Shown here in pieces: positions 1-53,219 of a stretch of 53,219 nt of DNA. A program made the position numbers and the translations under genes. The stretch's first letter is position 1; every line of letters begins with the position of its first letter. Source of the stretch: Pisciglobus halotolerans. Its GTDB lineage: Bacteria; Bacillota; Bacilli; Lactobacillales; Carnobacteriaceae. The stretch lies in the NCBI RefSeq assembly GCF_900113675.1, contig NZ_FOQE01000013.1:1-53219 (forward strand), written 5' to 3'. Under the pieces are notes generated by a model. That model had not been told where the DNA came from, searched no databases, and saw only the letters and a list, made by a program, of their open reading frames with translations.

Positions 1-286
1 TAGTGCTCGTTCTCTATCGGGGTCGCTCCGCATCCTAGTAGTTGAGTTGCGAAAGCCAGAGTCTTTGCAAAAAAGATAAGTTGTTTTGATGCGCGCTTCG
101 CTGCTCTCTTCAACAACTTCCTGTTTTTGCTTTGACTCTTTCGGGCTTTCTCCACATCCTAGTTTTTTAGTTGAGCTACGAAAGGTAGAGTCTCGGGTAA
201 AATTCAAAAGTCGCTCGCATGTGCGGGATGCTCTGCGTCGCGCTTTTTCATTTTCCTGTCGTCTCTATCGACCTCGCTCCGCATCC
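1..286 (-). repeat. Composite hairpin repeat behind dgkB
   Basis: This stretch has no gene and consists of repeat modules shared with 19967-20095, 23862-24298 and 51770-52059. Positions 1-36 are the end of one module, 41-160 are a nested-hairpin module and 171-286 are a related module. On the minus strand each begins with a GGATGCGGAG-like motif. In the 41-160 module the outer arms (GAAAGCC/GGCTTTC, AGAGTC/GACTCT) and inner arms (AAGTTGTT/AACAACTT) pair into one long hairpin. The last module ends directly at the dgkB stop codon (287-289). Its function is unknown; termination or mRNA 3'-end protection are guesses. Confidence 0.75.
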
Positions 287-1297
287 TTACTTCGTGTCCT
301 CATCGGTGAGTTCGTCGATTTCTCTGATGAATTGTTCTTCGACGTCATCGACGTAAACATCTTTCGTGTCTACGGCATTCGGGATTTCTTCAACGTTGGC
401 AATCATTTCGATGTGCTGACGGAGGTTGGTAAATTCAACGGGTGCATCGCCGCCGTATTCGCCGTCTAGGTTGATCATCAATTTGCTGCCGTCTGCAGAA
501 CGCGCTAAGATTTTACTCGTCTTTTTATAAAGAATGTAGGGACTTTCGATATGTTTTCCGCCGCTTAGCATTAGTCGGATCAAATGCAAGATTTCGATCA
601 TATTGGCTGTTTTGATAATGATCAATGTAAATTTGCCGTCATCTAGCTTTGAATCAGGAACGATTTGCTCGAAACCGCCGACAGAATTGGTCAATGCAAC
701 GAAAAACATGGAAGCTTGTCCATCAAAAACGCCATCGTCATACTCAATGTGCATCGGGATTTCTTTAACACGCGGCAACATTTCAGCACCTTTTGCAAAA
801 TAAGCAAGATAGCCAAAGACAGACTTCAGTTGAGAAGGAACATCATACGTCAATTCAGTCAAATAGCCAGCTGCTCCGATATTGATAAAGTAAGTATCTT
901 GCTTTTTATTTTTAGCTCTTCCGATATCCATTAGAACAGTTTGTTTTTTTTCAATGATCTCAGCTGCAGCAACCAAGTCATTTCGTGGAATGTGCAGGGC
1001 TCTTGCATAGTCGTTCGTCGTCCCTGCTGGAATGATCGCCATTTTCGGTCTGCGTTCCAACCCTGCTATACCGTTCACTACTTCATTGATCGTTCCATCC
1101 CCTCCTGCTGCAACAATGAGGTCAAAACCAGCTTCAGCCGCTCTTTTGGCCTCATTTCGAGCAGAATTGGGTTCAGGAGTCGTTGCAAATGCACTGGTTT
1201 CGTAGCCTGCATTTTCATAGATCTGCAAAATATCTACTAGGTTCCTTCGCAGCAGTTCCTTGCCGGATGTAGGATTGTAAATGACTCTTGCCCGCAT
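287..1297 (-). CDS. dgkB: Diacylglycerol kinase DgkB
   Basis: 336 aa, the usual length for soluble DgkB. It phosphorylates diacylglycerol to phosphatidate at the membrane face, recycling the diacylglycerol released when LTA synthase strips glycerol-phosphate from phosphatidylglycerol. The N-terminal DAGK catalytic domain shows the nucleotide loop AAGGDGTINEVVNG (about residues 63-76) and the downstream IPAGTTNDYARAL motif. The C-terminal half has the family's beta-sandwich with the NLDGEYGGDAP segment. The start is supported by a purine-rich RBS (GGAAAGAAGGAAAA). It lies 89 nt behind gatB and is probably the last gene of gatCAB-dgkB. The last residues are acidic. An ltaS gene elsewhere in the window fits this role. 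Confidence 0.93.
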   Translation of the reverse strand: MRARVIYNPTSGKELLRRNLVDILQIYENAGYETSAFATTPEPNSARNEAKRAAEAGFDLIVAAGGDGTINEVVNGIAGLERRPKMAIIPAGTTNDYARALHIPRNDLVAAAEIIEKKQTVLMDIGRAKNKKQDTYFINIGAAGYLTELTYDVPSQLKSVFGYLAYFAKGAEMLPRVKEIPMHIEYDDGVFDGQASMFFVALTNSVGGFEQIVPDSKLDDGKFTLIIIKTANMIEILHLIRLMLSGGKHIESPYILYKKTSKILARSADGSKLMINLDGEYGGDAPVEFTNLRQHIEMIANVEEIPNAVDTKDVYVDDVEEQFIREIDELTDEDTK

Positions 1298-1386
1298 CTT
1301 TTTTCCTTCTTTCCTTCAAAAAAACTTTCGTCAAACATGGTCTCTTCTCGTTGTTTTTCAACTTTAGACCAAGTATTCAGCTTTGC

Positions 1387-2817
1387 CTATCTTTTTGAAA
1401 GTTCTTCTTTTAATAGTTTATTCACAACGCCTGGATTGGCTTGTCCTTTGGTGGCTTTCATAATTTGTCCGACTAAAAAGCCGATCGCACGGTCTTTTCC
1501 ATTCTTGAAGTCTTCGATCGATTGCGCATTGTTATCCAAGATATCATTGATGATCGGACTTAATTTAGCTGGATCACTCAATTGTACCCAGCCATTTTTT
1601 TCGACAACTTCTTTCGCATGGCCGCCTTTTGTGATCAATTCACGGAAGACTTTTTTCGCGATTTTTGAGCTGATCGTGCCGTCAGCGATCAAGTTGATCA
1701 TGTCTGCCAAGTTTTCAGGGGTTAATTGCGTTTCGTGCAGCTCTAATTTTTCGCTGTTCAAATACGCTGAAACTTCTCCCATTAACCAGTTAGAGGCTTG
1801 TTTAGCATCTGCTCCATTTGCCAATGTGCCTTCGAAGAAATCAGACATTTCTTTTGTTGCTGTCAAGACCATTGCATCATAGTCTGGCAATCCAAGTTCG
1901 CTGATATAACGTAAGCGGCGTTCTTTTGGCATTTCTGGAATCGATGTTTTAACACGTTCGATCCACTCGTCTTCAATGTAAAAGTTTGGTAAATCAGGTT
2001 CTGGGAAATAGCGATAATCACTAGACCCTTCTTTGACACGCATCAAGATCGTTTCTCCGGTCGTTTCGTCATAACGACGAGTTTCCTGTTGGATCACACC
2101 GCCTGATAGCAAGACTTTTTCTTGGCGTACTTCTTCAAAAGCCAACCCTTTGCGTACATAGTTGAATGAGTTCAAGTTTTTCAGTTCTGTTTTTGTTCCA
2201 AAAGCTTCCTGACCGCGTGGACGAATAGAAATATTCGCATCGCATCTCATGGATCCTTCTTCCATTTTAACATCACTCACACCCGTGTATTGAATGATTT
2301 GTTTCAAAGCTTCTAAGTAAGCATAAGCTTCTTCAGGTGAACGCATATCTGCTTCGGAAACGATCTCGATCAAAGGTGTTCCTTGACGGTTCAAGTCGAC
2401 ATAGGAATAACCATCGACGCCGTGCGTATTCTTGCCCGCATCTTCTTCCAAATGGACCCGTTCGATGCCAATTTTTTTCTTTTTGCCCTCTACTTCGATC
2501 TCGATCCAGCCATCATGTCCCAGCGGTTTGTCCAACTGTGAAATTTGGTAAGCTTTTGGATTATCTGGATAGAAATAGTTTTTACGGTCAAATTTAGTAG
2601 ATTGTGTGATCTCACAGTTCAATGCAAGTGCTGCCCGCATGCCATAATCAACAGCACCTTTATTGACAACAGGTAAAACACCTGGGTATCCCCAGTCGAT
2701 CACGTTTGTATTTGTATTCGGTTCTGCACCAAAATGAGCTGGAGATGGTGAGAACATTTTTGAGTCGGTTTTTAATTCTACGTGGACTTCAAGCCCAATC
2801 ACTGTTTCAAAATTCAT
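1387..2817 (-). CDS. gatB: Asp/Glu-tRNA amidotransferase subunit B
   Basis: 476 aa, typical GatB length. It is the tRNA-binding and kinase subunit of the heterotrimeric GatCAB amidotransferase, which converts misacylated Glu-tRNA(Gln) and/or Asp-tRNA(Asn) to the amide form. The N-terminal signature [14 protein letters not shown] is present, as are the [15 protein letters not shown] and [14 protein letters not shown] motifs of the cradle domain. The C-terminal helical/YqeY-like tail ends in [16 protein letters not shown]. The start has a strong RBS (TAGGAGGAGATCG). The gene follows gatA after 14 nt and is translationally linked to it. Confidence 0.97.
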
Positions 2818-2831
2818 TCTACGATCTCCTC

Positions 2832-4283
2832 CTATAAGTTTGGTCTTTCTTTATGAAAATCTGTTGCTTGTTCAAATGCATAGGCTGCACGATAGATGGT
2901 TTGTTCATCGAAATGTTTACCAATCAGTTGCAGACCGACCGGCATTCCTTCTGAAAAGCCGCATGGAATGGAAATAGCTGGGACACCAGCCAAATTGACC
3001 GGCACCGTCAAAATATCTGCTAAATACATCGCTACTGGATCTTTTACTTTTCCACCGATATCAAAAGCTGTAGTTGTCGCAGTTGGTCCCAAGATCAAGT
3101 CATAAGAATCAAATACTTTTTCAAAGTCTTGGCGAATCAATGTCCGAACTTTTGCAGCTTTTTTAAAGTGTGCATCATAATAACCAGAACTCAAGGAGAA
3201 CGTACCCAACATGATTCGGCGTTTCACTTCATCGCCAAATCCTTCTGAACGTGTTTTGATGTATAGTTCGTCTAGAGATTCTGCACCTTCTGCCCGATAG
3301 CCATAACGAATGCCGTCGAAGCGTTGCAAATTAGAAGAAGCCTCTGAAGAAGCGATAATATAGTAAGCTGCAATCCCATATTGTGAATGCGGCAAGCTGA
3401 CTTCTTCAACAATTGCGCCTAATGAACGGTAAGTTTCTACAGCTTTTAAGACAGCTTCTTTGACACCTGGCTGCAGGCCTTCACTCATATACTCTTTTGG
3501 CACACCGATTTTCATGCCTTTTACGCCTTTTTCGATACCTGCTGTAAAATCAGGTACTTCTTGTTGGGCAGACATGGAATCAGCTGGATCGGCGCCACTG
3601 ATGGCATTCAAAACAAGCGCATTGTCTTTGACTGTGCGAGAGAAAGGTCCGATTTGGTCTAAACTTGAACCAAAAGCAATCAAACCGAAACGGGAAACAC
3701 GTCCGTATGTTGGCTTCATCCCTACGATTCCGTTAAAGGCAGCAGGTTGGCGAATCGAGCCGCCTGTATCTGTTCCTAATGCCACAGGAACTTGTCCGGA
3801 AGCAACAGCAGCAGCTGAACCGCCAGATGAACCGCCCGGCACTTTTTCTAAATTCCATGGATTGCGCGTTAATTTGAAGTAAGATGTTTCAGTACTTCCG
3901 CCCATTGCAAATTCATCCATGTTTAATTTACCGACTGAAATCATGCCGGCTTCTTTGATTTTTTTCGATACTGTTGCGTCATAAATCGGAACAAAGTCTT
4001 CCAAAATACGACTAGCAGCTGTTGTCAATGTGCCTTCTGTGATAATGTTGTCTTTGATCCCGATCGGTAAACCAGATAGCAAGTCATCAGGGTCGATTCC
4101 TGCTTCATCCATTTCACGGGCTTTCAGCAAAGCTTCTTCTTCTGTTATCGTGATGAATGCACCGATTTTGTCTTCTGTTTCAGAGATTCGTGCAAAAACA
4201 GCCGTCATGATTTCTTCTGCTGTTGTTTCCTTATTGACTAACATCGTGTGCAGTTCTTCTAATGTATGTTCCAATAAACTCAT
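2832..4283 (-). CDS. gatA: Asp/Glu-tRNA amidotransferase subunit A
   Basis: 483 aa amidase-signature protein, the glutaminase subunit of GatCAB. It releases ammonia from glutamine and channels it to GatB. The Ser-cisSer-Lys catalytic set is visible: Lys in LPIGIKDNI (about residue 78) and the two serines in [15 protein letters not shown], followed by [16 protein letters not shown]. The start ATG lies one base past the gatC stop, with an RBS (GGGGAGGG) inside the end of gatC, so translation is coupled. Confidence 0.97.
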
Positions 4284-4284
4284 G

Positions 4285-4596
4285 TTATGCGTCGCCCTCC
4301 CCGTTATCGATAATGGCTGGTACTCGGATCAAGCCATCTTTGCTTTCTTTCACATTTTCGAACAATGCCTCGCGATCTGTTCCTGGAACAGCTTTGTCTT
4401 CGCGCATGACGTTTTCAATAAACGCACCATGATACATTTCCGGTACATCTTTTGTGTCTAAGGTATCTAATTGTTCGACCATATCAATGATATTATCCAT
4501 TTGGACGGTAAATTTTTTAATTTCATCATCTGAAATTTCTAGTTTAGCTAGTTTTGCGACATGTCTAATGTCTTGTTCATTCACATTTACTGTCAT
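4285..4596 (-). CDS. gatC: Asp/Glu-tRNA amidotransferase subunit C
   Basis: 103 aa from the ATG at 4596, which I prefer over an in-frame GTG five codons upstream (4611). The ATG is preceded by AAAGTGAG, while the GTG has no clear RBS. GatC is the small belt subunit that wraps GatA and GatB and stabilises the complex. The N-terminal [16 protein letters not shown] segment and the middle [19 protein letters not shown] stretch are typical. It is first in the gatCAB operon. An extended -10 (TGGTAAAAT on the minus strand, 4644-4651) upstream is a possible but weak promoter. Confidence 0.93.
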
Positions 4597-4611
4597 GTAT
4601 GTTTCACTCAC

Positions 4612-5046
4612 TTTCTACGTGTTCAAATCAAAACTTCTTTCCCATTTTACCACAAAGTAGCAGTCAGCTCTATGTCAATTCTACGATGCTCCAAAATAAA
4701 ACTTCGTAAGAGCCATCTTGATGTGCCTCTTTATGGACCTGTTCAAACAAATCGATGCTTGCAAGGTGTTGTGATCTCCTGCTTGCTGCAGATTAGATCA
4801 AATATCTACTGACACTTTTGGTTCTTCATCTTTTAACATTGATAAAGAAATGTGTTTCTAACCGGTTTAACATTTAACAGAAATGATTTTTTACTTAACA
4901 CTACACCGAGCACACGTTAGAAAGCAGTCTTCTCTTTCTAGGTGGATGAGTTTTTGATCTGTATGGAAATATTATTTATGATGTAAGCTGCTTTCAATGG
5001 ATGTTATTTCTTTTTAAAATTTTTTTATTCAAAGACTGCAATGAGT
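4612..5046. other. Gene-free stretch between gatC and the 52-bp array
   Basis: I see no credible reading frame on either strand. The part nearest gatC probably holds its promoter. The rest is AT-rich sequence without recognisable repeats, running into the tandem array at 5047. Confidence 0.5.
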
Positions 5047-5440
5047 TTGAGTTGGTCAATAAGAAGCGTTATTGACAAACTCGATGGGCGCAACTAGCTT
5101 GAGTTAGTTAATAAATGACGTTAATGACAAACTCGAATGCCACAACTAGTTTGAGTTGGTCAATAAGAGGCGTTAATGACATACTCGAATGCTACAACTC
5201 GTTTGAGTTGGTCAATAAATGACGTTAATGACAAACTCAAAAGCTGCAACTAGTTTGAGTTGGTCAATAAGAGGCGTTAATGACATACTCGAATGCCACA
5301 ACTCGTTTGAGTTGGTCAATAAATGACGTTAATGACAAACTCAAGAGCTGCAACTAGTTTGAGTTGGTCAATAAGAGGCGTTAATGACATACTCGAATGC
5401 CACAACTCGTTTGAGTTGGTCAATAAGAGGCGCATTCGAA
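5047..5440 (+). repeat. 52-bp tandem hairpin array, copy 1 (8 units)
   Basis: Units start at 5047, 5099, 5151, 5203, 5255, 5307, 5359 and 5411, spaced exactly 52 bp, each opening with TTGAGTTGGTCAATAA or a close variant. The last unit is cut short after about 22 bp. Each unit contains an inverted repeat (GAGTTGGTCAATAA against TTAATGACAAACTC) around a 6-nt centre. From unit 3 on, two sequence types alternate (AAGAGGCG and AAATGACG centres), giving a 104-bp higher-order period. Units 5 and 7 are identical. The same unit occurs in opposite orientation at 23495-23755. There is no variable spacer, so it is not CRISPR. Confidence 0.9.
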
Positions 5441-5593
5441 ACCAGTTCGAATGGCTGCGCAAATCGAGTACTTCACCGAATTAGAGATTGTAAATGGGAG
5501 AGATTGGTATACACTTGTCAGTGCTAAAGTTTAATGATCAAAATGCTCTTTATGCAAAGGGACTGAAAAAGAGGAAATTATTGCATAATCTAT

Positions 5594-5747
5594 TATTCAG
5601 TAGGCATTACTGATTATCGTTAAATGTTGTAAAACCGCACTTTTCCAGTTTTATGCAGAAAAGAAAAAATGATGTCCTTTTCCGATCAACATTGGAAAAG
5701 GACATCATTTTTTGGTCTCATTTAAGTTTTTAATGAATGCCTACTGA
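5594..5747. repeat. 13-bp inverted repeat flanking the camS terminator
   Basis: TTCAGTAGGCATT at about 5594-5606 is repeated inverted as AATGCCTACTGAA at 5735-5747, enclosing the perfect terminator hairpin. A related imperfect direct repeat (ATTGCATAATCTATTATT near 5582, ATTGCATGTTCTATTATT near 5800) lies outside it. It could be a decayed small mobile element or a duplication. I see no target duplication or gene. Confidence 0.5.
5664..5713. terminator. Bidirectional intrinsic terminator behind camS
   Basis: A perfect 20-bp stem (AAAAAATGATGTCCTTTTCC and its complement at 5694-5713) with a 10-nt loop. A/T runs at the stem base can serve as T-tracts in both directions. It lies about 170 nt beyond the camS stop and probably ends the pcrA-ligA-camS transcript. 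Confidence 0.85.
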
Positions 5748-5886
5748 ACAAAGGAAGAATGTACTGCTGACAAATGTTTCGACATGCTTTTTTCAAATAA
5801 TTGCATGTTCTATTATTAAGCAGCCATTAAACATCTTTGAATTGGTTCCATCGGGTTCATCTTTGCTTAAAGCGCATGATGATCCT

Positions 5887-11307
<5,421 letters not shown>

Positions 11308-11376
11308 TTATTTAACATCCTCTCGTTTCATTCCTTGTCTCTTATCAAATCCGGCAAAAGAGACTTACATTTTTCC

Positions 11377-11405
11377 ATTTTACCAATTAATCGATAGTTT
11401 GTTAA
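11377..11405 (-). promoter_or_regulatory. Promoter of pcrA-ligA-camS
   Basis: On the minus strand: -35 TTAACA (11400-11405), a 17-bp spacer, and an extended -10 TGGTAAAAT with TAAAAT at 11377-11382. The predicted leader is about 60 nt. Confidence 0.6.
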
Positions 11406-11776
11406 CTCTTTTCCGAACACATTTTCTCACTTATTTTATCATAGATCGATCGACTGCCGGCAGACTTAACCAAACTTTAACGAAACCAGCTAGAGAAAAA
11501 TGTTGGCTTGGTGTTTACTGGTCTCATTTCTCACATCAGTCCAGTAGCTTCAGGTTGGGCAGCTGACATCCGAAAAGTATTCCAGCTATTTTTCTGTCGA
11601 CTTTCAATTGGCTTTTAAGCAAAAAAAGACCTCCAAAAGTCAGATTTGGTTCTAACTTTTGGAGGTCAGTCAACGAACAAGTCTTTTTCTGCTTCTTTGT
11701 TCATCATTTTTCTAGATAGCTAACAGGATAGTGATTTGCTTTTGAATCAGCAAGAAAAATGTTAAAAAAATAAGGA
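11406..11776. other. Gene-free stretch between pcrA and the GntR gene
   Basis: Apart from the terminator at 11628-11667 I see no gene, repeat or clear regulatory site. Open frames here are extensions of shadows from pcrA. Confidence 0.5.
11628..11667 (-). terminator. Terminator of the GntR gene
   Basis: 13-bp perfect stem (GACCTCCAAAAGT and its complement at 11655-11667). The A-run just left of it (11621-11627) becomes a T-tract on the minus strand, so it ends the transcript from the right. Confidence 0.85.
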
Positions 11777-12427
11777 CTAAAAACCTTGAATGGCAGCCAA
11801 GCTCAACTGATTGATCAAAATACGAACTTCTTTACGTGCTAGAGCGTATTCTTGGTTGGTCACATAGTGTGTTAAGTTCTTCATATGCTTGAGCTTCAAG
11901 GGGCTCGCCTGTTCAATGATCTCATTGATTTCCTTACCGTTTTGATGATTCATCGAGCGAAATGTGTCCAGCAAAATCGATACACTATAGCTGTTTTTAG
12001 AGTATTTCATTAATTCGCTCCAATAAAGGATCTCAATCTCAAAAAATCTTTCCTTTTTGCCTTTTTGCGTAAACTGTTCCAACTCTTCTTGCAGCTCGAT
12101 CAGTTTAGCCGTGTCAAAATGAAGTTCTTTGACCTGCAGTTGATGTAAATATTGGATCAAAATCAGCTCTGCAAACTCTGCTCTTTCTTGGTAGCCATCA
12201 CTATCAATACCGGGCTCTTGGATGCGAGCACCTTTATATGGCTCTATCGTGATATAACCTTCTTTTTGCAAACGCACAAAAGCTTGACGAATCGGAGTTC
12301 GACTCATTTTTAAAGTTTGGGAAAGTTTTTGTTCTGTGATGTGCGTTTGAGGAAGCCATTGTCTTGATTGAATATGCTGAACGATATACTGATAGGCAAT
12401 GCCTTCCAAGTTCCTTGGTTTTGGCAT
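11777..12427 (-). CDS. GntR/FadR-type transcriptional regulator
   Basis: 216 aa from the ATG at 12427; the ATG at 12433 sits only 3 nt behind the AGGTGA RBS, so the inner start is better. The N-terminal winged helix (residues about 8-75) has the GntR recognition pattern TEQKLSQTLKMSRTPIRQAF and wing KGARIQ. The C-terminal all-helical part resembles the FadR/FCD effector domain but is weakly conserved, so the ligand is unknown. It is transcribed divergently from the class IV aminotransferase, which it may control (inference). Confidence 0.85.
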   Translation of the reverse strand: MPKPRNLEGIAYQYIVQHIQSRQWLPQTHITEQKLSQTLKMSRTPIRQAFVRLQKEGYITIEPYKGARIQEPGIDSDGYQERAEFAELILIQYLHQLQVKELHFDTAKLIELQEELEQFTQKGKKERFFEIEILYWSELMKYSKNSYSVSILLDTFRSMNHQNGKEINEIIEQASPLKLKHMKNLTHYVTNQEYALARKEVRILINQLSLAAIQGF

Positions 12428-12515
12428 GGTCATCTTTCACCTACTTCATTTTTCTTATTCTTTTAGTTTCAGCTTTTGAGGGTATGCATCTCCATACTAT
12501 ACAAATTACTAGATG

Positions 12516-12544
12516 ATTATATAGGCTTTGTTCTCTTTCTTCAA
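12516..12544 (-). promoter_or_regulatory. Promoter of the GntR gene
   Basis: Minus strand: -35 TTGAAG (12539-12544), 17-bp spacer, consensus -10 TATAAT (12516-12521). Confidence 0.65.
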
Positions 12545-12645
12545 GGGCTTTTCGCTTTCTTTTCATGCCCTTTTCATTTTGCTTGCGATTTTTTCACAAA
12601 TTTTCTATCTTCCTCTCACTTTCCATCGTCCTTTATTTTTTCTTT

Positions 12646-12674
12646 TTGCTAATTTCAAAGGTTCGCTATAAAAT
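12646..12674 (+). promoter_or_regulatory. Promoter of the class IV aminotransferase gene
   Basis: -35 TTGCTA (12646-12651), 17-bp spacer, -10 TAAAAT (12669-12674). The AT-rich near-palindrome TATAAAATATA overlaps the -10 and could be an operator for the divergent GntR protein; that is a guess. The predicted leader is about 95 nt. Confidence 0.5.
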
Positions 12675-12778
12675 ATAGAAAGTAGGTTCTATTATTTATT
12701 TAATGTTATTTATGAGGATCATGATGTCCAATTGTCCAAGCAATAATGATCAAGAATAACAAACAAGGAGTATACAAA

Positions 12779-13600
12779 ATGGAAAAAATGGCACTCAATA
12801 CGTATTTATTAAACGAAGAAGAAAAAGCAACTACAGATGGATCAACGTTTAAACCCATCAGTCCTAAAAATGTCTATGAAGTAATTCGGATCCAAGAAGG
12901 TATCCCTCTCTTTTTAAAAGATCACTTAGAACGTTTCCGCAAGTCAGCTGAGATGCTGCACATTTCTTTATCTTTATCTGATTCAGAAATCAAACACCGC
13001 ATCCTATTTTTGATTCAGCAAAACAAAGCTGAATTTATCAATCTAAAATTAATTTGGGATGATCAGCAAAATCTGCTCATCTTCTTCCAAAACACAGTTT
13101 ATCCGCCACAACGTTACTATCAAACTGGTATGCATACGACTTTGCTCAAACTGGAACGCGAAGATCCGAATATCAAAGTCCAACGTGCTGCTTACCAAGA
13201 ACGCGTGCTAGCTGAAAGAGAAAAGCAGCAAGCTTATGAGGTATTACTGGTCGATCAACATGACTTTATTACAGAAGGCAGTCGTTCTAATTTATTTATT
13301 GTAAAAAATCAGGAGCTGTATACTTCCCCTTCTGCAAATGTTTTACTCGGCATCGTTCGTAAAAAAGTATTTGCTATCTGCCAAGAAGAAGGCATCGTGA
13401 TCCATGAGCAAAACATTCCAGTTGCTGATATTGCAACGATTGAAGCGGCTTTTATTACCGGTACCGGCAATAACGTACTACCGATCCGTACAATCAACGA
13501 TCAGCTGCTAAATTCGGCTGAAAATCCATTGGTCAAACGTATCATGGAAAAATTTAACGCCTGTATCCAAGAAGACATTCGTCAATTCAAAACAGCATAA
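12779..13600 (+). CDS. Class IV (PLP) aminotransferase
   Basis: 273 aa from the ATG at 12779, which has the RBS AAGGAG 9 nt upstream; an in-frame ATG at 12746 lacks one. Fold-type IV PLP enzymes include branched-chain and D-amino-acid aminotransferases and aminodeoxychorismate lyase. Seen here: VYEVIRIQEGIPLFLKDHLERF near the N-terminus, a PLP-Lys candidate in VQRAAYQERV (family position though not a clean KxxNY), TEGSRSNLFIVKNQELYTSP, and TGTGNNVLPIRTI near the end. The substrate cannot be told from sequence. The divergent GntR gene suggests regulation by a metabolite. A terminator follows directly. Confidence 0.82.
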   Translation: MEKMALNTYLLNEEEKATTDGSTFKPISPKNVYEVIRIQEGIPLFLKDHLERFRKSAEMLHISLSLSDSEIKHRILFLIQQNKAEFINLKLIWDDQQNLLIFFQNTVYPPQRYYQTGMHTTLLKLEREDPNIKVQRAAYQERVLAEREKQQAYEVLLVDQHDFITEGSRSNLFIVKNQELYTSPSANVLLGIVRKKVFAICQEEGIVIHEQNIPVADIATIEAAFITGTGNNVLPIRTINDQLLNSAENPLVKRIMEKFNACIQEDIRQFKTA

Positions 13601-13603
13601 ACA

Positions 13604-13631
13604 AAAAAAGCTGAATTTTTTCAGCTTTTTT
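13604..13631. terminator. Bidirectional terminator between the aminotransferase gene and purK
   Basis: 12-bp stem AAAAAAGCTGAA with its complement at 13620-13631 and a 4-nt loop, followed by further T-runs. It lies between two convergent genes and can serve both. Confidence 0.85.
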
Positions 13632-13688
13632 TGTTTTTTTCTGCATGATTTTTAATGTTCATCTTGTTCAGTCAGGATAGTCACTTCT

Positions 13689-14816
13689 TTATTCCCATAT
13701 GTCGGTATCATAAATCGCATCGATTGTTTTTTCCCTTTGGTCAGTCAAGATCGTGATATGTCCTACTGCTTCATTTTTCTTCGCTTCTTTTTTTCCATAA
13801 AAATGAAAATGCCAATCTGGCTTGATGCGGATCTGCGTTTTGACAGCTTCCATGTGTTCACTTAACACGTTTACCATGACGCTTTTTGCAGACTCTTTCA
13901 ATGTTGGCAGCGGCCAACCGCATATGGCACGAATATGAACATCGAACTCTGAGAATGAGCAAGCTTCTATTGTGTCATAACCAGACTCATGCGGAAACGA
14001 ATGGATTTCGTTGACATATAATGTTCCAGAAGAAGTCATGAAGATTTCCACACCAATCACACCTGCTCCCTCTGTCTGTTCAGCGATGATGTGCCCGATC
14101 CGTTCTACTTCAGCTCTTACTTCTTCATCAATCCGTGCTGGCGTGATACTCATGTGAAGCTGATGACCTCGATAAATGTTTTCTGAAACAGGAAAAATAC
14201 CGGTTTCTCCATTTTCATTTCTAACCGTCATCACTGATAATTCTCGTTCAATAGGTATCCAAGACTCTAGCACACAGGTACCGGTTCTCAATAAACCTGC
14301 ACATTTTTGAATGTCTCGTTCATCCTGCAGCACGATTTTTTCTTTTTGATTTGCTCTGCCATAGAGTGCTTTTAATACACAAGGATAGCCGATCGATGAG
14401 ACAGACTCTTTCAAATCCTCTAAACTGATAATGGAAACATATGGTGCAACATTGAGGTTATGCAATTCAAGATGGGCCTTTTCAAGAATACGGTCTTGAG
14501 TGATCGCTAGCAGTTCACTGCCTTGAGGAACCGGCACTGTTTGTTTTAAGCGGTCGATCCATTCTGCATCGATTTTTTCAGTCGCATAAGTGACGACATC
14601 GCTCTTCATCGCAAATGCCATTAACGCTTCCTCATCATCAAAAGCTGCTTTCATTTGCCAGTCAGCTACTTGTGCAGCAGAACAATGTTCCTCTGGATCA
14701 AAAACCCCAACGATATACCCCATCTTTTTAGCTGAAAAAGCCAGCATACGACCTAACTGTCCACCCCCAATGATTCCGATTGTTTTTCCTGGTTCAATAA
14801 AGTTAGACAAGCTCAT
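13689..14816 (-). CDS. purK: PurK-family ATP-grasp protein (atypical)
   Basis: 375 aa, family length. PurK makes N5-carboxyaminoimidazole ribonucleotide from AIR, ATP and bicarbonate in purine synthesis. The N-terminal GIIGGGQLGRMLAFSAKKMGY pre-ATP-grasp fold and C-terminal TIEAC..SEFDVHIRAICGWPLP match the family. Two conserved elements are altered: the glycine-rich lid loop (FGGYDGKGQ in typical PurK) reads YGRANQKEK at about residues 152-161, and the NEIAPRPHNSGH substrate motif reads NEIHSFPHESGY near 265-276. TYEFENI reads TYATEKI. It stands alone, without purE or other pur genes. Its activity or substrate may differ; a diverged paralogue is the likeliest reading. Confidence 0.8.
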   Translation of the reverse strand: MSLSNFIEPGKTIGIIGGGQLGRMLAFSAKKMGYIVGVFDPEEHCSAAQVADWQMKAAFDDEEALMAFAMKSDVVTYATEKIDAEWIDRLKQTVPVPQGSELLAITQDRILEKAHLELHNLNVAPYVSIISLEDLKESVSSIGYPCVLKALYGRANQKEKIVLQDERDIQKCAGLLRTGTCVLESWIPIERELSVMTVRNENGETGIFPVSENIYRGHQLHMSITPARIDEEVRAEVERIGHIIAEQTEGAGVIGVEIFMTSSGTLYVNEIHSFPHESGYDTIEACSFSEFDVHIRAICGWPLPTLKESAKSVMVNVLSEHMEAVKTQIRIKPDWHFHFYGKKEAKKNEAVGHITILTDQREKTIDAIYDTDIWE

Positions 14817-15086
14817 CTCTACTTCCTTTCATCCATGTTGCTTATTTTTAACATGTTACTTTTCCTCTTTAGTATAGCATATGTTGGTCTAGTTGTATTA
14901 TGAACGTTTAGGGAAGATTGAGGCTTTTGCGTGATTTTTTTACCGCTAAACAAAGACCTACAATGACATTCATCTTTAATCGATTGTCAAAAAAAGTTCC
15001 ATCACTCCTAATGTGAAACTTCAAAAACGGCTAAAAATACTCTTAACTCATTTGTTCAAAACGACATAAAATAAGATCATAGCGGC
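14817..15086. other. Gene-free stretch upstream of purK
   Basis: An extended -10 on the minus strand (TGCTATACT, 14871-14879) is a weak candidate promoter for purK. No gene, repeat or riboswitch-like structure is apparent in the rest. Confidence 0.4.
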
Positions 15087-15119
15087 AAAAGAGCCTAGAC
15101 AATAATCTAGGCTCTTTTT
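15087..15119. terminator. Bidirectional terminator behind the UPF0316 gene
   Basis: 13-bp stem AAAAGAGCCTAGA (15087-15099) with its complement from 15106, 6-nt loop, T-run on both sides. It lies about 100 nt past the stop of the minus-strand xpt-UPF0316 unit. Confidence 0.8.
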
Positions 15120-15223
15120 GTCGCTTTTTTGTTTTGATCATGAAACCCTCGATCATTGCAACCTTGCTGCTGAAAGGTGATAGCTTTCACTACAACACTT
15201 GTCTAGATGGAATCAAATCAAAA

Positions 15224-15787
15224 TCAAGCATTTTGTTCTTGCTCGATTTTGATTTGACGTCTTCTTTTTTTGACACGCTTAGTCCAGAAACCTCCGCTAA
15301 TATACTTCGGTTCGTAAGAAATCACAAAAGCTTTCGGTTCCAATTCTTTGATCTCTTGGTAAAGCTTTCTTTCGGTCTTGCGGGGAGTAAGGATCTCTAA
15401 TACCATTCTATCCCCTTCTTTTCCTAATGCCAAACTAGAGGTAACTCCGTGTCCCTTTTCTCTCAGTTGGTTAGGGATATCGGTATCAACACGAGGAATG
15501 ATAGCCGTTACCATGATATATCCAAGGGCTAAGTACTCCTCGATCTTGATGCCAGCTGCAATGCCGACGCCATATCCAAGAGCATATGCAGCAATATTCC
15601 AAACATTATCCAAACGATCTAAAACAAGTCCTAAACCAACGATATAGATGGTGATCTCAACCATTGAAGTCAAAGATGCAGCTAAGCGGTATCCTTTCAT
15701 TGTCAGCATCATGCGGATCGTCATCAGTGTCACATAACACAGATTGATCACAAAAATCACCAGTAATAAAAACCAATCTATTTCCAC
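15224..15787 (-). CDS. UPF0316 (DUF2179) membrane protein
   Basis: 187 aa from the GTG at 15787, which lies behind CAGGGAGAG; an in-frame GTG at 15811 has no RBS. The family is known from B. subtilis YebE-like proteins and has no firm function. Three hydrophobic helices span roughly residues 4-95, with an AAYALGYGVGIAAGIKIEEYLALGY motif-rich stretch. A cytosolic DUF2179 domain follows (VDTDIPNQLREKGHGVTSS, about 100-170), the type seen in regulatory membrane proteins. The C-terminus is very basic (KRVKKRRRQIK). It lies about 75 nt behind xpt and is probably cotranscribed. Confidence 0.85.
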   Translation of the reverse strand: MEIDWFLLLVIFVINLCYVTLMTIRMMLTMKGYRLAASLTSMVEITIYIVGLGLVLDRLDNVWNIAAYALGYGVGIAAGIKIEEYLALGYIMVTAIIPRVDTDIPNQLREKGHGVTSSLALGKEGDRMVLEILTPRKTERKLYQEIKELEPKAFVISYEPKYISGGFWTKRVKKRRRQIKIEQEQNA

Positions 15788-15862
15788 TTTTATTTTCTCT
15801 CCCTGTTTCACTTCAAAAGGACCAGCTATAGCTGACAGCGGCTCACACGTTCTACTTGTCGG

Positions 15863-16447
<585 letters not shown>

Positions 16448-16472
16448 TCAAGCAGTACAGTTGAATGTATAG

Positions 16473-16502
16473 ACTATAACGTTAATCGCAAATGTGTGTC
16501 AA
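16473..16502 (-). promoter_or_regulatory. Promoter of xpt
   Basis: Minus strand: consensus -35 TTGACA (16497-16502), 18-bp spacer, -10 TATAGT (16473-16478). It starts a short leader with no room for a riboswitch. Confidence 0.65.
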
Positions 16503-16517
16503 TCCCTTTACTCAAAA

Positions 16518-16560
16518 AAACCAGAAAAAAGGAAAGAACATCTTTCCTTTTTTCTGGTTT
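16518..16560 (-). terminator. Terminator of the CorC/HlyC-type gene
   Basis: A perfect 20-bp stem (AAACCAGAAAAAAGGAAAGA and its complement at 16541-16560) with a 3-nt loop. The A-run at 16514-16520 gives a T-tract on the minus strand. It separates the gene at 16677 from the xpt promoter. Confidence 0.9.
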
Positions 16561-16676
16561 AGTTGATTCGGTCATTATCCTGATTTTTATACTTATTTTT
16601 ACACAACTTATTTTTTTTGATGCATCTTTCAACTGTCTTCTTTCCTTTGACTCAAGTCGCTTTAGAAAAGAACTAT

Positions 16677-18035
16677 TTATTCATCTGCAGTTGTGGTTGC
16701 ATTTGCTGCATCGAGTTCTTCAGTTATGCCAGTATTTCGTTCAACGATCAAGTTTATGATCCGTGAAACTTCGATCTCATTGGCTTTTAACGTATAATTC
16801 TGATACTTGACGATCGCTTCTTCGTCCTGGCGCGGAATGTTTCCATACTCTAGAATAAAGAAACCAGCAATCGTATCTACATCATTGGATTCAATATCGG
16901 TGTTGAAAAATTCATTGAATTTAGACAAGGGTGTCGATCCGTCGACTAAGTAACGATTCTCTGAAAGTTGCTCAACTAAGTCATATACTTCATCATATTC
17001 ATCATCGATATCACCAACGATTTCTTCCACTAAGTCTTCTAAGGTTACGATCCCTACGACTCCACCATATTCGTCATTCAAAATAGCCATTTGGTTGCGG
17101 CTTTTCTTCAATTCATACAACAAGTCGTCAATATAGATCGTCTCAGGAACAAATAGAGGTTCATTCATGATATCTTTTAAATCGATGTTGTCTAAAGGCT
17201 GTTTTTGGCTTTCGCGCAACAGACTCTTCACATGGATGATCCCGATAATATTATCCTTGTCTTCATCATATACAGGGATACGAGAATAAGAACTTTCAAG
17301 GATCTCTGGAATGTTTTCTTCACTGCCGTCATCATAGTCGATCATAAAGGTATCTGTACGAGGCACCATAACTTCTTTCGCCATTTTGGTGTCTAAGGAC
17401 AGTACGCCTTTTAACATAGAGAACTCTGCGATATCGATCGCTTCATCTTTTTGACTTTGTTCAAGGTAAACTCTGAACTCATCACGCGTCATTTTTTCTT
17501 CTTCTTCAGAGAACTCGATCGGTGTGAGTTTCTTTAAAAGACTCACAGAGAAAGACAGCAACTTCACAAAAGGCAGCATTATCTTTTGAACTGTAATGAT
17601 CGTTCCTGCTAAGCCTAATGCCACACCTTCAGAACGTTGCAAAGCAATTGATTTCGGAAAAAGTTCTCCGAAAACTAACGTCACATAAGAAATCATCAAT
17701 GTGACGATCACAACAGCAAGCGTGTGCGCTCCTGGAATGCCGCCTAAAAGCGGAGACAAACGTGAAGCCAATGACGTTGCGGCTGATGCACTGTTTAAGA
17801 ACCCTGAAAAGGTGATAGCTACTTGGATAGTGGATAAGAAATTATCCGAATTGCCAAGCAGTTTCAAAACATTTTGGGCTTTTTTATCTCCTGCTAAAGC
17901 TTTTTCACTGATTTTTCCTTTGTCTAAAGATACGAAAGCTATTTCAGCTGCTGCAAATATAGCATTGATCGCAGTCAGTACAATAATTAAGATTATCTGG
18001 ACACTGAGTGACGAGTCACTGGGGTCTGGATTCAT
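16677..18035 (-). CDS. CNNM/CBS/CorC-HlyC family membrane protein
   Basis: 452 aa, typical for 'hemolysin C/CorC' proteins now linked to magnesium or cation efflux. Order: DUF21/CNNM domain with about four membrane segments (residues 8-190, including ITFSGFLNSASAA and LVFGELFPKSIALQ), two CBS motifs (EVMVPRTDTFMIDYDD and NDEYGGVVGIVTLEDLVEEI, about 215-340), and a C-terminal CorC_HlyC domain (YLVDGSTPLSKFNEFF). The start has RBS AAAGGAGAAG. Real hemolytic activity is not implied. Confidence 0.92.
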   Translation of the reverse strand: MNPDPSDSSLSVQIILIIVLTAINAIFAAAEIAFVSLDKGKISEKALAGDKKAQNVLKLLGNSDNFLSTIQVAITFSGFLNSASAATSLASRLSPLLGGIPGAHTLAVVIVTLMISYVTLVFGELFPKSIALQRSEGVALGLAGTIITVQKIMLPFVKLLSFSVSLLKKLTPIEFSEEEEKMTRDEFRVYLEQSQKDEAIDIAEFSMLKGVLSLDTKMAKEVMVPRTDTFMIDYDDGSEENIPEILESSYSRIPVYDEDKDNIIGIIHVKSLLRESQKQPLDNIDLKDIMNEPLFVPETIYIDDLLYELKKSRNQMAILNDEYGGVVGIVTLEDLVEEIVGDIDDEYDEVYDLVEQLSENRYLVDGSTPLSKFNEFFNTDIESNDVDTIAGFFILEYGNIPRQDEEAIVKYQNYTLKANEIEVSRIINLIVERNTGITEELDAANATTTADE

Positions 18036-18171
18036 TTAACATCTTCTCCTTTAAATAGATAGACCAATTTTCTTTTTGTGTTTTAAAATTAATTAGAAGA
18101 TACCATAAAAAATCTCAAATCACAACTTTATTCTCTCTTCGTTTATTCATAGATTAGCGAGCTTACGCTGT

Positions 18172-18855
18172 TTATTGGTAACGCTCGATTTCATCTTGTC
18201 TGTATTTTTTCATTTTTTCTTTAAAAATTTCTCCGTTGCTGGGTGGTGTATAGGTGATAGCATTCGCACCAGCTTCAATCGTCTCAATAATGCTTTCTTC
18301 TGTTGGTCCACCTGTCGCTATGATCGGCAAATCTGGATATTTTTCGTGTATATCGCGAACGATCTCTACTGTTTTTCCCGCACCGCTTACATTGATAATA
18401 TCGACGCCGGACGCCAACATTTGCTCAATGTCGGCATAAGGAGTCACAACCGTTTGAATGACCGGGATATCAACCGTTTCATCGACTTGTTTCACTGTAT
18501 CCAATGGTGTGGCGGAATTAACGACTACCCCTAGACAGCCATGAGCTTCTGCAAACAAAGCCATCTGTGCAGAACGAGGCCCATGTGTCATGCCGCCGCC
18601 TACTCCTGCCAAAACCGGTATATTGCTGACATTTGAAATGGCTTGAATGATTGCCGGATGCGGCGTAAAAGGATAAACCGCAATGACTGCATCTGCATCG
18701 TTATTCATAATAATAGCAATATCGGTCGTGAAAATAACAGACCGGAATTTTTTCCCGTTAATAATGATCCCGCTTGCTTTTCTGGTTGCTTTCGGCACTT
18801 GAACATAACCTCTGCGCAAATCAGTCTGAACTTTAGGGCTCTTTTTTTTCTCCAT
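18172..18855 (-). CDS. TIM-barrel protein of unknown function
   Basis: 227 aa. It belongs to a conserved Firmicutes group, often labelled 'hydrolase', with a (beta/alpha)8 barrel. Visible elements are TDLRRGYVQVPKATRKASG at the N-terminus, VLAGVGGGMTHG, DIINVSGAGKTVEIV and IIATGGPTEESI, the last two resembling phosphate-binding loops of IMPDH- or ThiE-like barrels. GANAITYTPPS is a well-conserved tail. No substrate can be assigned. The RBS AGGAGGG precedes ATG. No clear operon partner: 141 nt separate it from the gene at 18997 and about 136 nt from the one at 18035. Confidence 0.82.
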   Translation of the reverse strand: MEKKKSPKVQTDLRRGYVQVPKATRKASGIIINGKKFRSVIFTTDIAIIMNNDADAVIAVYPFTPHPAIIQAISNVSNIPVLAGVGGGMTHGPRSAQMALFAEAHGCLGVVVNSATPLDTVKQVDETVDIPVIQTVVTPYADIEQMLASGVDIINVSGAGKTVEIVRDIHEKYPDLPIIATGGPTEESIIETIEAGANAITYTPPSNGEIFKEKMKKYRQDEIERYQ

Positions 18856-18996
18856 ATTACCCTCCTGAATTTTTCCGTGATTCGATCGTCTCCCGCTTTT
18901 ATTTGAGATAGAAGCTAAGGGATGATCATCGAAAGACTTTTTAAAAGACAGTTATTGCCTGTTTAAAGCATAGAAAAATATTCTTGATATTTGCTA

Positions 18997-19626
18997 TCAA
19001 TCGTACTGGTATAAACGATATTGTTCGATCAAGTGGATCAGTTTGTCTGGATAAGTTGGATCAGTTGCATAGCCGCTTTTGCTCAAAGCGACGGCAGCCT
19101 CTTTGTAATCTTCTGCTTCTAGTACAGTCTGATATTGGTCCGGGTTCCAATTCGTACCATTGACGAAAAGAAGCGCATGGTCTTTCATGGATTCACGCCA
19201 GTCATCATATTTTCTAAAAGGGGCCTCTATTTCGATCCACTCTCCATCGACATATTCCTTTGTTCTCATGTTTACAGTATTTTTAGGATCGCTCCCTTTG
19301 ATGCCGTAGTAATTGTTGTTTTCAACGGATAAATCACTAGTGCCCCAATTTGATTCTAAAATAGCTTGGGCAATGCTGATACTAGGCAGCACATCATATT
19401 CTTCCTGTAATGTTTGCGCATATCCTGATAAACGGATAATAAACGCTTCTTTTTTTTCATTCGTAGAGATCGGCGACGAAACAGATTCGCTCAAGTAAAT
19501 CAATGTTCCAAAAAAGATGACCATCACAACAATAAATGACCCAATGATAAAGTGGAGGCAGCCTCTTCTTTTCCTTTGATAAGGTTTATACTGATAAACC
19601 GGCTTTTTACGCTTTTTTTGTGCCAC
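18997..19626 (-). CDS. Membrane-anchored GH73 N-acetylglucosaminidase
   Basis: 209 aa with GTG start behind GAGAGGAAT. A basic N-terminus (KKRKKPVYQYKPYQRKRR) and one membrane helix (about 24-46) anchor an extracellular GH73 domain that cuts peptidoglycan between GlcNAc and MurNAc. The catalytic Glu is in AQAILESNWG (about residue 91). NNYYGIKG and FRKYDDWRESMKDH are typical of the family. No LysM or GW cell-wall repeats are present, so it probably acts close to the membrane, like LytG-type enzymes. Confidence 0.9.
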   Translation of the reverse strand: MAQKKRKKPVYQYKPYQRKRRGCLHFIIGSFIVVMVIFFGTLIYLSESVSSPISTNEKKEAFIIRLSGYAQTLQEEYDVLPSISIAQAILESNWGTSDLSVENNNYYGIKGSDPKNTVNMRTKEYVDGEWIEIEAPFRKYDDWRESMKDHALLFVNGTNWNPDQYQTVLEAEDYKEAAVALSKSGYATDPTYPDKLIHLIEQYRLYQYD

Positions 19627-20095
19627 AATACTATTCCTCTCTCATGACCCTTTTGTATATATTGAAACAAGATAATAAAGAAGCGAAATTTCGTGCAACG
19701 TTAGGCTTAGTTGGACTTCGAAACACAGAAAGCCAATCGGTAACAACTCTCGCTATCGCTCGTCTTATACTGTTCGACTAATCAGCTGAAGCAGGAAGTC
19801 TCACAGCAACTTGTGACATCCGCACAACCGCTTCGCTGGGTTGCTTGCGTTGTTCCTTCGTTAGTGCTTGCTACCGAGCTTGATTTGTAAAACAAATCTT
19901 AGCGAGATAGTACAAAGCGAGCATAGCGAGACTTTGCGCCATTACAATTCTTTTAGGTCGCTTCACATTGTCATGGCTCTTGCGATTTTAATCGCTTAGA
20001 GACCTGATACACTTTGCTGGAACGACAACAGTGCCTCCGAAAACGGTTTTGCTTTTCATTTTCCTGACGACTCTATCAGCCTCGCTCCGCATCCT
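19627..20095 (-). repeat. Composite hairpin repeat behind the VanY-type gene
   Basis: No gene. From about 19967 to 20095 it is one full module (GTCATGGCTCTTGCGATT to CGCTCCGCATCC) also found at 23862-23972 and 24044-24174. It contains a small hairpin (GCGATT/AATCGC) and ends 1-2 nt before the stop codon at 20096. The part at 19908-19940 (GTACAAAGCGAGC..AGCGAGACTTTGCG) recurs near 39440-39468. The rest up to 19907 is similarly hairpin-rich but not matched elsewhere in the window. Confidence 0.7.
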
Positions 20096-20887
20096 TTATT
20101 TTCCGGCTTCTTTTAGTAGGTCGATGTATTCTTCCAGGGATAGTTGGTGCTTTTCTATATATTTGGCGTTTTCTTTGCCGACGTAGCGGAAGTGCCATGA
20201 TTCGTATTTGATCCCTGTTTCTTTTTCTTTGTCTTTTGGAAAGCGCAGGATAAAGCCATGGTCTGCCATGGTTGAGACTAGCCATTGTTGTGATTCTTGT
20301 GTGTCATACTCTGGGTCTAATCCGTGTCCAGCGTTGATCCAGTCGATGTCGACCATGTCAAGGGCTAAGCCTGTATGGTGTTCACTGCCGCCTGGGATTG
20401 CAATGTAATCTTCTGTTCGTTGTACGGCTTCTTCTTTTGAGTAGCCTTCATTCATATAGTGTTTGATTTTATTGTTATAATTTGTTTCTTGGTGTGAAAT
20501 CGAGCGATATGCAGAAGCTAAATAAACGCTGTATCCTGCTTTTGCTGCATCTTTCATCCATGTTTGATAGGCGTCTACGATTCGTTCATCCATTTGTTTG
20601 CCTTCTTCGACTTCTTTTAATGGAATCCCTTTTTCTGTATCTTTATCGATTGGTGTCCAGTTATTGACTAAGATAAGATTCCAATCGCTCGTCGAAACAT
20701 CTGGAAGTTCAGCTAACATCTCTTGGTGTTCTTTTTCTTCTTTTGTCATCTCAGATGATGAAGAAGCCGCTTCGCTTTGTACACTTTCTTTTGTTGAACT
20801 GTCTGAGATTTGTTGCGTGCCCTCTAATTGACTGCATCCTGCCAGTACGCTCGTTGCTATTAAAGGGATCATCCATTTTAATTTCAT
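20096..20887 (-). CDS. VanY-type (M15B) D-alanyl-D-alanine carboxypeptidase lipoprotein
   Basis: 263 aa. The signal peptide MKLKWMIPLIATSVLAGC has lipobox LAGC (Cys18), followed by a Ser/Glu-rich linker to about residue 60, so the enzyme is tethered outside the membrane. The zinc peptidase signature SxHxxGxAxD is present as SEHHTGLALD (about 167-176), with SAYRSI before it and ESWHFRYVG after it. It trims terminal D-Ala from peptidoglycan stems. There is no sign of a vancomycin-resistance cluster around it. A RBS (GGAGCAAG) precedes the ATG. The composite repeat abuts its stop codon. Confidence 0.9.
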   Translation of the reverse strand: MKLKWMIPLIATSVLAGCSQLEGTQQISDSSTKESVQSEAASSSSEMTKEEKEHQEMLAELPDVSTSDWNLILVNNWTPIDKDTEKGIPLKEVEEGKQMDERIVDAYQTWMKDAAKAGYSVYLASAYRSISHQETNYNNKIKHYMNEGYSKEEAVQRTEDYIAIPGGSEHHTGLALDMVDIDWINAGHGLDPEYDTQESQQWLVSTMADHGFILRFPKDKEKETGIKYESWHFRYVGKENAKYIEKHQLSLEEYIDLLKEAGK

Positions 20888-21022
20888 GCTTCTTGCTCCA
20901 TTCTCTTTCTCAATTTACATTTTATCTTGCACGTTTACACTTTTTTCCACTCTTTATTGTAAAACAAATTGGAAAGATTTCAACAGTCCAAAGTCGTAAT
21001 TTAATAAAAATTTGGTTTTCTT

Positions 21023-21559
21023 TTATACATTGTGCATTGGATAACGATTCTCTACATGTTGGCCAAACCATTCCAATAAATCTTGTTTTTCAGTTTGGAT
21101 CTGCTGCTGAACGATGCCAGGCAAACGCAATTCAATGCGATCGGTATAACTCCAGAAGTCATAGTGCGTTTCAATTCGTAAAATGGTTTGATTCGTTTTA
21201 CGTCCATTTGCTTCCTCTTCTTCTGTAAAATCTTTTTGAAAACCAATTGTGGCAATCCCAGCAGATAGCCATTTTTTTGCTACAAAGTATTTCATATTCA
21301 TATATTCTGATACAGGATTCATACGAACTTCTGTAATCAGCAAGGCGTTGCGGCAAACTTTTTGAACCATCATCCATTCATAATCGGTAAACAGTGCTGC
21401 TACTTTTTTCATATTCTCGGCCTTTAAACCTTGCTGCCCTTTTTTCCAACGGTCCCAACTTTGAGGAGAAATGCCGAGTTGAGAAGTATAAAAAGCTTTT
21501 TCTGAAGTGTATTGCTCTTTGAGCGCTTGTAAAACGATTTGAACTAACGATTCATGCAT
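21023..21559 (-). CDS. Hypothetical protein with N-terminal HTH-like region
   Basis: 178 aa, not recognised. Residues about 25-55 (LGISPQSWDRWKKGQQGLKAE) look like a helix-turn-helix of the XRE type, and the following KKVAALFTDYEWMMVQKV continues as helix. The second half is alpha/beta with acidic stretches (FTEEEEANG) and ends in WFGQHVENRYPMHNV. It has no signal peptide or membrane segment. The start is supported by a RBS (GATAGGAGTGA). It may be a small regulator; there is no partner gene to suggest a target. Confidence 0.72.
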   Translation of the reverse strand: MHESLVQIVLQALKEQYTSEKAFYTSQLGISPQSWDRWKKGQQGLKAENMKKVAALFTDYEWMMVQKVCRNALLITEVRMNPVSEYMNMKYFVAKKWLSAGIATIGFQKDFTEEEEANGRKTNQTILRIETHYDFWSYTDRIELRLPGIVQQQIQTEKQDLLEWFGQHVENRYPMHNV

Positions 21560-21709
21560 ATCTGTTCACTCCTATCCTCTTTTGGCTTAAGTCTACACTT
21601 TTTACGTTAATTTTAAAATTTATTACCCTTTTGCTGTTTCTATATTTCTGTTTTGTTATTTGTTATAATGAAAACGAAGACATTTTTATCTTGAAGGGAG
21701 AACGATCAC

Positions 21710-22681
21710 GTGACAAAAACAGTGAATTGGGGAATTATCGGTTTGGGAGGAATTGCAAACGAGTTCGCGCGTGCTTTTGATGCCGAGAATGCGGCTCTAT
21801 AAGCAGCTGGATCAAGAAATTTGCAAAAAGCTAAAGCATTTGCGGATCAATACAATATTCCAAAGGCTTATGGCAATTATGATTCTTTATTATTCGATCC
21901 AGAAATCGATGTGGTTTACATTGCTACACCTCACAGCCATCATGCTGATTTGATATTGAAAAGCTTGCGAAATGGCAAACACGTTTTGTGTGAAAAAGCC
22001 ATCACAATGAATGGGAAACAACTGGAAGAAGCCGTATATTTGGCAAAAGAAAAGAATGTGATCCTTGCTGAAGCGATGACGATTTACCACATGCCGTTGT
22101 ATCACAAATTAAAAGACATCATCTCAAGCGGTCAGTTAGGAAAACTTAAAATGCTCCAAGTTTCATTCGGCAGTTTGAAAGAAGCCGATCCATCCAATCG
22201 TTTCTTTAATAAAGAGATCGCAGGCGGAGCTCTATTAGATATCGGCGTTTATGCTCTTTCATTTGCCAGATTCTTTTTGAATCAACAGCCAAGTGAAATT
22301 TTAACTACCATGAATCTTTATGAAACGGGTGTAGACGAACAGTCTGGTATTTTATTGAAAAACGAAAAAAATGAAATCGCCACTGTTTCGCTCAGCTTCC
22401 GTGCAAAAATGCCAAAAGTCGGTATGGCTGCATTTGAAAAGGGCTATATCACAGTGACAGATTATCCACGTGCTGACAAAGCGTTGATCACTTACCCGGA
22501 TGGGGCTACGGAAACAGTTGAAGCAGGCGATTCAGCTAAAGCACTTCATTATGAAATTGCTCATATGACCGATAAGATCCTTAATGGTACAAAAGATGAC
22601 TATCTAGCCCTTACACAAGATGTGATGGCGATCATGGATGACTTAAGACAGCAATGGGGGCTTCAGTACGATTTTGAATAG
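21710..22681 (+). pseudogene. Gfo/Idh/MocA oxidoreductase interrupted by a nonsense codon
   Basis: An intact frame would give about 323 residues from GTG 21710 (RBS GAAGGGAG). The NAD-binding motif WGIIGLGGIANEFARAF is present, followed by DAENAAL and then TAA at 21800-21802 (codon 31). The same frame goes on without a break: AAGSRNLQKAKAFADQY...CEKAITMNGKQLEEA...GGALLDIGVYALSFARF, to the end at 22681. So a single-base change, most simply TAT/TAC to TAA, removes the dinucleotide loop from the rest. A restart at TTG 21821 would lack the Rossmann loop. It could be a true pseudogene or a sequencing error. Confidence 0.85.
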
Positions 22682-22698
22682 ATGATGAAATAGAGAAT

Positions 22699-22739
22699 CA
22701 CGAGAGTACAGATTACTTGCTGCTCTTGTGTTTCTTTTT
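22699..22739 (+). terminator. Terminator of the broken oxidoreductase gene
   Basis: 8-bp stem CACGAGAG (22699-22706) with CTCTTGTG (22723-22730), 16-nt loop, then TTTCTTTTT. Confidence 0.65.
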
Positions 22740-22863
22740 GTATGTTCATCAAGCTTTTCAATCCGTTCAATAAGTTGTATCATGGTAACTGCTTCTTTTT
22801 TAAGGACAGTTCAAAACTGTTTATGAAGCAAAATCTTTTTTAAAAAAAGTGGGGAAATGAGTA

Positions 22864-23370
22864 GTGAAGAACCATCTTATTGGTATGCGGACATTTAAAA
22901 CAGCTCTTTCTGTTTGGATCACCCTTGTACTATTTTATTTTATGAATGAACGTACGCCTATGATCGCAGCTTTGGCAGCAGTAGTCGTACTGAAGGAATC
23001 GCCGAAAAGTAGTCTGACATCAGGTAAGCATCGGGTAATGGGAAATTTTTTAGGTGCACTTACGGCGTTAATGTTGATCGTTGTCAAGCAACTGGTTCAA
23101 CATGATGTCTTAGTTGAATTATTTGGCGCTCCGTTTGCAGTTATCTTCATGATCGTTGCCTGTAACAAACTGAACTATAAGACTGGGACCATCGGAGGAA
23201 TCGCAGCTTTTTTCATGACTTATTTTAGTGCTCCTGATGTTCAGCCAATCTTGTATGCTGCAAACCGTTTGATCGATACATTGATCGGCTCGCTGATCGC
23301 CATTTGTATCAATTATCTTGTAGATAAAGAAGTGATGTTGCAATGGAAAAATCGCTTGTTGAAGAAATAG
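22864..23370 (+). CDS. Aromatic acid exporter (ArAE/FUSC-like) membrane protein
   Basis: 168 aa, GTG start behind TGGGGAAATG. It matches the N-terminal membrane half of the ArAE_1 family: LIGMRTFKTALSVWITL opens the first helix, and YAANRLIDTLIGSLIAICINYLV is the signature last helix. Five to six hydrophobic segments fill residues 10-155. Many homologues carry a further cytosolic domain of about 150 residues which is missing here; the short form ends in VMLQWKNRLLKK. The transported substrate is unknown. Confidence 0.82.
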   Translation: MKNHLIGMRTFKTALSVWITLVLFYFMNERTPMIAALAAVVVLKESPKSSLTSGKHRVMGNFLGALTALMLIVVKQLVQHDVLVELFGAPFAVIFMIVACNKLNYKTGTIGGIAAFFMTYFSAPDVQPILYAANRLIDTLIGSLIAICINYLVDKEVMLQWKNRLLKK

Positions 23371-23392
23371 TCATGTTGAAATCGTCAAAAAA

Positions 23393-23441
23393 GCTTCTAA
23401 TTAGAGGGTTTGCTTAAAACTACTCTATTAGAAGCCTTTTT
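23393..23441. terminator. Terminator behind the ArAE-like gene
   Basis: Stem GCTTCTAATTAGAG (23393-23406) with CTCTATTAGAAGC (23423-23435), one bulge, followed by CTTTTTT; A-run on the other side, so possibly bidirectional. Confidence 0.8.
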
Positions 23442-23494
23442 TGTGACTGCTCAAATTTCGTTTCTCTTTTGAGTCGGAACGATACTCCTTTTGC

Positions 23495-23755
23495 GTACCA
23501 ACTCAAACTTGTTGCTGCTTCTGAGTTTGTCATTAACGCCTCTTATTGACTAACTCAAACCTGTTGCTACTCTCGAGTTGGTCATTAACCCCTCTTATTG
23601 ACAAACTCAAACTTATTGCAGCTCTCGAGTTGGTCATTAACCCCTCTTATTGACTAACTCAAACTTATTGCAGCTCTTGAGTTGGTCATTAATGTCTCTT
23701 ATTGACTAACTCAAACTTGTTGCAGCTCTTGAGTTGGTCATTAATGCTCTTAAAT
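23495..23755 (-). repeat. 52-bp tandem hairpin array, copy 2 (about 5 units)
   Basis: ACTCAAAC anchors recur at 23501, 23553, 23605, 23657 and 23709, exactly 52 bp apart. Read on the minus strand the unit (TTGAGTTAGTCAATAAGAG... TTAATGACCAACTC) is the same as the array at 5047-5440, with a few differences per unit, and forms the same hairpin. Here the units are of one type and do not alternate. Confidence 0.88.
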
Positions 23756-23861
23756 AAAAAACTCAGCTGCCAGCCTAAAGAGGTCTTTGCGCTTTTTAGG
23801 GCGTTAACCTGTTTTTAGTCTGACAGCTGAATGTCATGCTCTTTTCATCGACCTCGCTTCG

Positions 23862-24298
23862 CATTGTCATGGCTCTTGCGATTTTTAATCGCTTAGAGAC
23901 ATGACACACTTTGCCGGAATGGCATCAGTACTTCCAATAACGATTTTGCTTTTTCAGGACTTCTCCGTATCCTTGTAGTTGAGTTGCGCGAGGTAGAGTC
24001 TCGGCAAAATTCAAAAGACGCTCACATGCGCTGGATGGTCTGTGTTGTCATGGCTCTTGCGATTTTTATCGCTTAGAGACATGATACACTTTGCCGGAAC
24101 GGCAACAGTGCTTCCGATAATGGTTTTGCTTTTTCATTTTTCTGTCGTCTCTATCGACCTCGCTTCACATCCTATTAGTTGAGTTGCGAAAGCCAGAGTC
24201 TTTGCAAAAAAGATAAGTTGTTTTGATGCGCGCTCCGCTGCTCTCTTCAACAACTTCCTATTTTTGCTGTGACTCTTGCAGGCTTTCTCCGTATCCTT
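23862..24298 (-). repeat. Composite hairpin repeat cluster behind the ABC permease gene
   Basis: No gene. It is a mosaic of the three modules seen elsewhere: the GTCATGGCTCTTGCGATT type at 23862-23972 and again at 24044-24174, half of the GCGAGG..CCGAGACTCT type at about 23979-24041, and a complete nested hairpin at 24181-24298, roughly 95% identical to 51940-52059. The cluster ends 4-5 nt from the stop codon at 24303. Confidence 0.8.
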
Positions 24299-24302
24299 GT
24301 TT

Positions 24303-27300
24303 TTAGTCTATGGTTTTGAGTGCTTCGAGCATGTTGATGTGTTTTAGTTTGATATGCATGGCGATCATGACGATGGTTGAGAATATGGTCGTTAGGATCG
24401 CTGCGTATATATAACTAGAGATGGAGATGATTGGGCTGAACATCATTTGGTCGATTTCGACTGTTTGTAGGACGAAGCCATGTAGGATGAAACCTAGTAA
24501 TAGACCAACGATAATCCCCATAAAGGTCAACAACAGGTTCTCACGGTAAATATACATGGTCACTTCGTTATCATAAAAGCCTAGTACTTTTATTGTCGAC
24601 AGCTCTCGCACACGTTCGGAAACGTTGATGTTGGTCAAATTGTATAAGACAACAAACGCTAGCAAAGCAGCTGAGACCACTAAGATAATCGTGACAATGT
24701 CTAAACTATCTAAGGTACTTTGGAAACTGTCGCTGAAAGTACTGACAAAACTGACGCCTGCTACACTTTTTTGATCCGTTAAAGCTGTACCAAATGTTTT
24801 CTCCCATTCTTCTGATTCGCTGTATTTCAACAATTGCATCGTATAGTCTGGTTTTTCATTCGTTACTTTTTCATAATAAGTCGGTGACAAGTAAACATCA
24901 TGACCTAGATAGTTTTCAGCAATATTGTTTACTTTAACCGTAAAGTTCTCCTGATCATTATTTGTGATTTCCAAAGTGTCGCCTTCTTTAAGATCATACA
25001 ACTTAGCTAATTTTTCAGTAATGATCGCTCCAGTATCATCCAGTTTGAATTGTTTTCCTGTTTCTCTATCATTCAACAAAATAAACTGGTTGATGCGTTC
25101 AGGATCTTGTGGAATGAACAAGTTTACTTCTTGCTGATTCACACCTTTTTGATTGACCGTGTCATTTTCTTGATCGACCATTAACGCATCGGATACTTCT
25201 GTGGTTTCTTCAATCAGCTGCTGATACTTTTCTTCACTGTTTTCTGAAGCTGAGTCATCCAATGCAACGATGGCTTGGTATTGATGCAATTTGCCATATT
25301 GCAGTGACGCAACATCTTCAATTGAATCCGATAACCCCAAACCAGTCAGGATCAAAGCAGTACAGCCGGCTACGCCTGAAATGGTCATCAGCATCCGCTG
25401 TTTATAACGGAATAGATTACGCGCTGTTACTTTTTGTGTAAAACTCATTCTTTCCCAAATTGGTGTTAAGCGTTCCAAGAAAATGCGTTTTCCGATCTTA
25501 GGCGCTTTCGGCCGCATCAATGTGGCAGCATTGCTTTTTAGCGAAACACGAACAGCTGCAAAAGCAGCGACACCGGTACATAAGAATGCGACGAGGTAAG
25601 AAATCAAAATGGCAGGGATAGGATAGGAAATCCGCACCTCAGGCAAATGATACATGGCTCCGTATGCATTAAAAATCACTGTCGGGAATAAATAGAACCC
25701 GATTGCTAATCCGATAGAGGCTCCAAGTAAGCTAGCCAGCATCGAATAGACGACAAACTTTTTCGCAATGTCCCAGTTAGAATAACCTAATGCCTTCAAA
25801 GTCCCCATTTGTGTCCGCTGTTCATCTACCATCCTTGTCATCGTTGTCAAGGAAACCAGAGCGGCAATGAGGAAAAAGAAGATCGGGAAGATTTTTGAAA
25901 TAGCAGCGATTCGTTCAGCATTGTCATTGTATTCAGCATAACCTGGATTGTCCGTTCGATCCAAAACAAAGTATTCTGGTAACGGAACATCTTTGAGCTG
26001 TTTCTCTGCTTCTGCAATATCCGCTTCACCGTCTGCGATTTTTTCTTCGCCTTCTGCTTGTTTTTCTTTAAACTCTTCTAAACCTGCTTCATAATCTGCT
26101 TGTCCATCTTCAAGTTTTGCTTTGGCTTTTGCCAATTCAGCTTCACCAGAAGCTTTTTGTTCATCCAATTCTTGTTGGCCTGTTGCAATTTGTTCTTTTC
26201 CAGCAGCCAATTGATTTTCAGCTTTTTTGATTTGAGCTCGTCCATCATCGATTTGTTGCTGTCCGGCTTTCAACTGAGCTTCCGCTTCACTTAATTGGCC
26301 TTCACCTGATGAAAGACCAGCTGCTGTTTGATCTAATGCGGCTGCCATGTTAACGGGCGGTACTTCTCCAGCAAAATAACCAGCAAAAGCATCTCCTAAA
26401 CTTTTATCGATTTGTTTGCCTTGTTGGATCAAGGTTTGCTGTTGATCAGCAGCAATCTGCTCACCAGGAGATTGTACTGCTTCACGGGCAGACTGCAAGA
26501 ACACTTGAGCTGACTCTTTTTGTTCTTCTGGCAATTCAGCAAGGGAAGCTTCAAATCCGTCTAGAGCTTGTTTTGCTGCGGATGCCGGTACTTTTCCGGC
26601 AAAGTAGCCTGTCAACACACCTGCTAATTCCGGATCAATTTGCTCTGCAGTACTGCTCAGTGATTGCTGGGTCTCTTGCGCTACTTGATCTTTAGGATAA
26701 ATGATAGCCGCTTGTGCCTGTTCAAGATAATTTTTGCTGTTGTTCAGTTGTGCTTTTCCCTCTTCTTTTTTCTGTTCAAATTGGGCTTTCTTTTCGTCCA
26801 ATTCCGCTTGAGCTTGCTTCAAGTCCGCTTTTTTATTAGCCAGTGTTGTTTCGGCTTCTTTTAATTCCTGCCGTTTTTGATCGAGGGTCGCTTGAGCATC
26901 AGCAATTTTTTGATCCATCTGTGCTTTATTTTCTTGATAAGCTGCCCAGCCATTATCTAGTTCTTCTTTAGCATCAGCCAGTTCTTGTTCGCCATCTTCT
27001 AATGCCTTTTTAGCTGAGGCGATCTCTTCTTTCCCTTTATCGATTTCTTTTTGGATCTCATCTTGAATATCTTTTTTTCTTTCTTCCGGACGTTTTTCCA
27101 AAGCTTTTTCGATCTTATCTGTTTTTGCTTCGATTGCTTTTTCATACTCCGGCGAATAAGCAGTCTGCTGTGTGACATTTGAAAAACGCAGATCAGCTTC
27201 TGTATATACATCCATATCAAAATCTGTTTCAGGAATAAAGGCGAAGCCGTCTAATGTCCCGTTACCGACAGTTGTGTTTCCTCTTGAGATCGTTTCGATA

Positions 27301-27845
27301 TATTCAGGAGAAGCGGTGAATCCGACCACTTTAAAAGAGGTCTTTTTCAAGTTACTTGTTCCCTCTTCTTCCTCCGATGTTTCGATCTCGATCGTATCTC
27401 CGATTTTGTAAGCTTCCTGATAATCATTTTTTGAATCTAAAGTGATTTCTCCAGAATGTTCAGGCAGCCGTCCTGAAACGAGGTACGGTTGATTGAGCGG
27501 ATTTTTTTCGTTTAAAGGAATACTCATCAACTTTGTTACCAAGCTAGATTGCGCTAGCACAACGTCTTGGGTATAACGCGTTTCAACCGCTGCATCTTCT
27601 AAATCGGCTAGAATATCCAGATCATCTTCAGTCAATCCCATTGTTGATTGGACTTTGATATCCATCAGCTGCTGATCTTTATAATAATGATCAGCCGTAT
27701 CGACCATGTCAGGACTGGTTGCAGTGATTCCCGCATAAAAAGCTACACCAAGTAATATGATGGAAAAAATAGATAAAAAGCGTGCTTTTGACTGTCCAAT
27801 CTCTTTAACGATGTCTTTCCATAAGGCTTTTTTCTTCACAGACAT
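24303..27845 (-). CDS. FtsX-like ABC transporter permease with long coiled coil
   Basis: 1180 aa. Order: one N-terminal membrane helix (about 18-40), a MacB-like extracellular domain (about 45-240), a very long Ala/Glu/Lys/Gln-rich coiled coil (about 255-615), three membrane helices with the FtsX motif MGTLKALGYSNWDIAKKF (about 645-780), a second extracellular domain (about 835-1040) and three final helices with STIKVLGFYDNEVTMYIYRE. Inside the coiled coil a segment of about 65 residues is duplicated (GYFAGKVP near 405, GYFAGEVP near 485). It pairs with the ATPase just upstream (4-nt gap). The substrate is unknown; a lipid or peptide role, or a mechanical cell-surface role, would be in line with FtsX/MacB relatives. 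Confidence 0.9.
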   Translation of the reverse strand: MSVKKKALWKDIVKEIGQSKARFLSIFSIILLGVAFYAGITATSPDMVDTADHYYKDQQLMDIKVQSTMGLTEDDLDILADLEDAAVETRYTQDVVLAQSSLVTKLMSIPLNEKNPLNQPYLVSGRLPEHSGEITLDSKNDYQEAYKIGDTIEIETSEEEEGTSNLKKTSFKVVGFTASPEYIETISRGNTTVGNGTLDGFAFIPETDFDMDVYTEADLRFSNVTQQTAYSPEYEKAIEAKTDKIEKALEKRPEERKKDIQDEIQKEIDKGKEEIASAKKALEDGEQELADAKEELDNGWAAYQENKAQMDQKIADAQATLDQKRQELKEAETTLANKKADLKQAQAELDEKKAQFEQKKEEGKAQLNNSKNYLEQAQAAIIYPKDQVAQETQQSLSSTAEQIDPELAGVLTGYFAGKVPASAAKQALDGFEASLAELPEEQKESAQVFLQSAREAVQSPGEQIAADQQQTLIQQGKQIDKSLGDAFAGYFAGEVPPVNMAAALDQTAAGLSSGEGQLSEAEAQLKAGQQQIDDGRAQIKKAENQLAAGKEQIATGQQELDEQKASGEAELAKAKAKLEDGQADYEAGLEEFKEKQAEGEEKIADGEADIAEAEKQLKDVPLPEYFVLDRTDNPGYAEYNDNAERIAAISKIFPIFFFLIAALVSLTTMTRMVDEQRTQMGTLKALGYSNWDIAKKFVVYSMLASLLGASIGLAIGFYLFPTVIFNAYGAMYHLPEVRISYPIPAILISYLVAFLCTGVAAFAAVRVSLKSNAATLMRPKAPKIGKRIFLERLTPIWERMSFTQKVTARNLFRYKQRMLMTISGVAGCTALILTGLGLSDSIEDVASLQYGKLHQYQAIVALDDSASENSEEKYQQLIEETTEVSDALMVDQENDTVNQKGVNQQEVNLFIPQDPERINQFILLNDRETGKQFKLDDTGAIITEKLAKLYDLKEGDTLEITNNDQENFTVKVNNIAENYLGHDVYLSPTYYEKVTNEKPDYTMQLLKYSESEEWEKTFGTALTDQKSVAGVSFVSTFSDSFQSTLDSLDIVTIILVVSAALLAFVVLYNLTNINVSERVRELSTIKVLGFYDNEVTMYIYRENLLLTFMGIIVGLLLGFILHGFVLQTVEIDQMMFSPIISISSYIYAAILTTIFSTIVMIAMHIKLKHINMLEALKTID

Positions 27846-27848
27846 CCC

Positions 27849-28550
27849 CTACCATTCTATTTCTGTTACTGACTTAGGATTTTCATTGACAGTGATTTGG
27901 CGAACTTTAGCATTATTGATCTCAATCGTTCGATCTGCCATTGGTGTGATGGCTTGGTTATGCGTGATGACAATGACTGTAGTCCCATATTGATCACATG
28001 TTTTTTTCAGCAGTTTCAATACTTGCTTTCCTGTTTCATAATCTAAAGCACCTGTTGGCTCATCACAGAGCAACAATTTGGGCTGTTTGGCCAATGCTCT
28101 TGCGATAGCTACACGCTGTTGCTCTCCTCCAGATAGTTGTGCAGGAAAGTTGTCCATTCGTTCACCTAAACCTACATCTCTTAAAACAGTTGCTGCATCT
28201 AATGCATTTGGTGAAATTTCAGCTGCCAGTTCTACATTTTCTTTCGCCGTTAAGTTAGGGACAAGATTATAGGACTGAAAAACAAAGCCAATCGCTTCAC
28301 GACGATACCCGGTCAGCTTCTTTTCAGAAAAGTTAGCAATATCTGTACCATCGATCTCCACTATCCCTTCATCAGGTGAATCCATGCCGCCTAAAATATT
28401 CAAGACCGTCGTTTTCCCAGCACCACTGGGGCCAACGATCACCGCAAACTCACCTTCCTCTATTTCGAAGGTGATGCCATCATTAGCGGCCACGATCGTT
28501 TCGCCCATGCGGTAACGTTTGTACTCATCTTTTACTTTTACAAAAGCCAC
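27849..28550 (-). CDS. ABC transporter ATP-binding protein (MacB/LolD type)
   Basis: 233 aa with GTG start behind AAGGAGGAA. Walker A is [13 protein letters not shown], the signature is [15 protein letters not shown], Walker B is [12 protein letters not shown], and the switch His is in [15 protein letters not shown]. The EPTGALD and DRTIEI features fit the LolD/MacB class that works with FtsX-like permeases. It lies directly before the large permease gene and 39 nt behind the APC permease gene. Confidence 0.95.
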
Positions 28551-28589
28551 TTTCTGTTCCTCCTTCTTTTCATTTCCTGCATATAAGAT

Positions 28590-29975
28590 CTATTCAGCTT
28601 GATTCAACCGACTATGATGATAGCCAAATAATAGATAGATCAATATCCCGAGTACTAGCCATATACCAAATGCGATCCATACAGATAAAGACAGCTGGAC
28701 CATCAAGTACAAACAAACCAAGATAGAAATGATCGGCAGCAACGGAACAAGCGGCACACGAAACTCACCAGCTTTTGGTTCTCCAAATGTTTTTCTCAAC
28801 TTGATGATTCCTGCTGCAATGATCACAAAGACCATCAATGTCACGATATTCGTCAATTCGGCCAGACGATCTAAAGGTACCACGCCTGCTAAGACTGTAG
28901 TGACGATACCGGCTAAAATAGTCGCTTTTTTAGGAGTATGGTTTTTCTCATCTATTTCACTCAATGATTGCGGCAACAATCCATCGCGACTGATCGCAAA
29001 GAGCAGACGTCCTAGTCCATACAGCATTGAGATCAAAACCGTCAGCAAAGTTAAGATAGCTCCCACCGAAATCAAACCTGCAATAAAATCCTGCCCAATA
29101 AAACGCATAGCAAATGAAACTGCGTCTCTTACATCAAGTTGATCAAAAGGAACCAATCCGGTCAGTACCAATGTCACAAGGATATAAAGCGCTGTGGCGA
29201 TCCCAAGAGAGCCGATGATTCCTCTGGGTACACTTTTTTGAGCGTCTTTCGTTTCTTCTGCTGCTGTACTGACGGCATCAAAACCGAGAAAGGCAAAGAA
29301 AACGATTGCTGCACCTTCCATGATGCCATTCATTCCAAATGGCATAAACGGCGACCAATTTTCAGGTTTGACATAAAAGAAGCCGACGATGATAAACAAG
29401 AGGATCAAAGAAAACTTGATCAAAACCATTAGATTATTCAACCGTAGTGCACGTTTGGCTCCTTGAATAATCAATATCGTCACGATCAACGTGATCAAAA
29501 CGGCGATCAAATCTATATACGTTCCTTTTTCCGGCTGAAAAGAAGCGGTTAAAGCTGTAGGCAAGCCGATTCCTAAGCCTTTTAAAAATCCATTTAAATA
29601 GCCGGACCACCCAGAAGCAACCGAAGCACAGGCTAATAAATACTGACAGATCATTAACCAGCCGATGAGCCAGCCGATCACTTCACCGAAAATGGTATAA
29701 CCATAAGAGTAAGCTCCTCCCGAGACTGGTACCCTTGAAGCGAACTCAGCAAAGCAAAGAGCTGATAGTGCACAAGAGAAGGCTGCAATCACGAACGATA
29801 TGATCAATGAAGGACCGGCAGTCGCTGCTGCTGCTGTTCCCGTGATCACAAAGATCCCTGTCCCAACGATAGCCCCTAACCCAAGCAGAACCAAATCCAT
29901 CGTTTTCAATTCTTTTGATAAAGTTGTTTCTCTTGTTTCTTGTGAGGCTAAAGGCATTTTCCTAAAAACATTCAT
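28590..29975 (-). CDS. APC-family amino acid permease (CAT type)
   Basis: 461 aa with 12-13 predicted membrane helices. The N-terminal LKTMDLVLLGLGAIVGTGIF is the APC substrate-binding signature; ASRVPVSGGAYSYGY and GFDAVSTAAEETKDAQKSVP mark the cationic-amino-acid-transporter branch (YhdG-like). It probably imports or exchanges a cationic or related amino acid. It is the first gene of a minus-strand unit with the two ABC genes. I saw no T-box or lysine riboswitch in the 270-nt divergent gap to the flavoprotein gene. Confidence 0.9.
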   Translation of the reverse strand: MNVFRKMPLASQETRETTLSKELKTMDLVLLGLGAIVGTGIFVITGTAAAATAGPSLIISFVIAAFSCALSALCFAEFASRVPVSGGAYSYGYTIFGEVIGWLIGWLMICQYLLACASVASGWSGYLNGFLKGLGIGLPTALTASFQPEKGTYIDLIAVLITLIVTILIIQGAKRALRLNNLMVLIKFSLILLFIIVGFFYVKPENWSPFMPFGMNGIMEGAAIVFFAFLGFDAVSTAAEETKDAQKSVPRGIIGSLGIATALYILVTLVLTGLVPFDQLDVRDAVSFAMRFIGQDFIAGLISVGAILTLLTVLISMLYGLGRLLFAISRDGLLPQSLSEIDEKNHTPKKATILAGIVTTVLAGVVPLDRLAELTNIVTLMVFVIIAAGIIKLRKTFGEPKAGEFRVPLVPLLPIISILVCLYLMVQLSLSVWIAFGIWLVLGILIYLLFGYHHSRLNQAE

Positions 29976-30247
29976 GTGTCATTCACTCAACTCTCTTTTA
30001 TTTTCTCTTCCTATTTTCTCTTCTCATTCTACAAAACACGAACGCTTTGAACAACCTTAAACTTCATTTCCTTAGAAATACTTAGAAAAGCCTGCTTTCT
30101 TATGGTACACTACAAAAAAAGACCGAGCGGATAAGTATGACCAAAGAAGTTCTTGTTCATCTATAAAATACGTAAAAAAGAAACAAGCTCAGGTTATCGG
30201 TTAACAGCATACTAACGATAGAATCGGATAAAGAATGGAGTCAAAAA

Positions 30248-31525
30248 ATGAATGTGGATGTATTGATCGTTGGCGGCGGCACCAGCGGCATGATGGCAGC
30301 CATTTCGGCAGCTGAAAATGGAGCAGTCGTTGGACTGGTCGAAAAAAATAAAACCTTGGGCAGAAAACTGCTCGTTACGGGTAACGGACGCTGTAATGTG
30401 ACAAATAATCGAGACAAAGAAGAAATCATCGCGCATATTCCTGGTAACGGACGCTTTTTATACAGTGCTTTTGCCCAATATGACAATTACGATATCATGA
30501 ACTTCTTTCGTTCGAATGGTGTCAAATTGAAAGAAGAAGATCATGGCCGTATGTTTCCAACCACTGATCGTTCTCGAACGATCTTAGAGACTCTGCAGCG
30601 TCGGATGGAAGAGTTGAATATTATGGTCTACACCGATGCAGCAGTGGACACGCTGCTGATCCATGATCAAGTGATCCAAGGGGTTCGTTTGAAAGATGGG
30701 CGTGAACTGACCGCTGCCAGCGTCATTGTATCTGTTGGCGGAAAAGCGATGCCGCGCACCGGTTCAACAGGAGATGGCTACCAATGGGCCAAAAAAGCCG
30801 GGCATACCATCAAAGAGCTTTACCCGACAGAAGTGCCGATCACCTCTCAAGAAAGCTTTATCCAAAACCGCGTATTGCAAGGTTTGTCATTACGAGATAT
30901 TGCATTAAAAGTATATAACAAAAAAGGAAAAACAGTCATCACTCATCAAATGGATATGATCTTTACCCATTTTGGTATTTCAGGTCCTGCTGTTTTGCGC
31001 TGCAGTATGTTTGTCTTGCAAACGATGAAAAGAGACAAAACAAATGCTGTTACGATGGGCATCGATGCACTGCCAGACCAGTCACAACATGAGCTTCAGC
31101 AACAGATTCAACAGCTGATCAAAACGGAAGGCGAAAAGGCTGTTAAGAATGCTTTAAAAGGCTTGATACCAGAACGTTACTTGCTCTTTGGTCTAGAACG
31201 CTTGTCCATTGACGAAAGTCTGCCACTCAAACAATTGAATGAGCAGCAGATCAAGGATATCATTTCTTTCCTAAAAGATTTCCGTTTTCAAGTTCATGGT
31301 TCTTTGCCGATCGAAAAAGCTTTTGTTACAGGCGGCGGGATCAATACAAAAGAAGTCGATCCCAAAACAATGGAAAGCCGATTGACAAAAGGGCTCTTTT
31401 TCAGTGGAGAAGTCTTAGACTATAATGGTTATACGGGCGGTTATAATATCACCGGTGCTTTTATCACAGGACGCATCGCAGGCATGCATGCTGCTTATTA
31501 TGCTCAAACAGCCACACAAAAATAG
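30248..31525 (+). CDS. HI0933-family FAD-dependent oxidoreductase (BaiN/YtfP-like)
   Basis: 425 aa. The N-terminal FAD-binding Rossmann loop is VLIVGGGTSGMMAAISAAENG. The following LGRKLLVTGNGRCNVTN and SVGGKAMPRTGSTGDGY motifs define the HI0933 family, and the C-terminus has FVTGGGINTKEVDP and YTGGYNITGAFITGRIAG. These cytosolic flavoproteins have no settled physiological reaction. The start has RBS TGGAG 8 nt before ATG. It is convergent with ybaK, and the two share a terminator. Confidence 0.92.
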   Translation: MNVDVLIVGGGTSGMMAAISAAENGAVVGLVEKNKTLGRKLLVTGNGRCNVTNNRDKEEIIAHIPGNGRFLYSAFAQYDNYDIMNFFRSNGVKLKEEDHGRMFPTTDRSRTILETLQRRMEELNIMVYTDAAVDTLLIHDQVIQGVRLKDGRELTAASVIVSVGGKAMPRTGSTGDGYQWAKKAGHTIKELYPTEVPITSQESFIQNRVLQGLSLRDIALKVYNKKGKTVITHQMDMIFTHFGISGPAVLRCSMFVLQTMKRDKTNAVTMGIDALPDQSQHELQQQIQQLIKTEGEKAVKNALKGLIPERYLLFGLERLSIDESLPLKQLNEQQIKDIISFLKDFRFQVHGSLPIEKAFVTGGGINTKEVDPKTMESRLTKGLFFSGEVLDYNGYTGGYNITGAFITGRIAGMHAAYYAQTATQK

Positions 31526-31551
31526 CTGCCTGCTATAGAAATATAAAAATC

Positions 31552-31595
31552 AAAAAAACGAACAGCCTTTATTCTCTATGGCCGTTCGTTTTTTT
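31552..31595. terminator. Bidirectional terminator between the flavoprotein gene and ybaK
   Basis: AAAAAAACGAACAGCC (31552-31567) pairs with GGCCGTTCGTTTTTTT (31580-31595) with one A/C mismatch. A- and T-runs lie on the two sides. Confidence 0.85.
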
Positions 31596-31597
31596 AA

Positions 31598-32089
31598 TTA
31601 TTTCACATCTATTTCGGCAAAGGTCCCATTGGTGACACGCACCAAATCTTGCGGATCCACTTCTACTTGCAGACCTCTTTTGCCGGCTGACACGATGATC
31701 GTCTCTTTCTTTTCTGCCTGAGCAGAAAAATAAGTTGGAAAGTCCTTTTTCATTCCAATGGGCGAACAACCGCCCCTGATGTAGCCCGTTGTCGCCAACA
31801 AATCCTTCATATGAAGCATTTCGACTTTTTTATTTTGGCTTGCTTTTGCTAACGCCTTTAAGTCAAGCTCACTGTTTCCAGGAATAACCGCTACGATGAC
31901 ACCTGTTTTATCTCCTACTGTAACCAAAGTTTTATAAATACGATCAGGCGGTACATCCAAAGCTTCAGTGACTTGCTCTGCACCTAAGTGGTCTTCACTC
32001 CAAGGATACGTTCGAACGTTAAAAGGCACTTTGCGACTTTCTAAAAAACGAATCGCATTGGTTTTTGGCGTTTTCCCCTTTTTTGACAT
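31598..32089 (-). CDS. ybaK: YbaK/EbsC Cys-tRNA(Pro) deacylase family protein
   Basis: 163 aa. It hydrolyses mischarged Cys-tRNA(Pro); the enterococcal homologue is also known as EbsC. Key features are the KTNAIRFLESRKVPF start, GVIVAVIPGNSELDLKALAKA in the middle with the conserved Lys environment (RIYKTLV), and the GYIRGGCSPIGMKK loop. It follows the rRNA methyltransferase gene after 15 nt, so both are likely on one transcript. Confidence 0.93.
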   Translation of the reverse strand: MSKKGKTPKTNAIRFLESRKVPFNVRTYPWSEDHLGAEQVTEALDVPPDRIYKTLVTVGDKTGVIVAVIPGNSELDLKALAKASQNKKVEMLHMKDLLATTGYIRGGCSPIGMKKDFPTYFSAQAEKKETIIVSAGKRGLQVEVDPQDLVRVTNGTFAEIDVK

Positions 32090-32104
32090 CTCAAAACTTC
32101 TTTC

Positions 32105-33289
32105 TTATGATTCTTTTTGAATGACACAGACTTTCAAATAATTACCTTCTTTAAAGTTTGGATGAACTTTAAAATCTTCAGGCAATCGATAGGTTTCTAT
32201 GATCCGATACTGTTGACGTTTCGCTGCAAACGCTGCTTCGATCATTTGGTGAAACTTTTTAACAGAAACATTTGCTGCATTTGTCGAAGCAATGATCACT
32301 CCGTCGTCTTTGGTCACTTCTATAACATCTTCTAGTAAAGCAGCATAATCTTTGGCTACGCTGAATGTACGTTTTTTGGAACGAGCAAAGCTTGGCGGAT
32401 CAACGACAACTGTATCAAAAGCTAAGCCCTTTTTGATCGCATATCGAAAATAATCAAAGACATCCATCACACGAATCACTTGTTGGTCTAACGGCAATCC
32501 GTTTACTTGAAACTGTTCTTGCGTTTTAGGCAGGCTTCGATTCGCTAAGTCAACGCTGACTGTTTTTACCGCTCCGCCCATAGCCGCTACTACTGAAAAA
32601 GCGCCTGTATAACTGAAAGTGTTCAAAACGGTTCGTCCAGCAGCATAATCCTCCATTAAACTTCTTCTAACATTATGTTGGTCAAGAAAGATCCCTGTCA
32701 TCAATCCTTCATTCAAGTAAACGGCGAAATGAACGCCATTTTCTATGATGATCAATGGCTCAGGCGCTGTTTTCCCCCAAGTGTGTTCTGAAACCAGCTG
32801 GTCTTTACGAGGATAACGAAACTTTTGATAAATTCCTTTTATCTCCATATTGGTTGCTTTAAGAAAAGCGGCTAAAATCATGGACTGATGCTGAAAAATC
32901 CCTTCACTGTACCAAGAAAAAACAGCGTATTGGTCATAGATATCAATCGTTAAGCCACCTAATCCGTCACCTTCTCCATTAAACAATCTGAAGGCCGATG
33001 TATCCTCTGCTGATACAAAAGACTGTCTAGCTGCTTCAGCTTTTCGAAACAATTGTTCAAAAAAAGCTGTGCCTATTTTTTCTTTTGGATCCAACGTTAA
33101 GATCCAACCGTCTCCTTTATGCTGCTTAGCCAAGTAAGCCAATGCGATCGGCTGCTTTTCTTGATCTAAACAAGTGACGATCGTACCTTCTGGCTCATTG
33201 ATGTGATGAGCAAAATCTTCTTTTACTAATAAAGGATATCCTTTTTTCACGCGCTGAGCCGCTTTTGTTTTTAACTGCACTTTTTTCAC
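32105..33289 (-). CDS. RlmI-like 23S rRNA (cytosine-C5) methyltransferase
   Basis: 394 aa, GTG start behind AAAGGAG. The N-terminal PUA-like RNA-binding domain (about 1-75) is followed by a linker domain and a Rossmann-fold SAM domain: LNTFSYTGAFSVVAAMGG is motif I, SVDLANRSL follows, and VVVDPPSFARSKK is the catalytic motif IV. It probably methylates C5 of a 23S rRNA cytosine, but the exact position is not known for this branch. An extended -10 (TGGTATACT, minus strand, -10 at 33322-33327) lies just upstream. Confidence 0.9.
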   Translation of the reverse strand: MKKVQLKTKAAQRVKKGYPLLVKEDFAHHINEPEGTIVTCLDQEKQPIALAYLAKQHKGDGWILTLDPKEKIGTAFFEQLFRKAEAARQSFVSAEDTSAFRLFNGEGDGLGGLTIDIYDQYAVFSWYSEGIFQHQSMILAAFLKATNMEIKGIYQKFRYPRKDQLVSEHTWGKTAPEPLIIIENGVHFAVYLNEGLMTGIFLDQHNVRRSLMEDYAAGRTVLNTFSYTGAFSVVAAMGGAVKTVSVDLANRSLPKTQEQFQVNGLPLDQQVIRVMDVFDYFRYAIKKGLAFDTVVVDPPSFARSKKRTFSVAKDYAALLEDVIEVTKDDGVIIASTNAANVSVKKFHQMIEAAFAAKRQQYRIIETYRLPEDFKVHPNFKEGNYLKVCVIQKES

Positions 33290-33372
33290 TGTTTCAACTC
33301 CTTTGAATCGATTTCTATCCTAGTATACCACAGTCCCATGAATACAAATGAAAACAAAACAGCTAGATACTG

Positions 33373-34023
33373 CTACTCATGAGAAAGGGTTTTGCGTTTT
33401 CTTCTTTTTATTATTCGATCAAGCACGCTGAATAATAGAATCCCGATGATCGTACCTGCTGTATTGAACAACACATCATCAATATCTGAAATGCCAGTGT
33501 CGAATAAAAACTGCATCGTCTCGATCAAAATAGAAACAGAAAAACCAATGCCTAGTGCTTTTAAAAATGAATAACGTTCTTTCAACAAATAGGCTGCGCC
33601 GAAGCCCATGGGGATAAACCAAAGGATGTTGCCATAAAAATTATAATAGTAGGAAAACAAACTGGTTCCGTGTGTCAGCTTGATCGTATGCACCAGTGGA
33701 TGCCAGTTGATTTCACTCAATGAACGCCGATGGATCGACACATTCAGAATAGAAGTCTGTTCCCTAAACACCGTTAAATGAACCAGGAGCAAGACATAAA
33801 AAACAAAAATATTCAAAACCCATTCATGTTTAGAAAATAAGTTCTCTTTAATGTCAGCCTTTTTAACGAAAAACAAATACATCATTCTTAAAGAGATCCA
33901 AATGATAAAATAAAGGATCGTCCGATCTAAACTATAAAAAATCAGTTCAATCAAATAAAAATGATTGATCACTTCACCAAATCTAGCTTCGATCTGGTCA
34001 AAAAGAGGTTGTAAAAAAAACAT
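33373..34023 (-). CDS. VanZ-family membrane protein
   Basis: 216 aa from the ATG at 34023; the frame opens nine codons earlier, but the strong AAGGGAGG lies between the two ATGs, about 13 nt before this one. Five hydrophobic segments are visible. The C-terminal half has the VanZ pattern: NILWFIPMGFGAAYLL, GFSVSILIETMQFLFDTGISDIDDVLFNTAGTIIG. VanZ-like proteins are linked to glycopeptide/lipoglycopeptide tolerance in some species, but most have no proven role. No vancomycin genes are nearby. Confidence 0.85.
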   Translation of the reverse strand: MFFLQPLFDQIEARFGEVINHFYLIELIFYSLDRTILYFIIWISLRMMYLFFVKKADIKENLFSKHEWVLNIFVFYVLLLVHLTVFREQTSILNVSIHRRSLSEINWHPLVHTIKLTHGTSLFSYYYNFYGNILWFIPMGFGAAYLLKERYSFLKALGIGFSVSILIETMQFLFDTGISDIDDVLFNTAGTIIGILLFSVLDRIIKRRKRKTLSHE

Positions 34024-34253
34024 ACTGGAACAGAAGCCTCCCTTATTCATTCAATATTTCGATTTTATACAATAGAGTCAATGTGTTTTATTATACGATA
34101 GAAATTTACTAAACATAAGTCTTATTTTTCATTTTTCTATTTTGCCATAAATCAACCAAAAAGAAAAAGTTTAAACATTCTTAATTTATTTTTAAAAGTG
34201 CTCATATAGCTCATTCTAAAAGGGTTTCCAAGCTGTTTTGGGGAACAATCAAA
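34024..34253. other. Gene-free divergent gap between the VanZ-like gene and ltaS
   Basis: AT-rich, with no reading frame worth reporting. It must contain the promoter of the VanZ-like gene, but I could not pick one with confidence. Confidence 0.4.
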
Positions 34254-34282
34254 TTGACTATGCTGTTAATAAGCTGTAAAAT
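34254..34282 (+). promoter_or_regulatory. Promoter of ltaS
   Basis: -35 TTGACT (34254-34259), 17-bp spacer, -10 TAAAAT (34277-34282). Transcription from here gives a leader of about 140 nt before the ltaS start, long enough for post-transcriptional control, though I see no known riboswitch. Confidence 0.6.
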
Positions 34283-34428
34283 GTGGGTTGATATATGTTC
34301 AGATAAACCTTTCTTTTCCGTTTTTTCTAGAGGAAGAGAAATATCGGATAGAGGATAAACAAAGGCTCTTTGGATGCTACCTGTTTGATTCCTTTCGTAA
34401 CAGCTTTTATATTTTAGGAGGAAATAAA

Positions 34429-36624
34429 ATGTCTACCATTAAACGTATGCTCAATTCGAGATTCGGCTTTTTTACTTTTGCCGTAATCCTCTTTTGGCTG
34501 AAAACTTACACCAGCTATTTGATTGATTTTGATTTGGGCGTTTCCGGAGCGATGCAGCAATTCATATTGTTTATCAATCCTTTAGCGACGACAGTTATCC
34601 TGTTTTCGATCGCATTCTACTTTAGTAAACCAAAGTCAGCTTACATTGCACTTTTTGTTGTTTACTTTGCCTTGAGCGTTCTGCTCTTTGCAAATATTCT
34701 TTACTATCGTGAGTTTACTGATTTCATTACCATCAATACTATCCTGGGTGCTAAGAATATCGCAAACGGTATTGGCGCAAGTACCTTTGCCATGATCAGG
34801 CTTCAAGACTTGCTGTACTGGTTAGATTTCGTCATACTGCTTGTTGTTCTGCTCAGTAAGAAAATTCCAGTTTCTATGGATCCGCGTCTAACGAAAAAAA
34901 GATCAGCTGTCGCTACTACTATTCTTGGTGTGACACTCTTTGCCGGAAACTTGACTTTAGCTGAAAGTGATCGTCCTCAGCTTTTGTTGCGGACATTTGA
35001 CCGAAACTATATTGTGAAATATTTAGGACTTAATTTCTTTACAGCTTATGATGGTTATCAAACAGCTCAAGCTAACCAAATCAAGGCTAGTGCAGATGAA
35101 TCCGACATGGAAAATGTTTTTAATTTTGTTCATGATCATTATGCGGCACCTGATAAAGATAAATTTGGGATCGCTAAAGGTCGTAACGTTATTTATATCC
35201 ACTTAGAAAGTTTCCAACAATTTCTTCTAGATTATGAATTAGAAGATGAAAATGGCGAAAAGCATGAAGTGACGCCATTCTTAAATAGTATCTATCATGG
35301 TAATGACAGCTATAGTTTCAAAAATGCTTTCCATCAAGTTGGACAAGGAAAAACTTCAGATTCTGAGATGCTGCTTGAAAATTCCTTGTTTGGATTACCT
35401 CAGGGTGGCGCATTCTCTTCTGTAGGTTCAACAAATACCTTTGAATCAGCGACTAAAATCCTGCATTCGCAACAAGATTATACGTCAGCAGTCTTCCATG
35501 GAAATGTCGGCTCTTTCTGGAACCGCGATGATACCTACAAATCTTTAGGTATCGATTATTTCTTTGACAGTGGCTATTATGAGTTTACAGATGAAAATAC
35601 CCTTGAATATGGAATGAAAGACAAGATTTTCTTCCAACAATCCATTCAATATTTAGAACAGCTGCCACAACCTTTCTATACGAAATTTATTACTGTTTCT
35701 AATCACTTCCCTTATCCACTAGATGAGGAAAATATTGATATTCCTGCTGCAACAACAGGAGATGCAACAATCGATAATTATTTCGTCACTGCTCATTATT
35801 TAGACCAAGCCGTCAAAGAATTCTTTGATTACTTGAAGGAAACTGGTCTTTATGACAACTCTGTTATCGTATTATATGGTGACCATTATGGTATCTCTAA
35901 TGCCCGTAACAAGACACTTGCTCCGCTATTAGGAAAAGATCCGGCTGAGTGGACAGATTATGACAATGCTATGTTGCAACGCGTACCTGTCATCTATCAT
36001 GTTCCTGGAGTAACAGATGGCGGAATTCAAGATACGTTTGGTGGTCAAGTAGACATGCTGCCTACTCTGCTCCACTTGCTTGGTGTAAATACTCAAGACT
36101 ATGCCTTTATGGGTACAGACTTATTATCAAAAGACCATGATCAAAACGTGACATTCCGAAATGGAAATGTAGTCACTCCAGAATATACGATCATCGGTTC
36201 TACCGTTTATGATACTGATTCAGGAGAAGTTATTGGTAACATCAGTGATCTTCCAGAGGATCAAAAAGAAGAAATACAAGCCATTAAAGACAAAGCAAAC
36301 ACACAATTAAGTACGTCTGATAGCATCTTGCAGAGTGATTTGTTACGTTTCTACACTCCTGAAGGCATGAAAGATTTTAATCGGGCTGATTATAATTATC
36401 AAAACCAAATGGAACGTCTCCAAGAAGTGAACGCTGAACTGGGAGAAAATTCAACCAGTCTTATCCAACAAAACAACGGAGAATCTACCGTTCCGATGTA
36501 TCAAACAGATGCACCTGAGTTACAAGATCAAGATGAAACTACTTCTTCCGATGAAGGCAATAGCAGTCAAGATGAAGGCGCGACAGACAATCCAGACACA
36601 GAACCTTCTGACGAAGCAGAATAA
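34429..36624 (+). CDS. ltaS: Lipoteichoic acid synthase LtaS
   Basis: 731 aa from ATG 34429 (RBS TAGGAGGAAATAAA); an open upstream extension to 34288 lacks an RBS. It polymerises glycerol-phosphate from phosphatidylglycerol onto the LTA glycolipid outside the membrane. Five membrane helices (about 10-185) are followed by a sulfatase-like extracellular domain. Catalytic Thr309 (GQGKTSDSE), Glu260 (IHLESFQ) and Asp485-His486 (YGDHYGIS) correspond to T300, E255 and D475-H476 of the S. aureus enzyme. The final 50 or so residues are an acidic Ser/Asp/Glu/Gln tail (QDQDETTSSDEGNS...). The signal-peptidase cleavage region typical of the family follows helix 5. Confidence 0.94.
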   Translation: MSTIKRMLNSRFGFFTFAVILFWLKTYTSYLIDFDLGVSGAMQQFILFINPLATTVILFSIAFYFSKPKSAYIALFVVYFALSVLLFANILYYREFTDFITINTILGAKNIANGIGASTFAMIRLQDLLYWLDFVILLVVLLSKKIPVSMDPRLTKKRSAVATTILGVTLFAGNLTLAESDRPQLLLRTFDRNYIVKYLGLNFFTAYDGYQTAQANQIKASADESDMENVFNFVHDHYAAPDKDKFGIAKGRNVIYIHLESFQQFLLDYELEDENGEKHEVTPFLNSIYHGNDSYSFKNAFHQVGQGKTSDSEMLLENSLFGLPQGGAFSSVGSTNTFESATKILHSQQDYTSAVFHGNVGSFWNRDDTYKSLGIDYFFDSGYYEFTDENTLEYGMKDKIFFQQSIQYLEQLPQPFYTKFITVSNHFPYPLDEENIDIPAATTGDATIDNYFVTAHYLDQAVKEFFDYLKETGLYDNSVIVLYGDHYGISNARNKTLAPLLGKDPAEWTDYDNAMLQRVPVIYHVPGVTDGGIQDTFGGQVDMLPTLLHLLGVNTQDYAFMGTDLLSKDHDQNVTFRNGNVVTPEYTIIGSTVYDTDSGEVIGNISDLPEDQKEEIQAIKDKANTQLSTSDSILQSDLLRFYTPEGMKDFNRADYNYQNQMERLQEVNAELGENSTSLIQQNNGESTVPMYQTDAPELQDQDETTSSDEGNSSQDEGATDNPDTEPSDEAE

Positions 36625-36646
36625 ACTTTCCTATTATAGAGAAAGC

Positions 36647-36692
36647 AAAAAGAAAGAACCGGATGTTCTATTCGGTTCTTTCTTTTTTTATT
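36647..36692 (+). terminator. Terminator of ltaS
   Basis: 15-bp stem AAAAAGAAAGAACCG (36647-36661) with its complement at 36673-36687, then T-rich TTATT. The T-tract is part of the 8-bp target duplication of the MITE that follows. Confidence 0.9.
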
Positions 36693-36974
36693 GGTTCTAC
36701 AGTATTTAACGTTGGTCTGTAAAAAATCAATTTTTTTACTGCTAAACTCGTTAGAATCCTATTTCTAGAAATTTCAGGAGGCGCATAGGGCTACTGATAG
36801 CCATGAAAAAAGATGCAATGTGAATCACTTAGTATTAGGCTTTAGCCGTTACACTAAGTTTAAAGCTTGCAAACATTGAGACGCGATCTTCGGCTCAATG
36901 TGTTTTCATGGCTTTCCATCAGTAGCCCATCGACCGTAGGAAATTTCTTTACCAACGTTAAAAGAGGAAGAACC
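36693..36974 (+). mobile_element. Terminator-associated MITE, copy 1 (282 bp)
   Basis: The ends GGTTCTACAGTATTTAACGT and, inverted, GGTTCTTCCTCTTTTAACGT form 24-bp imperfect terminal inverted repeats (19/24 matches). The perfect 8-bp duplication TTTTTATT flanks it (36685-36692 and 36975-36982). Internally a second inverted repeat (GGGCTACTGATAGCCATG with CATGGCTTTCCATCAGTAGC) encloses smaller hairpins (ACTTAGT..ACTAAGT, CATTGAG/CTCAATG). It has no coding capacity. End sequence and duplication size resemble ISL3-family elements (inference). It is inserted in the T-tract of the ltaS terminator. From 36983 to the kinase gene at 37107 nothing else is visible. Confidence 0.9.
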
Positions 36975-37106
36975 TTTTTATTCCATTAAAGCTGGTAAGC
37001 CAACCTCGTTTTCAACGTTTCGAAAATGTCTTTCCTTGTTCTTCTCGAATCAAGCAGCAAAACGACTATATTAAAGACCTTTAAGAGATGAGACAAGAGA
37101 AAGACA

Positions 37107-38534
37107 TCAGTTGTGCTCCGTTTCTTGTTTTTTTGCTGGAAAAGTCAACGTAAAGGTGCTGCCTTTGCCTAATTCACTTTCAACTTCGATTTTGCCTTGA
37201 TGAAGTTGAACAAGTTGATGAACGATGGCTAATCCTAGACCTGATTCTCCATACTTCGTGCTTTTTCGTGAAACATCTGCCTTATAGTAACGTTCCCAAA
37301 TATTTCGCACCTGTTCTTCACTCATCCCAATACCATTATCTGAGAGTTCAAATACGCTTGCATCTGTTTCTTGCCTTCCACGGATATGGATCTGTCCATC
37401 AGTTGTAAACTGGATCGCATTTTGAAGGATATTGACCATGATTTGCATAAATCGATCATAATCAGCGTATACCACCACATCATCTGGACAATCTAACGTC
37501 AACTGGTCACGGGAAGACTCTGCTTTTTCATGTAGTTGTTCGGTAATCATTTCTAATGCTTTTTTCGCGTTAAAAGTCTGTTTATTCAAATAAATTTGAT
37601 TGGAACGGATTTTTTCATAATCAAGATTTTCATTGACTAAGCGGATCAATCGTTTTGTCTCATTCTGCATCAATTGGATGCTGCGTTTTTTCTGGTTTTC
37701 AGGAATCATATCATGTTCCAAACCTTCCAATAAACCATTGACCGTTGTCAGCGGCGTACGCATTTCATGGGCCGCGTCTGCCATAAATTGTCTGCGTCTC
37801 TCTTCTTGCCGTTCGATCTCTTTTTGAGAAGCTTCGAGCGATTGAGCCATACTATTGAAATCTTCAGCTAGTTCATCAAATTCATCCCGCTCTCGATTTT
37901 CTAAATTGATATCGAAATTACCTTTTGCAACTTTATGCGTTGCATTTCGTAAACGATTGATACGCCCTACTTGGTATTTTGCAAAGATGAAGCCAATCAC
38001 TATTGCGCCGATCATAGAGCAAATAAAAGCAATAAATAAATTTTTGCGCAATGCAGCCAAGTTGGCATTCAAGTAACTGATCGGTGCACTTACTCCAATG
38101 AAACCTTCAAAAGAACTGTCAGCTTGCGAAAAGAAAGGCAGGTAAACCAATGCAATTTCAACAGGATTGCCCATAAAGTCAGTATCGCGAAAGCTTAAGG
38201 AAAGTCTCTCACCATTTGCAAGTTTTTTATAATATTCTGAAGAAAGGTCGCTCTTATAAGGCGTATTGGTTTTTGGGAAAGTCATCCGATTTTGTTCATT
38301 AAAGACAGTGATGCCTACATTTTGATTTTTTAAAATAAATGTAGCTTCTTTCAGCTGATTTTCTTGAAGGTTGCTTGCAATCAAGGCTTCGGCATAACCA
38401 TATAGTTGATCTTCCGTTTCTTGATAAACAGATTTCTTGGCAAATTGCAAAAACACAATGGCCAATATGATCAAAAGCGTTGCTATAACGGTAAAAAAAG
38501 CAATCATCTGCTGATAAAAGTACCTAAGTTTCAT
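37107..38534 (-). CDS. Sensor histidine kinase (YclK-like)
   Basis: 475 aa. Order: membrane helix 1 (about 8-30), an extracellular sensor domain (about 31-165), helix 2 (about 168-190), HAMP linker with RINRLRNATHKVAKGNF, HisKA with phosphoacceptor His in ADAAHEMRTPLT (about residue 253), and HATPase_c with N-box NILQNAIQFT, G1 DNGIGMS and G2 GESGLGLAIVHQL. It forms a pair with the response regulator gene 45 nt upstream and is transcribed away from it as the second gene. The signal is unknown; the position next to ltaS suggests a cell-envelope cue (inference). Confidence 0.93.
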   Translation of the reverse strand: MKLRYFYQQMIAFFTVIATLLIILAIVFLQFAKKSVYQETEDQLYGYAEALIASNLQENQLKEATFILKNQNVGITVFNEQNRMTFPKTNTPYKSDLSSEYYKKLANGERLSLSFRDTDFMGNPVEIALVYLPFFSQADSSFEGFIGVSAPISYLNANLAALRKNLFIAFICSMIGAIVIGFIFAKYQVGRINRLRNATHKVAKGNFDINLENRERDEFDELAEDFNSMAQSLEASQKEIERQEERRRQFMADAAHEMRTPLTTVNGLLEGLEHDMIPENQKKRSIQLMQNETKRLIRLVNENLDYEKIRSNQIYLNKQTFNAKKALEMITEQLHEKAESSRDQLTLDCPDDVVVYADYDRFMQIMVNILQNAIQFTTDGQIHIRGRQETDASVFELSDNGIGMSEEQVRNIWERYYKADVSRKSTKYGESGLGLAIVHQLVQLHQGKIEVESELGKGSTFTLTFPAKKQETEHN

Positions 38535-38579
38535 TCCATTCCCTTTCTTGCTGCTTATTTTGGCTGGTTGGTTTTATGG

Positions 38580-39296
38580 CTAGTTTTCAATGTTGGTGTC
38601 ATCAAATTTGTAGCCTACTCCCCATACCGTCTGAATCACTTGCGGACCGTTTTGGTCGATTTTTTGCCGCAACTTTTTGATGTGCGCATCTACAGTTCGT
38701 TCATCCCCAAAATAATCATAATTCCAAACGATCGACAACAATTGCTCTCTTGAAAAAACTTGTTTAGGACTTTGTGCCATCGCATATAACAAGTCAAATT
38801 CTTTAGGTGTCAACCCTTCAATCTGCTTACCATATAAAAAAGCTTCTCGTGTTTTTGAATGGATGCTTAAATGTTTGGTTTCAATTTTCCCTTCTTCATT
38901 TTCTTTTTCTTCTTCAGGAAATGAAGTTAATCCTGCTCTACGATGAAGTGCTTTGATTCGAGCAATCAAAGTCAATGGACTAAATGGTTTCGTAACGTAA
39001 TCATCTGCACCGATCTCAAGGCCAATGACCTGGTCACTTTCTGTATCCTTTGCTGTCAGCATAATGACAGGAACAGTTTGGGAAACTTTACGGATCTCTC
39101 GACAAATTTGCATACCATCCATACTTGGCAGGTTTAAATCAAGAATGATGAGGTCCCAATAAGAATCTCTTTCCAAAAAGGTCTCTAATCCTTCTTTACC
39201 ATCTTGTATAAAGGCAGCTTCCCATTCCTCTTTTTGAAAGAACATTTCCATCATTTCACCAACGGCTGCATTGTCTTCAATCATTAAGATATGCAT
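38580..39296 (-). CDS. OmpR-family response regulator (YclJ-like)
   Basis: 238 aa from the ATG at 39296 (RBS AAGGGGAGAAAG). The receiver domain has acidic residues MIEDN, phosphoacceptor Asp in LIILDLNLPSMDG (about 54), Thr/Lys in MLTAKDTESD and GADDYVTKPFSP. The C-terminal winged helix has LTPKEFDLLYAMAQSPKQVFSREQLL and DERTVDAHIKKLRQKI. The stretch TAKDTESDQVIGLEIGADD is strongly like B. subtilis YclJ. It is the first gene of the two-component operon. Confidence 0.93.
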   Translation of the reverse strand: MHILMIEDNAAVGEMMEMFFQKEEWEAAFIQDGKEGLETFLERDSYWDLIILDLNLPSMDGMQICREIRKVSQTVPVIMLTAKDTESDQVIGLEIGADDYVTKPFSPLTLIARIKALHRRAGLTSFPEEEKENEEGKIETKHLSIHSKTREAFLYGKQIEGLTPKEFDLLYAMAQSPKQVFSREQLLSIVWNYDYFGDERTVDAHIKKLRQKIDQNGPQVIQTVWGVGYKFDDTNIEN

Positions 39297-39717
39297 TTTC
39301 TCTTTCTCCCCTTTTTCTCGTTTCTTCTCAGCGTCAGTACCATTATACGCTAATTTTCTCAACATCTAAAGATAGGAAACTGAATGGATAGTGTCAATTA
39401 ATTGTTGGAAAAAAGTTTTTGCGCTGATGCTGGAAATGGTACAAAGCGAGCAGAGCGAGACTTTGCGACGGATATCTTTCCTTATTTTGTACCAAACTGC
39501 ATTCCCTTAATGATCTTTAGCAGTCTCACTGGATCTGAGTCTGCCTGATGTGCACCTGCCTATCTCGTCAACATGAAAATTGATTCTCTTACAATTCTTG
39601 ATTACTCATCAACAAAACTTCTTCATTTTGCGTTTTCCATCACTAACTTTACACGATCAACTGGTTAGAGAAATCTATTGCATGCTCGTCTAGTTTTGAG
39701 GTTAAGGAGAACAAAAA
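39297..39717. other. Gene-free stretch between the response regulator gene and ssb
   Basis: It contains a short hairpin repeat at about 39440-39468 (GTACAAAGCGAGCAGAGCGAGACTTTGCG, in part self-complementary CAAAG/CTTTG) that also occurs at 19912-19940. Nothing else is recognised. The promoter of the two-component operon must lie near 39300-39400. Confidence 0.5.
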
Positions 39718-39761
39718 ACACCATTTCAGGCATCTATTCTCTAGACTCCTTAAAATGGTGT
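39718..39761 (-). terminator. Terminator of ssb
   Basis: ACACCATTT (39718-39726) pairs with AAATGGTGT (39753-39761), with further CAGG/CCTT pairing inside. The A-run at 39713-39718 is a T-tract on the minus strand. Confidence 0.75.
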
Positions 39762-39786
39762 AATCCCTAAGTTGTGCTATTCAAAC

Positions 39787-40155
39787 TTAATGTTGTCTAT
39801 TGTCACTTTTGACATTTGCTGCGATCACTGGTTCCTCTTTTGGTTTATTTTGTAAGAAATCAAGTGTTTCTACATTTAACTCTAAAACGTATACCGTTTC
39901 ATCTTCTTTATTCAAATAAGATCGTGATTGCATTCTACCTGACAAACCTACTTGATCTCCTTTTTTACAGTAATGATCAAGCAACTCAGCTAATTTTCCC
40001 CATGCAACAATTGGAATAAAATCAGCTTCCTGTCCATTTTCTTTACGATAGCTGCGAGGAACTGCAAGCGTATTATTCAATACCTTTCTTCCTTCTCCTA
40101 AATCTTTTAAACTTGTCTCTCTAGTTAAACGCCCAATTAAACTCACATGATTCAT
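39787..40155 (-). CDS. Short single-stranded DNA-binding protein (SsbB-like)
   Basis: 122 aa, shorter than replicative SSB (about 160-190 in Bacilli). The OB fold is complete: MNHVSLIGRLTRETSLKDL, FIPIVAWGKLAELL, GDQVGLSGRMQSRSY, YVLELNVETLDFL. The tail of about 20 residues ends in KSDNRQH and lacks the acidic DDDLPF-like tip used by SSB partner proteins. This matches accessory SSBs such as B. subtilis SsbB, used in DNA uptake. The RBS AAGGAGGTCATGAA precedes ATG. A perfect ACTATATAGT palindrome sits about 30 nt upstream. Confidence 0.88.
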   Translation of the reverse strand: MNHVSLIGRLTRETSLKDLGEGRKVLNNTLAVPRSYRKENGQEADFIPIVAWGKLAELLDHYCKKGDQVGLSGRMQSRSYLNKEDETVYVLELNVETLDFLQNKPKEEPVIAANVKSDNRQH

Positions 40156-40322
40156 TTCATGACCTCCTTCATTTTTTGTTTCACTATATAGTAAGCAAAA
40201 AATGAGTCGATCTGTTTTATTTGTTCAAAAAATCTTTGGTGGTTAGATGATTTTTTGAACGTGCCCTTTCCTTGTTTTCAAAAAATTGCTCATGCTCTTC
40301 CTTTTGATGATCAAAAAAAAAA
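40156..40322. other. Gap upstream of ssb with inverted repeat
   Basis: Between ssb and MITE copy 2 there is a 12-bp inverted repeat (GTTCAAAAAATC at 40223-40234, GATTTTTTGAAC at 40249-40260) without a following T-tract, and the ssb promoter region. No gene. Confidence 0.45.
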
Positions 40323-40330
40323 GAAAAAAG

Positions 40331-40611
40331 GGTTCTTCCTCTTCTAGCATTGGTAAAGAAGTTTCCTCCAGTCGATGGGCTACTGATGGAAAGCCATGCG
40401 AACATATTGAGCCGAAAGTCACGTCTCAATGCTTGCAAGCTTCAAACTTAGTGTAGCGGCTAAAGCCTAACACTAAGTGATTCACATCGCATCTTTTTTT
40501 CATGGCTATCAGTAGCCCTATACGCCTCCTAAAATTTCTAGAAATAGGATTCTAACGAATTTAGCATTAAAAAATGATGTTTTACTGACCAACATTAAAT
40601 ATTGTAGAATC
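40331..40611 (-). mobile_element. Terminator-associated MITE, copy 2 (281 bp)
   Basis: Same element as at 36693, inverted. The 8-bp duplication GAAAAAAG is perfect (40323-40330 and 40612-40619). The right end has one changed base (GAATC for GAACC on the + strand). It is inserted in the T-tract of the epuA terminator (40616-40647), with the same element end facing the terminator as in copy 1. Confidence 0.9.
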
Positions 40612-40615
40612 GAAA

Positions 40616-40647
40616 AAAGAAGCCAAGTTCGCTGACCTAGCTTCTTT
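40616..40647 (-). terminator. Terminator of epuA
   Basis: Minus strand stem AAAGAAGC (40640-40647) with GCTTCTTT (40616-40623), followed by a T-run; the T-run overlaps the target duplication of MITE copy 2. Confidence 0.75.
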
Positions 40648-40667
40648 CTTTTATAAGTACCAAAACG

Positions 40668-40868
40668 TTATTTCATGATCGTTGGTTTGACCAGATAGCT
40701 TAGAATATGTTGCCATACTTCAGGCTTAAAGACATCAGTGGGATGACCATCACCTAGCACACCGTAACCGACCATTGCGCCTACGATAAAAGCCAAAATG
40801 ATCAGGACAATGACTAGTAAAACCTTCAGCAGAAAAGAGACCATCGGCAAGAGTATTTGTTTAGTCAT
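40668..40868 (-). CDS. epuA: EpuA-like small membrane protein
   Basis: 66 aa. It has one long membrane helix (LLKVLLVIVLIILAFIVGAM, about 13-35) and the tail GYGVLGDGHPTDVFKPEVWQHILSYL, typical of the EpuA family found behind murA in streptococci and misleadingly labelled 'RNA polymerase subunit beta' in databases. Its function is unknown. RBS GAGGTGGAAC precedes ATG. It follows the mbl gene after 21 nt, so both are on one transcript. Confidence 0.85.
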   Translation of the reverse strand: MTKQILLPMVSFLLKVLLVIVLIILAFIVGAMVGYGVLGDGHPTDVFKPEVWQHILSYLVKPTIMK

Positions 40869-40889
40869 TGTTCCACCTCATTTGTATTT

Positions 40890-41888
40890 TTATAGTGCAG
40901 TCTTTTGCTTGTTTTTAGTCATATTTTCTAAAAGGACGCCTGTTCCAAGGGCAACTGAATCTAATGGACGTTCAGCAGAAAAAACAGGAACTTTTAATTC
41001 TTCGGTAAACAGTTGTTCAATGCCATTCAACAAAGCACCGCCGCCTGTTAAGAACACACCGCGATCGATAATATCAGCAGACAATTCAGGTGGCGTTTGT
41101 TCTAAAACATCTTTTGCTTGTTGAATGATTTGAGACATTTGTTCTTCTGTTGCTTCACATACTTCTTCAGATGTGATGGCGACCGTTTTTGGCAAACCGG
41201 ATACCAAGTCGCGTCCTCTAACATCCATTGAATCTTCACGGCTGTTTTTGAAGACCGTTCCAATTTCCTTTTTAATGATTTCAGCTGTTCGATCCCCGAT
41301 CAGCAACTTATGTTTTTTCTTAATGAATTGAATGATCTCATGGTCTAATTTGTTACCAGCAACTTTGATCGATCGGCTAGTAACGATCCTCCCCATAGAG
41401 AACACTGCAATATCACTCGTTCCGCCCCCGATATCAACGACCATATTTCCACTTGGTTGGAAAATATCAATACCTGCACCAATCGCCGCTACTTTTGGTT
41501 CTTCTTCCAAGAAGACGTTTTTACCGCCGCTCTTTTCAGCAGCTTCAATAATTGCTTTTTGTTCGATCGCTGTAATGTTTGTTGGACAGCAAATCAGAAT
41601 ATTTGGTTTAGATAGAAAACCGCGGACATTCAGCCTATCAATAAAGTGTGTCAACATTACTTCGGTAATATCAAAATCAGCAATGACCCCACCTTCAAGC
41701 GGACGGATTGCACGAATATTGCCAGGCGTACGTCCGACCATCATGTAAGCTTCTTCTCCAACTGCTAGAACTTTATTTGTTTTTGTGTCGATTGCTACAA
41801 CAGAAGGTTCATTTAAAACGATCCCTTTTCCTTTAACATGTATCAATACATTGGCAGTACCTAAGTCTATACCGATGTCTTTAGCCAT
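40890..41888 (-). CDS. mbl: MreB/Mbl-family actin-like protein
   Basis: 332 aa, full length. Bacterial actin that moves with and guides lateral wall synthesis. It shows the ATPase pattern: GIDLGTANVLIHVKGKGIVLNEPSVVAID at the N-terminus, DIGGGTSDIAVFSMG (about 155-170), and FLTGGGALLNGIEQL near the C-terminus. The protein begins directly at MAKDIGIDLGTAN and ends with a short basic tail. RBS GAGAGGAGAAC precedes ATG. It is placed as in Bacillus, between murA and an ssbB-like gene. mreC/mreD are not in this window. Confidence 0.93.
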   Translation of the reverse strand: MAKDIGIDLGTANVLIHVKGKGIVLNEPSVVAIDTKTNKVLAVGEEAYMMVGRTPGNIRAIRPLEGGVIADFDITEVMLTHFIDRLNVRGFLSKPNILICCPTNITAIEQKAIIEAAEKSGGKNVFLEEEPKVAAIGAGIDIFQPSGNMVVDIGGGTSDIAVFSMGRIVTSRSIKVAGNKLDHEIIQFIKKKHKLLIGDRTAEIIKKEIGTVFKNSREDSMDVRGRDLVSGLPKTVAITSEEVCEATEEQMSQIIQQAKDVLEQTPPELSADIIDRGVFLTGGGALLNGIEQLFTEELKVPVFSAERPLDSVALGTGVLLENMTKNKQKTAL

Positions 41889-41947
41889 TTTTTTGTTCTC
41901 CTCTCGGTATCTTGTTCAAGTGGCTCTAAAGCAGCCTCTAATTCAAC

Positions 41948-41956
41948 ATTATATCA
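41948..41956 (-). promoter_or_regulatory. Extended -10 promoter of mbl-epuA
   Basis: TGATATAAT on the minus strand: consensus -10 TATAAT (41948-41953) with the TG extension. The -35 region is poor. It lies 60 nt before the mbl start. Confidence 0.5.
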
Positions 41957-42140
41957 TACTTACTTTCAATCGGAAACGCTCATTTTGCAAAGAATGATGA
42001 GAAATTTATCTTTGTTTCTTCAAGCTTTTCTTGATCAGAAACGATATGAGAGCGTTCATGAGCTCTTGTGCCTGATTTGTCTCATTCTTGTTAAGAACCT
42101 CACTCTATAGAACGTTCTTAATGGGTGACAAGTAAATAAA

Positions 42141-42277
42141 GGTTCTTCCTCTTTTAACGTTGGTAAAGAAATTTCCTACAGTCGATGGGCTACTGAAATT
42201 TCTAGAAATAGGATTCTAATGAGTTTAGCATTAAAAAAATTGATTTTTTACAGACCAACGTTAAATATTGTAGAACC
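42141..42277 (-). mobile_element. Terminator-associated MITE, copy 3 (137 bp, internally deleted)
   Basis: Both ends are intact and flanked by the perfect 8-bp duplication TAAATAAA (42133-42140 and 42278-42285). The central hairpin, about 145 bp in copies 1 and 2, is missing: GATGGGCTACTG joins directly to AAATTTCTAGAAATAGG. It lies immediately against the murA terminator stem, in the same relative orientation as copies 1 and 2. The remaining gap 41957-42132 shows nothing recognisable. Confidence 0.9.
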
Positions 42278-42285
42278 TAAATAAA

Positions 42286-42321
42286 CACAGCTAGCGGCTG
42301 TTCAAAAAGCCACTAGCTGTG
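42286..42321 (-). terminator. Terminator of murA
   Basis: 13-bp stem with one mismatch (CACAGCTAGCGGC 42286-42298, GCCACTAGCTGTG 42309-42321). On the minus strand it is followed by TTTATTTA, which is exactly the MITE copy 3 target duplication. Confidence 0.85.
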
Positions 42322-42343
42322 CGTTGTTACCTTTGCTTATCTA

Positions 42344-43654
42344 TTAAGCAAACAATTGTTTCAATTCTTCTTCTTGCATTTCTTTTTCTGCGCTCTCATC
42401 GACACGCTCGATAGCAGCACCGATTTGTTGCAATTTTTTGTGGAATTGGTAGTATCCGCGGTCTAAGTGTTTTAAGTTCGTCACGCGTGTATACCCTTCA
42501 GCAACCAAACCAGCTAAGATCAAAGCTGCTGCAGCTCTTAAATCAGAAGATGTTACTTCTGCACCTTGCAAATGAGGAGAATTCTTGATCACAACTGTCT
42601 CTCCATCTAGTTCAAATGAAGCGCCCATCCGACGCAATTCTTCCATATGCATAAAGCGATTTTCAAAAACAGTTTCCTTCATAACGCTAGTGCCATTGGC
42701 TTGCGTTTGAGCAATCGTCATTTGCGCTTGCATGTCTGTTGGAAAACCTGGATGCGGCATTGTTTTAACATCCGTTGCTTTAAGTATTTTTGGACCGATC
42801 ACACGCATACCATTTGCTTTTACTTTAAATTGTACACCCATTTCTTTCAACTTTGAAATCAATGGTTTATTATGATCCGGTACGGCATCTTCAATAAAAA
42901 CATCCCCTTGTGTAATAGCTGAGGCTACCATGAAGGTACCAGCTTCGATACGGTCTGGGATGATGCTATGTTCAACCGCTTTTAATGCTTTTACGCCTTC
43001 AATACGAATACTTTCTGTTCCTGCGCCTACTACTTTTGCCCCCATTTGGTTAAGGAATATAGCCAAATCAACAATTTCTGGTTCACGTGCTACGTTTTCG
43101 ATCAACGTTGTTCCTTCTGCCAATGTAGCGGCCATCATAATGTTTTGCGTTGCGCCCACACTAGGAAAGTCTAAGTAGATATGTGCACCTTTTAATCCAT
43201 CTGTAGTAGCTTCAATATAGCCATTTTCCATTTGGATTTTTGCACCCATGGCTTCAAAGCCTTTCAAATGCAAATCAATTGGACGTGAGCCGATCGCGCA
43301 ACCTCCAGGCATCGCAACTTTTGCGCGTCCGAGTCTTGCCAAAAGCGGACCCATCACAACGATTGATGCACGCATTTTATTCATGTATTCAAGCGGTGCT
43401 TCAAAATTTAATTCTCCTGATGCATCCGCCATAATTTCTTTTTTGTCTTGATCAAACTCAATTGCTACATTTAAAGCTTTCAACACTTCGTTCAAAGTAA
43501 AAATATCTGACAGTACTGGTATATTCGTTAATTTATTTTTGCCTTCTTCTGCTAAAATAGTTGCAGCTAAAATGGGCAACACAGCATTCTTCGCACCTTC
43601 AACCCTAACTGATCCTTCGAGACGATTCCCGCCACGAACAATTATCTTTTCCAT
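42344..43654 (-). CDS. murA: UDP-GlcNAc 1-carboxyvinyltransferase MurA
   Basis: 436 aa from the ATG at 43654 (RBS TTCGGAGGGATA); an open extension of 20 codons lacks an RBS. It is the first committed enzyme of peptidoglycan synthesis and the target of fosfomycin. The N-terminal [20 protein letters not shown] and the loop with catalytic Cys in [17 protein letters not shown] (about residue 117) are intact, so it should be fosfomycin-sensitive. [15 protein letters not shown] and [13 protein letters not shown] close the fold. Low-GC Gram-positives usually carry two murA genes; only this one is in the window. Confidence 0.96.
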
Positions 43655-43722
43655 TTTAGTATCCCTCCGAAAATTCAAGTTGCCCATCCTGTTATCAGTT
43701 TTAATGACCAGCAACCTATGGA

Positions 43723-43731
43723 ATTATATCA
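43723..43731 (-). promoter_or_regulatory. Extended -10 promoter of murA
   Basis: TGATATAAT on the minus strand, with TATAAT at 43723-43728, the same extended -10 as before mbl. A TTAAAC about 15 bp upstream may be a poorly spaced -35. Confidence 0.5.
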
Positions 43732-43795
43732 CACAAAACAAATGTTTAACAGGTTTAAGGTCGTTTTGTATGAAAAGAATCACATCATGCTTAAA

Positions 43796-44026
43796 TCAGA
43801 AAAGGAAGACTAAGTTTTGTGAAGTTAAGATAAATTCAATAAAAAATGAGCTTACAGTATAACCAATCGCAATAGATATCAGCAAATACAAGACGCGTGC
43901 TTGCCGTACATGTTGTTTACGGATCAAGTTTTCTATCCTGACAGCCTGTAATGACCAAAAAGTCAATAAAATAAAAAAGATATGCGAGGCAATACTGACA
44001 AGAGATTGAATACCAATAAAGTTCAT
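43796..44026 (-). CDS. DUF1146 small membrane protein (YwzB-like)
   Basis: 76 aa from the ATG at 44026 (RBS AAAGGAAG); a longer open frame to 44131 has no RBS and would exceed the family size. Two membrane helices (about 5-27 and 46-68) flank a basic loop (RKQHVRQARV). The DUF1146 family sits between the ATP synthase operon and murA in Bacillus as well, so the position supports the call. Function unknown. Confidence 0.85.
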   Translation of the reverse strand: MNFIGIQSLVSIASHIFFILLTFWSLQAVRIENLIRKQHVRQARVLYLLISIAIGYTVSSFFIEFILTSQNLVFLF

Positions 44027-44275
44027 GGTTAACTTCCTTTCCTTACAATAGAATAGTAACACATTTGAAATGTATTTTATATCAATTAAAACCATGATAA
44101 CGCTATACTTTGTTTTTTTTACCTTTTCCACATGGATTTCTCATGATAGACCTCTTTAAAAATAAAAGAACAACATTTGATATAGAAACGTTGATTTTTT
44201 TATTACTCATTTTTCGCCTCGTCCTAATTTGCGATACGATATTGTTCGTGAAGAAAAACGTTTTAAAATACAAAA

Positions 44276-44525
44276 GGTTCTACAATATTTAATGTTGCTC
44301 AGTAAAAAATATTTCTATAAATTTCAGGAGGCGTATAAGGCTGCTGATAGCCATGAAAAAAGATGCGATGTGAATGATCTTAGTGTGAGACTTTAGCCGT
44401 TACACTAAGTTTGAAGATCGCAAGCCTTGCGACGCGGTTTTGGCTCAAGATGTTTCCATGACTTTCCATCAGTAACCCCTTCAGCTGAAAGAAATTTCTT
44501 TACCAACGTTAAGAGATGAAAAAAC
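44276..44525 (+). mobile_element. Terminator-associated MITE, copy 4 (250 bp)
   Basis: Same element with a 30-bp gap near the left end and a decayed right end (GATGAAAAAAC for GAGGAAGAACC). The 8-bp duplication ATACAAAA is perfect (44268-44275 and 44526-44533). It lies against the T-tract of the atp operon terminator, but in the opposite relative orientation to copies 1-3. Between 44027 and 44267 no gene or repeat is visible. Confidence 0.85.
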
Positions 44526-44536
44526 ATACAAAAAAA

Positions 44537-44566
44537 GAAAGTAGAGGATACAATCCTGATACTTTC
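44537..44566 (-). terminator. Terminator of the atp operon
   Basis: Minus strand hairpin with arms GAAAGTA/TACTTTC and inner arms AGGAT/ATCCT, followed by TTTTTTTG. The T-tract overlaps the MITE copy 4 target duplication. Confidence 0.8.
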
Positions 44567-44585
44567 ATTCTTTGTAACGTTCATT

Positions 44586-45005
44586 TTATTTTTTATGCTT
44601 CGAAACAGAAATCCGGTTGATGGCTTTGTGGAGAGAGATTTCAGCAAGCCGCGCATCTTTGTTTTGCTTCTGTGCATCCAAACGTTTGATCTCTTCTTCT
44701 GCGCGGTGTTTTTCTTCAAACGCGCGTTCCAGATCAATGTCGCGTGCTCTTTCAGCACTATCTGCAACGATACTGCAAACATTATTGCGGACTTCTAGTA
44801 TCCCACCATTTACCGCTATCCAATCTTCTGCATCAATCGATACACGTGTCACGCGAACAGCATTGATTGTGAGCGGCACAATGATTGGGCTATGATTAGG
44901 CAAAATCCCTATATCTCCATCTACAGCCCGGGCAACCACTCTTGAAGCCCGATGATCATAAACGATCCCGGCCGGCGTGACAATATTAACTTTAAATTCT
45001 GCCAT
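44586..45005 (-). CDS. atpC: F1F0 ATP synthase epsilon subunit
   Basis: 139 aa from the ATG at 45005 with RBS GGGAGGTAAGAGAA; the six-codon upstream extension would include this RBS. N-terminal beta-sandwich (FKVNIVTPAGIVYDHRASRVV, GDIGILPNHSPIIVPL) and C-terminal helical hairpin (RARDIDLERAFEEKHRAEEEIKR). Epsilon transmits rotation and inhibits ATP hydrolysis. A 183-nt spacer, unusually long for this operon, separates it from atpD. Confidence 0.96.
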   Translation of the reverse strand: MAEFKVNIVTPAGIVYDHRASRVVARAVDGDIGILPNHSPIIVPLTINAVRVTRVSIDAEDWIAVNGGILEVRNNVCSIVADSAERARDIDLERAFEEKHRAEEEIKRLDAQKQNKDARLAEISLHKAINRISVSKHKK

Positions 45006-45168
45006 TTCTCTTACCTCCCGCAAGAATATCCAATTGAAGTTGTTGTCTTTGCTTCATACGTTCTTCAGAATAGTAGAGTAAACCTCGTAAACGCTTTGTA
45101 AAAGCTTCTGCTGGTTGATGCTTTTTCTCGCAACATTCAGCTTACAGTAAGTACAAATACGCGTTCAT
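44992..45168 (-). pseudogene. Possible small reading frame with internal stop between atpD and atpC
   Basis: From ATG 45168 the frame reads MNAYLYLL, TAA at 45144-45142, then continues open for 49 codons (AECCEKKHQPAEAFTKRL..LLYYSEERMKQRQQLQLD..) to TAA at 44994-44992, overlapping the atpC start by 14 nt as coupled genes do. The charged, amphipathic composition looks protein-like. I do not recognise it. It may be a decayed small gene of the operon, or chance. Confidence 0.3.
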
Positions 45169-45188
45169 CGAAGCTTCTCTTCTATTAA

Positions 45189-46655
<1,467 letters not shown>

Positions 46656-46660
46656 CTAAC

Positions 46661-47578
46661 CTATTTTAATCCTTGTGATCCACCAATGATCTCTGTGATC
46701 TCTTCTGTAATGGCAGCTTGACGGGCACGGTTATACGCAACGGACAGATCATCGACTAGGTTTTGTGCGTTGTCTGTCGCTCCCTTCATGGCTGTCATTC
46801 GAGCTGCGTGTTCTGCAGCTTTTGCATCCAGAATAGCTCCATAAATCAGACTTTCCGCATATTGCGGCAGTAAAATATCCAATATTTCCTCTTTTGACGG
46901 TTCATAGATATAGTCCTGTTCATATTCGATCGACTCAGAAGGATCTAAATCAGTTATCGGCAGCATTTTGTCTGCTCGATATTCAAATGTGATCGTGTTG
47001 ATATGATGATTGTAGCAAACGTACAATTCATCAAACACACCATTTTTAAACATTTCGACTAGCGTTTTTGCAATTGCACGGATCTCATCAAAAGAGGGCT
47101 GATCACTAAGATGTTCCAGCTCATAAACGACATTCATTCCACGATTCTTAAAAAAATCAGCTGCCGTACTCCCAATTGCCATGAAAACATATTCATCTGG
47201 TGATTGATGGTCTCTGGAGATCATATCAATCGTTTGTTTGATAACTGAACTATTGTATGATCCGGCTAATCCTGTATCTGAGCTAATGATCAGATACCCA
47301 GTTTTATTGACCGGGCGTTCAACTAACATATCATGAAAATCAATCATGGAAGGTGAATTCGTCCCGATCATGTTCCCTTCTTCGATCATCGTTAATTGGG
47401 TTTGGGCTAAGTGAGTAACGATTTCTCTGATCTTATTGGCGTAGATCTGAAAGCTTCTTGAAGCTTCTTCAGATTTTCCTAGCTTAGCAGCAGAAACCAT
47501 TTGCATCGCTTTTGTAATATGACTGGTTTTTTTAGTGGATTGAATCCTCTTATTGATTTCTTGTAAGGATTCCGCCAT
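46661..47578 (-). CDS. atpG: F1F0 ATP synthase gamma subunit
   Basis: 305 aa central-stalk subunit. N-terminal SLQEINKRIQSTKKTSHITKAMQMVSAAKL coiled coil (first 20 or so residues are the classic signature), middle Rossmann-like domain (ISSDTGLAGSYNSSV), C-terminal MTAMKGATDNAQNLVDDL and NRARQAAITEEITEIIGG. A little longer than in many Bacilli because of the YEQDYIYEPSKEE region. 29 nt behind atpA. Confidence 0.96.
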   Translation of the reverse strand: MAESLQEINKRIQSTKKTSHITKAMQMVSAAKLGKSEEASRSFQIYANKIREIVTHLAQTQLTMIEEGNMIGTNSPSMIDFHDMLVERPVNKTGYLIISSDTGLAGSYNSSVIKQTIDMISRDHQSPDEYVFMAIGSTAADFFKNRGMNVVYELEHLSDQPSFDEIRAIAKTLVEMFKNGVFDELYVCYNHHINTITFEYRADKMLPITDLDPSESIEYEQDYIYEPSKEEILDILLPQYAESLIYGAILDAKAAEHAARMTAMKGATDNAQNLVDDLSVAYNRARQAAITEEITEIIGGSQGLK

Positions 47579-47607
47579 ATGTTATCCCCACTTTCATCAT
47601 TTTCTTT

Positions 47608-49152
<1,545 letters not shown>

Positions 49153-49172
49153 TCATTAACTCATTTCTTTTG

Positions 49173-49718
49173 CTACAAGAAAACAATCTTTTTCTTGATA
49201 TTTTCCAGATTTGAACGGATGCTTCCATCGTAAACTTGATCTCCTGTCTCGATGATGACGCCTCCTATAATATCTGGATCGATTGTTTCTTGAAAAATAA
49301 CTCTTTTTGCATGGATCTTTTCAGCAAACACTTCTTCAAGTTGTTCTTTTTGCTTATCGCTCAAAGGAACAACAGTCGTAACCTTTGCCACGATCGTTTG
49401 ATTGTGTTGATCATATAATTTTTCAAATTCATCGATGATACTGTCTAAGTCACCCATCAGACGTAACTGGTAGACCTCTTGGATCAACTCTTTGGTTAAG
49501 TTTGAAAAGCCGTCTGTTACATCTTGAAGTACCTTTCCTTTGTCTTCTTTTTCGATTGCTCTATTATTGAAAAAAGCCGGCAAATCAGGCGTGTTTTGTA
49601 AAATCTGACGAACATCCATCAGTTCATCGAAGGAAACAGCCAGCTGGTCCTTTTCAAGTGAACTTTGAAAGAAAACTTTTGCGATTTGTGCATCGTTCAT
49701 CGTTCTATTTAAGTTCAT
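49173..49718 (-). CDS. atpH: F1F0 ATP synthase delta subunit
   Basis: 181 aa from the ATG at 49718 (RBS TTGGGGGATT), overlapping the end of atpF by 14 nt. Peripheral-stalk subunit binding the top of F1. The N-terminal helical domain carries MDVRQILQNTPDLPAFFNN; the C-terminal part has DPDIIGGVIIETGDQVYDGSIRS, the family's best-conserved stretch. Confidence 0.95.
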   Translation of the reverse strand: MNLNRTMNDAQIAKVFFQSSLEKDQLAVSFDELMDVRQILQNTPDLPAFFNNRAIEKEDKGKVLQDVTDGFSNLTKELIQEVYQLRLMGDLDSIIDEFEKLYDQHNQTIVAKVTTVVPLSDKQKEQLEEVFAEKIHAKRVIFQETIDPDIIGGVIIETGDQVYDGSIRSNLENIKKKIVFL

Positions 49719-50223
49719 TTGAATCCCCCAACCTTTCGATAAAATCATCGATCAACTGAGCATGTCCTTTATCTGTAAGTTCTTTTTTGATCAATTGTTC
49801 TGCCAATTGAACAGAAAGCAAACTAATTTCGTTTTTTGCGTTTGCCAATGTTTTTTGTCTTTCGACTTCTATTTCATCTTTTGCCTGTTCTTTCATTCTT
49901 GCTACTTCGGCTCTAGATTCCGTCATCATCTCTTTTTCGATTTTCAAACTGGCTTGTCTCGCCTGATCAATGATTTGAGATGATTCATTTTTTGCTTCTT
50001 TTAACCTGCTTTGTTGTTCAGCCACCAACGCATTGGCATTCTTTTTTGCTTCTTCAGCATTGTCGATATCCGAAGCGACACGATTTGCGCGTTCCTGCAT
50101 GACTGCCGTCAGAGGCTGCCAAGCAAATTTCTTTAACAAGAGTAATAAAATCAAAAAAGAAATTAAAACAAATAACGTATCACCTGCCGAGGATACAGCC
50201 CCTAACAACATTAGATTCATCAT
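49705..50223 (-). CDS. atpF: F1F0 ATP synthase subunit b
   Basis: 172 aa from the ATG at 50223, 7 nt behind GGGGG; a second ATG follows directly. One N-terminal membrane helix (LFVLISFLILLLLLKKFAW, about 14-33), then LTAVMQERANRVASDID and a long charged helix that forms the dimeric peripheral stalk. Confidence 0.95.
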   Translation of the reverse strand: MMNLMLLGAVSSAGDTLFVLISFLILLLLLKKFAWQPLTAVMQERANRVASDIDNAEEAKKNANALVAEQQSRLKEAKNESSQIIDQARQASLKIEKEMMTESRAEVARMKEQAKDEIEVERQKTLANAKNEISLLSVQLAEQLIKKELTDKGHAQLIDDFIERLGDSNELK

Positions 50224-50309
50224 ACAGCATCCCCCTTCCATTCCAATCTATCTAATTACTGTGATTTGAATCCTCTATCTTGCTAAAATGAAACAGTCTT
50301 CACAGTATT

Positions 50310-50522
50310 TTACTGGAATACAAGGATAAATGCGATAACGACTGCCATGATAGGAATAGCTTCAATCAATCCGACACCGATGTACATCATTGTTTGCAAA
50401 TCGCCTTTCATTTCTGGTTGGCGTGCGACAGATTCGATTGTTTTAGAAATAACTCGACTTGATCCCAATGCTGCTCCGATTGCTGCGCCAGCTACTGCAA
50501 TTGCTGCTCCGATTAATCCCAT
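50310..50522 (-). CDS. atpE: F1F0 ATP synthase subunit c
   Basis: 70 aa proteolipid of the rotor ring with two membrane helices and polar loop RQPEMKGDL. The proton-carrying Glu is in [11 protein letters not shown] (about residue 54). The sequence lacks the Na+-binding Gln/Ser-Thr pattern, so it is a proton enzyme by inference. RBS TAGGAGGAAT is strong, as expected for high expression. Confidence 0.96.
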
Positions 50523-50629
50523 TATAAATTCCTCCTAAATAAATATCACTTGATTTAATTTTTTTCGTCTGATCTTTTGCTAAAGACCATCCGCTGAATA
50601 AACTGCTATCTGATGGGCAAAAGTTTGCT

Positions 50630-51397
<768 letters not shown>

Positions 51398-51577
51398 TCA
51401 CCTTCTTTCTCTTCAACATTAAATGTAGCGTTTTTACTACGGCGGGTCAAATAAAAGCACTGCAAAGGAAGGACACAAAATTTTTCCTTTTCTCTTATAT
51501 AACCTAGCAGATGATATTCTACCACCACTAAATCAAAAATACAAAGAAAAGTGAAAGAATTCATTAATATATTTCCC

Positions 51578-51586
51578 AGTATAACA
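51578..51586 (-). promoter_or_regulatory. Possible extended -10 promoter of the atp operon
   Basis: TGTTATACT on the minus strand (TATACT at 51578-51583), about 190 nt before atpB. No good -35. Between it and atpB I see no gene. Confidence 0.35.
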
Positions 51587-51769
51587 GCAATTTCAAGCAA
51601 CTATGTACTTGCTTTTTTCATGAATTAACGAATAAATGCACGAACAGCTGTACAGATAAACGCTTATTTTTTTATGTGTCCTTATGTGCCCTAATGTATG
51701 CTCTTTGATAAGTTGTGCACGCCATTATTTTTTGATAGGCGTATGGCGTATTGTAGGAGTTAAATCTGT

Positions 51770-52059
51770 TTTTGCTGTGACTCTTGCAGGCTTTCTCCGT
51801 ATCCTTTCTTTTTAGTTAAGTTGCGCGAGGCAGAGTCTCGGGTAAAATTCAAAAGATGCTCCCATGCGCGGGATGCTCTGTGTCGCACTTTTTCATTTTC
51901 CCATCGTCTCTATCGGCCTCGCTCCACATCCTATTTTTAGTTGAACTGCAAAAGCCAGAGTCTTTGCAAAAAAGATAAGTTGTTTTGATGCGCGCTCCGC
52001 TGCTCTCTTCACCAACTTCCTGTTTTTGCTGTGACTCTTGCAGGCTTTCTCCGTATCCT
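51770..52059 (-). repeat. Composite hairpin repeat behind the upp terminator
   Basis: Three modules in a row: the right half of a nested hairpin (51770-51806), a GCGAGG..GCCTCGC module (about 51820-51931, outer arms GCGAGGC/GCCTCGC perfect) and a full nested hairpin (51940-52059). The last ends 2 nt from the upp terminator, so on the minus strand the repeat follows upp directly. The stretch 51601-51769 to its left is AT-rich without features. Confidence 0.78.
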
Positions 52060-52063
52060 CAAA

Positions 52064-52096
52064 AAAAGGAGTTGAGATTTTGTCTCAGCTCCTTTT
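52064..52096 (-). terminator. Terminator of upp
   Basis: AAAAGGAG (52064-52071) pairs with CTCCTTTT (52089-52096), with inner GAGA/TCTC pairing. The A-run at 52061-52067 is a T-tract on the minus strand. Confidence 0.8.
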
Positions 52097-52144
52097 ATAG
52101 TCGTCTATCATTTATGTTGTATGATCATTTTTTTGAATAAATGA

Positions 52145-52774
52145 TTATAGTGTTCCGAATAGGCGATCGCCTGCATCGCCTAGTCCTGGTAAGATGTATC
52201 CATTACTATCAAGTCTTTCGTCTAAAGAAGCGGTAAAGATATCAACATCTGGGTGTGCTTCCTCTAAGGCTTTAACGCCTTCTGGGGCTGCAACTAGGCA
52301 GACAAATTTAATGGACGTTGCGCCGCGTTTTTTCAGTGCATCGATTGCAGCGATGGCTGAGCCGCCTGTAGCCAACATCGGATCAACAACGAGCAGCAAA
52401 CGCTCATTGATATCAGAAGGTAATTTTACGAAATATTCTACTGGTTCTAATGTATCATGGTCTCGGTACATACCGACATGTCCTACTTTAGCAGCTGGAA
52501 TCAAATCTAACATACCATCAACCATGCCCAATCCTGCTCTTAAAATTGGAATGATGGCTACTTTCTTCCCAGCAAGTTCTTTTTGAACAGATTGAACTAG
52601 AGGTGTTTCGATCTCAACGTCTTGAAGCGGCATGTCGCGAGACACTTCATATGCCATTAAGCGAGCTATTTCGTTAACAACTTCTCTAAAGACTTTCGTT
52701 CCTGTATTTTTATCTCTGATGATGGTTAACTTGTGTTGGATTAAAGGATGCTCCATCACTTGCAATTTTCCCAT
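52145..52774 (-). CDS. upp: Uracil phosphoribosyltransferase
   Basis: 209 aa, exact family length. It salvages uracil to UMP with PRPP. PRPP loop [17 protein letters not shown] (about 130-146); uracil-binding C-terminus [17 protein letters not shown]. Single gene unit between its promoter and terminator. It also stands next to the atp operon in Bacillus, supporting the synteny. Confidence 0.97.
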
Positions 52775-52816
52775 ATTCTTTCCAGCTCCCTTATCAAATT
52801 TTGTTCAAACAATTAG

Positions 52817-52845
52817 ATTATACTGGATTATGCACTTGTTTTCTA
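52817..52845 (-). promoter_or_regulatory. Promoter of upp
   Basis: Minus strand: weak -35 TAGAAA (52840-52845), 17-bp spacer, consensus -10 TATAAT (52817-52822). No PyrR attenuator is visible in the short leader of about 35 nt. Confidence 0.55.
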
Positions 52846-52927
52846 TCCTTTTTCATGAATCTTTTCGATCTTTTTTGATATGGTTAGTTGTAAAATGAAA
52901 TGCATAAAGAAAAAAATATAAAAAAGC

Positions 52928-52983
52928 CATGTAGATACGGTATACTTTAAAGCGACGAAACCAAAGTAAGGAGTATCTACATG
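52928..52983 (+). promoter_or_regulatory. Inverted repeat covering the transposase start
   Basis: CATGTAGATAC (52928-52938) is repeated inverted as GTATCTACATG (52973-52983), a perfect 11-bp stem whose right arm contains the start codon and touches the RBS GGAG. A -10-like TATACT (52941-52946) lies inside the loop. Transcripts from outside would fold; those starting inside would lack the left arm. Confidence 0.6.
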
Positions 52984-53219
52984 ACTAATAACCATTCTAA
53001 CATAAAACGCAAACAGGCTAAACACTTATCTGATATCCAACGCGGGAGACTCGAAGAAATGGCTAAAGAAGGAAAACTGAGCCAGACAAAAATGGCGTTG
53101 GAACTGGGAGTAGATCAGTCAACCGTCTCCCGCGAATTAAGACGTGGAAAAGTCCGCCAAATGGCTTATGACCGCTCTTATTACGAATGCTATTCGGCAG
53201 AAGCTGGCTCACGTGTTTA
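52981..53219 (+). CDS. IS30-family transposase, N-terminal part
   Basis: 79 codons are visible before the window ends. The N-terminal HTH typical of IS30 transposases is clear: KHLSDIQRGRLEEMAKEGK and SQTKMALELGVDQSTVSREL, followed by basic RRGKVRQ and YDRSYYECYSAEAG. The DDE catalytic domain would lie beyond the end. RBS AAGGAG precedes ATG 52981. Confidence 0.9.
   Translation, partial: MTNNHSNIKRKQAKHLSDIQRGRLEEMAKEGKLSQTKMALELGVDQSTVSRELRRGKVRQMAYDRSYYECYSAEAGSRV

Follow-up and report, generated by a model that had tools for sequence, protein, structure and literature searches.

The window, a stretch of 53,219 nucleotides from Pisciglobus halotolerans, carries an array of 52-bp hairpin units between camS (PF07537) and gatC (TIGR00135). 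The array lies within a longer element that points against both genes, and a strong terminator-like stem, flanked on inspection by an A run upstream and a T run downstream, stands between this element and camS (Table 1). GC content was 39%. The eight left arms of the array begin at 5049, 5101, 5153, 5205, 5257, 5309, 5361 and 5413, a step of exactly 52 bp, and Tandem Repeats Finder reported 7.5 copies of period 52 with 0% indels and a score of 540. The same program scored period 104 at 650; thus, the dimer pattern of this array is real. Two units, 5248-5299 and 5352-5403, are identical. Arm motifs with at most three mismatches numbered 33 in the window, compared with 6.4 expected and a maximum of 12 in dinucleotide shuffles, and a longer right-arm motif was found 10 times, compared with 0.04 expected from such shuffles, both counts including a second array in the window. 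These shuffles rule out chance as the source of the array.

The original prediction had described eight units at perfect 52-bp spacing; the spacing was exact, and the eighth unit proved to be a left half only. The alternation of two unit types that it had proposed was borne out by the higher score of period 104, and the fifth and seventh units are identical, as it had stated. The inverted repeat that it placed in each unit does yield a regular hairpin array, but the repeat is not exact: two internal mismatches recur, and several units differ from the arms that had been quoted. In the family to which this array belongs (F1), stem columns 15/38 and 20/33 were usually mismatched (31/34 and 28/34 units, respectively). 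Expansion by dimers, also predicted, agrees with the local 104-bp period; higher-order periods were found in some other arrays, but not in all.

A CRISPR array was rejected because unique spacers were not found and the entire 52-bp unit repeats, linker included, and a coding role was rejected because 52 is not a multiple of 3. Rfam covariance models at gathering score gave no match within the window, and in 14 fetched loci they matched T-box, lysine, PyrR and L17DE only, none of them on an array.

Table 1. Coordinates of the array, its flanking modules and associated features in the window
Feature	Position	Strand	Basis
A box, left flank module	4896..5039	+	85% identity with the A box of C46
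Sigma70-like promoter, TTGATC-17-TATGAT, directed toward the array	4954..4982	+	Promoter scan
F1 array of seven complete 52-bp units, ending in a left half unit	5040..5432	+	Tandem Repeats Finder, unit alignment
C box, right flank module, opening with a short hairpin, CATTCGAA-ACCAG-TTCGAATG	5433..5609	+	Seven copies
Possible decayed right inverted end	5607..5632	-	Inspection against intact right ends; inference
Strong intrinsic-terminator-like stem, outside the element, between element and camS	5667..5710	+	Terminator scan, 1 on the + strand vs 0.8 expected
One F4-like unit, in register (52 bp) with the F1 array	23471..23504	-	GAGT at 23471 and at 23523
F1 array, about five units, without A or C box	23505..23752	-	Tandem Repeats Finder, unit alignment

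Anatomy of the composite element

The printed flanks of 26 arrays or single units, their alignment and searches of the source genome revealed a composite element made up of an A box (about 145 bp), 52-bp units and a C box (about 190 bp), with 8 copies in the genome. Both boxes are present in six copies (the window, C41:147.5 kb, C43:85.6 kb, C46:102.4 kb, C65:2.0 kb and C84:17.6 kb), which hold arrays of 1 to 8 units. The copy at C31:11.9 kb (L069) has the C box only, with 12 units, and the copy at C41:6.6 kb (L071) has only a partial A box. Distinct 5' and 3' modules therefore surround a variable number of tandem central units, from 1 to 12 across the eight copies. The A box was found in six full copies, with its inner half in a seventh. 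The 3' part of the C box (about 5540-5609) matched 17 further places; therefore, several element types with related ends are present in the genome. The majority of arrays carry neither box; the second array of the window is one of these.

Inverted ends of the sequence TAACACTACAACGAACA stand at both sides of three array-bearing copies and of one 181-bp relative, 181 to 797 bp apart, and the remaining composite copies have one end decayed or missing. The left end of the window A box reads TAACACTACACCGAGCA at 4896-4912, with 2 mismatches to the intact ends. The end pattern was found at 16 places at up to 2 mismatches, compared with 2 for a reversed-pattern control. Each recognizable TAACACTACAACGAACA end starts with TA; this dinucleotide may belong to the repeat itself and not represent a target duplication. 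Similar ends, the left one decayed, surround an array of other sequence (family F3) at L103 (C69:23651-24240), the period of which is also 52.

Two smaller elements were observed as well. In the 181-bp relative (C75:68848-69028, L104), which has inverted ends at both sides, only fragments of the A, array and C modules seem to remain. Adjoining the array element of the window, two C-box-tail fragments at 5724-5831 lie inverted about 100 bp apart and make up a second small dispersed element.

The promoter-like site of the A box is intact in 4/7 A boxes (the window, L073, L079 and L084). It is altered to TACGAT in L074, has a spacer 5 bp longer in L088 and is without the -35 in L071. The promoter scan found 5 promoter-like sites in 1.3 kb, compared with 4.3 expected, a chance-level result that is no evidence alone.

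The composite element is probably a small BOX-like mobile element. The search for a transposase covered the Y1 and DDE_3 families: the genome had no match to the Y1 (RAYT) domain PF01797, for which control matches were found in 5/14 genomes, and none to DDE_3 (PF13358), with control matches in 3/14. An IS630-type mobilizer, suggested by the TA at the ends, was rejected because the genome has no DDE_3 domain. An autonomous parent element was also rejected, since the end pattern, at its 16 places with up to 2 mismatches, formed no facing pair 1-3 kb apart.

Gene calls based on codon usage, made with our own script, overlapped 0/41 arrays, indicating a dispersed intergenic position; in a plain ORF list, 5/27 arrays were overlapped by ORFs of 70-114 codons. 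Among the 37 arrays with both neighbours, 27 lay between tandem, 7 between convergent and 3 between divergent genes, compared with 265, 61 and 60, respectively, for all gaps longer than 60 bp. A preference for convergent genes was therefore rejected, and the arrays had no orientation preference. At L090:7877-8671, a T-box leader (7877-8314) precedes an F3 array that lies ahead of the next called gene, a layout reminiscent of the one with T-box and BOX that is described for pneumococcal trpE in the available text of PMC3049150. At L081, a lysine riboswitch and a PyrR site have two arrays upstream of them, which are probably not part of those transcripts. Contig C34 (L070) ends inside an array, and N runs lie in or touch arrays of L069, L082, L085 and L087; because these arrays contain or touch gaps or a contig end, their unit numbers are probably underestimated.

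Repeat families and the shared 52-bp period

The view of the array as an isolated, satellite-like curiosity was not supported, and its copies extend beyond 5047-5440. The array makes up the middle of a dispersed BOX-like element and belongs to one of at least four diverged 52-bp families (F1, F2, F3 and F4), which form dozens of arrays in the genome. A second array lies on the minus strand of the window at 23471-23752. Further, the genome search for the unit that had been proposed as a check, run with model R1, found at least 26 loci in the source genome and none in 17 relatives.

F1, the window family, has arms GAGTTGGTCAATAA/TTAATGACAAACTC; the figure of at least 26 loci comes from hand clustering, with about 150 of 152 matches listed, and includes one F2 array. 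Model R1 (F1) had its stem offset by one column and was used for detection only. F2 is the GAGTGTGCGATAAA type, and F4 is the GAGTTGGAACG type, defined by L083:9254-9808 and L087:1721-2024. F3, with arms CTGTGAACGAGTT/AACTTGATCACAG, gave 139 matches in 32 loci by hand clustering, the best 150 candidates per genome being scored in its profile search as in that of F1. Loci of F3 include L103, L098:2738-3374 and L094:1841-2436, and several are close to C-box-tail copies. Two apparent dispersed repeats of other kinds were seen: CATGGCTCTTGCGATTTTTAATCGC... occurs twice in the window at 23850-24100, and GCGAGGTCGATAGAGGCGAC... forms two tandem 125-bp copies at L086:787-1031.

Tandem Repeats Finder, run on 773 kb, gave 43 distinct arrays with a period of at least 40, and 41 of the 43 have period 52, the exceptions having periods of 125 and 42; L088:10141 was dropped from this count as a duplicate of the L094 array, and a single gapped array may account for two L085 rows. 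Some 52-bp arrays also show the multiples 104, 156 and 208. Because the 773 kb of loci had mostly been chosen for carrying repeats, a 400-kb sample was drawn unseen, as 20 stretches away from known loci. All four arrays of period above 42 in this sample have period 52: two are of F2, one being atypical, and the others are of F3 and F4. The 52-bp spacing is thus shared across families, and the spacing itself may matter.

Unit length, arm pairing and their possible origin

Units of F1, F2 and F4 align gap-free over 52 columns (32 units, one from each of 32 array rows) and share GAGT...ACTC. Standard pairs occupied 82.4% of stem cells in this alignment, compared with 76.2% in shuffles, and double-changed cells numbered 32, compared with 18.1 (sd 3.0), a count that 0/500 shuffles reached; slid controls gave 4-14. 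The two measures rated by the covariation tool as least prone to relatedness were at chance level, namely pairs changed on both sides (7 vs 6.1, with 178/500 shuffles as high) and further pair types (17 vs 14.6, with 75/500 as high). Within F1 alone and within F3 alone, no covariation above chance was found. Arm pairing is largely kept, and its retention across F1, F2 and F4 is, judged from the alignment, likely rather than proven.

Unit length was examined by register, by spacing and by indels. In the register test, from which the terminal rows of most arrays were excluded, some of them shifted by a base (L088, L081:13292), 156/160 internal F1/F2/F4 units were in place; two misses adjoin an assembly gap and two are substitutions. 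F3 was looser, with 52/59 spacings of 52 bp and seven of 51 or 53. Neighbouring units of 41 arrays differed by 38 indels to 1649 substitutions, compared with 20:233 between nearest copies of the A or C box (Fisher p = 1.8e-5), in counts that are not independent and with boundary effects among the 38 array events. Indels were thus about 4-fold less frequent in arrays than in the boxes that flank them within the element. The period near five helical turns, with few indels, supports the earlier remark that 52 bp is close to five turns. Arm-to-arm distances are 20/32 bp in F1 and about 22/30 bp in F3.

The same 52-bp design recurs, with diverged arms, in dozens of other arrays of the genome. We consider it likely that the window array forms the variable middle part of a BOX-type composite element that is non-autonomous, and that unit length and pairing are selected. 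Such an element would be mobilized in trans by some transposase. Unequal recombination or slippage would enlarge and homogenize its arrays by multiples of 52 bp, often 104 bp at a time; the 104-bp and higher periods point to such growth by complete units or dimers. Selection would then keep arm complementarity and unit length, since a hairpin or dyad would be required of every unit at a constant phase relative to the next. The alternatives that follow bear mainly on this selection step, and some of them are compatible with the element reading. A DNA ruler of five helical turns would explain the few indels in both loops; a chain of RNA hairpins would explain the pairing across families and the promoter-like site.

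An account based on RNA hairpins, in which transcribed units alter termination or mRNA stability or bind a protein and the A box gives the promoter, is possible but somewhat unlikely. It fits the orientation of the promoter-like site toward the array, and in six two-unit foldings (two of them both strands of one stretch) four z values ranged from -2.5 to -4.5, the others being -0.65 and -1.8. G-U pairs outnumbered A-C mismatches on one strand in 15/15 oriented F1 arrays (141:29), and the G-U strand agreed with the genes in 13/18 arrays of tandem gene context. However, this strand preference is weak because three outer pairs mainly carry the excess and slid pairing shows no specificity (a ratio of 0.83 in register, compared with 0.29-0.93 in slid pairings). 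Further, RNA loops should tolerate indels, the promoter scan was at chance level, and the two L081 arrays probably fall outside the riboswitch and PyrR transcripts.

Comparable doubt attaches to a neutral satellite, in which slippage or unequal crossing-over of one ancestral 52-bp unit would have left a period that is inherited and not selected. Units are alike within an array and different between arrays, as such a process would produce, and the higher-order periods of 104, 156 and 208 agree with it. F1, F2 and F4, with their gap-free alignment and shared GAGT...ACTC, may have one ancestor, and the two covariation measures at chance level are what this account would lead one to expect. However, sequence divergence between the families came with hardly any change in length, and an inherited length fits less well with indels rarer than in the element's flanks. 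The largely kept arm pairing also argues against neutrality, but template-switch correction of palindromes could mimic it.

A phased protein-binding scaffold is unlikely. Here, dyad sites for a nucleoid- or partition-like protein would all lie on one face, and the arm cores would have changed with the protein or its paralogues. A period near 5 x 10.4 bp in all families would suit such a scaffold, as would the scarcity of indels, although two loops could absorb them, and the imperfect dyads with their recurrent mismatches. However, arm-to-arm distances differ between F1 and F3, and 7/59 F3 spacings are off by 1 bp. REP/BIME-type repeats moved by a Y1 (RAYT) transposase would likewise appear as dispersed extragenic imperfect palindromes in arrays, but this origin is very improbable and was rejected, since PF01797 has no match in the genome, compared with 5/14 control genomes, and the foot of the hairpin carries neither a GTAG nor a CGTC tag; read by eye, the hairpins end in GAGN...CTC in the 32 F1/F2/F4 units of the alignment.

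The preferred reading, a BOX-type composite element with a selected central unit, can be widened to the whole genome. Phased 52-bp hairpin or dyad arrays would then be free in sequence and selected for length and complementarity, and one ruler, either a protein array on one DNA face or a hairpin-RNA processing machine, would read dozens of loci in at least four families. This wider proposal is tentative, and we regard it as fairly unlikely.

Distribution and comparison with known systems

The profile search that found no F1 in relatives covered the 17 other genomes of the family, the genus holding only the source genome. Model R2 (F1/F2/F4), applied with strict filters, matched 0/147 other genomes of the order, the 17 relatives included and 48 genera in all; this search was less sensitive, because the best 39 candidates per genome were scored and the source genome itself gave at least 39 matches. 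F3 gave one weak single match in 1/17 relatives. A tandem-repeat scan of 560 kb from five relatives found one 52-bp repeat of 2.0 copies, and any longer arrays had periods other than 52, among them 90 and 121. This two-copy repeat, at L128:12765-12869 in relative G004, contains a hairpin and is probably due to chance.

Searches with blastn found no match for F1, F2, F3 or F4 in plasmids, and none for F1 or F3 in phages. The exact F1 pattern was found neither in viral contigs nor in a collection of 84,980 species, from which records near the source genome may be left out. A plasmid or phage origin was rejected, as the plasmid, phage and viral collections held no matches for the families searched. 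In the open-licence literature, no description was found of such a 52-bp tandem and interspersed repeat system in enterococci or in bacteria.

Bacterial tandem arrays usually vary in period between loci. Here, dozens of loci in diverged families have nearly one period, and two families lie inside elements with similar ends. Length is thus separated from sequence, and the cause of the unit length is therefore directly testable, with arrays of equal length and different sequence as natural replicates. MIRU of mycobacteria and LTRR of cyanobacteria have a near-constant unit length and form tandem arrays at many intergenic sites; to our knowledge, both are single sequence families without A or C modules. 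By this description, the present arrays resemble them in having one near-constant unit length in tandem at many intergenic sites, with A and C modules and at least four families in addition.

EFAR elements are palindromic, 42-650 bp long, and made from 16 sequence types. Compared by that description, the elements reported here are likewise small, palindromic, dispersed and modular in build; they contain tandem 52-bp arrays, which EFAR is not known to have. The occurrence of EFAR elements in enterococci is noted in the available part of PMC3733652, and the available parts of PMC2229807 and PMC10969869 gave no details of them. As described in the same part of PMC3733652, REP/BIME repeats are also extragenic imperfect palindromes in clusters. 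Unlike REP/BIME with RAYT, the system here has direct arrays, and neither a Y1 transposase nor a GTAG/CGTC tag was seen.

BOX elements of S. pneumoniae and S. suis have modular ends and variable tandem central units, would form hairpins if transcribed and have been proposed to be MITE-like, according to the available text of PMC3049150. Set beside BOX by description, the composite element has the same modular ends around variable tandem central units and is likewise dispersed. In S. suis, two kinds of ends are combined with the same central module, whereas here similar ends enclose different central modules (PMC3049150, available text). Also unlike BOX are the 52-bp unit, the presence of at least four central families of one length, and the many arrays without end modules. 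The composite element would extend the BOX-type modular MITE to the lineage of the source bacterium.
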